From NCBI RefSeq assembly GCF_002355835.1, contig NZ_AP017459.1:992001-1056000 (forward strand): a stretch of DNA of 64,000 bases. The letters run 5' to 3'. The translations under genes and the position numbers were made by a program. Position 1 is the first letter of the stretch, and each line of letters starts with the position of its first letter. The notes below the pieces were generated by a model, which saw nothing but the letters and a program-made list of their open reading frames with translations, did no database searches and was not told the origin of the DNA. Origin of the DNA: Candidatus Endomicrobiellum trichonymphae. Lineage in GTDB: Bacteria > Elusimicrobiota > Endomicrobiia > Endomicrobiales > Endomicrobiaceae. This document shows positions 1-64,000 of the stretch, in pieces.

Positions 1-1560
1 TTAAGAATTGATGTAGGTACTCAAAAATACTTTAGTCCTGATGTTAATATACACGCGACGAAAATATAAGAAATTTTTTAGAGAAGCTTAAAACTATAAT
101 ACATTAATTTTCCAAATGGGAAACTTCAAGAATTATAGCTGTCATAAGACGAAATTAAGATTATACCAGTCAATTAATAAAGATTCTTTACAAGCCAAAC
201 AAGCGGTAAATTCAAATAAGACTGAAAGCATTAAGAAGCAAATAAAAAAAAGTCGGAATAGTTTATCAAAATAAGTAAGTATACTGTTATGAATATTTGG
301 ATATTAACAGAAGAACGTCCAAAAATAGAAGTCTTAAAGCAGATATTAAATAAATTTGCAACAGATAGAAATTCCTGTGCTTTTATCGATAACTTGCGAA
401 TTTTGCCTGTTTTGAAAAACAACAAATTTGTTTTTACCTACGAAGTCATAAATTTTAGATGTAATAAAGTAGATAAAGCTTTTATAAAAACAGTCAGCGG
501 ATATTCGAGTTTTGTCGACTTCCTAGTCTTTTTTCAAGATGAAGAACCTTCTCTAAAAGATAAGCCAGTGTCTATGCCATTGAAGAAGCAGAAACAGCGA
601 TATTTATCAAAGATGCTCTAAATTTGTATTTTTACATCATTATTATCCTGCCGTAAAAATGATAATGCTTTATAATCTGCATATTGTCAAAAGAGAAAAA
701 CAAAGCTAAACAAATATTTTTGGCACAAGAATGCTTTTGACACTAGGAAAGCAACTTGATTCAGACAGATTTATTCCTTTTTCATCTATAAAAGAATTGA
801 TAGATTTCAAAGAACAAATGAGAAGTGCGCATAAAGGGAATGTCCCTATTACATTAGCGCAAAAACCAAACAGAATAGAAATATCCGATAGACTGATAAA
901 ATCTGACAGTTTATCGCATGATCCAAATATAGGAGCTTTAAGCATAGTTTGTGCTGTTCTTAGAAAATTAGGTTGGAAAAATGATCTAGTACCAAGCACG
1001 GACTAAAGCAAAAGCATATAAAAGCAAATAATAAGTTTATTTTGATAGCTAATAAATTAGAAATACAACTCAAATATTTAATTTTGCCAAAAACAGAATT
1101 TTATCACAACTATTGGCACTATGAAAAAACTGGAGAAAAGTTAGGAACTATTTTTATCCATACAGTAGTTGAAAATTTTACAAAAGGCTATTCTATTTTT
1201 GAGAACCATGCAGGAAGCGAAAAAGGATACTTTATAACGGCAAAGGGAGAACATATACCGCTTGCTAAATATTCTGACAGAGAAAAATATAAGGCTGGAA
1301 ATAAAGATAAAATCATTCATATACCAGATTTAATTCTTATTGATTTTGGACACAGAGAAATTATAAATGTTGAGGGTAAAAAATACCAGTTTAGTCAAAA
1401 CAGCATCAATAAATTAAATAACTACGATTTTATTGAAAAGGATTATGGAGCAGTAGAACTAGTTGAATTTGAATATCTTAGATTTAAAAGTAATAACAAA
1501 GGCAAAAGCAAGACAAAAAAACATATTCAAGAACAATTATATATAGTTAAGAAATACTAA
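1..1560 (+). pseudogene. Remnants of a type II restriction endonuclease, possibly with its methylase tail
   Basis: Open segments lie at about 180-270, 289-621, 623-730 (other frames), 731-1006 and 1042-1560. Joined across frameshifts they read as one protein. Around 555-570 a frame gives VYAIEE, about 590-710 gives IYQRCSKFVF and then YYPAVKMIMLYNL, and 716-745 gives NIFGTRMLLTLG. This pattern is one I associate with type II restriction enzymes, recalled rather than searched. The last segment has PDLILIDF followed by a downstream EGK, a PD-(D/E)xK-like arrangement. The first 70 bases (LRIDVGTQKYFSP, then a stop) could be the end of an upstream methylase. There are at least three frame changes, so it cannot be functional as written. 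The exact family is unknown. Confidence 0.55.
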
Positions 1561-1668
1561 TATTTTTTATTTGACAGATAAAATTAAAATTATATCTATA
1601 TTACCGCTACGCAGAATAAATGAATAAAACGAATATTTATTTGTTGCTGATAAATGTTCCCGTTTAAA

Positions 1669-1708
1669 AAAGCAGCCTCCGGGCAAAAACGCGGAGGCTG
1701 CTTTTTTA
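1669..1708 (-). terminator. Intrinsic terminator after groEL (possibly bidirectional)
   Basis: A perfect 11-bp stem, AGCAGCCTCCG (1671-1681) with CGGAGGCTGCT (1692-1702), has a 10-base loop. It is flanked by an A-run on the left and a T-run on the right, so it can work on both strands. It sits about 25 bases beyond the groEL stop codon. Confidence 0.85.
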
Positions 1709-1728
1709 TCTCAACAAACATCTCTATT

Positions 1729-3357
1729 TTAATATTCAGGCATCGGAGGCATTCCGCCGCCGCCAGGAAACTTCGGAGATTTCTCAGGAATGTCTGTTAC
1801 CAATGTTTCAGTCGTAAGAATAAGCGATGCTATTGAAGCGGCATTTTCCAACGCTGTTCTTGTTACTTTTGCAGGATCAACAATACCAGCCTTTATCATA
1901 TCAACATATTCGTTATTGTCCGCATCGTAACCAAAAGCTGTATCCTTTGAATTTTTAACTTTATCAACCACAACGGAAGCTTCAAGACCGGCATTTTCAA
2001 TTATCATTCTTATAGGACCTTCAAGAGCTTTAAGAACAATCTCAATACCCGTCTTTTCATCAGAATCCGCAGCGTTAATTTTTTCTAAAACAGTTTGTGT
2101 TTTTAGAAGAGCTACTCCGCCGCCGGCAACAATACCTTCTTCAACACCCGCTCTTGTCGCATTCAAAGCGTCTTCAACTTTAAATTTCTTTGTTTTCATT
2201 TCCACTTCAGTCGCCGCACCCACATTTACAACTGCAACACCGCCGACCAGTTTCGCAAGTCTTTCCTGAAGTTTTTCTTTATCGTAATCCGACTTTGTAT
2301 CTTCAATCTGTTTGCGGATTTGAGCTATTCTTGCTTCAATTTCTTTCTTATCGCCAAGTCCCGAAACTATCGTTGTGTTTTCCTTATCGACAACAATTCT
2401 TTTTGCCTGCCCGAGAAGATCTATCGTAGCTTTATCAAGCTTTAGTCCGGTTTCCTCGGTGATAACCGTTCCGCCCGTGAGAATTGCTATATCTTGAAGC
2501 ATTTCTTTTCTTCTGTCGCCAAATCCCGGAGCTTTAACAGCTATAACTTTAAGCGTTCCGCGGATCTTGTTAAGAACCAAAGTTGCAAGAGCTTCCCCTT
2601 CTATATCTTCAGCAATAATCATAAAAGATTTTCCGGTCTGTATAATTTTCTCAAGTAAAGGAAGTATCTCCTGCATTGAACTTATTTTTTTATCGGTAAT
2701 TATTATATAAGGATCTTCCAAAATAGCCTGCATTCTTTCAGTGTCAGTTACAAAATAATGCGAACTGTAGCCTCTGTCAAACTGCATTCCCTCCACAACA
2801 TCAAGAGTAGTTTCCGAAGATTTTCCCTCTTCAACGGTTATAACACCGTCTTTTCCTACTTTTTCCATTGCATCGGCAATCAAATTTCCGATTTCTTTAT
2901 CACTTGCAGAAATTGAGGCGATTTGAGCAATCTCTCCTTTATTTTTCACCTGTTTTGCAATTTTTTTAATCTCGTCAATAGCTGCTGCAACGGCTTTTTC
3001 AATCCCTTTCTTTATATGGTTTGCGTTTGCGCCCGCAGTAATATTTTTAAGTCCTTCATTTATCAAAGACTGCGCTAAAACGGTAGCTGTCGTCGTTCCG
3101 TCTCCTGCTATATCGTTAGTTTTTGAAGCTACTTCTTTTACAAGCTGAGCACCCATATTTTCAAAAGGATCTTCAAGTTCAATTTCTTTTGCAATTGTTA
3201 CGCCGTCATTTGTAATAGTCGGCGCACCGAATTTTTTATCCAAGACTACATATCTGCCTTTAGGACCGAGAGTAATTTTTACCGCATTTGCAAGTTTGTC
3301 AACACCGCTTTTCATAGCTTTACGAGCCTCGTCACTATAAATCAATTGTTTTGCCAT
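1729..3357 (-). CDS. groEL: Chaperonin GroEL (60 kDa)
   Basis: ATP-driven cytoplasmic folding chaperone. It forms double heptameric rings and works with the GroES lid encoded just upstream. The 542-residue length is normal for the family. The N-terminus carries [11 protein letters not shown] and the nucleotide-binding [11 protein letters not shown] motif; the apical domain and [10 protein letters not shown] are intact. The C-terminus ends [11 protein letters not shown], so it has a glycine/methionine-rich tail but not the long GGM repeat of many GroELs. The start is supported by AAGGAG a few bases upstream. It is co-transcribed with groES (25-base gap) and ends at a strong terminator. In bacterial symbionts GroEL is typically made at high level; nothing here measures that. 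Confidence 0.98.
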
Positions 3358-3382
3358 ATTATTATCTCCTTATTTCATTTGA

Positions 3383-3667
3383 TTATTCAATTATCCCCAA
3401 AATATCATCCTGCGACATTATAAGATATTCTACGTCGTCAATCTTAGCTTCTGTTCCGGAATATTTTCCAAAAAGTATTTTATCACCTACCTTTACGTCT
3501 AAAGCTATTATTTTCCCGTCTTCAGTTCTTTTGCCGGTTCCAACCGCGATAATTTCTCCCTCCTGTGGTTTTTCCTTTGCAGTATCAGGAATAATAATGC
3601 CGCCTTTTTTTACTTCTTTGGGTTCTGCAGGCTTAACTAAAACCTTTTCACCTAGTGGTCTAATCAT
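3383..3667 (-). CDS. groES: Co-chaperonin GroES (10 kDa)
   Basis: Lid of the GroEL chamber; forms a heptamer in the cytoplasm. The 94-residue protein begins [13 protein letters not shown]. It contains the mobile-loop region ([14 protein letters not shown]) and the C-terminal strand [15 protein letters not shown] typical of GroES. A longer reading with 22 extra N-terminal residues is possible. The start at 3667 is preferred because AAGGAGG lies 7 bases upstream and the family starts there. It is first gene of the groES-groEL operon. Confidence 0.96.
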
Positions 3668-3720
3668 CTTACTTCCTCCTTGAACTTTTATTATCGTTTT
3701 ATCGTTTATTCTTTTTATCT

Positions 3721-3776
3721 TTAGCACTGTCACCCTACGACTGCTTATTATATAAAATTAAATTAATTTTTGTCAA
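3721..3776 (-). promoter_or_regulatory. groESL promoter with CIRCE-like HrcA operator
   Basis: On the minus strand TTGACA (3771-3776) and TATAAT (3747-3752) are 18 bases apart. Overlapping and just downstream is an inverted repeat, TTAGCACTG, 9-base spacer, GACTGCTTA (3721-3747 in plus orientation). It matches the CIRCE consensus TTAGCACTC-N9-GAGTGCTAA at 15 of 18 positions. CIRCE is the binding site of the heat-shock repressor HrcA, so heat-inducible control of groESL is inferred. Confidence 0.8.
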
Positions 3777-3849
3777 TATACTGCGCTACATCAGCTTTTT
3801 CTAACTTTTTTAATCTTTTTTTCTTTTTATATTTTATACTCCCGCGCAC

Positions 3850-4330
3850 GCGGATTTACCGGAAAGAAGCAGTCTTTCTGTCATGACCAGACTATCAAAA
3901 GAATATTACACAAATACAGAACTATCCTATAAATCTTATGCATCTGCACCATAAGATATACTCTAGGAATAATTTTTTGCATCACCATAAAATTTATATA
4001 GATTCTGTATTGCAGGAATATTTTTATCGATTGACGTTTATAAAATAAGCGGCACTTTTTTTGAAATGTTTTTATTATATCCTCCGGTTAAAGCAACAGA
4101 CAGTTTCCCAAAGATAAAACTTTTTTGTTATCTTCATACAGTTTGCAACCTGTCGCAAGAAGCTTATCTGCGACATAATATTCTGTTTTTTCAGATATTA
4201 GCGACGAAATAAGAACTATCGCAATAACCAAATTGAATAGTACATCCTGTAAAGCGCACGAAAATCTGCGGAAATTCTATATATAAATCTTTACCCTGAA
4301 ACGAAAAAAATTTTACAAATCGGCGACTGT
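3850..4330 (-). pseudogene. queE: Decayed queE (7-carboxy-7-deazaguanine synthase, radical SAM)
   Basis: Reading the minus strand from about 4315 gives GKDLYIEFPQIFVRFTGC followed by GYCDSSYFVANI. This corresponds to the QueE pattern GEGLYxGxPxxFVRxxGCNLxCxYCDT, the radical-SAM cluster loop. The first cysteine of that loop is lost and stops follow. Further on, fragments such as YVADKLLATGCKLYEDNKKV are spread over two frames and then fade. QueE makes the deazaguanine base of preQ0. Its neighbours queC (decayed) and queD support the identification. Confidence 0.6.
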
Positions 4331-4333
4331 ATT

Positions 4334-4938
4334 TCAGGCAAGAACAGTGTCATTTATTTCCGCATCTTTAAAACATTTTATTCTCAATTTACACGAATCG
4401 CATTCCATGCACAGTTTTTTATAGTCGTTATAACAAGTCCACGTATCTTTATTTATTTTATACCAAGTTTTCATCCATAGCGGAAATTGAACGATTATTT
4501 TTGTCTTAAGCGCTTTTAAAACATTATTGTAGGCTTCTATAAATTCCAGCGGACGGTCAGGGTAATTTAAGAAATCCACAGAAGTAACGCCAATAAAAAA
4601 TCAACTGGGCAGTCACAGACCACGCTCAAGACAACGCATAAGAGAGAAAATTAATGTTCCTTCTCGGAGCATAAGTAGAGGGAATGGTTTTTGGCAAATG
4701 TTTATGAACCGGAATTTTTTTGTTTTTGCTTGTCAATGAATCACCGAACCATGGCAGATTTATTTTTATAATGGAATATTCTGTTTTGACAGATTTTGTA
4801 ATCTTAACAGAAGACAAAATTTCTTTACTATGTTTTTGCCCGCAATCAAGCATCAAGCAGGTGCATTTATATCCTTTTAACAGGACTGTTGTCTAAAATC
4901 CGTCCGCCTGAAAATAAAATCACCGCTCTTTTTTCCAT
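4334..4938 (-). pseudogene. queC: Decayed queC (7-cyano-7-deazaguanine synthase)
   Basis: QueC makes preQ0 from carboxy-deazaguanine using ATP. The minus strand starts MEKRAVILFSGG (about 4903-4938), the PP-loop SGG of this family. After a frameshift it continues MLDCGQKHSKEI and PRRNINFLSYALS (4626-4856). After another lesion it gives DFLNYPD, EFIEAYNNVLKA and the zinc-site segment CMECDSCKLRIKCF (4334-4579). The order matches QueC, but at least three frame changes and missing stretches break it. It lies between decayed queE and intact queD. Confidence 0.75.
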
Positions 4939-4939
4939 T

Positions 4940-5159
4940 TTCACTTTAATCCTCTTAAATATGTCCTGCTGAGGTAAACGAAGTGCTGAAAACATCCTGA
5001 CTTTTATCCAAAGCTTCATTTTCTCTTTTCAATATTTTGGGACAAACTTCCCAATTTATCATCTGTCAAACATTATCAGCCTCGTCGCACACAAATATTT
5101 GCGCCTCTCTCCCCAAAAGTTTACACTGCCGAACCGGATAAACCTTACTATTGAAACGC
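4940..5159. other. Spacer with no recognisable gene
   Basis: Stops occur in all frames and no convincing homology was seen. It separates decayed queC from queD and is probably degraded coding DNA. Confidence 0.4.
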
Positions 5160-5528
5160 TTATATACACACAACTGCCGATGACGACTCACTCTCCCAAA
5201 TTTCTACTTCACAAACTTTTGCGTTTTTCGTCTCTATATCTTTAAGCCGTCCCAAAATAAATGCAGCTATATTTTCCGCTGTCGGGTTGACCCTGTCAAA
5301 AGGAACAATTTCATTCAAAAATTTATGATCCAAATAATTGATAACTTTATTAAGATGCATCTTAATATCCATAAAATCTATAAGCACGCCAGTATCATCA
5401 AGTTCTGTGCCGTAAAAAGCAGCTCTTATTTTCCAATTATGCCCATGCAGATTTTCGCATCTGCCTTTATATTCTCTTAAACAATGTGCTGAAGAAAAAC
5501 TTCTTGTAACCGAAAGTTTGTATTTCAT
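5160..5528 (-). CDS. queD: 6-pyruvoyl-tetrahydropterin synthase family protein (QueD / PTPS-I/III type)
   Basis: COG0720 family, 122 residues, intact. Zinc ligands are H15 (SSAH) and H28/H30 in the motif C24-E25-N-L-H28-G-H30; WESESSS lies near the C-terminus. Plain QueD has CxxxHGH. The CExxHGH form seen here is described for PTPS-I/III enzymes, which can act in queuosine synthesis and also replace FolB in folate synthesis. Because queE and queC next door are ruined, retention for folate is more plausible than for queuosine; this is inference. The ATG lies 11 bases upstream of the murI stop on the plus coordinate scale, so it is read after murI. Confidence 0.85.
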   Translation of the reverse strand: MKYKLSVTRSFSSAHCLREYKGRCENLHGHNWKIRAAFYGTELDDTGVLIDFMDIKMHLNKVINYLDHKFLNEIVPFDRVNPTAENIAAFILGRLKDIETKNAKVCEVEIWESESSSAVVCI

Positions 5529-5539
5529 TTTTACTCTGT

Positions 5540-6367
5540 TTAACTGACCATTTTTATTTTTTTGACGCCGGATATTTTTTTAGAAAAAAACCGGCTACCT
5601 ATTGTTTGAAATTTTTCAGGATTATCACTTACGTAAAATTTTAAAAATTTCTTGCCTTTCACGTCCGCAAGGATGCATGTTTTCTTTAAAATATTTTTAA
5701 CTTCCTGTGACACAGCTTTTGCAGAATCTATAAACACGACGTTGCCGCCCGCGTTTTTTTCTAAAGTTTCTCTCAGAAGCGGATAATGCGTGCAGCCCAA
5801 AACCAAAGTATCGATTTTTTTGTTTAAAAGAGGCTCTATGTATTTTTTTACTATGCTGTCCGTAATTTCTCCACTGCTCCAACCCTCTTCCACAAGCGGA
5901 ACAAACAGCGGGCATGCCTGCTGATATACTTTAGATTTGGAAATTCTATTTATCTCTCGCAGATAGGATTTGCTATTTATGGTTCCTTCCGTCCCTATAA
6001 TACCTATCTTTTTATTTTTTGACGCATATACTGCGGCTTTTGCCCCCGGTTCTATCACGCCTATTACAGGCACTTTCAAAGTTTTCTGCAAAATAGACAG
6101 CGCAAAAGCCGATGCCGTATTGCACGCTATAACAATCAGCTTAACTTTGCATCTCATTAAAAAAGATGTTATTTCTTTTGAATATTTGATTACGATATCT
6201 TTTGATTTTGACCCGTAAGGCACATGAGCGGTATCCCCAAAATAAATAAGACTTTCCAAAGGAAGCATCTTGGTTATTGCAGACATCACTGTAAGCCCGC
6301 CAAATCCCGAATCAAAAATTCCTATAGGATGATTATTTATTGTTCCGCTTTTTGTCTTTTCTCGCAT
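5540..6367 (-). CDS. murI: Glutamate racemase
   Basis: Converts L- to D-glutamate for peptidoglycan stem peptides in the cytoplasm. The 275-residue length is usual. It has the N-terminal GIFDSGFGGLTV motif, the first catalytic cysteine in ACNTASA and the second in GCTHYPLL. The ATG at 6367 lies inside the end of the upstream amidase gene (35-base overlap), which suggests translational coupling. It belongs to a minus-strand wall cluster: PASTA protein, rpe, amidase, murI. Confidence 0.95.
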   Translation of the reverse strand: MREKTKSGTINNHPIGIFDSGFGGLTVMSAITKMLPLESLIYFGDTAHVPYGSKSKDIVIKYSKEITSFLMRCKVKLIVIACNTASAFALSILQKTLKVPVIGVIEPGAKAAVYASKNKKIGIIGTEGTINSKSYLREINRISKSKVYQQACPLFVPLVEEGWSSGEITDSIVKKYIEPLLNKKIDTLVLGCTHYPLLRETLEKNAGGNVVFIDSAKAVSQEVKNILKKTCILADVKGKKFLKFYVSDNPEKFQTIGSRFFSKKISGVKKIKMVS

Positions 6368-8066
6368 AATACTTTACCACTCCCTCATATATGGAGTCGG
6401 CTACGTCCACACAAAACTTTTTTGAAGAAAACTCAGATTCCTGCATATAATTGCTTATAAAAGCACTTTCTACAAGCACCGAAGGCATTTGCGCTCCCTT
6501 CAATACGCAAAAGCTCGCCTGTTTTACACCCTTATTCGGTATTTTAAGTCTGTTGATGGTTTCGGCATATATAAAACCGCTCAATTCCGAACACTCGTTT
6601 ATATATTCAGTAATAGCAAAAGACCAAAACATACTCTCAAGCGCAGTGTTTTTTTCGATGGGCTTGATGGGCTGCTTTTCTAGTCCCAAAGCGGAATTTT
6701 CACGAATTGCCGTTAAAGCAGCTTCAGAATCAGTAGCTTTTTCCGATAAGAAGTAAATTTCAAAACCGTTTACGTTCCTGTCAAAACTTGCGTTGCAGTG
6801 CACAGATATAAATAAATCTGCTTTACATTCATTTGCTATATTTGTTCTTTTAGAAAGAGGAATAAAAGTATCATCCTTTCTGGTAAGAATTATCTCATAA
6901 TTGTCATCATTATCAAAAATTGTTTTAAGTTTATAAACTATCTCAAGATTTACGTCTTTTTCTTTTGTACCGTTCGGTCCTACTGCACCCGGATCTTCTC
7001 CCCCGTGTCCGGCGTCAAGAACTATAATTTTTTTACGTTTATAGCAAGCCTCTTTCTCTTTTTCCTGTTTAGTCACAACATCTTTAGCAGTATCGTCAAT
7101 TATATTTTTATCTTCAAATTTTACAACAGGCACTTTTTCAAGATCTTTGTTATTTTCAATCATCGGTATAATCCCGCTCATCTGTGCCTCTTTGTATTTT
7201 TCAGGCGTTGTTAAATCGGATTCTTTTAAGATTTCAGGCAGTTTGACATTTTTTTCTTCCGCCACCGGAATTACAGTTGCCTTCTTTGTTGAGGACGTAT
7301 CAATATTTTTAGAATGCTTAATACAAACAACTATTCTATAGGGTTTGGAAAGTATTGAAGTTTTAATAATCTTAGGCATCTGCTGGAGATTAATTTTTAC
7401 TAACGCAGACCCTCCTTTCATATCGTAAGAAATGTCTTTAACAATGCCGTTGTTCACGACTAAAACATCGCGATGCACTTTTCCTTCCAGTATCTTTATA
7501 GCCACACGTCTGGAAGTTTTTGAAACAGTATATGATAGCGGTTTTTCAAGCTGTATAAGCACCCGCGTACTCTCGAGTTTTGTAAAATATTTCACAGCTG
7601 AAATATTTACGCGATGTTTTATACTCAACAGCAAAGACGAGGGATTCCATACGGTATCGGCTTCTACAATTTCCGTAAATTCTTTTGATTTAAGAATTTC
7701 CGGCGGAATATACATCTCATTTCCTATAAGTCTTGACGGAAGAGACATTTTCTTTAATTTATTCCCGAAAGCAACTCCGAAATCATCTGCTTTAATATGT
7801 ATTTTTTTGTTGTTTAAATGCATTGTCAGCTGCGAACTTACCGGTTTCCATTCAAGCGACGCATTATATATTTTGGCAATTTCTCTTACAGAAAAATAGT
7901 TCGTCCGCTCGGATATTTTATAAATTCTTACACCCGGTAAAGGTTTTCCGTCAATAATTACGTTAATAGCTTTTGACAAAACAACGGGAGCTTTTTTTTC
8001 CGCATGCGAATAAACGGTAAAAAACAGCATAAACAGTGAAAGGAGTAAAACAGATAGCTTTCTCAT
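6333..8066 (-). CDS. amiC: Secreted N-acetylmuramoyl-L-alanine amidase
   Basis: Cleaves the amide bond between MurNAc and the peptide, probably in the periplasm during cell separation. Residues 1-22 form a signal peptide ending SHA. Next is a copper-amine-oxidase-N-like segment (VIIDGKPLPGVRIY to MYIPPEIL, about 35-125), then an AMIN-like region (about 155-250), a low-complexity linker, and a C-terminal Amidase_3 domain. Visible zinc/catalytic motifs are DAGHGGEDPGA, NLEIVYKL, SVHCNA and VLVESAFISN. 577 residues is long for the family because of the extra N-terminal domains. The start overlaps the rpe stop by 4 bases. The symbol is by analogy to AMIN-bearing amidases. Confidence 0.92.
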   Translation of the reverse strand: MRKLSVLLLSLFMLFFTVYSHAEKKAPVVLSKAINVIIDGKPLPGVRIYKISERTNYFSVREIAKIYNASLEWKPVSSQLTMHLNNKKIHIKADDFGVAFGNKLKKMSLPSRLIGNEMYIPPEILKSKEFTEIVEADTVWNPSSLLLSIKHRVNISAVKYFTKLESTRVLIQLEKPLSYTVSKTSRRVAIKILEGKVHRDVLVVNNGIVKDISYDMKGGSALVKINLQQMPKIIKTSILSKPYRIVVCIKHSKNIDTSSTKKATVIPVAEEKNVKLPEILKESDLTTPEKYKEAQMSGIIPMIENNKDLEKVPVVKFEDKNIIDDTAKDVVTKQEKEKEACYKRKKIIVLDAGHGGEDPGAVGPNGTKEKDVNLEIVYKLKTIFDNDDNYEIILTRKDDTFIPLSKRTNIANECKADLFISVHCNASFDRNVNGFEIYFLSEKATDSEAALTAIRENSALGLEKQPIKPIEKNTALESMFWSFAITEYINECSELSGFIYAETINRLKIPNKGVKQASFCVLKGAQMPSVLVESAFISNYMQESEFSSKKFCVDVADSIYEGVVKYYARKDKKRNNK

Positions 8067-8713
8067 ACAAAAAAGGATTTAACAGCTTCAAGAGGGTTTT
8101 CAGCTGCAAAAATGTAACTGCCGCTGACTAATGCGTCTGCACCGGCGTCAATACAGATTGAAGCGGTACGGGAATTTATTCCGCCATCAACTTCTATAAG
8201 ACAGTCATAATTGTTTTCATCAATAACTTTTCTTAAAACTTTGATTTTCGCAACCATATTATCCATAAAAGACTGTCCGCCAAATCCCGGCTCGACTGTC
8301 ATAATCAAAACTAAATTAAGATAAGGAAGCAAAGCTTCTATTTCAGAAACTGAGGTTTTAGGTTTTATTGATATTCCAGCTTTAATACCCGATGATCTTA
8401 TGTCTTCTACAAGTTTCTTTTTCTCGGCTGAAATTTCGCTGTGAAAAGTTATTAAATCCGCTCCGGCTTCTTTAAACTTTCGCCAATATTTTTCCGGATT
8501 CGTTATCATAAGATGTATATCAAAAAATAACTCAGTCTCCTTTCTCAAAGATTTTACGACCACTGGACCTACAGTGATATTGGGCACAAAATGTCCGTCC
8601 ATCACATCAATGTGAACCCATTCCGCTCCGGACTTTTCTATCATTTTTAAATCATGCTTTAAAGCTGCAAAATCCGCAGACAAAATTGACGGAATAATAA
8701 TAATTTTTTTCAT
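8063..8713 (-). CDS. rpe: Ribulose-phosphate 3-epimerase
   Basis: Interconverts ribulose-5-phosphate and xylulose-5-phosphate in the pentose phosphate pathway. It is a 216-residue TIM barrel of normal length. Motifs include IPSILSADF, HIDVMDGHFVPNIT with the metal-binding H and D, HLMITNPE, VEPGFGGQSF and EVDGGI. It is 51 bases after the PASTA gene and overlaps the amidase start by 4 bases (ATGA), so it is part of the same operon. Confidence 0.96.
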   Translation of the reverse strand: MKKIIIIPSILSADFAALKHDLKMIEKSGAEWVHIDVMDGHFVPNITVGPVVVKSLRKETELFFDIHLMITNPEKYWRKFKEAGADLITFHSEISAEKKKLVEDIRSSGIKAGISIKPKTSVSEIEALLPYLNLVLIMTVEPGFGGQSFMDNMVAKIKVLRKVIDENNYDCLIEVDGGINSRTASICIDAGADALVSGSYIFAAENPLEAVKSFFV

Positions 8714-8764
8714 TTTTTTATTCCAAACAGTAGTATTTACCGCTATATTAACGGATGAGTAATC

Positions 8765-9499
8765 CTATGCACTCAACCATAGACTGACACTTTCCAAATC
8801 CGTCACATCAGTATCAGCTTCAGGCAACTGTCTTAAAACGATATTTGTTCTAATACCAGAAAATTTTTCGCCCGCTATGTTCAGAGCTATACCACAATGC
8901 GCCGCCCATATTCCCGCTTCTTCAAGATTTTTATTTACAAAGTCCGGCATAAGAACAACTCCTTCGGGTGGAGGACCGTCCGAAACAATAATATTTACAA
9001 CAGAATCTTTATCCACCGAAGATCCCGCCGCAATGTCCTGCGAAAGAACTGTTCCCTTGCCCATTTTAAGAGAATACTTTTTTGAGACCTCGCCCATGAC
9101 TAAAGTTGAATATCTTAAAGAAATATCCGCCGAACGGACAGTCTGCCCGACAAGATTTGGGACATAAATCATTTCCCCACCCTGACTTATTGTCACTCTA
9201 ACCAATTTTCCTTCCCTGACACTCATTCCAGCAGAAGGGTTTTGGCGCAAAATTACTCCGGCAGGTACATTTTGATTTAATTCTTCACCATCTTTTTTAA
9301 GTCCGAATCCCGCATTTGAGAGTTCTTCCACTGCATTATAAATACTTTTTCCGACCACATTCGGCAACACAACCTCTTTTTTATTATGAACTAAAGCACC
9401 CATAATAATGTTAAAAGCAAAATAAAAAACTATCCCTATAATTATCAATATAATAAATAATTTAAAAAGCCTTTCCAACAAAATTCCAGCCCATATCAA
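8765..9499 (-). CDS. Membrane-anchored PASTA-domain protein
   Basis: A transmembrane helix (about residues 11-33) is followed by three PASTA-like repeats (about 40-105, 110-175, 180-244), marked by LPNVVGKS, VPNLVGQT and MPDFVNKN and by NPSAGMSV and DIAAGSSV. PASTA domains bind peptidoglycan or muropeptides. Here there is no kinase or transpeptidase domain, so this is an extracytoplasmic binding protein of unknown partner. The open frame begins with TTG; a later TTG is also possible and no strong ribosome site decides. It is first gene of the wall cluster leading into rpe. Confidence 0.85.
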   Translation of the reverse strand: MIWAGILLERLFKLFIILIIIGIVFYFAFNIIMGALVHNKKEVVLPNVVGKSIYNAVEELSNAGFGLKKDGEELNQNVPAGVILRQNPSAGMSVREGKLVRVTISQGGEMIYVPNLVGQTVRSADISLRYSTLVMGEVSKKYSLKMGKGTVLSQDIAAGSSVDKDSVVNIIVSDGPPPEGVVLMPDFVNKNLEEAGIWAAHCGIALNIAGEKFSGIRTNIVLRQLPEADTDVTDLESVSLWLSA

Positions 9500-9858
9500 G
9501 TTTTAATAAACAGATTGCCACAACTTTCATGATACTATTTAATTATTCCAAAACATCAGCTTCTGATATTCATGGGAATGGGCAATCGCACCGCGCTAAT
9601 TTATACTCAAATGCTTTAACCGCAAAACGGCACGTATTGCCGGGGTGCACCGAAACTTACTTTTAGCATATATCTTCTAAAAAATAAATGCAACCGCATA
9701 TTTCAGATATGCCCTGAAATGATGATGAAAAACAAACACTATCTCGGAGATTTTTAGGAACTATATTTGCCGCTCAGGCGAATGGCAAAAGCAAATTTCC
9801 ATCATTATTTTATCAGGAGCAGCATACATAAACACGATGTATTAGTCAAAATCCGAAG
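9500..9858. other. Intergenic gap without recognised gene
   Basis: About 360 bases between the ilvC stop and the PASTA gene start. Short frames only, and no tRNA or clear terminator. It may hold the promoter of the PASTA-rpe-amidase-murI cluster, but no strong pair of boxes was seen. Confidence 0.4.
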
Positions 9859-10857
9859 TTATTTTTTAATCCACGACATTTTAGAACGCAGTCTTGCTCC
9901 AACTTTTTCAACCGTCCTCTCGCTTACATCTTTTCTCTCTTTTTTGAAGAACGGTCTGCCTGTTCTGTTCTCTTCAAGCCAGTTATTTGCAAATTTGCCA
10001 GATTGAATATCAGCTAAAACTTTTTTCATTGCTTCTCTGGTGGAATCGGTTATTATTCTTTTTCCGCTTACATATTCGCCGTATTCAGCGGTATCGGAAA
10101 CTGAATAATTCATCTTGCCAAATCCGCCCTCAAATATTAAATCAACAATAAGTTTTACTTCATGCAAACATTCAAAATACGCTATTTCAGGCTGATAGCC
10201 TGCAGCTACAAGCGTTTCAAATCCGGAGTTTATCAATTCTACAAGTCCTCCGCAAAGAACAACCTGCTCGCCAAACAAATCGGTTTCGGTTTCTTCGGCA
10301 AAAGTCGTTTCCAGAACTCCGCCTCTCGTACCACCGATACCTTTTGCATAAGCAAGAGCAAAATCTTTTGCTTTACCACTCGCATTCTGCTCTACAGCTA
10401 TTAAACACGGAACGCCTTTACCCTCTTCATATTGTCTTCTAACCAAATGTCCGGGACCTTTAGGCGCAATCATAATAACGTCTAAATCCGGCGTAGGAAT
10501 AATTTGTTTAAAGCGTATATTAAAACCGTGCGCGAAACTTAAAATTACGTCTTTTTTAATATTAGGTTTTATATCTTCTTCCCAAACTTTTTTCTGAACT
10601 TCATCCGGCAAAAGAATATGAACCCAGTCCACCTGCTTGACCGCTTCGGCAACGCTCACCGGCTTCCAACCGTCTTCAATAGCTTTTTTATAGTTATCTC
10701 CACCGGGCCTTTGTGCGACAATAACGTTCAGACCGGAATCTTTAAGATTTAAAGCATGCGCATGCCCCTGGCTTCCATAACCCAAAACTGCAATAGTTTT
10801 CTCTTTCAAAAGACTTAAATCCGCATCATTCTCATAATACATTCTTGCTTCTTTCAT
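9859..10857 (-). CDS. ilvC: Ketol-acid reductoisomerase (class I, short form)
   Basis: Second step of valine/isoleucine synthesis: isomerises and reduces acetolactate or acetohydroxybutyrate with NAD(P)H and Mg2+. The 332-residue length is typical of class I. It has the Rossmann motif [14 protein letters not shown], the cofactor loop [26 protein letters not shown], and the metal site [10 protein letters not shown] with [13 protein letters not shown]. The ribosome site is AAGGAG. It follows ilvN by 32 bases and closes the ilvD-ilvB-ilvN-ilvC series. Confidence 0.97.
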
Positions 10858-10889
10858 TTTATTTCTCCTTTTTCATCATCTTATCAGCG

Positions 10890-11363
10890 TTACCCGCGAC
10901 CTAAAGCAACAATACCGGTTTTGCACGTTTCTTTTATTCCGTAAGGCATAACCATTTTTATAAAAGCTCTGATTTTATCTCCGTCACCCGTTATTTCGAC
11001 TATAATTGAATCCTGAGACACATCTATAATTCTTGATCTAAAAATTTCAATCAGCTGAAGAACTTCATTGCGGGTGGATTTTTTTATGTTTATCTTTATA
11101 AGGGCAAGTCCTCTTTCAACATATTCAACATTATTAAAATCATTGACTTTTATAACATCCACCAGTTTATTTAACTGCTTTGTAACCTGCTCAAGAATAG
11201 AATAGTCTCCTTTTACGACAATAGTCATTCTTGAAATTGCAGGATCTTCAGTTTCACTTACATTAAGCGAATCTATATTAAATCCGCGTGCCGCAAAAAG
11301 AGTAGATATTCTTGCAAGAACACCAAATTTATTTTCTACTAAAACTGAAACCGTATGGCGCAC
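10890..11363 (-). CDS. ilvN: Acetolactate synthase small (regulatory) subunit
   Basis: Regulatory partner of IlvB; the N-terminal ACT domain (about residues 3-75) senses valine. It begins MRHTVSVLVENKFGVLARI and contains ARGFNIDSLNVSETED, the usual ACT signature, then a C-terminal regulatory half. 157 residues is normal. AAGGAG lies just upstream of the ATG. Unusually, 381 non-coding bases separate it from ilvB, where the two genes normally abut. Confidence 0.95.
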   Translation of the reverse strand: MRHTVSVLVENKFGVLARISTLFAARGFNIDSLNVSETEDPAISRMTIVVKGDYSILEQVTKQLNKLVDVIKVNDFNNVEYVERGLALIKINIKKSTRNEVLQLIEIFRSRIIDVSQDSIIVEITGDGDKIRAFIKMVMPYGIKETCKTGIVALGRG

Positions 11364-11744
11364 ATTGTCTCCTTGCAGTAAATTAACACATACATATATA
11401 TTTACTTTATTTTATTTTGCGTTTTTTAACCAACAACCTTATCTATAACTACCTTTAAATTCTATTTTTTCTCTTCTCTTAATTCACGAAGTACCCCTAT
11501 AGTATCTTATAGGCAGATTTGGTAAAACATTTGTAAACTCTTTAATGCAAGCCCTTGCCATAGTTTTCAATATGATGAAGCAGCAATAAAGCCTTATATT
11601 TTTATTTATCTCTTGGCAACACCTTAATTCTTTTCTTACTTTCAGCATTTAGACACGATAAAACAGTGCAAAGGTATTAAAAAATAAATACTTGCTGCTT
11701 GGAAATTGACATACATCTCCACTCTTTATTCCTCAAATTTCAGA
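11364..11744. other. Non-coding gap between ilvB and ilvN
   Basis: No open frame of note and no recognised RNA. It interrupts what is normally a tight gene pair. It could be degraded DNA or hold an internal promoter; I see no clear boxes. Confidence 0.4.
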
Positions 11745-13481
11745 TCATACGCTCATTCGTGTAATAACATCGTCAAGAGACGCGCCAGCAGGTACCATAG
11801 GGAAAATATTTTCTTCCATCTCAACACATACATCAAGAACGACTGAGCTTTTTGTTTCAAGCATCTTTTTTAAAGCGGAGTCAACATCCTTTTTATCTGT
11901 CACGCGTATTCCTAAAACACCGTAACTTTGTGCCCACTTTACAAAATCAGGGACATAAACGGGACAAGTATCCCTGTTTGGCGTATTGCACAACTGCGGA
12001 CATTCCTTGCGTCTTGCAAGACAACTGTGCGAATATCTTTTACCATAAAACATTTCCTGCCATTGGCGCACATTTCCGAGATATTGATTATTTAATATAA
12101 CAACCTTAACATTTACATCATTTAACACAGATACTGCCATTTCCTGCATATTCATCTGGAAAGAACCGTCCCCAGCTATAACTATAACTTCTTTATCCGG
12201 ATTTCCAATTTTTGCTCCGATAGCAGCAGGATACCCAAAACCCATTGTTCCAAGTCCGCCGGAACTCAAAAATAAACGCGGATATTTCGCTTTATAATAC
12301 TGCGCCGACCACATCTGGTGCTGTCCGACTTCCGTCGTAACAATTGCTTCGCCTTTTGTAAATTCCGAAATTTTTTCAATTACATATTGCGGATGAAGCT
12401 TATCATCATCTCTGTCATAAGAAAGCGGATGTTCCGCTTTCCATGCATCAACTGTTTTAATCCAGCCTTTTCTTTCTTTCTTATCTATCAACGTCAACAT
12501 TTCCTTCAATACTGCCTTTGCATCGCCGACAACGGGAATATCAACGTCAACAACTTTAGATATAGCTGTAGGATCTATATCAACGTGAATTATTTTTGCT
12601 TTTTTTGCAAAATCGCAGACCTTGCCAGTACATCTATCATCAAATCTTGCGCCAACAGCTATAATGACGTCCGCCGCCTGTATCGCTCTGTTTGCACAAA
12701 AAGTCCCGTGCATTCCGAGCATGCCCAAACTTAAATTCGTGTCATGAGGATATGCGCCTATGGCAAGCAATGTATTTGTGACGGGAATATCGGCTTTTTT
12801 TGATATTTTCAAGATTTCATCTTCCGCCTCAGAAATGATAACGCCGGTTCCTATATAAAGCACGGGTTTTTCACTTTTATTTATAATGTTAACAGCTTTT
12901 TTAATCTGCCCCGGATGACCATTATAGTTAGGTTTATACGAACGTATTTCAACTCTTTCGGGGTAAACAAATTCACATAGTCCGCGCTGCACATCAATCG
13001 GAATGTCAACCAAAACAGGTCCGGGTCTGCCGCTAGTTGCAATATAAAACGCTTCTTTTATGGTATTTGCCAAATATTTTACGTCCTTAACCAAAAAATT
13101 ATGTTTTGTTACAGGCCTTGTGATGCCGATGGTATCCGCTTCCTGAAAAGCATCTTGTCCGATCACGCTTGTTGCAACCTGACCTGTAAATGCAACCAAA
13201 GGAACAGAATCTGTATATGCAGTACCAAGACCCGTAACTATATTTGTAGCTCCAGGACCTGATGTAACTAAACATACGCCGGGCTTACCTGTAGAACGAG
13301 CATAACCGTCAGCCATATGCGAAGCACCCTGCTCATGCCTTGTTAAAATAAAGTTTAAACCCGATCCGTGAATTGCGTCAAACATAGGCAAAGCCTGTCC
13401 GCCGGGAAGTCCAAAAATCACTTCAACTTTCTCTTTTAACAAGCTCTCTACTAAAATCTGCGAACCAGTTTTTTTTTCCAT
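11745..13481 (-). CDS. ilvB: Acetolactate synthase large (catalytic) subunit
   Basis: ThDP- and FAD-dependent condensation of pyruvate, the first common step of branched-chain amino acid synthesis. Motifs include the catalytic glutamate region GLPGGQALPMFD...RHEQGASHMADGYAR and the ThDP/Mg motif GDGSFQMNMQE...NNQYLGNVRQWQ. At 578 residues it is slightly long because of an insertion after KRYSHS with cysteines C487, C494, C498 and C506 (bases about 11964-12023). Many family members have about 17 fewer residues there. AAGGA lies upstream of the ATG. Confidence 0.97.
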   Translation of the reverse strand: MEKKTGSQILVESLLKEKVEVIFGLPGGQALPMFDAIHGSGLNFILTRHEQGASHMADGYARSTGKPGVCLVTSGPGATNIVTGLGTAYTDSVPLVAFTGQVATSVIGQDAFQEADTIGITRPVTKHNFLVKDVKYLANTIKEAFYIATSGRPGPVLVDIPIDVQRGLCEFVYPERVEIRSYKPNYNGHPGQIKKAVNIINKSEKPVLYIGTGVIISEAEDEILKISKKADIPVTNTLLAIGAYPHDTNLSLGMLGMHGTFCANRAIQAADVIIAVGARFDDRCTGKVCDFAKKAKIIHVDIDPTAISKVVDVDIPVVGDAKAVLKEMLTLIDKKERKGWIKTVDAWKAEHPLSYDRDDDKLHPQYVIEKISEFTKGEAIVTTEVGQHQMWSAQYYKAKYPRLFLSSGGLGTMGFGYPAAIGAKIGNPDKEVIVIAGDGSFQMNMQEMAVSVLNDVNVKVVILNNQYLGNVRQWQEMFYGKRYSHSCLARRKECPQLCNTPNRDTCPVYVPDFVKWAQSYGVLGIRVTDKKDVDSALKKMLETKSSVVLDVCVEMEENIFPMVPAGASLDDVITRMSV

Positions 13482-13592
13482 ACTATAATCCTTATTTTTT
13501 ACCTTATATAAATAAATTACACAAAAGAAATCATTTACTACGGGAACAACCCAGAGTTTATCTTTGTTTTTTCAAACGACAGATATTTTATT

Positions 13593-15242
13593 CTATTTCA
13601 ATACAGCTCCGGTATCTGCTGATTGCACTAGCTTAGCATAACGTGCCATGTAACCGGTTTTGATTTTAGGTTCCGGCTTTATAACCTTGCCAATTCTTGC
13701 CTTTATTTCATCATCCGTCAATTCAACATTTAACGTTCTTTCGGGTATGTTGATATTTATCGTGTCGCCTTCATTAATCGCGACTATTGCCCCGTCTGCC
13801 GCTGCTTCAGGAGAAATGTGTCCTATGCAGGGTCCCCTTGTTCCGCCGGAAAAACGTCCATCGGTAAGAAGCGCAACTGAATCACTTAACCCCATACCGT
13901 GCAATGCGCTCGTAGGACTCAGCATCTCTCTCATTCCCGGACCGCCTGCGGGTCCCTCATATCTTATAACGACAATGTCGCCTGGAACAATTTTATTATC
14001 AAGTATTGCTTTCATAGCATTATCTTCAGAATTAAATACGCGCGCTCTGCCCGAAAAGACTTTCATTTTTTCGCTTACGGCAGCCTGTTTAACAACACAT
14101 CCGCGCGGAGCAATATTTCCTCTCAAAATCGCGATGCCGCCTTCAGGTTTATAAGGATTTTTCGCTCTTATAACATATTCATCCAATATTTCAGCCGAAT
14201 TTGCAATTTCAATTATGTCAAATCCTGATACTGTTTTAGAATGCGCCAAATTTTTCTGAATTGCAAAAAGCACCGCAGGTATTCCACCAGCATTATCTAA
14301 ATCTTCCATGTAATGGTCCCCCGCCGGCTCCAAGCAGGCAATCTGCGGAGTTTTCTTAGAAATCTCGTCAAATAATTCTAAAGGCAGTTCTATTCCCGCT
14401 TCATTAGCTATAGCAGGAAGATGCAAAACTGTATTTGTAGAACCTCCTAAAGCCATATCCGCGACAATTGCATTTTTAAAAGCAGCAAGCGTCAAAATAT
14501 CGCGCGGCTTTACATCTTTTTTTACAAGTTCAACAACTCTTATACCCGATTCATAAGCAATTCTCTTTTTCTTTGCGCTGACAGCAAGCGTCGTCGCACA
14601 GCCTCGCATAGACATTCCCATTGTCTCAGTTAAACACGCCATAGTGTTGGCGGTATACATCCCCTGACATGCGCCAGCTCCGGGACATGCTGCCATTTCC
14701 AGCTCTGAAAGCTGTTTTTCGGTAATTTTACCAGCTTGAAATTGCCCAACCGCTTCAAAAGTATCCCTTACCATAGAACGTCTTTTTTTATCATACATCC
14801 CAGTCATCATAGCACCTGCGGTAACAACAATCGCCGGTATGTTAAGTCTTGCAGCAGCCATAAGCATTCCCGGCGTAACTTTATCGCAATTTGACAAAAG
14901 AATAAGACCATCTAACATGTGTGCGTTTGCAACGGTTTCCACTAAATCGGCAATTATTTCTCTTGAACCAAGCGAATAATGCATGCCGCTGTGTCCCATA
15001 GCTATACCATCGCATACCGCAGGAGCGCCGAAAATAAAAGGAACTCCCCCGCCGGCGGCAATGCCTCTTTCTACATATCTCTCCAAATCGCGCATTGCAA
15101 CATGACCCGGAACTAAATCCGTAAATGACGAGGCAATACCTATAAAAGGTTTATCTAAATCTCCTGGACTTATTCCTGTAGAATACAATAAACATCTGTT
15201 AGGCGCTCTTACTGCACCTCTTTTTATTTGATCGCTTCTCAT
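13593..15242 (-). CDS. ilvD: Dihydroxy-acid dehydratase
   Basis: Third step of valine/isoleucine synthesis: dehydrates 2,3-dihydroxy-3-methyl acids using an Fe-S cluster. Cluster ligands are seen in SNCDKVTPG and [31 protein letters not shown] and [11 protein letters not shown] are also intact. 549 residues is normal for the short form. A GGAG site lies upstream of the ATG. First gene of the ilv series, 111 bases before ilvB. Confidence 0.97.
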
Positions 15243-15664
15243 TTAAAACTCCATTTCTTACTTAATTTTACAAATTTACAAAATTCTTGTCTTCTTGCCT
15301 TTTCGATTTGATATCTATATTATGTATAATTGACATTTTATTGAGTATTATATCAAATCTTTATGCATAATGCATATGCATCAAACGGATTTAATTTTTT
15401 ACTTAAAAAACACAAAAAATAAACTCAGTATATTTACTCTTTACCCTCTTTTATTGTAGCATTGTGTGAATATTCTTTTTTCAGAAACTTTGTGGACTAA
15501 AGGAAGTAGTTTAACATGCTCTGCTGCCATTTATATTTGTATCTTACGGCACTTGCAGTAAAAAAACAGGATAAATATCTAAATTAATAATAATCCGATT
15601 TCTTTAAGTCCGGAAATTTACGTCCCGATTTTACGCATATTATATATTTAGCCTAGCCGGAGAC
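15243..15664. other. Upstream region of ilvD, nothing firm recognised
   Basis: AT-rich gap of about 420 bases between divergent ilvD and tRNA-Asn. I looked for a T-box or leader-peptide attenuator for ilv and saw none. A TATAAT-like element occurs on the minus strand around 15344-15350, without a convincing -35 box. Confidence 0.35.
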
Positions 15665-15692
15665 TTGAATTTTTTTTTAAAATAGATATAAT
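15665..15692 (+). promoter_or_regulatory. Promoter for tRNA-Asn
   Basis: TTGAAT (15665-15670) and TATAAT (15687-15692) are separated by 16 bases. The -10 box ends 23 bases before the tRNA 5' end, a reasonable position for a short precursor leader. Confidence 0.65.
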
Positions 15693-15715
15693 TGATTATA
15701 GAAAAGACGCTTAGT

Positions 15716-15787
15716 TCCGACGTAGCTCAATGGTGGAGCAATCGGCTGTTAACCGATCGGCTGCTGGTTCGAGTCCAGCCGTCGGAG
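15716..15787 (+). tRNA. tRNA-Asn (anticodon GTT)
   Basis: Cloverleaf: acceptor TCCGACG pairs with CGTCGGA, D arm GCTC..GAGC, anticodon stem ATCGG/CCGAT around the loop CTGTTAA (anticodon GTT), T arm GCTGG TTCGAGT CCAGC, discriminator G. The CCA end is not encoded. The 72-base length is normal. A terminator hairpin follows. Confidence 0.97.
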
Positions 15788-15807
15788 TTTTTAATTCCAA
15801 GATATAC

Positions 15808-15837
15808 AAATCCTGCTTAAATAGCAGGATTTTTTTG
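15808..15837 (+). terminator. Intrinsic terminator after tRNA-Asn
   Basis: Stem ATCCTGCT (15810-15817) with AGCAGGAT (15823-15830), five-base loop, then a run of T. It separates the tRNA from guaB. Confidence 0.85.
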
Positions 15838-15844
15838 TTTTACC

Positions 15845-15875
15845 TTGAAAACCGCCTGTACTAATGTGCTATAAT
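15845..15875 (+). promoter_or_regulatory. Possible guaB promoter
   Basis: TATAAT at 15870-15875 with TTGAAA at 15845-15850. The 19-base spacing is long, so the -35 assignment is weak. It lies between the tRNA terminator and the guaB start. Confidence 0.45.
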
Positions 15876-15881
15876 AAATAG

Positions 15882-17357
<1,476 letters not shown>

Positions 17358-17889
17358 CAACACATATTCTAAATGGCAACATGGATAATGACAAGTTTAA
17401 TACGCTTGGGATGACTTAATCTCATTTTTTTATTATATAGTGCGATTCTGAGCATATTTTCCCGTGGGCTTGCAAAAGAACACTCCAACCTTGCAAAGCC
17501 GTTGTAATAAAATTCTTCCTTTTATGTCTGCAGCAACCGCTATAGATAAAAATATGGTTTTGCTGTCAGTGAAGTCATACTATTCTTTTATCTCTTTTGA
17601 TATCCTTTGTAATCTTATGCAATAATTGAAAAATTACGTTTACAGTTTTAAATAAAAAAGCATTTTAACTTCAGCGGCTTCTTTTGGGAATGTCACCTTT
17701 TGGGTCTTTTGTTTCTAAAAAAATTTAAAAAAAGACTAGATGTTTCGGGAACTTCATTCTCTTAACATAATAGACGTAAGAATTAATACACACACATTAA
17801 AAGTGCTTTTGCCTATAACAAATCTTGTGATTTTCAGCATAACAGAAATGAGACTAGCCCATATATATTTATTAAGACTGACGTCAATT
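17358..17889. other. Degraded intergenic stretch carrying one copy of a dispersed repeat
   Basis: No intact gene was found. Bases 17728-17768 closely match 51665-51708. On the minus strand this part reads MKFPKHLVFF then a stop, and further on a frame gives TKDPKGDIP. It may be a dead gene of unknown family. Confidence 0.4.
17728..17768. repeat. Dispersed short repeat, copy 1
   Basis: About 41 bases. It shares with 51665-51708 a poly-A stretch, then GACT(A/G)GATGTTTCGGG and AACTTCAT, then a diverged end finishing in AACAT. Function unknown. Confidence 0.7.
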
Positions 17890-17926
17890 ATGCAAAAAGA
17901 ACCAGTTCTCAACGCTTTGAGAACTG
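17890..17926 (-). terminator. Intrinsic terminator overlapping the rpsI stop
   Basis: On the minus strand a perfect 10-bp stem, CAGTTCTCAA with TTGAGAACTG (17903-17912 and 17917-17926), has a 4-base loop and is followed by TTCTTTTTG. The rpsI stop codon (17909-17911) lies inside the hairpin. Confidence 0.8.
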
Positions 17927-18304
17927 AAAACGTTTTCTCGCTTTTGGTCTTCCAGCTTTCTTTCTTTCCACCATCCTGGAATCCCTGGATAAAAAACCTT
18001 CTCTTTTCAATGCCGCTCTTGACGGTTCATCAAGTTTTAAAATTGTTCTTGCTAAGCTGTGGCTTATAGCTCCAGCTTGACCGCTTATTCCACCACCTTT
18101 AACATTGACATAAAAATTATAATTTCCTCTACCGTTCCAAAAATCAAAAGGCTTTAAAGCTACTTTTTTAAGTCTTTCCAAACCGCCAAAATATTCATCT
18201 ATATCTTTATTATTGATTACAATTTTGCCGTTACCGTCGAAAATTTTTATTCTAGCAACCGCATTTTTCCTACGTCCCGTGCTTGCATAAGAAACGTTGC
18301 TCAT
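17909..18304 (-). CDS. rpsI: 30S ribosomal protein S9
   Basis: Small-subunit head protein whose C-terminal tail reaches tRNA in the P site. 131 residues. It begins MSNVSYASTGRRKNAVARI and contains GGGISGQAGAISHSLAR and the basic C-terminus ending FQFSKR, both characteristic. It is 12 bases after rplM on the minus strand, the conserved rplM-rpsI pair, and ends in the terminator hairpin. Confidence 0.97.
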   Translation of the reverse strand: MSNVSYASTGRRKNAVARIKIFDGNGKIVINNKDIDEYFGGLERLKKVALKPFDFWNGRGNYNFYVNVKGGGISGQAGAISHSLARTILKLDEPSRAALKREGFLSRDSRMVERKKAGRPKARKRFQFSKR

Positions 18305-18316
18305 TCTCTCTCCTCT

Positions 18317-18748
18317 TTATTTTACCGATGCCACAACCTGTGCAGTGTGCGTATGTTTGTCGTCTTTAAATACTTTAAGTCTTGTAATCTGTCTATCCGC
18401 AAGTTTATTTTTAGGAAGCATTCCCTTAACTGCAGCAAACAAAGCTTTTTCAGGACTTTTAGCCATCAAAACAGAATAAGGAGTCAGCTTTGCTCCGCCG
18501 GGATATCCCGAATAGGTAAAATATGTTTTCTGGTCGAGTTTTTTCCCCGTAAGAACAATTTTACTTGCATTTGTTACAACTACGAAATCACCACAGTCTA
18601 TGTGATTTGTATAGAAAACTTTATTTTTCCCTCTTAAAAGTTCCGATATTTTAACTGCAAGTCTTCCTAAAATTTTTCCGTCGGCATCTATCAAGTGCCA
18701 TTTTCTTTCAATTGCATCCTGTTTCGGTAAAAAAGTCTTTTTATTCAT
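18317..18748 (-). CDS. rplM: 50S ribosomal protein L13
   Basis: Early-assembly large-subunit protein, 143 residues. Signatures are WHLIDADGKILGRLAVKISELLRGK, FVVVTNASKIVLTGKK, and GMLPKNKLADRQ with LKVFKDDKHTHTAQ. It is first of the rplM-rpsI pair. A promoter at about 18909-18938 drives it, with a possible 31-residue frame in between. Confidence 0.97.
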   Translation of the reverse strand: MNKKTFLPKQDAIERKWHLIDADGKILGRLAVKISELLRGKNKVFYTNHIDCGDFVVVTNASKIVLTGKKLDQKTYFTYSGYPGGAKLTPYSVLMAKSPEKALFAAVKGMLPKNKLADRQITRLKVFKDDKHTHTAQVVASVK

Positions 18749-18773
18749 CTTTCAAAATCCTGTCCCATAAAAA

Positions 18774-18869
18774 TTATACCGCTTTTACTGCCGCGACAAA
18801 ATAGACAAGCATTATAAAAATTCCAAACCATAGAATCAACCAAATCTTTATAACCGCCCCAAATCGCAT
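18774..18869 (-). CDS. Possible 31-residue membrane peptide upstream of rplM
   Basis: An ATG frame runs from 18869 to a TAA at 18774. It begins MRFGAVIKIW, has a single hydrophobic segment (LILWFGIFIMLVYFVAAV) and ends KAV. It lies between the rplM promoter and rplM, so it would be in the transcript leader. The ribosome site is weak (AGGCG) and an out-of-frame ATG lies just upstream. It could be chance or a decayed relic; no family recognised. Confidence 0.35.
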   Translation of the reverse strand: MRFGAVIKIWLILWFGIFIMLVYFVAAVKAV

Positions 18870-18908
18870 TTCATCGCCTGACTGTTAAACAGTCATAATT
18901 ATCGTGAC

Positions 18909-18938
18909 ATTATACACTTTTAAATACAAAAAAAGCAA
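18909..18938 (-). promoter_or_regulatory. Promoter for rplM-rpsI
   Basis: On the minus strand TTGCTT (18933-18938) and TATAAT (18909-18914) with an 18-base spacer. It is the only good -10 box upstream of rplM. Confidence 0.6.
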
Positions 18939-18967
18939 TCTTAATAAACATTTCATACACAAATGAA

Positions 18968-19003
18968 AAAGAAAATAGTCCGAAAGACTTATTAATCCGG
19001 ACT
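18968..19003 (-). terminator. Likely terminator after rlmB
   Basis: Minus-strand stem AGTCCG/CGGACT (18977-18982 with 18998-19003), 15-base loop, followed by ATTTTCTTTTTC. It ends the aroE-to-rlmB series before the rplM promoter. Confidence 0.55.
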
Positions 19004-19011
19004 GATTGCCG

Positions 19012-19767
19012 TCAGCTTATTTTCCGTTTCTTTGCTATTTCATATAAAATAACAGCCGATGCACATGACGCATTTAATGAAGATATTATATTTTCCTGCG
19101 GAATTGATATTAAAAAATCGCTGTTTTTCTTTGTTAAACTATGGAGACCAAAACCTTCGCTTCCTATTATTACCGCAAGCGGGAACGGCAAATCGATTTT
19201 TTCAAGTATCCGTCCCCCGTTTTCGGCACCAACTATCCAAAAACTGTTTTCTTTCAATAAACCTATAGCTTGATTTGTATTTTCAACCCTCGATATTGAA
19301 ATATGTTCTACAGCTCCGGCAGAAGATTTCGACACGGTCTCATTTACTCCAGCAGCTCTCCATTTAGGTATTATAACTCCGTCCGCACCGAAAGCTACGC
19401 AGTTCCTTATAATTGCACCTAAGTTGTGCGGATCTTCAAGGCCGTCTAAGATTACAAGCAGTGGTTTTAGAGATTTTTTTGACCTTTCAATTAAATCCGA
19501 CAGTTCTGTATATTGCACGGGAGAAACTTCCGCGACTATCCCTTGCGAACTTTCAGAGAATTTGTCGAGTTTTTCCGGCGGAACACTATGCAAGGCTATG
19601 CCCTTTTGCTTTGCAAGATTAATAATCTCTGAAATCACCGCTCCTCTTGCAGTCCTAGAAACCATTATTTTATTTACCGTACGTCTAGCGGCTTTAAGAA
19701 GCTCCAAAACAGGATTACGCCCGCAAACAACGTTTTCCGATGACCTACTATTATTTTTGCTGTACAT
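19012..19767 (-). CDS. rlmB: TrmH-family 23S rRNA (guanosine-2'-O-)methyltransferase
   Basis: SPOUT methyltransferase that 2'-O-methylates rRNA using SAM. The 251-residue protein has an N-terminal substrate-binding domain (VVCGRNPVLELLKA, about 1-80). A knotted C-terminal domain follows, with LDGLEDPHNLGAIIRNCVAFGADGVI, the SAM loop IIGSEGFGLHSLT and SIPQENIISSLNASCASAVILYE. These fit RlmB; a tRNA target cannot be excluded from sequence alone. It follows cysS with a 122-base gap. Confidence 0.9.
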   Translation of the reverse strand: MYSKNNSRSSENVVCGRNPVLELLKAARRTVNKIMVSRTARGAVISEIINLAKQKGIALHSVPPEKLDKFSESSQGIVAEVSPVQYTELSDLIERSKKSLKPLLVILDGLEDPHNLGAIIRNCVAFGADGVIIPKWRAAGVNETVSKSSAGAVEHISISRVENTNQAIGLLKENSFWIVGAENGGRILEKIDLPFPLAVIIGSEGFGLHSLTKKNSDFLISIPQENIISSLNASCASAVILYEIAKKRKIS

Positions 19768-19889
19768 TTAAAGTTCTTTTTTCTGCTACTGTCTACAAGA
19801 TAAAACTTCAGCAACACGGCTATTCGATTCACAGTCGATATATATTGTTTTATCTGTTTTACCGATTCGCGGTAAAAGCAGAAAACAAA

Positions 19890-21287
19890 TCAAACCTTTT
19901 TCACCAGCAAAGAACTGCCGTCTTTATTATCAAATATTTTATAACCTCTTTCATCTATTATAAGTTTTCTAACTCTGTCAGATTCAGCCCAGTTTTTATT
20001 TTTTCTCGCATCATTTCTCTCTTTCAAAAGATTCTGCAAACTTTCGTCCGCATTTTGTTCTTCAGGCAACAAAATACCCAAAGATGTTCCGGCAAAATCT
20101 TCAAAGAGTTTTTTCAGCTGCGAAAGTCTTTCTCTGCCTGTAGTAAGAAGCCCTTTTGATATAAGACCTTTCAGTTCGTGAAGATAAGACAGGGCTTTTT
20201 CGGAGTTGAAATCATCGTCAAGAGCGCTTAAAAAATTTTCCTGTAAATCCGATAAATCCTTATCAGTTATTTCTACATCAGATTCTTTAACTGACGAAAT
20301 AAGTCTCAGATAGGTGTCGTCCATTCCCTGTAAAGTATTTCTTGCGGACTCAATACCAGCGTCAGAAAAATCCAACGGACTTGAATAGTGCTGCGTTAAA
20401 AGGTAATAACGCACAACACGAGGATTATATTTTTCAAAAATTGCTTTTAACGTAAAAAAGTTGTTCAAAGATTTTGACATTTTTTCTTTATTTATAGTAA
20501 CAAAACCGTTATGTATCCAATACTTAACAAATTTTTTGCCGGTTTTAGCTTCACTTTGAGCAATTTCGTTCTCATGATGCGGAAATATTAAATCCTGTCC
20601 GCCACCGTGTATGTCTATCGTGTCGCCAAGCAGTTCGGACGACATTGCAGAACATTCTATATGCCAGCCCGGACGACCCTTGCCCCAGGGGCTTTCCCAT
20701 GTAACTTCACGCGGTTCATTTTCTTTCGTTTTTTTCCACAGGGCAAAATCAAATGCCGAATTTTTCCCGTTACATACACCCACCCTTGCACCAGCTCTTA
20801 AATCTTTGAGATTTCTTTTTGACAGTTTTCCATAATCTTTAAACTTTTCAACAGAAAAGTAAATGTCGCCACCAATTTCATAGGCCAAACCTTTATTGAC
20901 AAGCTCTTTGATAAAATTAACTATTTCCGGAATCATTTGCGTGACACACGGATATTTTTCAGCTTTTAAAATGTTTAATCTGCCAGCTTGGACAAAATAA
21001 TCTTCTATGTAAATCTGCGCAAGTTCTGAAGGTTTCATATTTTTTTCCTGCGATCTTTTAACAATTTTATCGTCAACATCCGTAAAATTTTGTATGTGTT
21101 TTACTATATAACCTCTTCTTAAAAGATGCCTTTTTACAATATCAAACACTACATAAACTCTTGCATGACCCAAATGCACTTCATCATAAGGAGTTATGCC
21201 GCACACATACATAGATACAAAATTTCTCCTCTGCGGATAAAACTCTTCTTTTTTATTTGAAAGAGTGTTATGGATTTTTATCGTCAT
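19890..21287 (-). CDS. cysS: Cysteinyl-tRNA synthetase
   Basis: Class I aminoacyl-tRNA synthetase charging tRNA-Cys. 465 residues, normal length. It has the zinc ligand and HIGH-type motif in [24 protein letters not shown], the WHIECSAMS segment, [11 protein letters not shown], and the KMSKS motif KMSKSLNNF. The start overlaps the ispF stop by 4 bases (ATGA), indicating coupling. Confidence 0.97.
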
Positions 21288-21766
21288 CTTTTTTTCTCCT
21301 GACTAATAGAAGCAACTGCCACCGCTGCTATGCCTTCTCCCCGTCCGACAAAACCCATTTTTTCATTTGTAGTTGCTTTTATTCCAATTCTCTCTCTTTT
21401 CAATTCAATCACTCTTGAAATATTTTCTTTCATATCGGCAATAAAAGGACATATTTTTGGCGCTTCGACTATTACGGTAATATCGACGTTATTAACAGAG
21501 AAATTTTGTTTTTTTAACTCTTTATAAACAGATTCCAAAAGAGAAATGCTGGAAACATTTTTATATTTCGGATCCATATCTGGGAAAAAATACCCTATAT
21601 CGTTCAATCCTGCAGCACCAAGCAGAGCATCCATCAGAGCATGTATAAGAACGTCGGCATCGCTGTGTCCGTCAAGCCCTTCAGAAGTCAATATTTTAAC
21701 CCCACCCAAAATAAGTTCTCTTCCTTTTTTTAATCTGTGAGCATCATATCCAAAACCGATATACAT
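21284..21766 (-). CDS. ispF: 2-C-methyl-D-erythritol 2,4-cyclodiphosphate synthase
   Basis: MEP-pathway step forming the cyclic diphosphate from CDP-ME 2-phosphate; zinc-dependent trimer. The 160-residue protein begins [16 protein letters not shown]. It carries the metal motif [19 protein letters not shown] and the C-terminal [18 protein letters not shown] longer reading with 17 more residues is open, but the family starts here, so 21766 is chosen. It lies between ispD and cysS. Confidence 0.95.
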
Positions 21767-21817
21767 TTTCCATCGCCTTTCGCCGCTATCTGAAATCAGA
21801 GCTAATTGAAGCTTCAA

Positions 21818-22083
21818 ACCGCAGAGGAGTTAATCCACTCTGATTAGGAACAGCGTTTCTATAATTTTTTCTATTGGTATTAAGGAATCATATTATCACT
21901 TTCAACGGTACAAATAACCTCGCCTCTACACTGACCTTCCATACCCTTACACCCGACTTTTTCCCCTTTAAGGAAGAAGAAAAATCATTGTTTTAAATCT
22001 TATCTACTTCATTTTCAATGAACAGATGTCCGGTATAAAAAACCAACGACAGCGACAAATAGTAATGTCATAAAAGACAAAAC
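21818..22083. other. Gap between ispD and ispF
   Basis: Nearly 270 bases with no gene recognised. ispD and ispF are often adjacent or fused; here they are separated by apparently decayed DNA. Confidence 0.35.
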
Positions 22084-22743
22084 TTAAGATTTTAATATTT
22101 TTTCTGCCAATTCAAAATCCTGTTTTGTCGTTATTTTAAAATTCAGAAACTTTGTCTCAACAGCAGAAACTTTAATTTTAAGATTTTCTACAAGCTGAGA
22201 GTCATCAGTCGTACCGGCAGACATTTTTCTAGAGTAAGCTCTTTTAAGAAGTTCTGTTTTAAAAATCTGCGGCGTTTGCGCATTCCTCAAAATCGTTCTG
22301 TCTAAAGTTTTCAATATATATCCATCAGCGGATACTAATTTAACGGTATCTTTTGCTTTCTCAACTGCAACAGCCACTTTTGTCTTTGCGGCTTTTTCTA
22401 AAACCAATAAAATATCTTTTTTTGATATAAGCGGTCTTGAGGCATCATGAACAGCGATAAAATCAATATCATCCCCGACAAGAGCAAGACCATTTTTCAC
22501 TGAATCGAACCTTTCATTTCCGCCCGCCGCACAAACAAAACCTGTTTTATATTTTAAAGACAAAAACTCAACCATATCAGATGGCACAACTACAATTATC
22601 TGTTTAAAACTTTTTATTGAAGCAAACGCCTCGACACTCCATAAAAACACTGGTTTGCCACTGAGATTTAAAAATTGTTTTGAAACTCTGCTACCAAACC
22701 TTTTACCGGATCCTGCTGCTGCTATTATTGCGGCGTTTTTCAT
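22084..22743 (-). CDS. ispD: 2-C-methyl-D-erythritol 4-phosphate cytidylyltransferase
   Basis: MEP isoprenoid pathway: attaches CMP from CTP to methylerythritol phosphate. 219 residues. It has the nucleotide-binding N-terminus AAIIAAAGSGKRFGS, the VHDASRPLISK motif, DRTILRNAQTPQIFKTELL and AGTTDDSQLVE. With ispF downstream it supports isoprenoid synthesis for wall lipid carriers. Confidence 0.95.
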   Translation of the reverse strand: MKNAAIIAAAGSGKRFGSRVSKQFLNLSGKPVFLWSVEAFASIKSFKQIIVVVPSDMVEFLSLKYKTGFVCAAGGNERFDSVKNGLALVGDDIDFIAVHDASRPLISKKDILLVLEKAAKTKVAVAVEKAKDTVKLVSADGYILKTLDRTILRNAQTPQIFKTELLKRAYSRKMSAGTTDDSQLVENLKIKVSAVETKFLNFKITTKQDFELAEKILKS

Positions 22744-22912
22744 TTAACTTTTCCCAAATATCATTCAGACGCGGTCTTAAAGACGACATTTTTTCTGCAA
22801 AAGAACCAGTTCTTCTAAAACAACACTCCACTGGCACCATGAATAAAAAACGGTCAGAATCCCGGCGAAACAATAAGATTTCTAAAAAACCAGACAGATA
22901 TAATCGCTCTGC
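22744..22912. other. Short gap between aroE and ispD
   Basis: 170 bases. A minus-strand frame reads CCFRRTGSFAEKMSSLRPRL then WEKLN, which may be the tail of a lost gene; not identified. Confidence 0.3.
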
Positions 22913-23734
22913 CTATCCAATAAATTCCTTTAAAAGCCGCCCAGCAATTTCTATATCAGGATATTTTCCGGTCCATATTTTAAATCCGCAGGCGCCCTGC
23001 CGTATAAGCATTCCTACGCCCGTAAATACTTCCAATCCTTTATCGTTTGCAAATTTTGTAAAAGGCGTTGCCTTATTATAAATTAAATCATATATTATTA
23101 AACTGCTTTTGATTTTATCAGCTTTAAAAGGAAGAACATCAGTTTTTCTCATTCCGCAGGAAGAAGTGTTTACAATAAGATCCGCCACCGGAAGCACTTC
23201 TCCAACCTTGCTTATGTCAACAGCTTTTATTTTAAACATTTCTGCAAGCTGTTCGGCATTTTTGAGTGTTCTGTTTGCTATGTATATGTTTTTTGTTTTA
23301 CTTTCTTTTAGAGCATATACTATCGCCCTCGCTCCGCCGCCAGCTCCGATTACTAAAACATTTTTATTTTTTAAGCTGACTTTTTTTGCAGCCAAATCTT
23401 GACTGAATCCCAAGTGATCAGTATTATATCCGTAAAGTTTACCGCCTTTAAAAGCTATTGTATTTACGCTTCCTATTTTTTTTGCGGCTTTATCTATAAA
23501 GTCAACATATTTCATTACTTCAATTTTATGCGGAATTGTTATATTGACGCCCTGGAATCCGAGAACTTTTAGAGATTCTATTGTCTTTTTAAGGTTTTCA
23601 GGCTTTGGTTCAAAAGCAAGATAAATGCAGTTCAAATTTTCTTTTTCAAACCATTTGTTCTGCATCTGCGGCGAAAAGGAGTGTTTTACCGGATAGCCCA
23701 GAATCGCAAACAATTTTGTTTCGGTATTCAGCAT
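22913..23734 (-). CDS. aroE: Shikimate dehydrogenase
   Basis: NADPH-dependent reduction of 3-dehydroshikimate to shikimate for aromatic amino acids. The N-terminal substrate domain has GYPVKHSFSPQMQN and VNITIPHKIEVM with the catalytic lysine; NTDHLGF and the Rossmann motif VIGAGGGARAIVYAL follow. The start at 23734 (MLNTETKLF) is preferred over 23764: AGAGG lies 5 bases upstream and the family begins there. From it the length is 273 residues, normal. Confidence 0.95.
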   Translation of the reverse strand: MLNTETKLFAILGYPVKHSFSPQMQNKWFEKENLNCIYLAFEPKPENLKKTIESLKVLGFQGVNITIPHKIEVMKYVDFIDKAAKKIGSVNTIAFKGGKLYGYNTDHLGFSQDLAAKKVSLKNKNVLVIGAGGGARAIVYALKESKTKNIYIANRTLKNAEQLAEMFKIKAVDISKVGEVLPVADLIVNTSSCGMRKTDVLPFKADKIKSSLIIYDLIYNKATPFTKFANDKGLEVFTGVGMLIRQGACGFKIWTGKYPDIEIAGRLLKEFIG

Positions 23735-23898
23735 TTCAACCTCTGTGCGTATTAAATCTATCACATTCTACAATAAAGTCCAGTTATTATCAAATCACGA
23801 CAACAACCGCATAATTGACATTAACTATAAACACTTTTTTTTGCTAAAATAAACCAACTTTGATAATATATTATAAATATGTATCTGCTGCCATTACA

Positions 23899-25347
23899 AT
23901 GATTATAAATACCTTTTCAAACTTTATTAATTCCAATATACGGACTTTCCTTGCACCCGGCATCTATGTAGCTTTATCTGTAGGAACGACCGTTCATATA
24001 TTGTTACATAAAGATGACGTCAAAAGTTCAATAGGATGGATAGCACTTGTTTTCTTATCTCCTTTTCTAGGCACTATATTGTATATATTCTTAGGTATTA
24101 ACAGAGTAAAAAGAAAAGGCACTCGCTTAAGAAAAAAGGGCATTGTCTATAAAAAATACCTCACAGAAAATATCCCTAAAAATTTATCTGAAAAGTACAG
24201 GCAGTTTATAACTTTCGGATATAATGTATATCCTCAAAATTTTATTTTTGGAAACTCCATAGAGCCTCTGCAAAACGGCATCGAAGCCTATCCCGAAATG
24301 ATAAAAACCATACAAACCGCAAAAAAGGAGATTTTAATCTCAAGCTATATTTTTGATTGCGACAGCGAAACAGATAAATTTTTGGAGGCTTTTAAAACTG
24401 CAATTAAAAACGGCGCCACGGTAAAAATTTTGATTGACGGCATAGGCACTTTAAAACTTTTCCGCCGCTCAATAGAAAAAAAACTTGCCCTAATCAAAGG
24501 TCTCGAGTACAGCATATTTCTGCCGCCGTATATTCCTGTGACAATACCTTTTGTAAATTTAAGAAACCACAGAAAAATTATGATAATCGACGGAGAAACA
24601 GCCTTTTTCGGAGGAATGAATCTTTCAAAGAAAAATGTTTTAATTGACGACCATAAAAACGGTATTTTAGACATTACCTTTAAGATAAAAGGACACGTCA
24701 TTAACCAGATGTCGTATGTATTTGAAGATGACTGGGAATTTGCTACCGGTAAAAAGTTCCAGTCATTATCTAAAGATTTGTCCGATACTGAAGCAGGCAC
24801 AATTCCCGCAAGGATAATTCCCGACGGACCCGACAACAAAAGTGGGACTATTGAACGCATTGCGCATGGAGCAATAAACGTCGCAACAGAAAAAATTCTT
24901 ATAGTAACGCCTTATTTCCTGCCGGAAAATAACATTTTAGCGGCGCTTGAAATGGCCACAATGAGAGGCGTCGATGTCGATATAATAATTCCGGATAAAA
25001 GCGACTATAGTTTTATGGACTGGGCTGTCGAACCCAATTTCATGCGTTTAGTTAAAAGCGGCGTAAAAATTTATCGTACACCGCCTCCATTAGATCACAG
25101 CAAAATTTTCGTAGTTGACAGCGAATGGGTTTTTATAGGTTCGGCAAACTGGGATGTAAGAAGTTTTAAGCTCAATTTTGAGTCCAATATAGAAATATTC
25201 AGCAAAAATTTGGCAAAAGAACTTATCGCCATTGCCGAATTGAAAAAGAGAAAAGCAAAATTTACTACGGTTCATGAATGTAAAGCGCTACCGCTTCTAA
25301 AGCGCATCAGAAATAATATGTACCGACTACTGACACCTTACGGTTAA
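23899..25347 (+). CDS. cls: Cardiolipin synthase (phospholipase D type)
   Basis: Transfers phosphatidyl groups to form cardiolipin at the inner membrane. Two N-terminal membrane helices (about residues 15-35 and 45-70; GWIALVFLSPFLGTILY) precede two PLD domains. The HKD motifs are NHRKIMIIDGE..FFGGMN and DHSKIFVVDSEWVFIGSANWD. The open frame extends upstream to a TTG at 23860; the ATG at 23899 gives 482 residues, normal for the family. No clear ribosome site supports either start. Stands alone on the plus strand. Confidence 0.92.
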   Translation: MIINTFSNFINSNIRTFLAPGIYVALSVGTTVHILLHKDDVKSSIGWIALVFLSPFLGTILYIFLGINRVKRKGTRLRKKGIVYKKYLTENIPKNLSEKYRQFITFGYNVYPQNFIFGNSIEPLQNGIEAYPEMIKTIQTAKKEILISSYIFDCDSETDKFLEAFKTAIKNGATVKILIDGIGTLKLFRRSIEKKLALIKGLEYSIFLPPYIPVTIPFVNLRNHRKIMIIDGETAFFGGMNLSKKNVLIDDHKNGILDITFKIKGHVINQMSYVFEDDWEFATGKKFQSLSKDLSDTEAGTIPARIIPDGPDNKSGTIERIAHGAINVATEKILIVTPYFLPENNILAALEMATMRGVDVDIIIPDKSDYSFMDWAVEPNFMRLVKSGVKIYRTPPPLDHSKIFVVDSEWVFIGSANWDVRSFKLNFESNIEIFSKNLAKELIAIAELKKRKAKFTTVHECKALPLLKRIRNNMYRLLTPYG

Positions 25348-25571
25348 ACTTCCATGCGAAATACATTTTTTATTCCATCTTTTCTGCTGATATTTAGTGG
25401 CAGGTGACATCGATACATTTTATTTGATTTAAGAAATTCTATTAATGTAGAATAAATTATTCTTACCGACGCTAATTTTTTACTTAATTCCCGGAATGCG
25501 CTGCAAAATCTTGTCCGACATAATGCTTAATGATTTTTTCAATAAATTATAAAAATACATTTTAATTTTGT

Positions 25572-25600
25572 TTGACAACCGCCGACAGTTGGCATGATAT
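25572..25600 (+). promoter_or_regulatory. Possible promoter of the nuclease-rmuC-RNase H cluster
   Basis: Perfect TTGACA at 25572-25577, 17-base spacer, then a poor -10 TGATAT at 25595-25600. It is followed by an unusually GC-containing leader that ends in the palindrome-like TAGGGGCCCCCCTA just before the gene. Confidence 0.35.
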
Positions 25601-25699
25601 GTGCAGACGTTTTCGTCACAATAAAACCGTCGTGATGGAAAAAACAAATATTAAAAAAGCCGTTAGGTAGTTTCAGCGGTAGGGGCCCCCCTATAAACA

Positions 25700-26590
25700 A
25701 TGAAATATATAAAAAAATTTAACTATACCAGCATCTTAGGATGGTCTGCGTCAAGATACGACAGATTTTCAAACTGTAAAAGGCAGTATTTCTACGATTA
25801 TTACCCAAAGTTTGATAAAGATACACCTCTTGAAAAAATACGATTTTTAAAAAGTCTGACATCCAGAGATCTGGAAACTGGAAATATCGTACATGATATT
25901 ATAAGAGACATGTTCAAAAGATATCAAAAAAGCACAAAACCTTTAAATAAAGATAGATTTTTTAAATATTCTTATTACATAACCGAAAATTACTGCAGTT
26001 CAAAAACTTTTTTTGAACATCACTACAACAGTGAAATTATTTTAGTTCCCCAAATATATGCAAAAGTAAAAAACATATTAGAGAATTTTATTAACAGCTC
26101 AAGATTTACATGGATTGAAAAAAACGCCTTTTCTAAAAGTTCCGAATGGATTATAGAACCCGAAGGTTTCGGGGAAACCAGAATAAACGACCTTAAAGCT
26201 TTTTGTAAAGTAGATTTTTTATTTCCGGTCGCTGACAAAATATACATTATGGACTGGAAGACAGGCAAACCCAACCAAAAAAAACATTCAAAACAGCTTA
26301 CGGGATATGCGCTTTGGGCAAATTACCACTTTGGTAAAAAAATTGGCGATATTCTGCCGATAATAGTTTATCTTTACCCGCAGTACGACGAAAAGAGCGT
26401 TGAAATTAACGACTGTTCGCTTACAGAATTCGCAAAAACCGTAGCAACCGAAACGCAAGATATGTACGGATACCTTACTGACATAGAAAAAAACATACCT
26501 AAAGATAAAAAAGAGTTCCCTTTGAACAACAATAAATTTTTATGTAAATACTGCAGTTACAAAGAAATCTGCCCGGGATGCAGACGTTAA
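25700..26590 (+). CDS. PD-(D/E)xK nuclease with Fe-S cluster motif (Cas4/AddB-C-like)
   Basis: Single-domain RecB-like nuclease, 296 residues. It has an N-terminal cysteine in SRYDRFSNC26KRQYFYDYYP. The nuclease core motifs are CKVDFLF and IYIMDWKTGKPN, supplying the Asp and the D-x-K, and QLTGYALWANYHF is the QhxxY-type motif. It ends C282xxC285x5C291, the arrangement that together with C26 binds 4Fe-4S in Cas4 and AddB. No CRISPR array or other cas gene was seen here, so this is a PF12705-type nuclease and not evidence of CRISPR. Next come rmuC and an RNase H gene. Confidence 0.85.
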   Translation: MKYIKKFNYTSILGWSASRYDRFSNCKRQYFYDYYPKFDKDTPLEKIRFLKSLTSRDLETGNIVHDIIRDMFKRYQKSTKPLNKDRFFKYSYYITENYCSSKTFFEHHYNSEIILVPQIYAKVKNILENFINSSRFTWIEKNAFSKSSEWIIEPEGFGETRINDLKAFCKVDFLFPVADKIYIMDWKTGKPNQKKHSKQLTGYALWANYHFGKKIGDILPIIVYLYPQYDEKSVEINDCSLTEFAKTVATETQDMYGYLTDIEKNIPKDKKEFPLNNNKFLCKYCSYKEICPGCRR

Positions 26591-26664
26591 AGTGCAAAAA
26601 TATTACAGACACGTTTTTGCATTTTTACGTTTTGCTTATTGCTATTACTCCGAAAAGGAAATTT

Positions 26665-28194
26665 ATGAATACAACAATTTCAATTTTTTTGTTTCTATCC
26701 GGAATTGCAGCGGGTATATGTTTATTTGCATTTAAATATATACCCTTGTCGAAAGACAATGCCGCAAAAGAGCAGAAAATAAACAATCTAAAGGAAAATA
26801 TTGAAAACCAGACGCAGCTCAGTAACAATTTAAAAATCGAATTTGAAAACATTGCATCAAAAGTATCAGAAGAAAAAAACGCAAATATATCTTTGTCAAA
26901 AGATAATGCTGCAAAAGAGCAGAAAATACACGATTTAATGGAAAATATTGAAAACCAAATGCGAGATAATGCTGCAAAAGAGCAGAAAATAAATGATTTA
27001 ACGAAAAATATTGAAAACTTGTCAAAAGACAATGCCGCAAAAGAGCAGAAAATAAACAATCTAAAGGAAAATATTGAAAATCAGACGCAATTCAGTAACA
27101 ATTTAAAAATCGAATTTGAAAATATCGCATCAAAAAATATTGAAAACCAGACGCAGCTCAGCAGCAATCTAAAAACCGAATTTGAAAATATCGCGTTAAA
27201 AGTATTAGAAGAAAAAAACGCAAAAATTACGGATTTAAACAGAATTTCTCTGGAAAACATTGTGTTTCCGTTTAAAGAAAAAATCGACGAATTCAGAAAT
27301 AAGATCGACAATCTTCAGACTTACGAAGCTGAGAAAATGTCCGGACTTCAAAAAGAACTGGAAAAATTGATAAGTATCAACAACAGTGTAAGCGCAGAAG
27401 CAAAAAACCTTGCCAACGCTTTGAAAGGAGACAATAAACTTCAGGGAACATGGGGAGAAATGTGCCTTGAGAGAATTTTTGAACATGCGGGAATGACAAA
27501 AGATGTACATTACGAATCGCAGAAACAATTCAAAGCTGACGACGGAAAGAAAATTCCCGATTATATAGTAAAATTGCCAGACGGGAAACATATCGTAATA
27601 GACGCAAAAACTTCGCTCGTCGCTTACGAAAAATATTATAATACGCAAAATGAAGACGATAAAAAAAATTCTTTAAAAGAGCATTCCTCAAGTGTAAAAA
27701 GACATATCGACGAACTTGCTACAAAAGATTATATCAGTCTGCCCGGACTCAACCAGCCGGAATATGCCTTGATGTTTGTACCCTTAGACGGAGCGATTTC
27801 CATTGCGCTCGACGACAAACCGGATCTTATCGAATATGCGTTTAAAAAAAATATAGCGATCGTTACACCGTCAACGCTTTTGGCTACGTTAAAAACCATA
27901 CAATATATATGGCGGCAGGAAAACCAGAAGAAAAACGTGATCGAGATAGCAAAACAGGGCGGCAGTCTTTACGATAATTTTGTAACATTTGTTGAAGTTC
28001 TAAGAGAAGCTGACAAAAAAATATCAGAAGCAAAAAGCAAAACGCAGGAAGCCATAAAAAGACTTTCGGCATCTGATAAAAAAGGCAACAGTCTTATAGC
28101 AAAAGCGCAGAGATTAAAAGATCTCGGTTCTCCGACAAAAAAAGAAATACCTGAAGACCTTTTAAAAAACGGAGATAAAAATGACGCTGTATAA
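26665..28194 (+). CDS. rmuC: DNA recombination protein RmuC with repetitive coiled coil
   Basis: RmuC-family protein, linked genetically to limiting inversions at short repeats; the nuclease-like core is C-terminal. An N-terminal helix anchors it (TTISIFLFLSGIAAGICLFAF). Then a coiled coil with four copies of DNAAKEQKI and three of a related NLKxEFENIA unit spans roughly residues 30-185. The conserved core has KLQGTWGEMCLERIFEHAGM, YIVKLPDGKHIVIDAKTSL, PLDGAISIAL and SLYDNFVTFVE. The start at 26665 has AAGGA upstream. An in-frame extension to 26578 exists but lacks support. 509 residues. Confidence 0.93.
   Translation: MNTTISIFLFLSGIAAGICLFAFKYIPLSKDNAAKEQKINNLKENIENQTQLSNNLKIEFENIASKVSEEKNANISLSKDNAAKEQKIHDLMENIENQMRDNAAKEQKINDLTKNIENLSKDNAAKEQKINNLKENIENQTQFSNNLKIEFENIASKNIENQTQLSSNLKTEFENIALKVLEEKNAKITDLNRISLENIVFPFKEKIDEFRNKIDNLQTYEAEKMSGLQKELEKLISINNSVSAEAKNLANALKGDNKLQGTWGEMCLERIFEHAGMTKDVHYESQKQFKADDGKKIPDYIVKLPDGKHIVIDAKTSLVAYEKYYNTQNEDDKKNSLKEHSSSVKRHIDELATKDYISLPGLNQPEYALMFVPLDGAISIALDDKPDLIEYAFKKNIAIVTPSTLLATLKTIQYIWRQENQKKNVIEIAKQGGSLYDNFVTFVEVLREADKKISEAKSKTQEAIKRLSASDKKGNSLIAKAQRLKDLGSPTKKEIPEDLLKNGDKNDAV
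26748..27215 (+). repeat. In-gene tandem repeats encoding the RmuC coiled coil
   Basis: Four copies of a unit coding DNAAKEQKI (starting about 26757, 26902, 26965 and 27028) alternate with three copies coding a segment ending EFENIA(S/L)K. Copies are nearly identical at the DNA level, suggesting recent in-frame duplication. Confidence 0.8.
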
Positions 28195-28864
28195 AAATGA
28201 ACTTAAAAGTAAAGCCTTAGAACTGCAAAGTGCGCTTGAAAAACAAAAAATAAAAATTTCTTTTGACGATAATTCTTTCAGAGATTATCTTGTCAAGCTT
28301 TACGCCGGTAGCATATCCGGTGGAAATCTTTCAATTTATTACAAACCCACAAAAAACACCTATTCTCTGAAAAAACAATTAAATAATTCCAAACTTGATA
28401 TAATTATTGATTCAGCATGGAATAAAATAAATCGTTTCGAAACTTATACTGCCCAAACCGGCACTTACGAAGCCTTTGTCGACGGCTCATATATTTCAGG
28501 CGTCATCGGTTACGGGGCAATCATTTATCTGGGAGATGAGATCAAAGCTGAAATTTCAGGCACTGTCGCAGATACGCAGTTTAGACAATTCGGCGGCGAA
28601 TTGAAATCCGTCATTGAAACAATAAAATGGTGCCAGACCAACGACGTAAAAAAAATAAGAATTAATTACGATTATCAGGGAATAGAAAAATTCGCAACAG
28701 GCAAATGGAAAGCAGGCAATGATGTCTCAAGAGAATATGTGGATTTTATTATTAAAACGAAAATAAAAATTGAATGGCGGTATATAAAAAGCCATACCGG
28801 CAATCCCAAAAATGATAAAGCTGACTTTCTGGCAAAAAAAGCAGCGTCACTACAAAAGATTTAA
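28181..28864 (+). CDS. rnhA: Ribonuclease H-like protein (viroplasmin-type clade)
   Basis: RNase H degrades RNA in RNA-DNA hybrids. The catalytic acidic residues appear as D101 in FVDGSYISGVIGYGAIIY, E140 in QFGGELKSVI, D164 in INYDYQGIEKFATGKWKAG, and the HTGNPKNDKADFLAKKAA end (H205, D212 or D215). The first 95 residues are an extra domain of unrecognised type that ends before the catalytic core. It overlaps rmuC by 14 bases, so the two are coupled. The YDYxGIEKxATGxWKA segment resembles viroplasmin-associated RNases H, from memory. Confidence 0.82.
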   Translation: MTLYKNELKSKALELQSALEKQKIKISFDDNSFRDYLVKLYAGSISGGNLSIYYKPTKNTYSLKKQLNNSKLDIIIDSAWNKINRFETYTAQTGTYEAFVDGSYISGVIGYGAIIYLGDEIKAEISGTVADTQFRQFGGELKSVIETIKWCQTNDVKKIRINYDYQGIEKFATGKWKAGNDVSREYVDFIIKTKIKIEWRYIKSHTGNPKNDKADFLAKKAASLQKI

Positions 28865-29722
28865 AAATACCCGTATTCTTAACGCTTTTAGCCGGTCACC
28901 AAAATGTTAACAGAAAAATAAAACAACAAAACTTTTCTCGCCGAATAATTAACGAAAACCTTAAAGTCCCTCCTCACACCAGACATTTTATGCAACACCG
29001 GTATTGGCCTCTTCCTAGTCTCAGCTACATTTAACCTTAAAGAATAGTTTTGCTACGTAATACTCCCGACCGGACAACGTAATAATACTGATGAAATAAC
29101 CTCTGCTTGTGCGACAATTACATCAAGATGACAGCGACTGACCATTAAAAATTGACTTTAATATTATAATTTATTATAATAATTGTGAATTATATATTTA
29201 TATTATTTCCCATTTATTGTTGTTATTGTTATGTGTTGAATTATAAAAGAAAATGATTTTTACTGTTTTCAACTCAACAATTCTTGTAAGTTTCCAGACT
29301 TTTGACAGCAAAAAAAATGAACTATCACTAAATAAAACTGCAAAAAATATGTTTTAGGAAATTGTTCAATTTTTTCAGACAAAGAGTACTTGCTGGGACA
29401 GTGGTATAACATACAGTCAGATTTGTCTATTCCTCCTATTCATATTCATATTTTTGAAATAACAGAATAGAATATCTCCAGCGGTCTAAGATTTAGAAAT
29501 TATTTTTCCAATTCCAAAAGAAAGCAAAACGGAAAAATTATTACGGCAAGATTTATTTATATTCCATATGGATTACATTCGGCAACAAAATCTGGAGATC
29601 ATCGACGCTGATAAGAACTGCAAACCTCTGAAAAGTTTTTAGATACACTGGAGATTCAAAGAAGTTTTGGAGCATTTGCCACTGCTAAACTGACAAAAGT
29701 AAAATATCAAAGGAGCGGTAAA
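28865..29722. other. Degraded intergenic region, about 860 bases
   Basis: No intact gene. On the plus strand around 29390-29690 short frames read GQWYNIQSDLSIPPIHIHIF, then ITARFIYIPYGLHSAT, which looks like a broken protein I cannot identify. No RNA gene seen. Confidence 0.4.
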
Positions 29723-30757
29723 GTGACTAAGACAGGAATTATTTGTACAATGGGACCGTCAACACGTTCCCTTCAGGTTTTAAAAAAAATGTCCGACAGT
29801 GGCATGACGGTAGTCAGGCTTAATTTTTCGCACGGGACATGCGATGAACACGAAGAAGATCTTTCTTTAATAAAGCTTTTAAACAAGAAATATAAAAAGA
29901 ATGTAAAAATTCTTGCTGATCTTGAAGGTCACAGAATAAGAATCGGGAAAATTAAAGGCGGCAAAGCAGAATTAAAAAAGAAACAAAAACTTATTCTTAC
30001 AAACAAAAAAATTGTCGGAAATAATAAAGAGATTTCTATAGACTACCGCAATTCTCTAACCGATATTAAAAAAGGATTTACTATTTTTATAGATGACGGC
30101 AACCTCACTTTTAAAGTTTTATCTTCAAAAAAAGATGAGCTTGTTACAGAAGTCCAAATGGATTACGTTTTAAAAACGCATAAAGGCGTAAATATTCCAC
30201 AGGCTGATCTTAAATTCCCGCTGATTGAAGAAAAAGACCATGAAGATATGCTTTTTGCGGTAAAGCATAATGTGAGTTTTGTTGCAAACTCTTTTGTTAG
30301 AAACGCTGCAGACATGAAACCGCTGGCAGACATTTTAAAATCGGGAAAAAATACTACTTGCAAACTTATCGCAAAAATTGAAGACAAAGCAGGAATCGAC
30401 AATCTTATACAGATTTTTGAAGCCTGCGACGGCGTAATGGTTGCAAGAGGCGATATGGGAATTTCAATACCTCTATGGACAGTTCCTGCAACACAGAAAT
30501 ACATAATAAAGAAATGTACAGAGTACAAAAGATTTGTAATAACTGCAACTCAAATGCTTGAAAGCATGATTAAAAACCCTATACCAACAAGAGCTGAAGT
30601 AAGCGATGTCGCAAACGCCATCATAGACGGAACCGATTACGTTATGCTCTCAGCAGAAACAGCCATAGGAAAGTATCCTGATAAAGTTGTAGAAATAATG
30701 AAAAACATTATAAAATTTACTGAGGAAAACAACTCTATATTTGATGAAACAAAATAA
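29723..30757 (+). CDS. pyk: Pyruvate kinase, short form lacking the C-terminal domain
   Basis: Last glycolytic step, PEP + ADP to pyruvate + ATP. Motifs: [24 protein letters not shown], the [15 protein letters not shown] region with the catalytic lysine, [20 protein letters not shown] and [24 protein letters not shown]. It starts at GTG with AAGGAG upstream. At 344 residues it stops right after the barrel. The usual C-terminal allosteric domain (about 120 residues in 470-residue enzymes) is absent. The gene ends in its own stop, so truncation may be natural to this lineage. Confidence 0.9.
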
Positions 30758-30779
30758 AATCTGCTATGCCGCTTAGAAA

Positions 30780-31316
30780 ATGAAAGAATCTGTAAAGCCG
30801 CTTGTCATTTTAAGTATTAGTCTTTTTCTGATATTCTTGCAAACAGCAGGTGCTTTTTATTCTAAAAGTTTCGCTTTGTTCGCTTATGCGGGACTAATCA
30901 TTTTAGATGCTTTTTCGCTGCTTCTAAAACTTGCAAACTTAAACGGTACAGATGAGGGGTTTAGAAAAGCACAGTTTATTTCAGTTATTTTAAACGCATC
31001 GGTTCTTTTTATTTTGGCTTTGATTATGATAAGCAGAACTCTTAATGCGATAACACTGCCCAAAATTATAAATATATCGCTTGCAGAAATAACTACATCC
31101 ATAGTATTTGCTGGACTTGTCATCTGTTTCTTCATTTACGGGCAATTCATTTTTACAGCTCTGATGTCCCTTTTGATTATAACAGGATTTTCAGTTCCTG
31201 TCCTAAAAAAAACAGTTCTTTTAGACTCTTATTTAAGCATATTCTTTGCCGTTTTAATTACGATAAACTCAGCACTTTTAATTAAAAATTCTCTTAAAAT
31301 ATTAAAAAATAAATGA
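30780..31316 (+). CDS. Membrane protein of unknown function
   Basis: 178 residues with about five hydrophobic segments (about 7-27, 33-53, 66-86, 105-130, 133-172). No family recognised. It lies 22 bases after pyruvate kinase on the same strand, without a clear ribosome site, and before the ZIP transporter. Composition fits the genome. Confidence 0.6.
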   Translation: MKESVKPLVILSISLFLIFLQTAGAFYSKSFALFAYAGLIILDAFSLLLKLANLNGTDEGFRKAQFISVILNASVLFILALIMISRTLNAITLPKIINISLAEITTSIVFAGLVICFFIYGQFIFTALMSLLIITGFSVPVLKKTVLLDSYLSIFFAVLITINSALLIKNSLKILKNK

Positions 31317-31389
31317 GACTCTTCTGTCTGTAATTCGCAAAAACTGCAATTCAATATTATAAAAAAGATGAAAACAAATTGGAGAAAAA

Positions 31390-32106
31390 ATGGAAATTAT
31401 TTATTCACTTATAGTCGCAAGCACGGCAATGCTGGGCACTCTTATAGTACTGATGTTTCATAAATGGTCTGAAAAAAATTCTTTTCTAATAATAAATTTT
31501 GCGGCAGGTGTAATGCTCGCACTTGCATTTACTCATTTGATACCGGAAGGGCTGGAACTGAACGCCGAAACAATGATTTACGTTCTGCTGGGATTTCTAA
31601 TCATGTTTTTTCTACAGTTTGTTGTTTTATTTCATCCGTGCCACGACGAAGAATGCTCAAAGCATACGGGCATAACGTCGATTGTAGGACTGTCTCTGCA
31701 TTCTATGATTGACGGACTTATAATTGCTGTAGGGTTTGAAGTAAACGACAACATAGGAACACTCACAACCATTGCAATTCTGCTGCACAAACTGCCCGAC
31801 GGAATAACAATTTCAGGAATTCTACTGCACAACGGTGTTTCCAAAAAGAAAATTTTTAATTTTTCGCTTCTCACAGCATGTTTTACCCCGGTATGCACAA
31901 TTTCAGGAATATTTTTGTTTAAAGATATACCTACGTCCGTTCTCGGCGCTCTGCTCGGTTTAACAGCAGGCTCTTTTATCTTTCTTTCCGCTTCAGATTT
32001 AATTCCAGAAACTCATAAATGCAAAAACAGATTTGCACCCATTATGCTGTTTGTAGGTGCGATTATCATTCTTGCCGTCAAATATATTATGAAACTGACC
32101 ATCTAA
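31390..32106 (+). CDS. ZIP-family divalent metal transporter
   Basis: Inner-membrane carrier for Zn2+ or similar ions. 238 residues with about eight helices. The metal-binding helices carry HSMIDGLIIAVGFE and HKLPDGITISGILLHNG, the ZIP HxxxE/HxxPxG patterns; helix 2 has AFTHLIPEGLEL. A cytoplasmic loop holds HPCHDEECSKHTG, a possible metal-sensing stretch. GGAG lies upstream of the ATG. Confidence 0.9.
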   Translation: MEIIYSLIVASTAMLGTLIVLMFHKWSEKNSFLIINFAAGVMLALAFTHLIPEGLELNAETMIYVLLGFLIMFFLQFVVLFHPCHDEECSKHTGITSIVGLSLHSMIDGLIIAVGFEVNDNIGTLTTIAILLHKLPDGITISGILLHNGVSKKKIFNFSLLTACFTPVCTISGIFLFKDIPTSVLGALLGLTAGSFIFLSASDLIPETHKCKNRFAPIMLFVGAIIILAVKYIMKLTI

Positions 32107-32168
32107 ATCGTTTTACACAAAAATGACAGAATAGCTTTAACCAATATTAAAACGATAAATATTATAGT

Positions 32169-32864
32169 TCAGTAAAATACAGGTACACGCGATATTATAC
32201 TATGCAATCTGTCTCGCTCTAAATTTAAAAGTTCGCTCACAGAAACTATTTCGTAACCCATCTGTTTAATATCGTCTATAAAATCGCTTAAAAACGACAA
32301 TACTTTTTCATTTTCATATAAATCGTGCATTAAAAATATTGCACTGTTTTTTATGGCTTTTTTATATTTATCATAAATTTCTCCAGCTGTTATTTTTTTC
32401 CAATCACAGCCTATTATGCAACAATTATACTTTTTCAGCATCAGGTTTTGAATAACCGTACGGAAAACGGACTAAAAACGGTTCAACGCCGGTCACTTCT
32501 TTTATTATTATATTCCCGCTGTGCAAAAGTTCTTTTTCTATCTTACCTGTTTTATCTTTATCTTTGTAAGTGTAGAAATTTATATGTCTGTAAGTGTGGT
32601 TTGCAATTTCATGACCCGCTTCAACAACCGCCTTTGCGCTGGCAGGATTTTTCCACACGTTTATGCCGAGCATAAAAAATGAGGCTTTAACATTATTTTT
32701 CTCTCCCAGTATTTCCAATTTTTTTTCAGTCGATTTACTGGGACTGTCGTCAAAAGTTAAAGCAACTTTACCGATATATTCAGATCCGTTTGAATAAAAT
32801 GTTTTCACCTGTGCAAAACATACACTTGCAAAAAAAAGAAGTACTAAAACAGCAATTTTTTCAT
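32169..32864 (-). pseudogene. Secreted polysaccharide deacetylase (NodB domain), frameshifted
   Basis: Three segments reconstruct one protein. (1) A signal peptide starts at an ATG at 32864 but continues only in another frame (IAVLVLLFFASVCFAQ). (2) The NodB core VALTFDDSPSK, ASFFMLGINVW, GHEIANHTYRH and FLVRFPYGY (32425-32808). (3) The C-terminal part with AIFLMHDLYE (32169-32441). Breaks coincide with A-runs on the coding strand: A6 (32856-32861, one A short) and A5 (32431-32435, one A too many). Catalytic motifs survive, so decay is recent or polymerase slippage might rescue it. Confidence 0.8.
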
Positions 32865-32929
32865 TTTACAAATATTTCACGGCGCTTCGAATTTCCTACA
32901 TGTAAAGCAGACAAAATCTCCCCAAAAAC

Positions 32930-33532
32930 TTATCTGATATAATTCACAGGAGACGTTATATATGACAACAGCGTCAAAACTCCCGCATCAATTATCTGCA
33001 TCCAAAAATTGTCACTTATTTTCCATGGTATCGCTTCAACTATCACCGCTATAAAAGCCCCTGCCAGCGCAAACTGCCAGTTAAAGATAAAAAGTCCCGC
33101 TATAAAACAAACCGCAAAACATGCCAAACTGCCTTCCATAGTTTTTCCCGCAAAAGTTTTATGTCTGCCGAGAATTTTACCCGCAAAAGCCGCAACAGAA
33201 TCGCCGAACGCAAAGTAAAGAAAACTTGCAAACACCATATATCTGTTCGGAAACATCAGAATAGCGAGCAAAGCTCCGGATAATGTACCGGTTAAACCGC
33301 TGATTTTATCAGATTCTTCAGGTCTGTAAAAACCTTTAAAATTATTTTTAAAGAAATTATTAAGTCTGAGAATTTTAAATCTCAAATACTCAAATAAAAC
33401 AACAATGACAATCGCAATGACAAGACCGCAGATAACCGCAGTTTTGGGGAGATACCAATATCCAAACACATATATAAGAGAAAGCAAATGAAACCCTTTT
33501 CTCTTTATCTCGTCCCTCAGCTCGTCGACCAT
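32930..33532 (-). CDS. CTP-dependent lipid kinase (dolichol/phytol kinase family)
   Basis: COG0170-type integral membrane kinase, 200 residues, about six helices. Family features: RDEIKRKGFHLLSLIYVFGYWYLPK at the N-terminus, EESDKISGLTGTLSGAL, FGDSVAAFAGKILGRHK and KTMEGSLACF. Substrate is unknown; isoprenol or diacylglycerol are candidates. It overlaps the upstream metalloprotease gene by 16 bases. Confidence 0.82.
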   Translation of the reverse strand: MVDELRDEIKRKGFHLLSLIYVFGYWYLPKTAVICGLVIAIVIVVLFEYLRFKILRLNNFFKNNFKGFYRPEESDKISGLTGTLSGALLAILMFPNRYMVFASFLYFAFGDSVAAFAGKILGRHKTFAGKTMEGSLACFAVCFIAGLFIFNWQFALAGAFIAVIVEAIPWKISDNFWMQIIDAGVLTLLSYITSPVNYIR

Positions 33533-34188
33533 ATTTCCAATACCCCAATAAATTTATAGATGTCTGCTATATTATCAAAAATCCGCAAGAAAATATCTTT
33601 TACATCTATATCGTCTGGAAAAACCAAAGCCGCAAGTAAAACAAATACTGCGATATTTACCATAAAAATTATAACATAAGAAAAAAATGTTCCATAAATC
33701 TTCAGGTCGGATTGTTCTATAGAAAGGATATATATCGTAAGGGCAACGTGAAAAGCTATTGAAAAACCTGCAAGAAAAAGGAAATACCCGTAAAACTGTT
33801 TTATGTTGATAAACCAGCCCAGAAAAATATAAATTATTATTACTGCGAAAGTATATATCGGAAAAAAATACGGAGCAAGCGTTATCCAAATATTATCTTT
33901 AGTTAAAGCTATGCTTCCGGATTCTTTCCCGACATCAAATTTTTTAATCTTTGCACCGCTTAAAATTCCGGCTATCGCATGAGAAAGTTCATGGCCAAAC
34001 ATATAAGTTTTCATCGGTTTGTAAAGGATAACTTGAAATACAATATAACATAAAATTCCTATCCAAAACGGAATATACCGATCTACGTTTAAAACCGTAA
34101 AATACAGAAAACTTTTAATAAATATATATCCAGTACCGCCGACTGCCGGGATCAATAAAAATGCAAAAATATTTCTTAAAAACTTCAT
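33517..34188 (-). CDS. Integral membrane metalloprotease, M50-like
   Basis: About six helices. The zinc motif HELSH appears as FGHELSHAIAGILSGAKI, and ITLAPYFFPIYT is the usual second motif of M50-type site-2 proteases. Substrate unknown. The frame can extend to 34278, but MKFLRNIFAFLLIP at 34188 is a better start, giving a 223-residue protein that begins with a hydrophobic helix. It overlaps the lipid kinase gene. Confidence 0.75.
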   Translation of the reverse strand: MKFLRNIFAFLLIPAVGGTGYIFIKSFLYFTVLNVDRYIPFWIGILCYIVFQVILYKPMKTYMFGHELSHAIAGILSGAKIKKFDVGKESGSIALTKDNIWITLAPYFFPIYTFAVIIIYIFLGWFINIKQFYGYFLFLAGFSIAFHVALTIYILSIEQSDLKIYGTFFSYVIIFMVNIAVFVLLAALVFPDDIDVKDIFLRIFDNIADIYKFIGVLEIWSTS

Positions 34189-34279
34189 TTTACCGTCTTT
34201 ATACAAAAAATTCTCAAGATTGAACTTGCAGAAAGGATAAATTTTAAAAATTAAAATAACGGGCATTCCCCTTCTCATT

Positions 34280-34730
34280 CCAACTGGAATATTTAGCCCG
34301 GCATCGGTTTTATATAAAGTTCAAAAATGCTTTAAAATCTTAAAAAGCTGAATTTTATTACAATAAAGACATTTTTTTATCTGTTTTGCTATTATAGCAC
34401 AAGCGACTAAATCTTACTTCCTCTTTGGTAACAAGAATAAAAGGACATACAACTGTAATCAAATGCGACAACACCAACGCACTAAAAGCCAGCCCGGTCT
34501 CAGCAAAATTACACTTCCGAATAAGAAAGAAAAGAGACGCCAACACAAGCAACACAAAATATTCTATTATAAACCCCAACCAGATTGTTTATTTACAGCC
34601 TGCTAATCAGCCGTATTATCCACCGAACTGCGTAATAATTGATTATTAAAGAGGAAGTATCATACCGCGTAAATCTAAGTTCTACAGATTATCTTTTATT
34701 TTTAAAACAGACAAAAGAAATAAATGAACA
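34280..34730. other. Gap after hppA with a hydrophobic remnant
   Basis: A minus-strand 73-residue frame (34358-34579) holds two hydrophobic stretches (FIIEYFVLLVLASLFFLI and GLAFSALVLSHLITVVCPF). No family or good ribosome site, so it is probably a membrane-gene fragment. Confidence 0.35.
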
Positions 34731-37145
34731 TCATTTTCCTTCGTCTTTAGCACGCATATCCGTAAACGATCTCACTACAAATATAATCGCTGTGCAAAAG
34801 AATACAACTGCAAGAACAGCATTTAAACACTCTTTTTTAGCAAGTACCAACGCAAGTTCCAATGCAAGAAGCCCGAAAAGTGTCGTAAACTTAATTATAG
34901 GATTCATTGCAACGGAAGAAGTGTCTTTAAATGGATCTCCAACCGTATCGCCGACAACAGTAGCTTTATGAAGTTCAGTTCCTTTTTCACGCAAATCAAC
35001 TTCAACGTATTTCTTTGCATTGTCCCATGCTCCGCCGGCATTTGCCATAAATATTGCCTGAAAAAGACCAAACAACGCTATTGAAATAAGATAGCCTATA
35101 AAGAAATAAGGTTCTATAAACGCAAAAGCAAGCGTTGTAAAGAAAATAACTAAGAACAGATTTACCATACCTTTTTGTGCATATTTCGTACATATTTCAA
35201 CAACTTTCTTGGAATCTTCTGTCGAAGCTCTATCTGAACTTCCGTCAAGTTTTATATTATTTTTAATGAACTCGACGGCTTTATAGGCGCCGCTTGTCAC
35301 AGCATGATTAGAAGAACCAGTAAACCAGTAAGTTACGGCTCCGCCGGCAATCAAACCAAGCAGGAAAGGAGCATGTAAAAGTGACAACTTGTCAAGCCCC
35401 GTCGTAAGACTATCGGTAAGCATAACTATTGTCGAGAATATCATCGTCGTCGCGCCCACGACAGCAGTTCCTATAAGAACGGGCTTTGCCGTAGCTTTAA
35501 AAGTGTTTCCCGCACCATCATTTTCCTCAAGTAATATTTTTGATTTACTGAAAGAAGGCTTAAATCCGAAATCTTTCTCAATTTCCTTGCCGATATTGGG
35601 AATACTTTCAATCAGTGAAAGTTCATACACCGACTGTGCATTATCGGTTACAGGACCATAAGAATCAACCGCAATGGTAACAGGGCCCATACCCAAAAAC
35701 CCGAAAGCAACAAGACCGAAAGCAAATACGGCGGGAGCTATCATAATTAAGCCAAGCCCATGCAAACTGATTGCATAAGCAATACCCATGAGAACTATTA
35801 CTGCAATGCCCAGCCAGTATGCACTGAAATTTCCAGCCGTAAGACCAGCAAGAACATTAAGTGATGCTCCGCCGTGTTTTGAAGAAGTAACAACATTCTG
35901 TACAAAAGCACTTTTTACGGAAGTAAAAATTTTTACGATCTCCGGTATCATTGCACCCGCTATCGTCCCGCAGCTTATAATAAGCGAAAGTTTCCACCAA
36001 AGAGTTCCGTCACCCAAATCACCGATTATAATGTTAGAAACTGCAAAAGTCAAAGTAATTGACACTATCGACGTTATCCATACGAGAAATGTTAGTGGAG
36101 TTTCAAAATTCATTTTATCTGCAGTGGCGTATCTCGCTTTTGCGATTGCCGAGCTGATTCCATAAGAAAGAGCGCTTGATATAAGCATTATTAAACGCAT
36201 TACAAAAATCCACACAAGAAGTTTAACCTGCAAAACAGGCTCCTTTACGGCAAGAACTATAAATGTCACCAAAGCGACGCCAGTGACGCCATAAGTTTCA
36301 AAACCATCCGCGGTAGGTCCTACAGAATCGCCGGCATTGTCGCCCGTGCAATCCGCTATAACGCCAGGATTTCTTGCGTCGTCCTCTTTAATATTGAAAA
36401 CAATTTTCATTAAATCCGAACCTATATCCGCAATTTTTGTAAATATTCCGCCCGCTATTCTAAGAACCGAAGCACCAAGCGACTCGCCGATTGCAAATCC
36501 TATAAAGCAAGCACCTGCAAAATCTGAAGGAATAAAGAGAAGAATTATAAGCATTATAAAAAGTTCAATGCTTATTAAAAGCATTCCTATGCTCATACCC
36601 GCGCGAAGCGGTATCGCATAAAGAGGAAAAGGGTTCCCTTTCAAACTTGCGAAAGCAGTCCTTGAATTTGCAAAAGTATTGATTCTCATGCCAAACCATG
36701 CCACAGTGCAGCTTCCGAGAATTCCTATAACGCTGCAAAGCACTATTGTAACGACTTTAACCGCTCCAAAATGCTGCAACAGTCCAAAATATACAACTAT
36801 TACAGCCGCAAGCAAAACTTCAAGTATAAATATGAATTTTCCCTGAGTTACAAGATATGTTTTACAGGTTTCATAGATAAGTTCTGAAATTGATTTCATT
36901 GACTTGTGAACCGGCAGATTTTTAATGCCTACAAAATGATAAAGTCCAAAAAACAAGCCGAAAATGCAGATGAGAAAACCGGACATCAAAAGCATTTTGC
37001 CGTCAATCGCATTTCCAAAAAATCCGATGGAAGCCAAATCTGGAATAATCAAATTCGCTTCGCTTGCAAAAGAACGACTGACAGCCGCAATTATAAAAGC
37101 AAAAACCGCCGCGACTTTTCTCAATGAAAAGACTCTGTTTAACAT
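34731..37145 (-). CDS. hppA: Membrane-bound ion-pumping pyrophosphatase
   Basis: Hydrolyses pyrophosphate to pump H+ or Na+ across the inner membrane. 804 residues with about 16 helices and an N-terminal signal-like helix. The active-site loop is intact: DIGSDLMKIVFNIKEDDARNP, GVIADCTGDNAGDSVGPTADGFE. The cation-selectivity segment reads GAGNTFKATAKP, with lysine where K+-dependent enzymes have alanine; this suggests a K+-independent pump. It lies 15 bases after mazG. Confidence 0.95.
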   Translation of the reverse strand: MLNRVFSLRKVAAVFAFIIAAVSRSFASEANLIIPDLASIGFFGNAIDGKMLLMSGFLICIFGLFFGLYHFVGIKNLPVHKSMKSISELIYETCKTYLVTQGKFIFILEVLLAAVIVVYFGLLQHFGAVKVVTIVLCSVIGILGSCTVAWFGMRINTFANSRTAFASLKGNPFPLYAIPLRAGMSIGMLLISIELFIMLIILLFIPSDFAGACFIGFAIGESLGASVLRIAGGIFTKIADIGSDLMKIVFNIKEDDARNPGVIADCTGDNAGDSVGPTADGFETYGVTGVALVTFIVLAVKEPVLQVKLLVWIFVMRLIMLISSALSYGISSAIAKARYATADKMNFETPLTFLVWITSIVSITLTFAVSNIIIGDLGDGTLWWKLSLIISCGTIAGAMIPEIVKIFTSVKSAFVQNVVTSSKHGGASLNVLAGLTAGNFSAYWLGIAVIVLMGIAYAISLHGLGLIMIAPAVFAFGLVAFGFLGMGPVTIAVDSYGPVTDNAQSVYELSLIESIPNIGKEIEKDFGFKPSFSKSKILLEENDGAGNTFKATAKPVLIGTAVVGATTMIFSTIVMLTDSLTTGLDKLSLLHAPFLLGLIAGGAVTYWFTGSSNHAVTSGAYKAVEFIKNNIKLDGSSDRASTEDSKKVVEICTKYAQKGMVNLFLVIFFTTLAFAFIEPYFFIGYLISIALFGLFQAIFMANAGGAWDNAKKYVEVDLREKGTELHKATVVGDTVGDPFKDTSSVAMNPIIKFTTLFGLLALELALVLAKKECLNAVLAVVFFCTAIIFVVRSFTDMRAKDEGK

Positions 37146-37160
37146 ACTACCTCCAAAAAA

Positions 37161-37571
37161 TTATTTCTCAATTTTACATTTTTTCAAAAAAGTTTTTTCT
37201 TCTGCCTTGACTTTTTCCCATATAACTTCAATATCTTTTGTGTTTTTAACTTTATATTCACCAAATACATGGGGATGTCTTCGGACAAGTTTTTTGTTCA
37301 GCTTTTCTATCACTCCAGCAATATTAAAACTTTTGCTTTCTTTCGCAATCTGCGCATGGAATACAACCTGAAGCAGAATATCGCCCAATTCTTCCTCAAG
37401 ATTGTCCATATCACCGTTTTTAACCGCTTTTTTTACTTCTTCCGCTTCCGAAAACAAATGCTTCACAAGAGATTCATGCGTCTGTTTACTGTCCCACATG
37501 CATCCGTTTTTAGAGCGCAGAGTCACAAATATATTTATCAATTTATCGAATTCCCTTAAATACTTTTTCAT
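37161..37571 (-). CDS. mazG: MazG-family nucleoside triphosphate pyrophosphohydrolase, single domain
   Basis: House-cleaning enzyme hydrolysing (d)NTPs to NMP and PPi. 136 residues. N-terminal GCMWDSKQTHESLVKHLFSEAEEV, then EELGDILLQVVFHAQIA (the metal-binding ExxE...ExxD pattern) and RRHPHVFG. Usual MazG has two domains; this is the one-domain form. Released PPi could be used by the pyrophosphatase 15 bases downstream; that link is inference. Confidence 0.9.
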   Translation of the reverse strand: MKKYLREFDKLINIFVTLRSKNGCMWDSKQTHESLVKHLFSEAEEVKKAVKNGDMDNLEEELGDILLQVVFHAQIAKESKSFNIAGVIEKLNKKLVRRHPHVFGEYKVKNTKDIEVIWEKVKAEEKTFLKKCKIEK

Positions 37572-37624
37572 ATACCTTCTTACTTCGTTTCCTCTCCAGA
37601 CATCCTTCTTTTAAATTATTCTTA

Positions 37625-39125
37625 GTTATACTCTATCAAAAAATCTATATCGCACAGCTTCCGCGCTAAATGGTTTGTTTTAATTACATCGCTGCCGTCT
37701 AAGTCCGCAATTGTTCTTGAAACTTTCAAAATTTTGTCGTAAGATCTCGCCGAAAAATTTAATTTTTCAACCGTAGTCTAAGCATTTCAAAAGCATTGCC
37801 ACCTAAAATGTAATATTTTTTTATTTCCTTTGACTGCCATCTGGGCATTTGCATATATGCCGCTTCCTAGCAATCTTGCATTCTGAATTTCTCTAGCCTT
37901 TACAACTCTTTCTCTTATGCCTGTCGAACTTTCAGAATCGTCATTCAAAGCCGAAAGTTCAGAAAATTTTAAAGCCGGCACTTCAACGTGAATGTCAATT
38001 CTGTCCATTAAAGGACCGGAAATTCTACTTTGATACTTCCTTGATTTGATAAGGATTACAAACACATTCTTTTTCCCTGTGTCCCAGATTCCCGCACGGA
38101 CAGGGATTCATCGCCGCAACAAGCATAAAAGAAGCCGGAAAAATAAAACTGACCCTTGCTCTCGAAACGGTTATTTTTTTATCCTCCAAAGGCTGACGCA
38201 AAACTTCAAGAGCGTCTCTTCTAAATTCTGCAAATTCATCTAAAAACAAAACTCCGTTATGCGAAAGACTTACTTCTCCGGGTCTGGGATACGTTCCGCC
38301 TCCCGCTAAAGCTACAGCTGAAGAAGTATGGTGCGGACTTCTGAAAGTACGCCGCTTTATCAAGTCGCCCACAAAAGCATGACCCGATACAGACCATATT
38401 CTGGTAGTCTCGACAGCTTCGTCAAAAGTCATCGGAGGAAGCCGAGAATACGTTTTGCTATCATGGTTTTCCCCGAACCGGGAGGACCCGACATTATTAT
38501 GTTATGACTTCCCGCAGCCGCAATTTCAGTTGCCCGTCTTGCATTCTTCTGACCTTTTACGTCAGCAAAATCACAGCCCACATCGTTATAAATATAAGGC
38601 TCGCGATTCAGTTCGCCGTTAATAAATTTAACAATCTCTGCAAGAGGCCTAAATGGAAATATATTCACTTTTCCTGAGACAGCGGCTTCCTGCCCTGTTT
38701 GCGACAGGCACTATAAAATCTTTTATTTTGTTTTTTTGTAAACGCAAGGATATAGGAGGGCAAAACACCTTTAACTTTCCTTGTTTTGCCGTCTAAAGAT
38801 AATTCGCCGCAGCACAAAATCTACGTAAATTCTCTTTTTTTTATTTTACCGTTTGCGACAAGTATCCCCAAAGCTATAGACAAGTCAAAAATACCACCCT
38901 CTTTTTTAATGTCTGCGGGAGCTAAATTAACGGTGATTTTTCTTGACGGAAAATCAAATCCTGATTTTTCATTGCGGCTGTCACTCTATCGCGAGACTCT
39001 TTAACCGCAGCGTCAGGAAGCCCCACTATAGAAAAAACAGGCATTCCGGATGAAATATATGTTTCAACTTCAACTATATCCGCCTCTACGCCGTTAATAG
39101 CCGCGGAATAAATAAGCGAAAGCAT
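37625..39125 (-). pseudogene. comM: Decayed comM (Mg-chelatase-like AAA+ helicase)
   Basis: ComM promotes branch migration in natural transformation. Pieces in order on the minus strand: N-terminus [33 protein letters not shown] (38922-39125); [20 protein letters not shown] with Walker [11 protein letters not shown] (38429-38668); [17 protein letters not shown] and AAMNPCPCG (38025-38432); [18 protein letters not shown] (37787-38065); and an IADLDGSD-type tail to about 37640. At least four frame breaks, including a one-base G insertion near 38037, make it clearly dead. Confidence 0.9.
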
Positions 39126-39479
39126 TTAAAACCTCTTTAATTTTATATTATATCATAATAACTAATTATTCCATCAAAAAAAAATGATTAAATCTGCATT
39201 GTAAAACCGCTGTCCCGGGAATATTATACATAAGTCGGAAATACCGCTTTTACCAACAAAATCTGCAACTGCAGTGTTAAAAAAATGCTTTGCATCAAAA
39301 ACAGCTACGGCAGCAAAATACGACTGAACTGCATTTTAGTATGTTTTTAGAAATTTAAAAGAATTATTTCCGCATAGATAACATCGTGGCTAAAAATGAT
39401 GGGAATCAATAAAACGGCCGCAATTTTCTTCGCCTTTACCATAACCGACAACATAAACATTTAAATACTTGATACTTGT
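39126..39479. other. Gap between comM remnant and metF
   Basis: About 350 bases without a recognised gene, RNA or terminator. Confidence 0.4.
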
Positions 39480-40343
39480 TTATAAACTATCTCTTATCAT
39501 TTCAGGTATATGTTCCTCCGTACCTATTGCCATTATATGGACACCGTCTGCAAAGGAACGAAGTTCTTTAATTGTCGCGGAACAAATTTTTATGCTTTCT
39601 GCCAAAGGGTCAGAAGCGGAATTTATTCTGTCTTTTATTTCATCTGGTATATTTACTCCGGACATAGACTTCAGAAACTGCAGAAACTTTGGGGATTTAA
39701 TGAGAATCATTCCGGGTAAAATTTTTACTTTTAAATGTTTTACCTTATCAAAAAAATTCTTGTATATCTGCACATCAAAAATTGCCTGTGTCTGAAAAAA
39801 TTCAGTTCCGGCTTTTACTTTTTTTTCAAGCATCAAAGCCTGTAAATCGACTGACTGAACCGACGGATTCACAACCGCTCCGACGCAGAATTTCGGACTT
39901 CCTTGCAATTTCTTCCCCGCAATGTCCACACCGGTTTCTAAGAGTCTTGCGGTTTTTATAAGCTGTATAGTATCTAAGTCATAGACTGCTTTTGCGTCAG
40001 AGCACTCACCTATAGACGGATGGTCGCCACTTAAAAGTAGAACATTTTCTATACCTAAAACATTCGCACCAAGTAGTTCAGACTGCAGCGAAATTCTGTT
40101 CCTGTCCCTTGCAGTAAGTTGCAAAATGGGTTCTATTGCACGTTCTATCAGGATTCTGCTCATAGCAAGAGAGCTTACTCTCATAGATGCTCTTTGATTG
40201 TCGGTAACATTTACGGCGTCAAGTCCATACAAACAGTCTGCTCTACGCAAAAAAGAAGATATATCCACCCCTTTAGGCGGAAACAACTCTGCTGTTATCA
40301 AAAATTTGTCTGATTTTAACTTCTCCTTAAATTTCAATCTCAC
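39480..40343 (-). CDS. metF: Methylenetetrahydrofolate reductase
   Basis: FAD enzyme reducing 5,10-methylene-THF to 5-methyl-THF for methionine synthesis. It is a 287-residue TIM barrel. Motifs: ITAELFPPKGVD (catalytic Glu), DAVNVTDNQRASMRVSSLAMS, ILQLTARDRNR, NVLLLSGDHPSIG, AGTEFFQTQAIFD and PGMILIKSP. This is the form that pairs with a MetV-type zinc subunit; such a gene lies upstream at 41092-41331 on the same strand. Confidence 0.93.
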   Translation of the reverse strand: MRLKFKEKLKSDKFLITAELFPPKGVDISSFLRRADCLYGLDAVNVTDNQRASMRVSSLAMSRILIERAIEPILQLTARDRNRISLQSELLGANVLGIENVLLLSGDHPSIGECSDAKAVYDLDTIQLIKTARLLETGVDIAGKKLQGSPKFCVGAVVNPSVQSVDLQALMLEKKVKAGTEFFQTQAIFDVQIYKNFFDKVKHLKVKILPGMILIKSPKFLQFLKSMSGVNIPDEIKDRINSASDPLAESIKICSATIKELRSFADGVHIMAIGTEEHIPEMIRDSL

Positions 40344-41091
40344 GTTCCTTTACATTTATTATAAGACTTTAACTAAGAGACCAAACCTACTATCACTATT
40401 CTTACAAACATGCTGAAGTAAAAGCGAGATGATATATCTTTAGCAGTCTGCTGTGGATAAGTGGATATGTTTGTGAAACGAATTCAATTTTTTTGCAGAT
40501 ATAACCAACCTATAGTAATACCTCGATACTACACGGAAGCCATTATCATAACCGACAGCATCCCTGATCGAATTTTTTCTGCCTTTATTTCGCAAGTTCG
40601 TACATATAAATGTCGAATCCTTCAGCTTTTACTTCTGATTCCCCCATCGGCAAAACCATTGAAATAACCCACATCTTGGCTTGGCTTGCTAAAAAACCGC
40701 TTCTAAATCCCAACACTATTAATACGATAATTGTAAAAAACACAGTTCATTTTTTATTTTCTTAATCCTTCAATTTCACACACTAAACCGTTAATATTGT
40801 CGTCAATGCACTTGATTCGATTAACATAAATCCCAATATTAAATTATCCATTTCATTCATTTTTTTTCTTATAGCGAAGCTCTGGTAATCGGCTCTAGTT
40901 CCTAACTTATCCCGAAAAATTCAGGATGCCGCAAACAAACAGCCCAGCAATATTACGTCGTATAAGACACAACTCTATCCATATATATCAAAAACTTCAA
41001 TTTTTAGAATACCTTATACATTGTGACAGTTAGATATAAATATGCGAATTTTTAAAAAGAGAGAAAATTATGTTTATAACGGCGTTTTGCT
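40344..41091. other. Degraded gap between metV and metF, about 750 bases
   Basis: No intact gene. A minus-strand frame near 40595-40660 reads MWVISMVLPMGESEVKAEGF, and another near 40530 gives GYDNGFRVVSRYY, perhaps debris of a formylglycine-enzyme-like gene. I am not confident. It separates two genes that are usually adjacent. Confidence 0.35.
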
Positions 41092-41331
41092 TCAGCTTTT
41101 GAATGACAACTTTTTGGGTTCTATATATTGGTTGAGAAACTTTTCCAATTCTCCGTTCTTTTTTAGCCCTTCATAAATCAAAACCCATGTACAGTCTCTT
41201 GTTTTATCCGTTTCACATTTGCCGTTGACCTCTCCACCACAGGGACCGTTGACAAACCCTTTAGCACATCCTGTTTTCGGACGCAATTCTTTTAAGATCT
41301 CATTGTTTTGCTTTTCTTCCGTCATTGTCAT
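41092..41331 (-). CDS. metV: MetV-like zinc-binding subunit of methylene-THF reductase
   Basis: 79 residues with KTGCAKGFVNGPCGGEVNGKC and DCTWVLIYEGLK, the cysteine-rich C-terminal domain (PF12225 type) found fused or adjacent to MetF in acetogens and relatives. MetV helps electron transfer or stability of the reductase complex. Full-length MetV is usually longer (about 200 residues), so this is the domain alone. The start overlaps the pth stop by 4 bases. Confidence 0.75.
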   Translation of the reverse strand: MTMTEEKQNNEILKELRPKTGCAKGFVNGPCGGEVNGKCETDKTRDCTWVLIYEGLKKNGELEKFLNQYIEPKKLSFKS

Positions 41332-41912
41332 TTTATATTTGCAAGCTTTGAAACTGTTTTGTCAAGTCCGGATACATATACTTCATCAAAAAGACTGACA
41401 GCAGTTTTTTTTATTAAACTTATTCTATCCTTATCTTCCCGCGCAAACTTTGACAGTACAAAATCTGCCGCTGGAATAAATTTTGGAAGCGGACCTATGC
41501 CCAGTTTCATTCTGGGTAAATTATCGCTATGAAGACTTTCTATTATGGAACTCATCCCGTTATGCCCACCTGAAGAACCTGACATTTTTACTCTGTATTC
41601 GCCGAAAGGTATTAAAAAATCATCATAAAAAACAAAAATCTCTTCAGGTTTAATTTTATAACACTTTGCAAAAGAAGAAACCGCAATTCCTGAAAGATTC
41701 ATAAAAGTCACAGGTTTTAAGAACCATACTCTAAAATCCGGCTCGCCGTAAAAAGAGACCTCAGCCATATCATTCCACATTTTAAATTTCAGATGTTTTA
41801 AGTCCGCTATCTCATCTAAAATAATAAAACCCAGATTATGGCGGGTATTTTCATATTTTTGTCCCGGATTGCCAAGCCCTATAAAAAGCTTAATCTCAAT
41901 CTGCCCGCTCAT
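41328..41912 (-). CDS. pth: Peptidyl-tRNA hydrolase
   Basis: Releases tRNA from aborted peptidyl-tRNAs. 194 residues. FIGLGNPGQKYENTRHNLGF carries the catalytic His, WFLKPVTFMNLSG follows, FVFYDDFLIPFGEYRVKMSGSSGGHNGM holds the catalytic Asp and the glycine loop, and RMKLGIGPLP closes the core. In series with rplY upstream. Confidence 0.96.
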   Translation of the reverse strand: MSGQIEIKLFIGLGNPGQKYENTRHNLGFIILDEIADLKHLKFKMWNDMAEVSFYGEPDFRVWFLKPVTFMNLSGIAVSSFAKCYKIKPEEIFVFYDDFLIPFGEYRVKMSGSSGGHNGMSSIIESLHSDNLPRMKLGIGPLPKFIPAADFVLSKFAREDKDRISLIKKTAVSLFDEVYVSGLDKTVSKLANIK

Positions 41913-41959
41913 AAATTAAAACAACTCCTGCAACAATACTATATAATCAATGAACCGAA

Positions 41960-42679
41960 TTATTTTTTTGTTCCGCCTGTCGCAGTAGTCGGAGATGCCA
42001 CTGACGTGCCTTTTTCAGCTTCTTCATCTTCTTTATCTTTCTTACCTTTGCTTATTATTACCTCAGGCTGCACCACAGTAGCCGTTCCTCCAGCCATCGC
42101 TTCAGGTTTTTCCTCTTCAAAAACCGCCGCAACAGCTATAACGTGAACTATCAGCGTTGACGAATCCTGCACATATTTTACCCCATCTAACTCAGGTAAA
42201 TCCGCGACAGTTATTCCTTGACCTATACGCAAAGCTTTGACATCAACACTTATTTTCTGGGGAATATTTCTGGGTATCGCTTCCACTTTAACTTCTCTGA
42301 CTATAAATTCCATAACGCCGCCGAAGTTTTTAACTCCATCGGCAACACCGGCAATATGAACGGGAACCAAAACTTCAATTTTATCTTCAAGCGAAATTGC
42401 GTGAAAATCTATATGTATTGTATGCTGAGTTAAAAAATCTCTGTCCAGAGATTTTACTATCGCCGCTTTTTTTTCGTCTTTAAAGTTCAAATTTATGATG
42501 ACATTCGCTCCATTCGCTTCCATTATTGAAACAAAAACTTTTGAGCTAACGGCTATAGCTTCAGGTTTGATACCTTTTCCGTAAAATATCGCGGGAATTT
42601 TTCCGCTTTTCCTTAAAAACGCAAGATCTCCTTTCGATCCCACCGTTCTTGCCTGTGCATCCAAAATCACTTCTTTCAC
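41960..42679 (-). CDS. rplY: 50S ribosomal protein L25 (TL5/Ctc long form)
   Basis: 5S rRNA-binding protein of the CTC family. 239 residues: N-terminal L25 domain (about 1-95; GDLAFLRKSGKIPAIFYGKG, HIDFHAIS) and C-terminal TL5 domain (about 100-185; VPVHIAGVADGVKNFGGVME). A charged, low-complexity tail rich in K, E, T and A follows. It lies between prs and pth, a conserved arrangement. Confidence 0.93.
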   Translation of the reverse strand: MKEVILDAQARTVGSKGDLAFLRKSGKIPAIFYGKGIKPEAIAVSSKVFVSIMEANGANVIINLNFKDEKKAAIVKSLDRDFLTQHTIHIDFHAISLEDKIEVLVPVHIAGVADGVKNFGGVMEFIVREVKVEAIPRNIPQKISVDVKALRIGQGITVADLPELDGVKYVQDSSTLIVHVIAVAAVFEEEKPEAMAGGTATVVQPEVIISKGKKDKEDEEAEKGTSVASPTTATGGTKK

Positions 42680-42794
42680 TTAAATCCTCCATTGTCATTA
42701 CAATCGCACCGTTATTTAAGATAGAGACACGCTCTCTGCATAAAGCAACAAACAAGAGCAAAAATACCCGCAGATGAATCTCAGCTTTCCATTC

Positions 42795-43727
42795 TTATAA
42801 GAAAAGGGCGCTTATTGATTCATCGTTTGAAATTCTCATTATAGCTTCCGCCAAAATCGGAGCAATGCTTAAAACAACTATTTTCTCCGTCGGTCCGTCT
42901 TTTAGCAACGGAATCGAATCCGTTATGATAAGTTCTTCTATGCATGAATTCTGGATTTTCTGTTTTGCGTTTCCGGAAAGAACTCCGTGCGAGACCGCCG
43001 TAAAAACTCTTGACGCTCCTTTTACTTTTATCGCCTCGGCTACTTTCGTCAAAGTTCCCGCAGTATCAGCTAAATCATCTAAAATTATACAGGTTTTATC
43101 TTTCACTGCGCCAATAATATTCATAATAGAAGCTTCATTGGGACGCGGCCTTCTTTTATCGACGATCGCCAGTTCAGCGTTAAAATGCTTAGCAAAAGAT
43201 CTTGCTCTTTCCACACCGCCCGCATCAGGCGAAACAATTACAACATCGTTCAATTTTTTTTCTTTAAGATAACTTAAAATCACCGGCCTACTGTAAAGAT
43301 GATCGACAGGAATATCAAAGAAACCCTGAATCTGCCCTGCGTGTAAATCCATCGTCAAAACTCTCGTGATGCCCGCCGTAGCAAAAAGATTTGCGACAAG
43401 TCTTGCCGTAATCGGAACTCTCGGCTCGGCTTTTCTGTCTTGCCTGCCGTATCCATAATAAGGAACAACCGCCGTTATTCTTTTAGCCGACGCTCTTTTC
43501 AATGCATCTGCAATAATTAAAAGCTCCATTAAATTTTCATTGACAGGAAAACTTGTAGGCTGAATTATATAACAGTCCGTTCCCCTTACATTGTCAATAA
43601 TTTTGACTTGTACCTCGCCGTCGCTGAAACGCTCCACTTTCGCTTCGCTTAATTCAACACCGAGCTGCTGTCCAATCTGTTTTGCAAGTTTAACATTGGC
43701 GTTACCAGAAATAACTTTAAGCTTCAT
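42795..43727 (-). CDS. prs: Ribose-phosphate pyrophosphokinase (PRPP synthetase)
   Basis: Makes PRPP from ribose-5-phosphate and ATP. 310 residues. FSDGEVQVKI, RQDRKAEPRVPITARLVANL, MDLHAGQIQGFFDIPVDHLY and the PRPP-binding loop IILDDLADTAGTL are all present. Part of the minus-strand series glmU, prs, rplY, pth, metV. Confidence 0.97.
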   Translation of the reverse strand: MKLKVISGNANVKLAKQIGQQLGVELSEAKVERFSDGEVQVKIIDNVRGTDCYIIQPTSFPVNENLMELLIIADALKRASAKRITAVVPYYGYGRQDRKAEPRVPITARLVANLFATAGITRVLTMDLHAGQIQGFFDIPVDHLYSRPVILSYLKEKKLNDVVIVSPDAGGVERARSFAKHFNAELAIVDKRRPRPNEASIMNIIGAVKDKTCIILDDLADTAGTLTKVAEAIKVKGASRVFTAVSHGVLSGNAKQKIQNSCIEELIITDSIPLLKDGPTEKIVVLSIAPILAEAIMRISNDESISALFL

Positions 43728-43798
43728 AATGCCTCTTTAATGTTCATTGAAAGTAAATCCACGTCCGGCACTGCAGATAAATAAAACACGCTGATATT

Positions 43799-45169
43799 TT
43801 ACCTGTCAATTCTTCTGCGCTTAACTTCTTGTCTCACCCTTGCTATCACAAGTTTTCCCGACTGAACATCATGCGTTATAGTTGAACCCGCTGCAACCAA
43901 AACGCCACACCCTATTTTAACCGGAGCTACAAAATTCACGTTAGAACCAATAAATGATTCTGAGCCTATAATCGTCTGATGTTTTTTTGCTCCGTCATAA
44001 TTGCAGGTTATCGTTCCAGCTCCTATGTTGACATTTTTCCCTACCAACGCATCGCCTATATAAGAAAGATGATTGACTTTAGAATTCTTTGCTATTACAG
44101 CTTTTTTCGTCTCCGAAAAATTGCCTATCCTAACATTTTCCCTCAAAACGGAACCTTCTCTTATATGAGAAAATGGACCTACCGTAACTTTTTTATCTAT
44201 AACGGCACCTTCTATATAAGAATACAATATAGCGCTTTCGTCACCGATTTTAGAATTAGATATATAGCTTGCACCTCTTATTATACAATTTTTGCCTATT
44301 GAAACACCCACATCTATAAAAGCACCGGGATAAACAACAGTATCGCCGCCGATTTTCGCATCGTAAGATATATAAACATTATCGGCATCGACAATACTGA
44401 CACCGTTGCTTAAAAGTTCTTTTATTTTTCTGTTATTTACTATGCTCTCCGCACGTGAGAGCTCCGATCTGTTATTTATGCCTCTAACCTCATAATTGTC
44501 TTCAACCACAACTAAAGAAGTTTTTCTGCCGGATTCTTTAAGTATGGCGACAGTGTCGGTTATATAGTATTCTTTGTTTGCGTTATTGGACTTTAATTTT
44601 GAAAGAGCTTTCCATAAATTTTTATCAAAACAATAAATACCCGAATTTATTTCTTTTATGCGTTTTTCTGCCGGAGTCGCATCTTTTTCTTCAACTATCT
44701 TTTCTAAAAACCCGCCGTTTCTTACAATTCTGCCGTACCCAAAAGGATTTTCAACTCTCGCAGCCAAAACTGTAACCGAAGCACCGGTTTTTTTATTATT
44801 ACTCACCAAAGACGATAGAGTTGAAGATCTAACCAAAGGCACATCCGCACTTACAACCAAAATACCACCTTTATAATTCTTTAAAACTTTTTCTGCCTGC
44901 ATTAGTGCATGTCCCGATCCAAGCTGTTCTCTCTGATAGACAATTTTTATGCCGCTTTCCGACAAATATTCTTCAACAACTTCAGTCCCGTGTCCAAGCA
45001 CAAGAACTATGCCGTCAGGTTTTAAGGCGGAAACAGAATCTATAACCCATTTCACCAACGGCTTGCCTGAAAGTTTATGTATAACCTTAGGCAGAGAGGA
45101 TTTCATTCTCGCACCTGCACCTGCCGCAAGTATTACTGCCGAAAAATTTTTCATTATCAATAAATCCAA
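43799..45169 (-). CDS. glmU: Bifunctional GlcN-1-P acetyltransferase / UDP-GlcNAc pyrophosphorylase
   Basis: Two final steps to UDP-GlcNAc for wall and LPS. The N-terminal nucleotidyltransferase has VILAAGAGARMKSSLPK, QREQLGSGHALMQAE and VVSADVPLVRSSTL. The C-terminal left-handed beta-helix has hexapeptide repeats (about 250-450), with GNFSETKKAVIAKNSKVNHLSYIGDALVG and NIGAGTITCNYDG. 456 residues is normal. AAGGGA lies 10 bases before the ATG at 45169; a second ATG five codons in (45154) is also possible. Confidence 0.96.
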   Translation of the reverse strand: MDLLIMKNFSAVILAAGAGARMKSSLPKVIHKLSGKPLVKWVIDSVSALKPDGIVLVLGHGTEVVEEYLSESGIKIVYQREQLGSGHALMQAEKVLKNYKGGILVVSADVPLVRSSTLSSLVSNNKKTGASVTVLAARVENPFGYGRIVRNGGFLEKIVEEKDATPAEKRIKEINSGIYCFDKNLWKALSKLKSNNANKEYYITDTVAILKESGRKTSLVVVEDNYEVRGINNRSELSRAESIVNNRKIKELLSNGVSIVDADNVYISYDAKIGGDTVVYPGAFIDVGVSIGKNCIIRGASYISNSKIGDESAILYSYIEGAVIDKKVTVGPFSHIREGSVLRENVRIGNFSETKKAVIAKNSKVNHLSYIGDALVGKNVNIGAGTITCNYDGAKKHQTIIGSESFIGSNVNFVAPVKIGCGVLVAAGSTITHDVQSGKLVIARVRQEVKRRRIDR

Positions 45170-45377
45170 AAAACTTCCCTTGCAGGATAAGCGTTTTTTT
45201 ATCCCGGGGAATAATAAGCCAACTACATTGATACTATAACAAAAATACTTTAAAATGACAAAGGAAAAATTAACTGGCGACTCACACCGCTTACAGAGAG
45301 AGTAATCTTATTTCTGTTATCGGCTGCAAAGGCCTTCGGTAGTACAGGGGTATTTAAAAAAATTTATATTTTTAAGC

Positions 45378-45668
45378 CTATTTCTTTTTGCCTTTTCTTG
45401 CAGATTTTTCAACAACTTTCTTTACTGTTTTTTTCGTTTTATCCTTTTCGCCTCTATTCATGGACGATCTTGAAATATCGCCCTGCTTGTCAATAAAATA
45501 AAAATATCCTGCTTCTTTGTCTACGCCGATTTTTTTTACTTTTGACACTTTACCGCCCTTCTTTCCGCCTCTTGCCATCAAAGCTCTTGAGACATCGCCC
45601 TGCTTATCGACAAAATAAAGATAACCTGATTCTCTTTCCACACCTACTTTCTGTACTTTTTCTGCCAT
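45378..45668 (-). CDS. Small basic protein with two near-identical repeats
   Basis: 96 residues starting MAEKVQKVGVERESGYLYF, with AAAGGAGG five bases upstream; a 7-residue longer start is less likely. Two copies of VGVERESGYLYFVDKQGDVS / IGVDKEAGYFYFIDKQGDIS are joined by a GGKKGGK linker, then a lysine-rich tail ends in KSARKGKKK. No named family recognised. It is probably nucleic-acid or ribosome associated, from charge alone. Confidence 0.75.
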   Translation of the reverse strand: MAEKVQKVGVERESGYLYFVDKQGDVSRALMARGGKKGGKVSKVKKIGVDKEAGYFYFIDKQGDISRSSMNRGEKDKTKKTVKKVVEKSARKGKKK

Positions 45669-45689
45669 TGCAGCCTCCTTTCGGCGCAA

Positions 45690-46037
45690 ATGTTTTTTAT
45701 CTACTTAACCGACCGCTTTTTATCTGGTTTTTATTCTCTCTGACATATTTTCTTTTTTGTAATCATTTTATCTTTAAGACAGTCGGCAACATATTTTAGA
45801 GAATCTGAATTGTCTGATAATTTTTAAAGCTGGAATTTTTTTCATACTTACTCAAACTTTATATTTTAGATTTCCCAATTAACAAACACTTAGAAAGTTT
45901 TTTATGTCCATTACTTGCTTATTTTATGCGCCGCGTATATTTTTAACTTTCGTTCTTCGATATCACTAATTTTTACATGCTAGGAAATTACATAAATTTG
46001 ATCATATCAAGTCAAGTTAAGTATTAATTTTTTAATA
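45690..46037. other. Gap with no recognised gene
   Basis: About 350 AT-rich bases between the repeat protein and the tiny-ORF cluster. A promoter for the repeat protein is likely here, but no clear pair of boxes was identified. Confidence 0.35.
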
Positions 46038-46196
46038 TTAATCTACATTACACTTCAACCTCGAAGCTATTGATTTGTCAATGAGGTTAAACATTGATTT
46101 TCCAACCAGATCTATCTTGACTGGCTCGACTAAGTCGTTTAAAGATTCTACTAGCATGTCCATCACCTTTTTGTAGGCGAACGATTCATTTGTCAT
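46038..46196 (-). CDS. Tiny ORF D of compact cluster (52 residues)
   Basis: ATG at 46196 with a strong GGAGGAAAGG just upstream. The protein starts MTNESFAYKKVMDMLVESLN, is helix-prone and acidic to neutral, and ends RLKCNVD. Codon choice (CTA, GTC, TCG) differs from neighbouring genes. No family recognised; probably acquired DNA. It is the last of a minus-strand series of overlapping small ORFs. Confidence 0.55.
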   Translation of the reverse strand: MTNESFAYKKVMDMLVESLNDLVEPVKIDLVGKSMFNLIDKSIASRLKCNVD

Positions 46197-46211
46197 TTTA
46201 CCTTTCCTCCA

Positions 46212-46289
46212 TCAAGATGGTGCTAGCTGGGCTAAAAGGGTATAGGTAACTCTTATCGAGGACTCGACACTATTAATCATAGCTATCAT
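46212..46289 (-). CDS. Tiny ORF C of compact cluster (25 residues)
   Basis: Reads MIAMINSVESSIRVTYTLLA and ends QLAPS. Its ATG overlaps the preceding stop (ATGA), and its stop lies 15 bases before the ATG of ORF D, inside that ORF's ribosome-site region. It may be a real coupled peptide or the displaced tail of ORF B. Confidence 0.35.
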   Translation of the reverse strand: MIAMINSVESSIRVTYTLLAQLAPS

Positions 46290-46477
46290 ACAGTCAACGT
46301 ATGGGTGATAATCAAGAATAGTCGACTGAACTCCCTTTTGATATTCGCTAATCTTTCTCTTGCATTACGTAAAAGAATTATTGTGTTTTGCCAGACTTCT
46401 GGATTTGGGTACTGACCTTGTCTCATCATTTCCTTTTCAACTTTTAACAGTTGCTCGGCAAACACTTCCTTAAACAT
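46286..46477 (-). CDS. Tiny ORF B of compact cluster (63 residues)
   Basis: Starts MFKEVFAEQLLKVEKEMMRQ, continues with a charged helical region (LLRNARERLANIKREF) and ends in a short hydrophobic stretch. It overlaps ORF A by 8 bases and ORF C by 4. ORFs A and B might originally have been one secreted protein split by a frameshift. No family recognised. Confidence 0.5.
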   Translation of the reverse strand: MFKEVFAEQLLKVEKEMMRQGQYPNPEVWQNTIILLRNARERLANIKREFSRLFLIITHTLTV

Positions 46478-46580
46478 TAGATATGACTTCTTTTTCCTGT
46501 TCCTGTATCAAACCCTCTCCTGCAAATGCTACCTGTGATACCATAAACATACACATCAATCCTGCAATTAGTTTTTTCAT
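46470..46580 (-). CDS. Tiny ORF A of compact cluster: signal-peptide peptide (36 residues)
   Basis: Starts MKKLIAGLMCMFMVSQVAFA, a clean signal peptide with an AxA-like cleavage site, followed by 16 polar residues (GEGLIQEQEKEVISNV). Its ATG overlaps the stop of a further frame upstream that reads KDAEKLVQMWDGWNLNKRM but contains an in-frame TAA. Function unknown. Confidence 0.5.
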   Translation of the reverse strand: MKKLIAGLMCMFMVSQVAFAGEGLIQEQEKEVISNV

Positions 46581-46827
46581 TGTTTCATCCGTTTGTTTAA
46601 ATTCCATCCGTCCCACATTTGTACCAACTTCTCTGCATCCTTTACCGCTATTTCTTATGGATCAATTCTGTCTATAAACAAATACCTGTTGAAAAATAAA
46701 CATAAGTTTTTTTCAACATATTCTAACTTTTACTGCATGTAATAATTATGAGGGGTCAATGTAATATATAGAAAAAAAATCACAAAAACATATATTCCGT
46801 TCTGTTGGTTAAGTAATGGGCATTTGC
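46581..46827. other. Upstream part of the tiny-ORF cluster, partly decayed
   Basis: Contains on the minus strand the end of another small frame (about 46577-46645) interrupted by TAA. An imperfect inverted repeat GTTGAAAAA...TTTTTCAAC lies at about 46689-46719. Confidence 0.35.
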
Positions 46828-47424
46828 TTAATCAGGATTGTATTTATATACGGAAGGCTCTATCATATTTATATCTTTTCTATACATATTTGCAAATATA
46901 TATTTTGCGACCGAAAACATTGTCAAAACATCTGCCATTGCCCTGTGTCTCAATTCCGCTTCAATGCCTATAGCATCCGCTATATTGCCAAGTTTATTTG
47001 AATCAAAACTGAAATACTGTCTTGCAAGTTTTAAAGTGTCTATATAGCGGATATTTTTTACAGGCACTCCTGCCAGGTAAAGTTCTCTGCAGACAAAAAG
47101 TAAATCAAAAGGAGCGTTGTGACATACGACAACGCTGTGTCCGATAAAAGAAAATACATTCCCCGCAATCTCGTCAAAAGACGGCGAATTTTTTATCATA
47201 TCGTCGTAAATAGCATGGACTTTAGAACATTCCGAAGGTATTGGCAGACCCGGATTTACAAGACTTTCATATCTCTCTTCAATACCGCCACACACTTTAA
47301 GCATTGCGATTTCAACTATATTCGCGCCTTTTTCGGGATCAAGTCCTGTAGTTTCGATATCTAAAAAAACTAAATTATCGGGCAATTTTTTAAAAAGCAG
47401 TTTTACGGCAGATTGATATTTCAT
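46828..47424 (-). CDS. DnaQ-like 3'-5' exonuclease (DEDDh)
   Basis: Exonuclease domain related to the DNA polymerase III epsilon subunit. 198 residues. Motifs: FLDIETTGLDPEKGANIVEIA (ExoI), CHNAPFDLLFV (ExoII) and HRAMADV (ExoIII with His and Asp). It could be the proofreading subunit or a stand-alone exonuclease; sequence does not decide. Confidence 0.88.
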   Translation of the reverse strand: MKYQSAVKLLFKKLPDNLVFLDIETTGLDPEKGANIVEIAMLKVCGGIEERYESLVNPGLPIPSECSKVHAIYDDMIKNSPSFDEIAGNVFSFIGHSVVVCHNAPFDLLFVCRELYLAGVPVKNIRYIDTLKLARQYFSFDSNKLGNIADAIGIEAELRHRAMADVLTMFSVAKYIFANMYRKDINMIEPSVYKYNPD

Positions 47425-47719
47425 TTAATATTCCGTAACTTTAAGAAAAACAATAAGTGTTATCAAATAAATAAGCCCCGTAAAAAATTATCTAGAAATT
47501 TGTTGAAAACTCAGAAAAACCAGCTTTCTCTATTTTAAATACCCGGCAGCACGTCAGATGAGAGTATTTAAACAAAAGCGAAGTATAAGGGATAATTATA
47601 CTACAATAACACCGAAAATCACAAGCGATCCCAAAATAAAACATGACATTATGCCCTTGCCGACAAAACAGTAAAGCAGTATGCTCATCAAATAAACAAT
47701 TACAAAAAACAGCACTTTT
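47425..47719. other. Gap with no recognised gene
   Basis: Nearly 300 bases between dnaQ-like and the TPR ruin; no feature supported. Confidence 0.35.
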
Positions 47720-48655
47720 TTATCTCAAATCAATTCCTATGTTTCTAAGTCCACCGACAGCATCATCGTTGCCGCAGAACGCCACTTTCTTTAAATACTC
47801 CCCCCCCTTTTTACGACATACCGAGAATATAACTTGCTTTGTGTCACTGTCAAGATTTATTTTTTCAGAGCTTTTAACAACATTCTGCCGCTTCAGAGAA
47901 ATTGTTCCTGTCGTGATAGATATCAGCTATACGGAATTATAAAATCTTCATCAGCTTTTATTGCTTTGCGGTAATTAAATAACGCTTCGGCACGGTTATT
48001 TAATTTCAAATACATGTCGCCAACGCTGAGTTATGCGGCGACAAACAAACTATCGTTTTCTTTTACCTTTTCATAATACGGACAGTGCCTCCTTGTATCT
48101 GCCCTCTTCTCTAAACGTATTGCCAATTAAATTGTAAAAACCGGCGTTGCTGAAATTTTTCGACAAAAGAGTTTTTTTAAAACATCCTCGCATTTTCATG
48201 AAGTCCGCAGCTTTTAAAACACAACCCTATAAGCTAAGCAAATATGACTTTTAGGAATATGAATCCAGATTTATAGTTTTTTCAAGATAGCGGACTGCCT
48301 GTAAAAATTTTTCTCTACTATCATATTCGGAAGCCTCACTAATATAAAGCGACTCCTATACAATAGTAGTTATCAGAATCGTCGGAATCAAGGCCTACAG
48401 CGAGTTTAAAATACTTTACCGCCAAAATTATAATTTCCCAATCTAAAAAGAGAAGTGTCGTAATTTCTGTACAATTCTGTGCCTAAAGCGTTTAAATCTA
48501 CGACTTTACTAAAATCTTGCATACCGTTCGTCCGCATAATATTCGTCTGCCTTCTGAAAGATAACGTCTTTGGAATAACCTAAATTTCCGTCGATGTATA
48601 TTCCTGTAGACGCAAAAATAAAACACGCCGTTATTATTATCGGACGGTCTTGAAA
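47720..48655 (-). pseudogene. Decayed secreted TPR-repeat protein
   Basis: From the start the minus strand reads IITACFIFASTGIYIDGNLG (an export-signal-like segment), then VIFQKADEYYADERYA, before frameshifts. Towards the end it gives YLKLNNRAEALFNYRKAIKADEDFIIPYS, the TPR pattern, and EYLKKVAFCGNDDAVGGLRN near 47750. Multiple stops occur between. It lies directly after the beta-CASP gene on the same strand. Confidence 0.6.
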
Positions 48656-48660
48656 ACATA

Positions 48661-50250
48661 TTAAAATCCTAATTTTACCGATTCTCCGGCTTTTGCGCCG
48701 TTTACTCCTTTACAGCCTTTACTTTTCAAGAGTTTTATCATATTCTGTGTATTTTTATCATTTGAATGTATTATGTATATTTTAACATTATTTTTATCCT
48801 GATTTGAAAGCCATTTCTGCAACATTTCAAAATCAGCATGATCTGAAAAAACATCATATTTTTTTATTTTTGCAAAACTCTTCGTTCCTGAACGGGTTTT
48901 TTTATTTTGAAGCAGAAGTCCTGCATTGCTTTCGGGACTCACGTAATTTACTATTATTATAAAAACATCTTTCCTTATCGACATTGTAGGCACAAGATGT
49001 TCTGATCTTCCTTTATCCATATCGCCGCTGGAGGAAATTAAAATTATATTAGAAGCATAATTCCCCATTGTCTGCAGCCTTACACTTTTAGGGAGAATCG
49101 AACCATTCTTATACACGCCATCTAAAAACCAGTAGCTGCTAATCGCCGATTTTTCAGATTCATCCTTTTTTTTTGCGGCTTCTTTCTGGTATAAAGCCGT
49201 TATGGCGTTTGCGCAGGGAGAAATAGAATAAACCGGTATTTTCTTTGACAGGCTGCCGTCATCCTGCATAAGCTTTAGTTCGTACAAAACTTTCTGCGTT
49301 CTGTTAAAAGATAAAGCGGGTATCCAGACAGTTTTTCCTGCTGCGAGAGCTTTTTTCAAATCATTTCTGAAAAGTTCGTATTGTTCCATGCCTACTTTAT
49401 GCCGGCATTCAGCATAAGTCGCCTCCATAAAAACTAAATCGACCTTTTCCGGAATATCAAACTCGCCGTTAAACCTCGAATAACCGCTTCCCAAATCTCC
49501 GGAAAACAAAATTTTCTTATTGTCAATCGTAAAAACAAAACAGGCGGAACCCGGCACATGTCCGGCATTTATAAGTTTTGCTGTAAAGTTATCGGAAATT
49601 TTGATATCCCTGTCATATTTAACTGTAGCAAATTGTTTTTCTATCTTTTCAGTTTCTTCTTTACAACAGTTTTTACATAATAAAAATTCAACGCTTTCTC
49701 TCGCTTCCAAGTCTTTTAAAGAAATCTCAGTGTCAGAATACTCAGCGGATTTTATATTTTTTTTACAGTCGTCGGTCCAGTGCGCTACAACTTTGCCGTT
49801 GTTAGCGTAGCGCGCTTTTTCTCTTTGACTTTTCGACCAGAACCATTTTCGCTCTATCAAATCAAATCCATTTCTCTCTTTGAAAAGAGTCAAAGCAAGT
49901 TCTTTCGTAGCTTGAGTCGAATAAATTTTACCTTTAAACCCCCTGTGTATTAAAAGCGGAATTCTGCCGCTGTGATCTAAATGCGCATGCGTCAAAAAAA
50001 GCGCTTCTGCTTCAATAAGCTCATCTTGAATCCGCAGATTTTTTAATTTTGCAGTTTCACCGCCGGCAGAACCGCTTTCCTCAGGCATAAAAAGACCGCA
50101 GTCGATAAGGAATTTTGAATTTTCCGTCTCCAAAAGAAAACAGCTGCCCGAAACGGTCGAAGCCGCTCCATAGGGAGTTACAGACACACCTGCAAAAACT
50201 GCGGGTATAAACAAAAAAAAAGAAAAGATCGCTGAAGCTATTTTTTTCAT
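48661..50250 (-). CDS. Exported beta-CASP metallo-beta-lactamase-fold protein
   Basis: Metallo-beta-lactamase fold with a beta-CASP insertion, the architecture of RNases J and CPSF-73-like nucleases. Zinc motif THAHLDHSG is at 87-95; GHVPGSACFVF, FSGDLGSG, the beta-CASP part (PALSFNRTQKVLYEL, LISSSGDMDKG) and FSDHADF follow. Residues 1-20 (MKKIASAIFSFFLFIPAVFA) form a clear signal peptide, odd for a usually cytoplasmic RNA-processing family. An unusual segment CKNCCKEE lies about 190-195. A periplasmic nuclease is inferred; a non-nucleic substrate remains possible. 529 residues. Confidence 0.82.
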   Translation of the reverse strand: MKKIASAIFSFFLFIPAVFAGVSVTPYGAASTVSGSCFLLETENSKFLIDCGLFMPEESGSAGGETAKLKNLRIQDELIEAEALFLTHAHLDHSGRIPLLIHRGFKGKIYSTQATKELALTLFKERNGFDLIERKWFWSKSQREKARYANNGKVVAHWTDDCKKNIKSAEYSDTEISLKDLEARESVEFLLCKNCCKEETEKIEKQFATVKYDRDIKISDNFTAKLINAGHVPGSACFVFTIDNKKILFSGDLGSGYSRFNGEFDIPEKVDLVFMEATYAECRHKVGMEQYELFRNDLKKALAAGKTVWIPALSFNRTQKVLYELKLMQDDGSLSKKIPVYSISPCANAITALYQKEAAKKKDESEKSAISSYWFLDGVYKNGSILPKSVRLQTMGNYASNIILISSSGDMDKGRSEHLVPTMSIRKDVFIIIVNYVSPESNAGLLLQNKKTRSGTKSFAKIKKYDVFSDHADFEMLQKWLSNQDKNNVKIYIIHSNDKNTQNMIKLLKSKGCKGVNGAKAGESVKLGF

Positions 50251-50264
50251 GTTATTTTACGCCG

Positions 50265-50455
50265 TTAAAGAGACTCTTTTAATTCTTTCAACATATCAAA
50301 TGTATTAATGCATTCAACTTTGAAAGTTTTGCAAACATTGGGGATTAGCACTTTTTTCTTTATACGCAAATTAAGTTTTTCCATTGTAACCAATTATATC
50401 CATTTGCTAAAGCAAACGCTATCAAATACGGATCGGCATTATCTGATTGCGCAAA
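50265..50455 (-). pseudogene. Fragment of DUF4411 PIN-like toxin
   Basis: The minus strand reads NADPYLIAFALANGYNW, then after a frame break KKVLIPNVCKTFKVECINTF and DMLKELKESL before TAA. This is the conserved C-terminal region of DUF4411 proteins (DxDPxLIAxA ... IPNVC...INTFDML). The N-terminal part is absent. Its usual partner, an XRE/ImmA-IrrE protein, is the neighbouring ruin. Confidence 0.7.
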
Positions 50456-51341
50456 CTATAGGATTTACCTTAAAACTCTCCGATATGCTGTCAAACCTAT
50501 ATTGATTCTCTTCCCACAATTTACGAAATTCAGATTCAGGAGCTAAAAATTCAGCTGCAATATTACTGCATCTTATTTCGATTTCTTCTTTGCCGGGATG
50601 CATTTTGTCGAGATTAAATATCCTGCCTGTATTCAACCATAAATGAGCAAGTTCGTGGGCAATAGTAAACATATCTGCGCTGATTTAGCATCTGAATTAT
50701 TAACAAATATCAAAAGGAGCATATTCATCATATAACACAAATCCCCTGAATTATTCCACAAGCAATTCCCTTTTTGTGTTATTTGCAACAATTCCATCAA
50801 AAATCAACATAATTCCAACATCTTCAATTTTATTGTTTAGCTTATCAAGAGCCTCTCTCTACTTCCCGCAATTTTCCGACCAACTGTAATCAAGCCCCAA
50901 TGTTTTTCTTATATTTTTTGCAATTTCAACATCACTTAATTTTGAAAAAGAAGCGGCAAAATCTAACGGCTTACTGCCATTTTCAATTCGATAAGAACGC
51001 AGCCAATCTTGTTTTCTCTGCATAAAGCAAACTGTTTCAATCAATTCAGGACTTGGACTTCTTATTATAAGTTTATCATCAACAGTGCGACAGTCAGGGA
51101 CCGGCAGTTTTTCAATAAACGGTTTTTTCAAAAATAAATAACCGAATGGAATCGTTGCTCTTTTAGAAAAATCTTGAAGCTGTTTTAAAGTAGGTTTAAC
51201 ATCTTTTTCCCAAAGAGAAAGTTTAGGGAAAGACTTCGTAAAAAAACCTTGATCTTTTCCCGAACGATCTATTGCCCACTTTATCATTGAATTCTTTATA
51301 TTGATTCCGTTATCAATCAAATGTTCTCTTATTCCATCCAT
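50439..51341 (-). pseudogene. Decayed ImmA/IrrE-type peptidase (toxin-antitoxin partner of DUF4411)
   Basis: The first part (50859-51341) has IKWAIDRSGKDQGFFTKSFP and FGYLFLKKPFIEKLPVPDCR; the second (50439-50672) has the zinc motif AHELAHLWLN and RCSNIAAEFLAPESEF. Between them a broken frame gives GFVLYDEYAPF. Order and spacing match the XRE-ImmA/IrrE proteins that pair with DUF4411 toxins. At least two frame breaks. Confidence 0.75.
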
Positions 51342-51788
51342 TTATGAATCAACTTTTCAGTCAACTCTTACTATATAAAAAGCACGACAAACGCGTTTGA
51401 CAGCAAATAGGCAAACAACAATAATTTAGTCAATACTGCCAAACAAATTATTGTATTTATTATTTATTAGCCTATAACAAAACTATGCAATTGTCCTGTT
51501 TCTCCCGCGCATTCTTTACTTTTATTATATCTTTTATCTTTTAAAGCAACTATTTGTGCTTCGCTGCATGTTTAATATGCACTAATGCGTTTTTTCTTTC
51601 TTTTGTAAACGCCTATATTGAAAGTCCGTCGTTAAGCATTAAATAAGAACCTCTGTCTTTGACCAAAAAAAAGACTGGATGTTTCGGGAACTTCATATCC
51701 TTTAACATGACAAAGAAAGACTTTCATATTAGAAAAAGAATTGACTGTTATTTGTATCTTTGTTATAATTTTTTGGGGATTAAACTAA
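51342..51788. other. Gap with second copy of the dispersed repeat
   Basis: About 450 bases. Copy 2 of the repeat (51665-51708) reads on the minus strand MLKDMKFPKHPVFFLVKDR before stops. No other feature supported. Confidence 0.4.
51665..51708. repeat. Dispersed short repeat, copy 2
   Basis: Near-identical over its core to 17728-17768. The orientation in the window is the same for both copies, 34 kb apart. Confidence 0.7.
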
Positions 51789-52442
51789 ATGATAGATTTA
51801 CATACACATACTTTTTTTTCGGACGGCGTTTTAAGTCCTTCTGAACTTGTTTACAGAGCAAAATACAAAGGCTATACTGCCATTGCACTTACAGATCATA
51901 TCGATTGTTCCAACATGAAAACTGTTATTGCGGGCATAACTAAAGTTGCAAAAATACTGACGGAAAACTATGATATTCTTGTCCTGCCGGGAGCAGAGCT
52001 CACCTATATTCCTCCAAAACTTATAAAAGACTCCGCTGCCAAATGCAGAAAACTAGGAGCTGAAATTATCATCGTTCACGGTGAGACCGTAGCTGAAACT
52101 GTGCCTCCGAAAACAAATATATACGCTGTTGAAGCAGGCGTCGATATATTGGCGCATCCGGGACATTTGTCCGAAGAGGAAGCCGGTATTGCGGCTGAAA
52201 ATAACGTCAAAATAGAAATCACCTCAAGAAAAGGACACAATGTAACAAATAAGGAAGTTGCGGAAGTTGCACTTAAAAAAAAAGCAAAACTTGTTTTAAA
52301 TACCGACACTCACAGTCCAGAAAATCTTTTGAGTAAAGAACTTATAGCGAAGGTTTTGTCGGATGCGGGTCTGTCGTCTAATTATTATGACATTATGCAA
52401 AAGAATTCTCTTGAAATTATTGAAAGCAAAAGGATTCAATGA
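51789..52442 (+). CDS. PHP-domain phosphoesterase
   Basis: Histidinol-phosphatase-like PHP fold, 217 residues. Metal-binding motifs: MIDLHTHTFFSDG, ALTDHIDCSN, LPGAELTY, DILAHPGHLSEEE, EITSRKGHN and LNTDTHSPEN. Substrate unknown; it resembles the small PHP proteins of thermophiles and anaerobes. The stop overlaps the next ATG by 4 bases. Confidence 0.87.
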   Translation: MIDLHTHTFFSDGVLSPSELVYRAKYKGYTAIALTDHIDCSNMKTVIAGITKVAKILTENYDILVLPGAELTYIPPKLIKDSAAKCRKLGAEIIIVHGETVAETVPPKTNIYAVEAGVDILAHPGHLSEEEAGIAAENNVKIEITSRKGHNVTNKEVAEVALKKKAKLVLNTDTHSPENLLSKELIAKVLSDAGLSSNYYDIMQKNSLEIIESKRIQ

Positions 52443-53089
52443 AAATGCATTCTATATCAGACAGAAAATCGATCGGAGGAACAATTTCGGGGTTTGTCGT
52501 AAAACAGGCTAAAGGAAATAAAACTAAATTCTTTGCGGTTGTAGCTTTTGCTCTGACAATAATTTTTATAGGAATATTTATTTTGAGACTTCACGCGTTT
52601 GAAGAAGCGTCATCTGCAAAACTGGCTGCGGCTTACGCATCTTTTATGCATGGTGACAAAAAAAGCGGAACTGCTCTTATAGACGAAATGATAGCGAAGT
52701 TTCCAAAAACTTCCGCCGCCTATCATGCAAGACTTATTAAAGCTGATTTTCTCACTGAAATTCTCGAATATGATGAAGCTCTAAAGATTTTAACTGAAAC
52801 TGTAAACAACGGAAAATCCGATGCTATAAAATCGCTTGCACACGCAAGGATTATTTACATTTATGACTCTAAAAAAGATTATCTTAACGCCGCACTTGTT
52901 TCAAAAGAATTTATCGCCAAATACCCCGACCATTTTCTTACAAGGGATATTTATCTGAATTTGGCTGAGTATTATATTCTTTCCGGCTCAAAAGACGAGG
53001 CGGCGGAAGTTTTTAACGAAGTGTTGGTAAACTTTCCTGCAACGCGGGCAGCGGAGAGTGCCCGCAATAGATTTAACCAGATTAAGTAA
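52439..53089 (+). CDS. Membrane-anchored TPR protein
   Basis: 216 residues. One transmembrane helix at about 31-51 (FFAVVAFALTIIFIGIFIL), with the remainder outside made of TPR-like helices (about 60-210): ALIDEMIAKFPKTSAAYHA, YDEALKILTETVNNG, YLNAALVSKEFIAKYP and KDEAAEVFNEVLVNFP. Similar in layout to YfgM-type proteins. Function unknown. 4-base overlap with the PHP gene; gcvH follows after 72 bases. Confidence 0.78.
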   Translation: MKMHSISDRKSIGGTISGFVVKQAKGNKTKFFAVVAFALTIIFIGIFILRLHAFEEASSAKLAAAYASFMHGDKKSGTALIDEMIAKFPKTSAAYHARLIKADFLTEILEYDEALKILTETVNNGKSDAIKSLAHARIIYIYDSKKDYLNAALVSKEFIAKYPDHFLTRDIYLNLAEYYILSGSKDEAAEVFNEVLVNFPATRAAESARNRFNQIK

Positions 53090-53161
53090 AGAGAAAAAAT
53101 ATTATAAAGAAACTTTTTTCATTTTACTTATAACCGTATTGGTGTAAGGGGGGAGGACATA

Positions 53162-53536
53162 ATGAATATTCCACAAGATTTAAAGTATACTAAAACCCAT
53201 GAATGGGTAAAAATTGACGGCAACAAAGCTAAAGTCGGCATAACTGACTTTGCCCAATATGAAATTACAGACGTCGTACACGTGGAACTCCCTGAGATAG
53301 GCAAACAGGTTAAAAAAGCACAGCCCGCAGCCGTTGTAGAATCCGTAAAATCCGCTTTTGACATATACAGTCCGTTAAGTGGCAAAATACTTGAGGTAAA
53401 CGACAGTGTTTTGAGAAGTCCCGAAGTCATAAATCAGTCGCCGTATGAAAACGGCTATTTATTCATAATTGAATTTACAGATGAAAAAGAGATTGCCGAT
53501 CTGCTTGAAGCAGACAGCTATAAAAATTTAATTTAA
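53162..53536 (+). CDS. gcvH: Glycine cleavage system H protein
   Basis: Lipoyl carrier shuttling the aminomethyl group between P, T and L proteins. 124 residues. YTKTHEWVKIDG is at the N-terminus, and the lipoylated lysine lies in AVVESVKSAFDIYSPLSG. A strong GGGGGGAGGA ribosome site precedes the ATG. First of gcvH, gcvPA and (after an inserted ruin) gcvPB. gcvT and lpd are not in the window. Confidence 0.97.
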   Translation: MNIPQDLKYTKTHEWVKIDGNKAKVGITDFAQYEITDVVHVELPEIGKQVKKAQPAAVVESVKSAFDIYSPLSGKILEVNDSVLRSPEVINQSPYENGYLFIIEFTDEKEIADLLEADSYKNLI

Positions 53537-53552
53537 CAAGAGATACCATTCT

Positions 53553-54884
53553 ATGGATTATACACCTCAAAATCAAAAAGACAAAAAAAAGATGCTTGAA
53601 ACAATAGGTATCGATGACGTAAGCGAATTGTTTGACACAATTCCTAAAGATTTAAGAGCAAAAAAACTTAATATCTCCGGCGGTAAAACGGAACAGGAAC
53701 TCTTAAATTATTTTTCGGATATTGCATCTGAAAACAAAGTGCTTATTTCTTTCAGAGGTGCTGGAATTTACGATCACTATATACCATCTTTAGTAGGCGA
53801 AGTTATAGGAAGATCAGAATTTTGGACTGCATATACGCCTTATCAAGCCGAAGCAAGTCAGGGTACTCTTCAGTCTATCTTTGAATACCAGAGTTTAATT
53901 TGCGCTTTGACCGGACTTGACACGTCAAACGCCTCTTTGTACGACGGTGCAACTGCAACAGCGGAAGCTGTCTTGCTTGCTTTAAGAGCAAGCGGTAAAA
54001 ATAAAATATTGATTTCGCAGGGTTTACATCCCGAATATATGCAAACCGTAAAAACATATCTTGAAAATTCCAAGGCAGAGATCGTCACTTTGAACATCTC
54101 AGAAAACGGCGTGATAGAAAAAGATGCCGTTGATGCATCTGTTGACGACGATACGGCGGCTGTTATAATACAATCGCCAAACTTTTTCGGCGTTGTTGAA
54201 GATATGCAGGCTTTGTCCACTGTCATAAAAAGCAGGAATTCGTTGTTTGTCGCAGTGTTAAATCCTTTATCGCTTGGTGTTTTTATATCACCGGGCGAAT
54301 ACAAAGCAGATATTGCCGTCGGCGAAGGACAGGTTTTAGGTTCTGCTATGAGAGCGGGCGGTGCGACATTCGGATTTATGGCTGTAAAAAAAGCTTTAGA
54401 ATGGAAAATGCCCGGAAGGATCGCAGGGCAGACTACTGACAAAAACGGCAACAGAGGATTCGTGCTGACTTTGCAGTCTAGAGAACAGCATATAAGAAGA
54501 GAAAAGGCAACGTCTAACATATGTACCAGTGCGTCTTTAAACGCATTGGCAGGCTGCGTCTTTTTATCAGGCTGGGGGAATGACGGTTTTAAAAATCTTG
54601 CTGAAATTAATATATCAAAAGCAAGATATGCTTTTAACAAAATAAAATCTTTGAAAGGATTTAAATCAAAATTTGAAAATAAAGTTTTTTTTAATGAATT
54701 CGTCATTGAAACGTCAAAAAATATTAAGAAAATTCAGAACATTCTGCTTAAAAACGGCATTCTCGGTCCTTTGGATTTATCCTGTATAAATGAAAATTTT
54801 AAGAATTGTCTTTTGTTTTGCGTAACGGAGCAGAGAACTAAAGCCGAAATTAACAGGCTGACTGAAATTTTAGCAGAAGCGTAG
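53553..54884 (+). CDS. gcvPA: Glycine dehydrogenase (decarboxylating) subunit 1
   Basis: N-terminal half of the split P protein. 443 residues of normal length. Signatures: RGAGIYDHYIPSLV, RSEFWTAYTPYQAEASQGTLQ, YQSLICALTGLDTSNASLYDG and LQSREQHIRREKATSNICTS. It works with subunit 2 and gcvH to decarboxylate glycine using PLP. Subunit 2 normally follows directly; here 2.3 kb of dead restriction-modification DNA lies between. Confidence 0.97.
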   Translation: MDYTPQNQKDKKKMLETIGIDDVSELFDTIPKDLRAKKLNISGGKTEQELLNYFSDIASENKVLISFRGAGIYDHYIPSLVGEVIGRSEFWTAYTPYQAEASQGTLQSIFEYQSLICALTGLDTSNASLYDGATATAEAVLLALRASGKNKILISQGLHPEYMQTVKTYLENSKAEIVTLNISENGVIEKDAVDASVDDDTAAVIIQSPNFFGVVEDMQALSTVIKSRNSLFVAVLNPLSLGVFISPGEYKADIAVGEGQVLGSAMRAGGATFGFMAVKKALEWKMPGRIAGQTTDKNGNRGFVLTLQSREQHIRREKATSNICTSASLNALAGCVFLSGWGNDGFKNLAEINISKARYAFNKIKSLKGFKSKFENKVFFNEFVIETSKNIKKIQNILLKNGILGPLDLSCINENFKNCLLFCVTEQRTKAEINRLTEILAEA

Positions 54885-54904
54885 AAGTTAATAAAAGCAG
54901 AAAG

Positions 54905-55725
54905 ATGAATATTAAAACTCCTGAGGATTTAGTAACTTCTCGCGAACAAACGAGAGCTGGATTTATTTCTTTTGCATTAGAAAAAAACCGTCGATCTACG
55001 CCTGTTACAGAAAGCGCTAAATCATTCAAAATACTGCTTTTAAATGTAAAAATAGCAAAATCCTTACTGAAAGTTCCAGAAATCAGGACAGCTTTGCTAG
55101 CGGCATCCGGATTATCTGATAAAGCTTTAAATTACTTTACGGAAAAAGATAAGAATAAAGCTATATTAAGTTTAATAAAAAATTTTCTTGAACCTGCAGG
55201 CAAGTATTTTGCAGATGAAGCGGTTTATAGGTAATCTTTTAAATAAAGACGATTCTCTGGGCGGTTCAATGCGTAATATTGTCGGAACTCTTGCGCGACA
55301 AAAATTAATAAGAACATTGCTTTCCAACTTGTCGATAATAGGTATTTACTATCAATGGTTCAGCAATAAAACTGAAAATTGGGGAAATAAACCTGCGGAT
55401 GATTTTGCTATAGAGGAAAACTTAAAAGCCTTATCGTGGATAAATTCAAAAGGCAAAAGACGCATTTTGGTTTTCAATCTGCATATTCCCGTTGTGAGCA
55501 ATAATGTAGATATATGCCTGTTTAAATCAGATGCCTGCTTTTACAAATACGGAAATATTGCAGATGAACCGAAAAATATTGACTTCATTTGTTGCAGCGA
55601 CGATTGAAAAGAGAATGGCAAATGAAATATTTTCCCAACTAAAAACTAAGACTCTTTCCTATGCTGCCAATCTGACGATCGATTCCCAATTAGTTAATTA
55701 TTGCGATTGGTTATTAAAATTATGA
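54905..55725 (+). pseudogene. Decayed type II restriction endonuclease (AvaI/BsoBI-like)
   Basis: The first frame reads TPEDLVTSREQTRAGFISFA then LEKNRRSTPV, ALLAASGLSDKALNYFTEKD and KNFLEPAGKYF. The next continues GDSLGGSMRN-like (DDSLGGSMRNIVGTLA) and FNLHIPVVSNNVDICLFKSD. The last has SFVAATIEKRMANEIFSQLK. This matches the AvaI/BsoBI enzyme pattern as I recall it (recognition CYCGRG in those enzymes; unverified here). Frameshifts near 55230 and a deletion near 55580 disable it. It ends in an ATGA overlap with the methylase ruin. Confidence 0.7.
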
Positions 55726-57101
55726 CTATGAAACAGCTTAACTTATTAGACACTCCTCCAGCTATTGAGAAATGGAAAGTAAACAGTTTTTCTGCGAATA
55801 ATTTCGGAGAACAGATCGCTCGCTTAAATCTTGAACAAAAACTTATTAATATAACGGAAATTTCAAATGATTTCAACCGGCAAAGCGTAAGCGTTAAGTA
55901 AAAAAGATTGTATCCACAGATGGCTGAAATACAAAGAGGGTTTTTCAGCAGATTTAGTAGAGCAGCTACTGGAAGAGTTTAAGATTAAGCCTGGATATAC
56001 TATTCTAGATTGGTTCTGGAACAACTTTATCAGTGTACAAAATGAAAGGCATTAATAGTATAGGTTTTGATATTTTGCCAATGTCAAAAATTGCTATCAG
56101 CGCTAAAGAAGCAGTTTACAAATATTGCACATCCGAACTGATAAAAGATATTGAAAATTTATTACTTCCAACAGATTATACCAAGAGAACAACTTATATT
56201 AATATTACGGAGGGGCATATCCCGATGAAACGGAGAGAGAAATATCCTTTTTTACAGAATGGAATAAAAAAATTCCAGATATTCGGCGATCACTAAAAAC
56301 CTTGTTAGCCTCTGTATATTAAATTCGTTGGAAAAAGTCAGCTATACCGCTAAAGACGGTCAGTATTTAAGATGGGATTATAGAAATAAAAAAATGCTCA
56401 AATCCGTGCAGTACAGAAAGCAAAAAGGAAAAGCTCCATTAATTATCAGGTTAGATAAAAGAGAGATTCCGTCTTTGAAAGAAATACTGTTAGATGAACT
56501 AAGAAGCGTTACGGGAAATATTATTTTTATTCAAAGAGATAAAAACCGTCCTACGGACTCGACATTAAAATTTGTTGAAGGCAGTGCATTATTTGAATTA
56601 CCAAAACTTGAAAGCAATATTTTGGACGGAGTAATAACTAACATCGCCTCCTTATTGTAATCGGTATGATTATACGCGTACCTAATGTTTCGTGCTGACT
56701 ACAATAAAATTCTGATTATTGTTGTTAATAACGAGGCTCTAAATGAAGTAAACAGTTCTCTGATGAAACGCAGTTTCAACGGAGACATAAACAACAAGGG
56801 CATACTGCGAATGGTCAATGGATATTTTACAGAACTGTCATTTATTTTTGCAGAAATATTTCGCTTGTCAAAACATGGATCCAAAGTGGCTTTTGTCAAT
56901 GATAATGTACGTTACGGCGGCGAGATTATTCCAGTAGATTTTATCTCAACAGAACTAGCGGAACAAGTTGGTTTTAATCCCATAAAAGTATATTCTTTGA
57001 AACAACAAAAGGGCAACAGCAGTCAGCAGATGAAAAAATTTGGAAGAGTGCCATTGCGAAAAAGCATTGCTATTTGTGGGAAAAGCCCTGATTTAAATTA
57101 A
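55722..57101 (+). pseudogene. Decayed DNA methyltransferase, partner of the restriction gene
   Basis: Starts MKQLNLLDTPPAIEKW. The SAM motif is degraded: where DPFxGxGTT is expected it reads GYTILDWFWNNF. Downstream: KGINSIGFDILPMSKIAISA, AKDGQYLRWDYRNKKMLKSV (about 56350), RADYNKILIIVVNN and, at the end, SLKQQKGNSSQQMKKFGR. At least four frame breaks (near 55900, 56040, 56290 and 56660). Probably a beta-class N4/N6 methylase. Stands between gcvPA and gcvPB. Confidence 0.75.
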
Positions 57102-57155
57102 GATTAAGAAGTTATATACAGTGTGTAATATAATTGAAAAAGGCAAGGTATAAAA

Positions 57156-58592
57156 ATGGAAAAATTATTGAATGAGTTGTCTTCCGAAAACAGACCGGCC
57201 TACAGCGTGGATTCCGACGTTGAAATTGATGCGCAAATTCCCGAAAATTTAAAAAGAAGTTCCGGTTTAGGTCTCCCCAGTATTACGGAAAACGATTTGT
57301 CAAGGCATTTTACAAACCTTTCAAGAAAAAACTATGCTTTAAGCACGTCCTTTTATCCGCTTGGATCATGCACGATGAAATACAATCCTTTAATAAACGA
57401 GCGCGTTGCAAAAAACGAAGCTTTTAATTTTATACACCCGTATCAGCCGGGAAAAAGCATGCAGGGCGTTTTAAAAATAATGTACGAACTTGAAAAAGAC
57501 TTATGCGAAATTTCCGGAATGGATTGTTTCTCGCTTCAGCAGGCAGCTGGAGCACACGGAGAGTTTACGGGGCTTTTAATCATCGCAAAATATTTTAAAT
57601 CAATAAAACAAAAAAGGACAAAAATAATCATTCCTGACACCGCTCATGGGACAAACCCGGCTTCGGCTGCTCTTGCGGGTTTTGGAACTGTTTCTTTAAA
57701 ATCGGAGTCCGACGGAAGCATATTGCCTGAAAAATTAAAAAAAATTTTAACTCCAGAGATTGCTGCAGTTATGCTTACCGTTCCCAACACTTTGGGAGCT
57801 TTTGAAAAAAATATACCCGAAATATCAAGAATAGTTCATGAAAACGGCAGCCTTTTATATTATGACGGCGCAAATTTGAACGCCGTTATGGGCATAGTAA
57901 GACCCGGCGATATGGGTTTTGACGTCATGCACATAAATCTTCATAAAACCTTCTCAACTCCGCACGGCGGAGGAGGTCCTGGATCGGGTCCCGTCGGCGT
58001 AAAAGAGTTTTTAGAGCCTTTTTTGCCCGTTCCGAAAATAGAAAGCAGGAAATCTAAATTTGTTTTAAATTATAAAAAACCGAAAAGCATAGGAAAATTA
58101 AAAGCATTTTTGGGGAATTTTCCCGTGATATTAAAAGCATACGTATATATAAAATCATTAGGTGCAGAAGGTTTGAAAAATGTTTCCGAATGGGCTGTTT
58201 TGAACGCAAATTATATGCTTGCCAGATTTAAAGATAAAATTGATGTCCCTGCCGGAAGCAGATGTATGCACGAGTTTGTTCTCTCTCCTAAATCTTTGTT
58301 TAAAAACAACGTAAAAACTCTAGATGTCGCAAAGAGACTTTTGGATTATGGCTATTACGCTCCGACCATATACTTTCCGTTGATTGTTGAAGAAGCGGTT
58401 ATGCTAGAGCCTACCGAGACGGAATCCAAAGAAACTATGGACGCATTTATCGATACTCTTATTAAAATTATTTCTGAAGAAGCAACGCAAGAGCCGCAGA
58501 AACTTAAAGAGGCACCGTTTAATACTTCTGTCAGAAGATTAAACGAGGTAGAAGCGGCAAGAAATCCGGTTTTGAAATGGAAAAAAGCATAG
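57156..58592 (+). CDS. gcvPB: Glycine dehydrogenase (decarboxylating) subunit 2
   Basis: C-terminal, PLP-binding half of the split P protein. 478 residues. YPLGSCTMKYNPLINE, DTAHGTNPASAA and the PLP lysine in NLHKTFSTPHGGGGPGSGPVG are present. It is intact although separated from gcvPA by the ruin; it presumably still reads through from the gcv promoter or from one within the ruin. AAGG lies upstream. The last 16 bases overlap the start of the heptose adenylyltransferase gene. Confidence 0.97.
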   Translation: MEKLLNELSSENRPAYSVDSDVEIDAQIPENLKRSSGLGLPSITENDLSRHFTNLSRKNYALSTSFYPLGSCTMKYNPLINERVAKNEAFNFIHPYQPGKSMQGVLKIMYELEKDLCEISGMDCFSLQQAAGAHGEFTGLLIIAKYFKSIKQKRTKIIIPDTAHGTNPASAALAGFGTVSLKSESDGSILPEKLKKILTPEIAAVMLTVPNTLGAFEKNIPEISRIVHENGSLLYYDGANLNAVMGIVRPGDMGFDVMHINLHKTFSTPHGGGGPGSGPVGVKEFLEPFLPVPKIESRKSKFVLNYKKPKSIGKLKAFLGNFPVILKAYVYIKSLGAEGLKNVSEWAVLNANYMLARFKDKIDVPAGSRCMHEFVLSPKSLFKNNVKTLDVAKRLLDYGYYAPTIYFPLIVEEAVMLEPTETESKETMDAFIDTLIKIISEEATQEPQKLKEAPFNTSVRRLNEVEAARNPVLKWKKA

Positions 58593-59058
58593 CCTCTTCT
58601 ATAAAGAAAATGCAGAAAGAAGTAAAAAAACTCCAAAAAGCCGGGAAAAAGTGATTTTCACAAATGGCTGTTTCGATTTGCTTCATTTGGGTCATATAAA
58701 TCTTTTTGAAAAAGCAAAAAGTATGGGAGAGGTTCTACTAGTTGCCATAAACTCGGATAAATCTTTGAGTTGCCTGAAAGGTCCGCAAAGACCTTTGTCA
58801 TGGGAAAAAGATAGGGCAAAACAGCTTCTCTCTTTAAAGTCTGTAGACTATGTAGTCGTGTTCGACGAGCAGACACCGAAAGAAATTTTAAGCGAGCTGC
58901 GACCTGATATTCTTGTAAAGGGCGGCGACTATAAGCTGTCTGAAATAGTCGGAAGAGAATGTGTGAAGAAAGTTTGCAGATTCCCTTTTATAAAAGGAAA
59001 ATCAACAACAAATTTAATAAATCTGATAGTAAACCGTTATGGCTATAAAAAAATGTAA
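58577..59058 (+). pseudogene. rfaE2: Heptose-1-phosphate adenylyltransferase (RfaE2) with N-terminal frameshift
   Basis: Nucleotidyltransferase of the ADP-heptose pathway for LPS. The core from 58651 is intact: VIFTNGCFDLLHLGHINLFE, LVAINSDKSLS, RPLSWEKDRAKQLLSLKSVD, LVKGGDYK and IVGRECVKKV. The natural N-terminus (MEKSIASSIKKMQKEVKKLQ) begins at the ATG at 58577 in another frame. The two join if the A5 run at 58646-58650 had six A. Either slippage restores it, or a GTG at 58651 starts a 135-residue core enzyme; both could work. Called a pseudogene only for the frame break. Confidence 0.75.
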
Positions 59059-59569
59059 AGCGGAGAGCGAAGTTAAGAATAAAATAAAAGTTTCTTCGTC
59101 TGATGCTCTCAGATATACGGAAAATGTAATTCCTGAAAATTTTAACCGGGAATCTGTTCTAAGAATAATAGATGCAAATTTAAACCGCTGCCGCGAAGGG
59201 TTAAGAGTCGTTGAAGACGGTCTGCGTTTTGTTCTCAACGATAGTTTTCTTTATAAAAAAATCCGCAGGATTCGTCACAGCGTCGATAAAATCTTAAGAA
59301 GCAGTTATGACGAACTTATAAAAGAAAGAGAGTCTTTTGACGATTCTGGCAGACAGATGCCGGAAATATCAAAGAAAGAGCTGGCAGGTATAATAACTGC
59401 AAATTTTAAGCGGACGCAGGAATCTTTAAGAGTTTTAGAAGAATATTCAAAAACTCTTTTTCCAAAAGCATCTACAGATTTTAAAAAACAGAGATATGCG
59501 GCATACGATGCCGAAAAATCTGTTTATTTAAAATATAGAAAGTTTTTGTTGCAGACGGTGGCACTATGA
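59039..59569 (+). CDS. ThiE N-terminal-domain-like protein
   Basis: 176 residues. The central part, RIIDANLNRCREGLRVVEDG then LRFVLND and RRIRHSVDKIL, matches the extra N-terminal domain of some cyanobacterial and deep-branching ThiE proteins (from memory); the second half repeats a similar FKRTQESLRVLEEYSKTLFP. There is no ThiE barrel, so it is not a thiamine phosphate synthase by itself. It overlaps the rfaE2 end by 20 bases and precedes the AlbA_2 fragment and thiC, so a thiamine link is plausible. Confidence 0.65.
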   Translation: MAIKKCKAESEVKNKIKVSSSDALRYTENVIPENFNRESVLRIIDANLNRCREGLRVVEDGLRFVLNDSFLYKKIRRIRHSVDKILRSSYDELIKERESFDDSGRQMPEISKKELAGIITANFKRTQESLRVLEEYSKTLFPKASTDFKKQRYAAYDAEKSVYLKYRKFLLQTVAL

Positions 59570-59944
59570 CAAAGAAGTTCTCTACAGTGAATAAAAAAAT
59601 AAAACAAATGCTTTCCGCGGGGGCGAAAGATCAAATATAGAGTTTAAAGAATGCATACACGACATATCAAATACAGTGTATGAAACTATATATGCATTTT
59701 TGAACGCGAGAGGCAGAGCCATTTTACTTGGAGTTAAAGATAACGAAAATATTATCGGAATTACAAAAGAGTATATTTCGTCAATTAAACAAGACTTTGT
59801 TACTGCTGTAAATAACCCATCAAAATTGTCACCGACAGTTTGTCTCTCTTCTGAGGGAATTTTTTTATAGATGAGAATAATATTTTATATATTATTGTGC
59901 CGGAAAGTTCTCAGGTACGCTACAAAGATATAAACGGAGGAAAA
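59566..59944 (+). pseudogene. AlbA_2 (Schlafen-like) domain fragment
   Basis: Frames join to give MTKKFSTVNKKIKQMLSAGA, then IEFKECIHDISNTVYETIYA (A3 run where four A are needed), FLNARGRAILLGVKDNENII and GITKEYISSIKQDF. A further break at a T7 run near 59870 leads to ILYIIVPESSQVRYKDINGG. This is the AlbA_2 (PF04326-like) DNA-binding domain found in RecG-like and Schlafen proteins. It starts in ATGA overlap with the previous gene and runs in frame into thiC. Confidence 0.65.
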
Positions 59945-61210
59945 ATGACATTGATAGAAGATGCTCAAAATAAAAAAGCGAACGGTCTGATAAAGAGAGC
60001 GTCGGAAGCCGAAAATTTAGATGAAGAATTTATAAGAGCCGGCACTGCTGGCGGGAGCATTGTCATACCCAAAAATGTCAATAGAAAACTTCGGAAAATA
60101 GTCGCCGTCGGAAAGGGCTTAAAAACAAAAGTTAACGCTAATATTGGTACTTCGCCCGATCATATTGATATTGTGGGTGAACTTGCAAAACTTGATGCCG
60201 CCGTCAAAGCCGGCGCCGACGCTGTTATGGATTTATCAACAGGCGGCGACTTAAAACAGATAAGAAAAGAAATTCTTGAGGCTTCGCCGGTACAGGTAGG
60301 AACAGTGCCAGTTTACGAAGCTGCCTGTAAAACGGTTGCAAAAGGCAAAAAAATATCTGAAATAGATGGCGAGTTATTATTTGACGTTATAGAGGAACAG
60401 TCGCAACAAGGTGTGGATTTTATTACCGTTCACTGCGGAATTAATAAAGACACCGTAGAAATATTAAATCGTCAAAAGCGACTTGCGGGTGTTGTAAGCA
60501 GAGGTGGATCTTTTTTGGTTAAGTGTATAAACGCGACTGGAAAAGAGAATCCTTTATTTGAGAATTACGACAGACTTTTGAAAATAGCAAAAAAATACGA
60601 TGTTACACTGAGTCTAGGCGACGGATTCAGACCAGGCTGTGCGTTTGACGCTTCAGACGGATCGCAACTTGCCGAACTCTCAGTTTTAGGCGAGCTTGTT
60701 TTAAGAGCGAGAAAAGCTGGCGTTCAGTCTATGATAGAAGGTCCAGGACATGTTCCTCTGAACCAAATTGAAGCAAACGTAACTATTGCAAAAAGATTGG
60801 GGCACGGAGCACCGCTTTACTTTTTAGGACCTCTGGTAACCGATATAGGTGCAGGTTATGATCATATAACTTCTGCAATCGGCAGTGCATTAGCGGCAGC
60901 TTATGGAGTCGATTTTATTTGTTACGTTACTCCTGCCGAACATCTAAGGCTTCCTGACGTTGGGGATGTCCGCGAGGGCGTTATCGCCGCAAGACTTGCC
61001 GGACATGCCGCAGATATTGTTAAAGGAGTTAAAGGCGCAAGCGAGCGCGATGCCGAAATGTCCAAATGGCGTAAAGCAAGAAACTGGGAAAAACAAAAAG
61101 AATTCTGTATAGACCCCGTAAAATTTGCAAGAGAAAGAGAAAAACTTCCACCGCAACAGGAAGATGTATGCACAATGTGCGGAGAGTTCTGCGCTATGAG
61201 AGACGAATAA
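59945..61210 (+). CDS. thiC: Phosphomethylpyrimidine synthase
   Basis: Radical-SAM enzyme rearranging AIR into HMP-P, the pyrimidine of thiamine. 421 residues (short form). VNANIGTSPDHIDI, DLSTGGDL, TVHCGINKDTVEIL, LSLGDGFRPGCAFDASDGSQ, EGPGHVPLNQIEANV and the cluster motif CTMCGEFC at the end. The start at 59945 has CGGAGG; the frame is open further up only because it merges with the AlbA_2 ruin. No TPP riboswitch was seen upstream. Confidence 0.96.
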   Translation: MTLIEDAQNKKANGLIKRASEAENLDEEFIRAGTAGGSIVIPKNVNRKLRKIVAVGKGLKTKVNANIGTSPDHIDIVGELAKLDAAVKAGADAVMDLSTGGDLKQIRKEILEASPVQVGTVPVYEAACKTVAKGKKISEIDGELLFDVIEEQSQQGVDFITVHCGINKDTVEILNRQKRLAGVVSRGGSFLVKCINATGKENPLFENYDRLLKIAKKYDVTLSLGDGFRPGCAFDASDGSQLAELSVLGELVLRARKAGVQSMIEGPGHVPLNQIEANVTIAKRLGHGAPLYFLGPLVTDIGAGYDHITSAIGSALAAAYGVDFICYVTPAEHLRLPDVGDVREGVIAARLAGHAADIVKGVKGASERDAEMSKWRKARNWEKQKEFCIDPVKFAREREKLPPQQEDVCTMCGEFCAMRDE

Positions 61211-61227
61211 ACAAAGCAAATACCGGC

Positions 61228-61695
61228 TCAGCTTTCCGCCTCTTGTAAGCGCTTTTTAGATTCTTTATATTTAAGCTTTTCGATGTTTTTTTCTTTTTTT
61301 AAGAAAGATATATAATCAGGAAACGCTACAATTTTTCTTGCTTTGCCAAGCCACACGTAAGCAGCCAAGTCTTTCTGAAACTTAATCTTTACGGGGTTTG
61401 CAGGAGCCGCTTTATTTATATGCCATGCCGAACCGATAATATTCTTGCTCTCAGTCGTTTTTTTATTTGCCGCTGGCATATTTCCGTATATTTTTAACTG
61501 TTGTTTCACTATTTCTTCTGCTTCTTTAGGTTCCGGAATAACGCTTATAAAATTGACATGCAGTATTGCCAGCATGCCTGGCGATTTTTCTTGAAACTCT
61601 ACAAAATAGTCAGTTTTTTCGGCAAAATTCACGAAACAAAAAATATCTGTCGCAAAGATTAATGTAAAAGATACCGTAAAAAAAAAATTTTTCAT
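61228..61695 (-). CDS. Secreted hypothetical protein
   Basis: 155 residues. Hydrophobic N-terminus (FFFTVSFTLIFATDIFCFV) with a probable cleavage before NFAEK. The rest is lysine-rich, with GSAWHINKAAP and AAYVWLGKARKIVAFP. No family recognised. Convergent with thiC. Confidence 0.55.
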   Translation of the reverse strand: MKNFFFTVSFTLIFATDIFCFVNFAEKTDYFVEFQEKSPGMLAILHVNFISVIPEPKEAEEIVKQQLKIYGNMPAANKKTTESKNIIGSAWHINKAAPANPVKIKFQKDLAAYVWLGKARKIVAFPDYISFLKKEKNIEKLKYKESKKRLQEAES

Positions 61696-63357
61696 TGTAA
61701 ATCTTTGAAATCAATACGTACTATAAACTTTAGAAACAATCGTGAATAGCTTTAATTTTTTCAAGAATCTTCCAAAAGTGGCACTACCCTACCGCAAAAG
61801 AATTCCACCGCTTTTCGGTCATTATCTTGTTGCACCAGTACCTAAATAAAACATTATTCAAAACTAATTGTCTATACTAAAACTATAAATTAGTCCGTCC
61901 GGATAAAGCTATAGTCAAAGATTCAAGAAGAACATCACTACCTTGTTCTTTAATTCTTGAGATTATATGATATTTCACAAGGTTCTATTTTCAACAATAC
62001 CCTCTATCCTCTATATATAACAAGCGAGACAAAACAATATAGACAACACAATGTAATAGCATAAAATTTCTTATCTTACAAATAATACCTTATTAAACTC
62101 ATTTTTTATTTAGATTATTTTTTCATGAGAAAGACGTCATCACAGTATTAAGGATATGCATAGTCGATATTCCTTTAAGATATTCATAGCTCTCCAATTC
62201 TGTATTTCCAGTTGATTCATTATTCTCTACGTACCACAGTTCATTAATAGAACTAACCGTTATGGGGGATAGCGTTAGCGTCAGACTTCTTTCTTATAAG
62301 TTTATCACGACTGAAAAAACACAAAACGTAGTAAAACATAGTGCAACAAAACAACATACTAATCTTTTCACTTTTAATCTTTTGTCAACTCAATAAATTG
62401 ATTATTTAAGAATAATATACTTATGTCGCTTTCAGGCTTTACAGTGTCTATTGCATACTCTTCGCACTATACTCTCTCTGTTCTTCTTTCTGCTTAGCAG
62501 ACAAAATAAGCAAGTCTCTGGCTCTTCTCTCTGCTGTCTGGTATACCATCATTTACAACATAGTCTAAATGCTTCAATGCGACACTTTATATATTCAAGG
62601 ACTTTATAGCTTGTGTACCGGCATAGAAATAGCTGCTTTAATAACAGACGTAATTATGTTTATATATTTTGAATAAGCAGGTTTAATTCTTCTTTTTTTC
62701 TATCATTTGAATGAATCCTCATTTTAGATATATTTCCCCGTCTCTTAACTCCTAAAAGAACTTAGTTTTCAGCTTTATGCTCGGAACGTGTAAGCTAAAA
62801 CACTTATCTTTCGTTCCTTTTTCTTTGCCTGTCTTTATAACTTCAGCAAACATAATCTTATCGCTGTCAAAATAGATTGCTTTTTCAGTCTTAATAAGTC
62901 GCGCGGCATTGAGGACATTGCATTTCACTTCTCCAACTGTGATAAGACCCAACAGAAAGCAAGTCCGCCTAAACGGTCTTATAACTAGTTTCATAAAAAC
63001 ATTTTAAATTTCTTTTCGCCGCTCTTTCTTAAAAATTATCAGGTTTGTCATAGGTAGATGTTTACGCAGACACAGAGAAATAGAGTTGATGTCGTCTACT
63101 TTTATCCACCTCTCCATTCAGTATATCATCCTTTTTGTCCTCTTCACTTTCCTACTATCTTGCTGGCTATACCTCTACAAATACTATTAAATCTTTTTAT
63201 CACAAATAAATTAACTACTTTTCTTAAGTCGTCCAGAGTACTTATCAACGCAACGTTTAACAGCTCCTCAAATATATAATCTAATCTTAATATACATATT
63301 TTACAATTTTAATGCTTTATAGTAAACTTTATCTGTACAAAATAAAAATGATGAGGA
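61696..63357. other. Gene-poor region, about 1.66 kb
   Basis: No recognised gene or RNA. A minus-strand frame of 80 residues at 62752-62994 (VLNAARLIKTEKAIYFDSDK) has composition like a real protein but no known family. Another near 62450-62560 reads TAERRARDLLILSAKQKEEQ. Both are likely debris. Confidence 0.45.
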
Positions 63358-63366
63358 GTGGAAAGA

Positions 63367-63894
63367 ATGGGCGTTATAAGCGCACCGAAAAAAGCGAAAT
63401 TGTTCTGCGGTATAATTTCATCCAGTGCAGAAATAGAACAAAAATCACTTGCAGGACTTGAAAAAAAATTCGGTGAAATTGATTTGACAAGCACTGTTAT
63501 ACCTTTTGACTTTTCGGATTACTATAATCCCGAAATGGGCGGTAATTTGAAACGTTTTTGGATTTCGTTTAAAAAATTAATAACTGCTGCCGATATTGCC
63601 GGAATAAAAATTTTTACAAACTCAACTGAAGCCAGCTTTTCTGTAAACAACAAAAGACAGATAAATATTGATCCCGGGTATATAACTCCTGCAACCGTTA
63701 TTCTCGCTACGACAAAAGATTACAGCCACAGAATTTATCTCTCCGACGGCATATACGGAGAAGTTACAGCGATATATAAAAAAGCCGCAGTTGTTAAACT
63801 TCCATGGTCATATCCCGATTACCTTTCTAACACAGCAAAGGAATTTCTTTTGAAAGCGCGGAAAGATCTTATAGAACAATTGAGAACGGCATGA
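63367..63894 (+). CDS. DUF4416 family protein
   Basis: 175 residues, starting MGVISAPKKAKLFCGIISSS, followed by FGEIDLTSTVIPFDFSDYYN, NIDPGYITPATVILATTKD and AVVKLPWSYPDYL. These are the conserved features of DUF4416, which has no known function. AGGAG lies upstream of the ATG at 63367; an upstream GTG (63358) is less likely. It ends in ATGA overlap with the next gene. Confidence 0.85.
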   Translation: MGVISAPKKAKLFCGIISSSAEIEQKSLAGLEKKFGEIDLTSTVIPFDFSDYYNPEMGGNLKRFWISFKKLITAADIAGIKIFTNSTEASFSVNNKRQINIDPGYITPATVILATTKDYSHRIYLSDGIYGEVTAIYKKAAVVKLPWSYPDYLSNTAKEFLLKARKDLIEQLRTA

Positions 63895-64000
63895 TGTCCA
63901 TTTTAATGATACTGGTAATATACTTAACCGGATATATTTATATTGCATGGCGCGTGAATTCAGGTTTAAATATACGCAGATCTTACAGTATCTATTCATA
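63891..64000 (+). CDS. Start of a membrane protein, cut by the window edge
   Basis: ATG at 63891 overlaps the DUF4416 stop. The visible 36 residues begin MMSILMILVIYLTGYIYIAW, a transmembrane helix, and then turn polar (RVNSGLNIRRSYSIYS). Family unknown. Confidence 0.6.
   Translation, partial: MMSILMILVIYLTGYIYIAWRVNSGLNIRRSYSIYS

Follow-up and report, generated by a model that had tools for sequence, protein, structure and literature searches.

Pseudogenes have been described in Endomicrobium genomes, including those of the pilus region in 'Candidatus Endomicrobium trichonymphae' Rs-D17 (PMC8809381). Numerous small genes headed by signal-peptide or lipoprotein leaders are found on plasmids pTGRD1-3 (NC_020420 to NC_020422) of 'Candidatus Endomicrobium trichonymphae', the symbiont of Trichonympha agilis. 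Small overlapping genes are also characteristic of phage lysis and superinfection-exclusion cassettes. The original prediction likened a chain of four very small ORFs in the window (the whole stretch of 64,000 nucleotides analyzed here) to phage or plasmid micro-operons for lysis or entry exclusion, or to an undescribed peptide system. Our analysis indicates that the locus is very probably a decaying insertion, specific to this lineage, of a small cluster of exported-protein genes of the plasmid or phage type, in which one gene, designated B, was split.

The genome was 1.13 Mb in length and consisted of one contig of 1.11 Mb and three contigs of 5.0–5.8 kb. All four predicted ORFs were found on the minus strand within positions 46038–46616 of the window (Table 1). 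ORF1 and ORF2 overlapped by 8 bases, ORF2 and ORF3 overlapped in an ATGA, and the ATG of ORF4 was preceded by a strong GGAGG at a distance of nine bases, all as described before. For comparison, the 860-base spacer was dinucleotide-shuffled 2000 times: two overlaps of 1–10 bases in one spacer were rare by chance (P = 0.001) and the total ORF length was also unusual (P = 0.02); the length of the longest ORF (P = 0.08) and the number of ORFs (P = 0.12) were unremarkable. Thus, the arrangement exceeds chance, and the shuffles are silent on its cause. The proposed foreign codon choice was evident in three of the four ORFs: the codon-use scores of ORF2 (−0.10), ORF3 (−0.01), and ORF4 (0.09) fell below the 5th percentile of the host genes (0.18; median 0.34). 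ORF1 scored 0.47, and the foreign look does not extend to it because this codon use is host-like. An Rfam scan of the locus gave no match.

Table 1. Features of the locus, in positions of the window
Feature	Position	Strand	Remarks
ORF1	46470–46580	minus	36 codons; same frame also with ATG at 46607
ORF2	46286–46477	minus	63 codons; predicted N-terminal part of split gene B
ORF3	46212–46289	minus	25 codons; predicted C-terminal part of split gene B
ORF4	46038–46196	minus	52 codons; GGAGG ribosome site
Gene A, 3' remnant	46577–46646	minus	KDAEKLVQMWDGWNLNKRMKQ, then stop; in-frame TAA just upstream
Stretch absent from syntenic relatives	46053–46836 (approximate)		Bounds set by the loss (46836) and return (46053) of homology to L009
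HTH_17/excisionase-like regulator pseudogene	45745–45944 (approximate)	minus	Downstream of the ORFs

An intact 101-aa homologue of B, named B', was encoded on the minus strand of the same chromosome (G000:C1:1106494-1106796, corresponding to L017:4495-4797). The DNA alignment of B with B' covered 235 bases with 66% identity, and a net one base was missing from the window copy. Residues 10–48 of B' were matched by the first part of ORF2 (SW score 67, reached by 0 of 500 shuffles); the homology stopped after approximately 43 codons, and the remainder of ORF2 was an out-of-frame read-on. Residues 49–90 of B' were matched by the frame containing ORF3, in which DYHPYVDCMIAMINSVESSIRVTYTLL aligned with HQPYFDCMIAMINSVESSVRVTHTLL of B', and this homologous frame was open from upstream of the ORF3 ATG, at approximately position 46350. 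The C-terminal half alone had 57% identity with B' over 44 aa (E 4.5e-11; SW score 127, reached by 0 of 500 shuffles), and the alignment tool gave an overall identity of 47% between B and B'. The net one-base difference puts the C-terminal part of B in another frame than the N-terminal part. Because both ORFs align to the continuous B' in differing frames, with a net one base missing, ORF2 and ORF3 are evidently one gene B split by a frameshift and not the separate genes that had been proposed: the intact homologue joins them. A homologue of this sort is what the original prediction had named as its refutation. Judged by homology, neither the final third of ORF2 nor ORF3's start codon is supported as part of a gene. 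The predicted structure of B' (AlphaFold) was a helical hairpin (pLDDT 82, pTM 0.40), and a Foldseek search of the model against viral and PDB libraries gave no significant match.

The broken fifth frame reported upstream of the chain was identified as the 3' end of a gene, A, which also precedes B' in the second copy. The 70 bp before ORF1 had 73% DNA identity with the 70 bp directly before B', and the frame of the A end, KDAEKLVQMWDGWNLNKRMKQ with its stop, matched KDAEKMVKMFDIWKLNSRRKR with its stop in the second copy (22 aa at 64%). An in-frame TAA was located a few codons upstream of the A end in both copies. The order of the A end followed by B was common to both, and A met the next gene in an ATGA each time; in the second copy A' met B' directly, and in the window ORF1 sat between A and B.

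ORF1 consisted of a signal-peptide leader, MKKLIAGLMCMFMVSQVAFAG, and 15 further residues. The clean signal peptide attributed to it was corroborated. The leader is shared with an intact 111-aa exported protein: over 65 bp, the leader DNA was 88% identical to the start of its gene (G000:C1:1078464-1078796). The leader also resembled that of a gene on plasmid contig C2 (55% over 20 aa, E 7e-5). ORF1 may be an isolated peptide or remnant exported protein, or else the broken N-terminus of gene B. ORF1 and ORF3 shared one frame, with ORF2 lying between them in a shifted one; on account of this frame pattern, ORF1, ORF2, and ORF3 could together represent one former exported protein of approximately 120 aa.

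For ORF4, no match was accepted in its own genome, the genus, Pfam, PHROGs, PADLOC, or NCBIfam; one match at E 0.06 was too weak. Comparison of ORF4 with the other island proteins gave nothing above shuffles. Its end ran into the flank kept in relatives, the homology of which resumes at 46053. ORF4 could represent a gene remnant, a genuine orphan, or a reading frame open by chance.

The gene order around the ORFs, namely an exonuclease-like gene, an HTH_17 regulator, and a GGKKGGK-rich protein, was kept in relatives. The spacer between the exonuclease-like gene and the regulator was approximately 880 bp here versus approximately 130–415 bp in most relatives keeping these neighbours, and 783 bp separated the homologous flanks versus 181 bp in L009. 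In relative G007 (L071), the spacer was approximately 850 bp; it contained no long open frames and did not clearly resemble the insert. The site was thus occupied here and empty of the insert in the syntenic relatives, and B and ORF4 had no convincing match in the genomes of the genus. Since the spacer is shorter in most relatives, homology is absent, and the long spacer of G007 is dissimilar, the insert appears to be specific to the lineage as far as sampled and to lie among decaying DNA; in this sense, the foreign origin of the DNA suggested earlier was supported. No terminal repeats were found at the insertion bounds, and no integrase or transposase was found among the spacer ORFs; the adjacent HTH gene belongs to the conserved neighbourhood. 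This regulator was multiply broken here, with its downstream neighbour kept, and was intact in most Endomicrobium relatives having the gene. Elsewhere in the window, positions 47923–48660 contained short frame fragments (30–53 aa) suggestive of a broken TPR-type gene.

Decaying islands were also present at 729, 836, 1078, and 1106 kb of the chromosome, partly related to each other. The second island, which contains B' (L017:3650-5500; G000:C1:1105649-1107499), encoded B' in intact form together with three broken small genes: A' and C' contained in-frame stops, and the frame of D' was interrupted. C' and D' had relatives in the third island at 729 kb, where D' was continuous. The islands at 729 and 836 kb (L056:4441-5600 and L091:1390-2900, respectively) contained genes of small exported proteins and had in common a 78-bp element (87% identical) and a portion of a 188-aa exported protein. 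The possibility that the shared repeat is an attC-like or RNA element was rejected: its fold was no better than that of shuffles, and Rfam gave no match. In the 1078 kb island (L016:3762-5562), two tRNA genes, a possible integration site, lay near the 111-aa exported protein and a Fic-like fragment. A search of 41 other genomes of the genus for three proteins encoded by the 729 and 1078 kb islands found none of them.

Three small plasmid-like contigs (L038, L039, L040) encoded numerous small genes whose signal-peptide or lipoprotein leaders were alike and whose bodies differed greatly, with long low-complexity tracts in some. Contig C2 was approximately 90% identical in parts to pTGRD1-3. Homologues of A, B, and ORF4 were not found on pTGRD1-3, the symbiont's own plasmids, or on contigs C2–C4. 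We failed to find convincing relatives of B in 119 other genomes from the genus level outward, as well as in phage, plasmid, viral-contig, and genome-contig collections. Yersinia plasmid matches of B (a hypothetical protein near parM, E 0.01–0.03) were weak and were not accepted. Designed pentatricopeptide repeat proteins were matched by B' in phmmer (E 3e-6) with no single stretch passing; we attributed this to summing over many consensus repeats, and with no PPR match in Pfam the assignment was rejected. C', E', and the 111-aa and 188-aa exported proteins gave nothing convincing in phage and viral collections. The lack of a recognized family predicted for the ORFs held in Pfam, PHROGs, NCBIfam, and PADLOC, and by these searches the B protein family is apparently an orphan one, with no recognized relatives.

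The A end and B of the window were compared with the second copy codon by codon. Between these two diverged copies, dN/dS was 0.46 overall, approximately 0.97 for the N-terminal part of B, and 0.36 for its C-terminal part. The pN/pS between the copies was below 1 (bootstrap 0.41–0.89), and therefore protein-level selection acted on the sequence during part of its history. This counts against the decay reading in that the sequence may not be dead throughout. The pattern fits a coding past followed by relaxation, a change that two diverged copies do not date.

The interpretation as a decaying insertion is carried by the homology of ORF2 and ORF3 to one intact gene, the homology of the A end, the leader match, the insertion itself, and the regulator pseudogene. 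A cluster of the small plasmid or phage kind (A, the exported-protein leader, B, and perhaps ORF4) would have entered the spacer between the exonuclease-like gene and the HTH regulator in a 'Candidatus Endomicrobium trichonymphae'-like symbiont of termite-gut flagellates. Function would then have been lost: A was presumably truncated, a net loss of one base would have split B, and the neighbouring regulator would have decayed. The likeliest products of the intact cluster are small exported proteins or lipoproteins belonging to a mobile element, in addition to the helical protein B. We found neither an intact donor element nor plasmid homologues of A, B, or ORF4, so that the plasmid or phage donor is inferred; the order of events and the loss of function are inferred as well. 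Against decay stand the intact leader and host-like codons of ORF1, the strong ribosome site of ORF4, and the similarly long spacer of G007, which is without the insert.

There is also a wider reading, which we regard as unlikely: the several related islands of small exported-protein genes would derive from an undescribed mobile element confined to the lineage. Parts of them (the leader peptide of ORF1, ORF4, and intact B') would still be expressed, acting either where symbiont and flagellate host meet or against other elements.

Amplified DNA is a frequent source of genomes of uncultured symbionts. The split, known from one genome, could be only apparent and B intact in the living genome, as a single one-base error in sequencing or assembly would suffice; further lesions nearby (the stop in A and several in the HTH gene) and the in-frame stops and frame breaks around A', C', and D' in the second copy fit real decay, and we consider such an error distinctly improbable.

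Neither does the evidence favour a functional chain of separate tiny genes with translation coupled through the overlaps, as originally proposed. The rarity of these overlaps in shuffles, the strong ribosome site ahead of ORF4, and the clean leader of ORF1 would be expected of such a micro-operon. They are outweighed by the alignment of one continuous gene to ORF2 and ORF3, the out-of-frame tail of ORF2 and the ORF3 ATG lacking homology support, the broken A, the low coding scores of ORF2 to ORF4, and the absence of B and ORF4 from relatives; with B split and the upstream frame being a broken gene end, the compact chain was left unsupported and is very improbable. A once-continuous coding stretch that has been frameshifted would by itself yield short ORFs in alternating frames overlapping by a few bases, thus mimicking a coupled micro-operon. 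Just as hard to credit is continued production of B as a single protein by programmed ribosomal frameshifting or transcriptional slippage where ORF2 meets ORF3. Although the frame of ORF3 is −1 to that of ORF2 across approximately 100 shared bases and both halves are recognizable, the C-terminal one looking constrained, no canonical slippery heptamer was found near the shift or in the overlap (the only match lies elsewhere), no long homopolymer was seen at the junction, and B' needs no shift.

The decay reading has two implications. With one or two indels, an acquired gene can pass for a coupled micro-operon, a pitfall in the search for small ORFs where genomes are decaying. The related islands scattered over the chromosome suggest that an intracellular symbiont took up small exported-protein clusters repeatedly.

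Among known systems, the locus resembles phage lysis and superinfection-exclusion cassettes in its small overlapping genes, and the phage- or plasmid-like organization noted earlier stands to this extent. The proposed roles in lysis, entry exclusion, or a peptide system do not, as nothing links the ORFs to them: no holin, endolysin, spanin, or exclusion family was above threshold for any ORF, and the 111-aa relative of ORF1 matched a superinfection-exclusion family below the cut-off (E 0.013). For plasmid entry exclusion, the ORFs had no family match and B had only the weak Yersinia plasmid matches (E ~0.01 and above); no PADLOC model of anti-phage defence was matched. Plasmids pTGRD1-3 and contigs C2–C4 share with the locus their small genes with signal-peptide or lipoprotein leaders, one leader on C2 being like that of ORF1, and lack homologues of A, B, or ORF4. 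The decayed insertion is ordinary in kind, and it is the B protein family that has no recognized relatives. The locus also resembles the pseudogenes of reduced endosymbiont genomes in having a frame-disrupted copy with an intact homologue, decaying neighbours, and a reduced AT-rich genome; unlike those of Rs-D17, the broken gene B would be an acquired orphan and not an ancestral metabolic or pilus gene.
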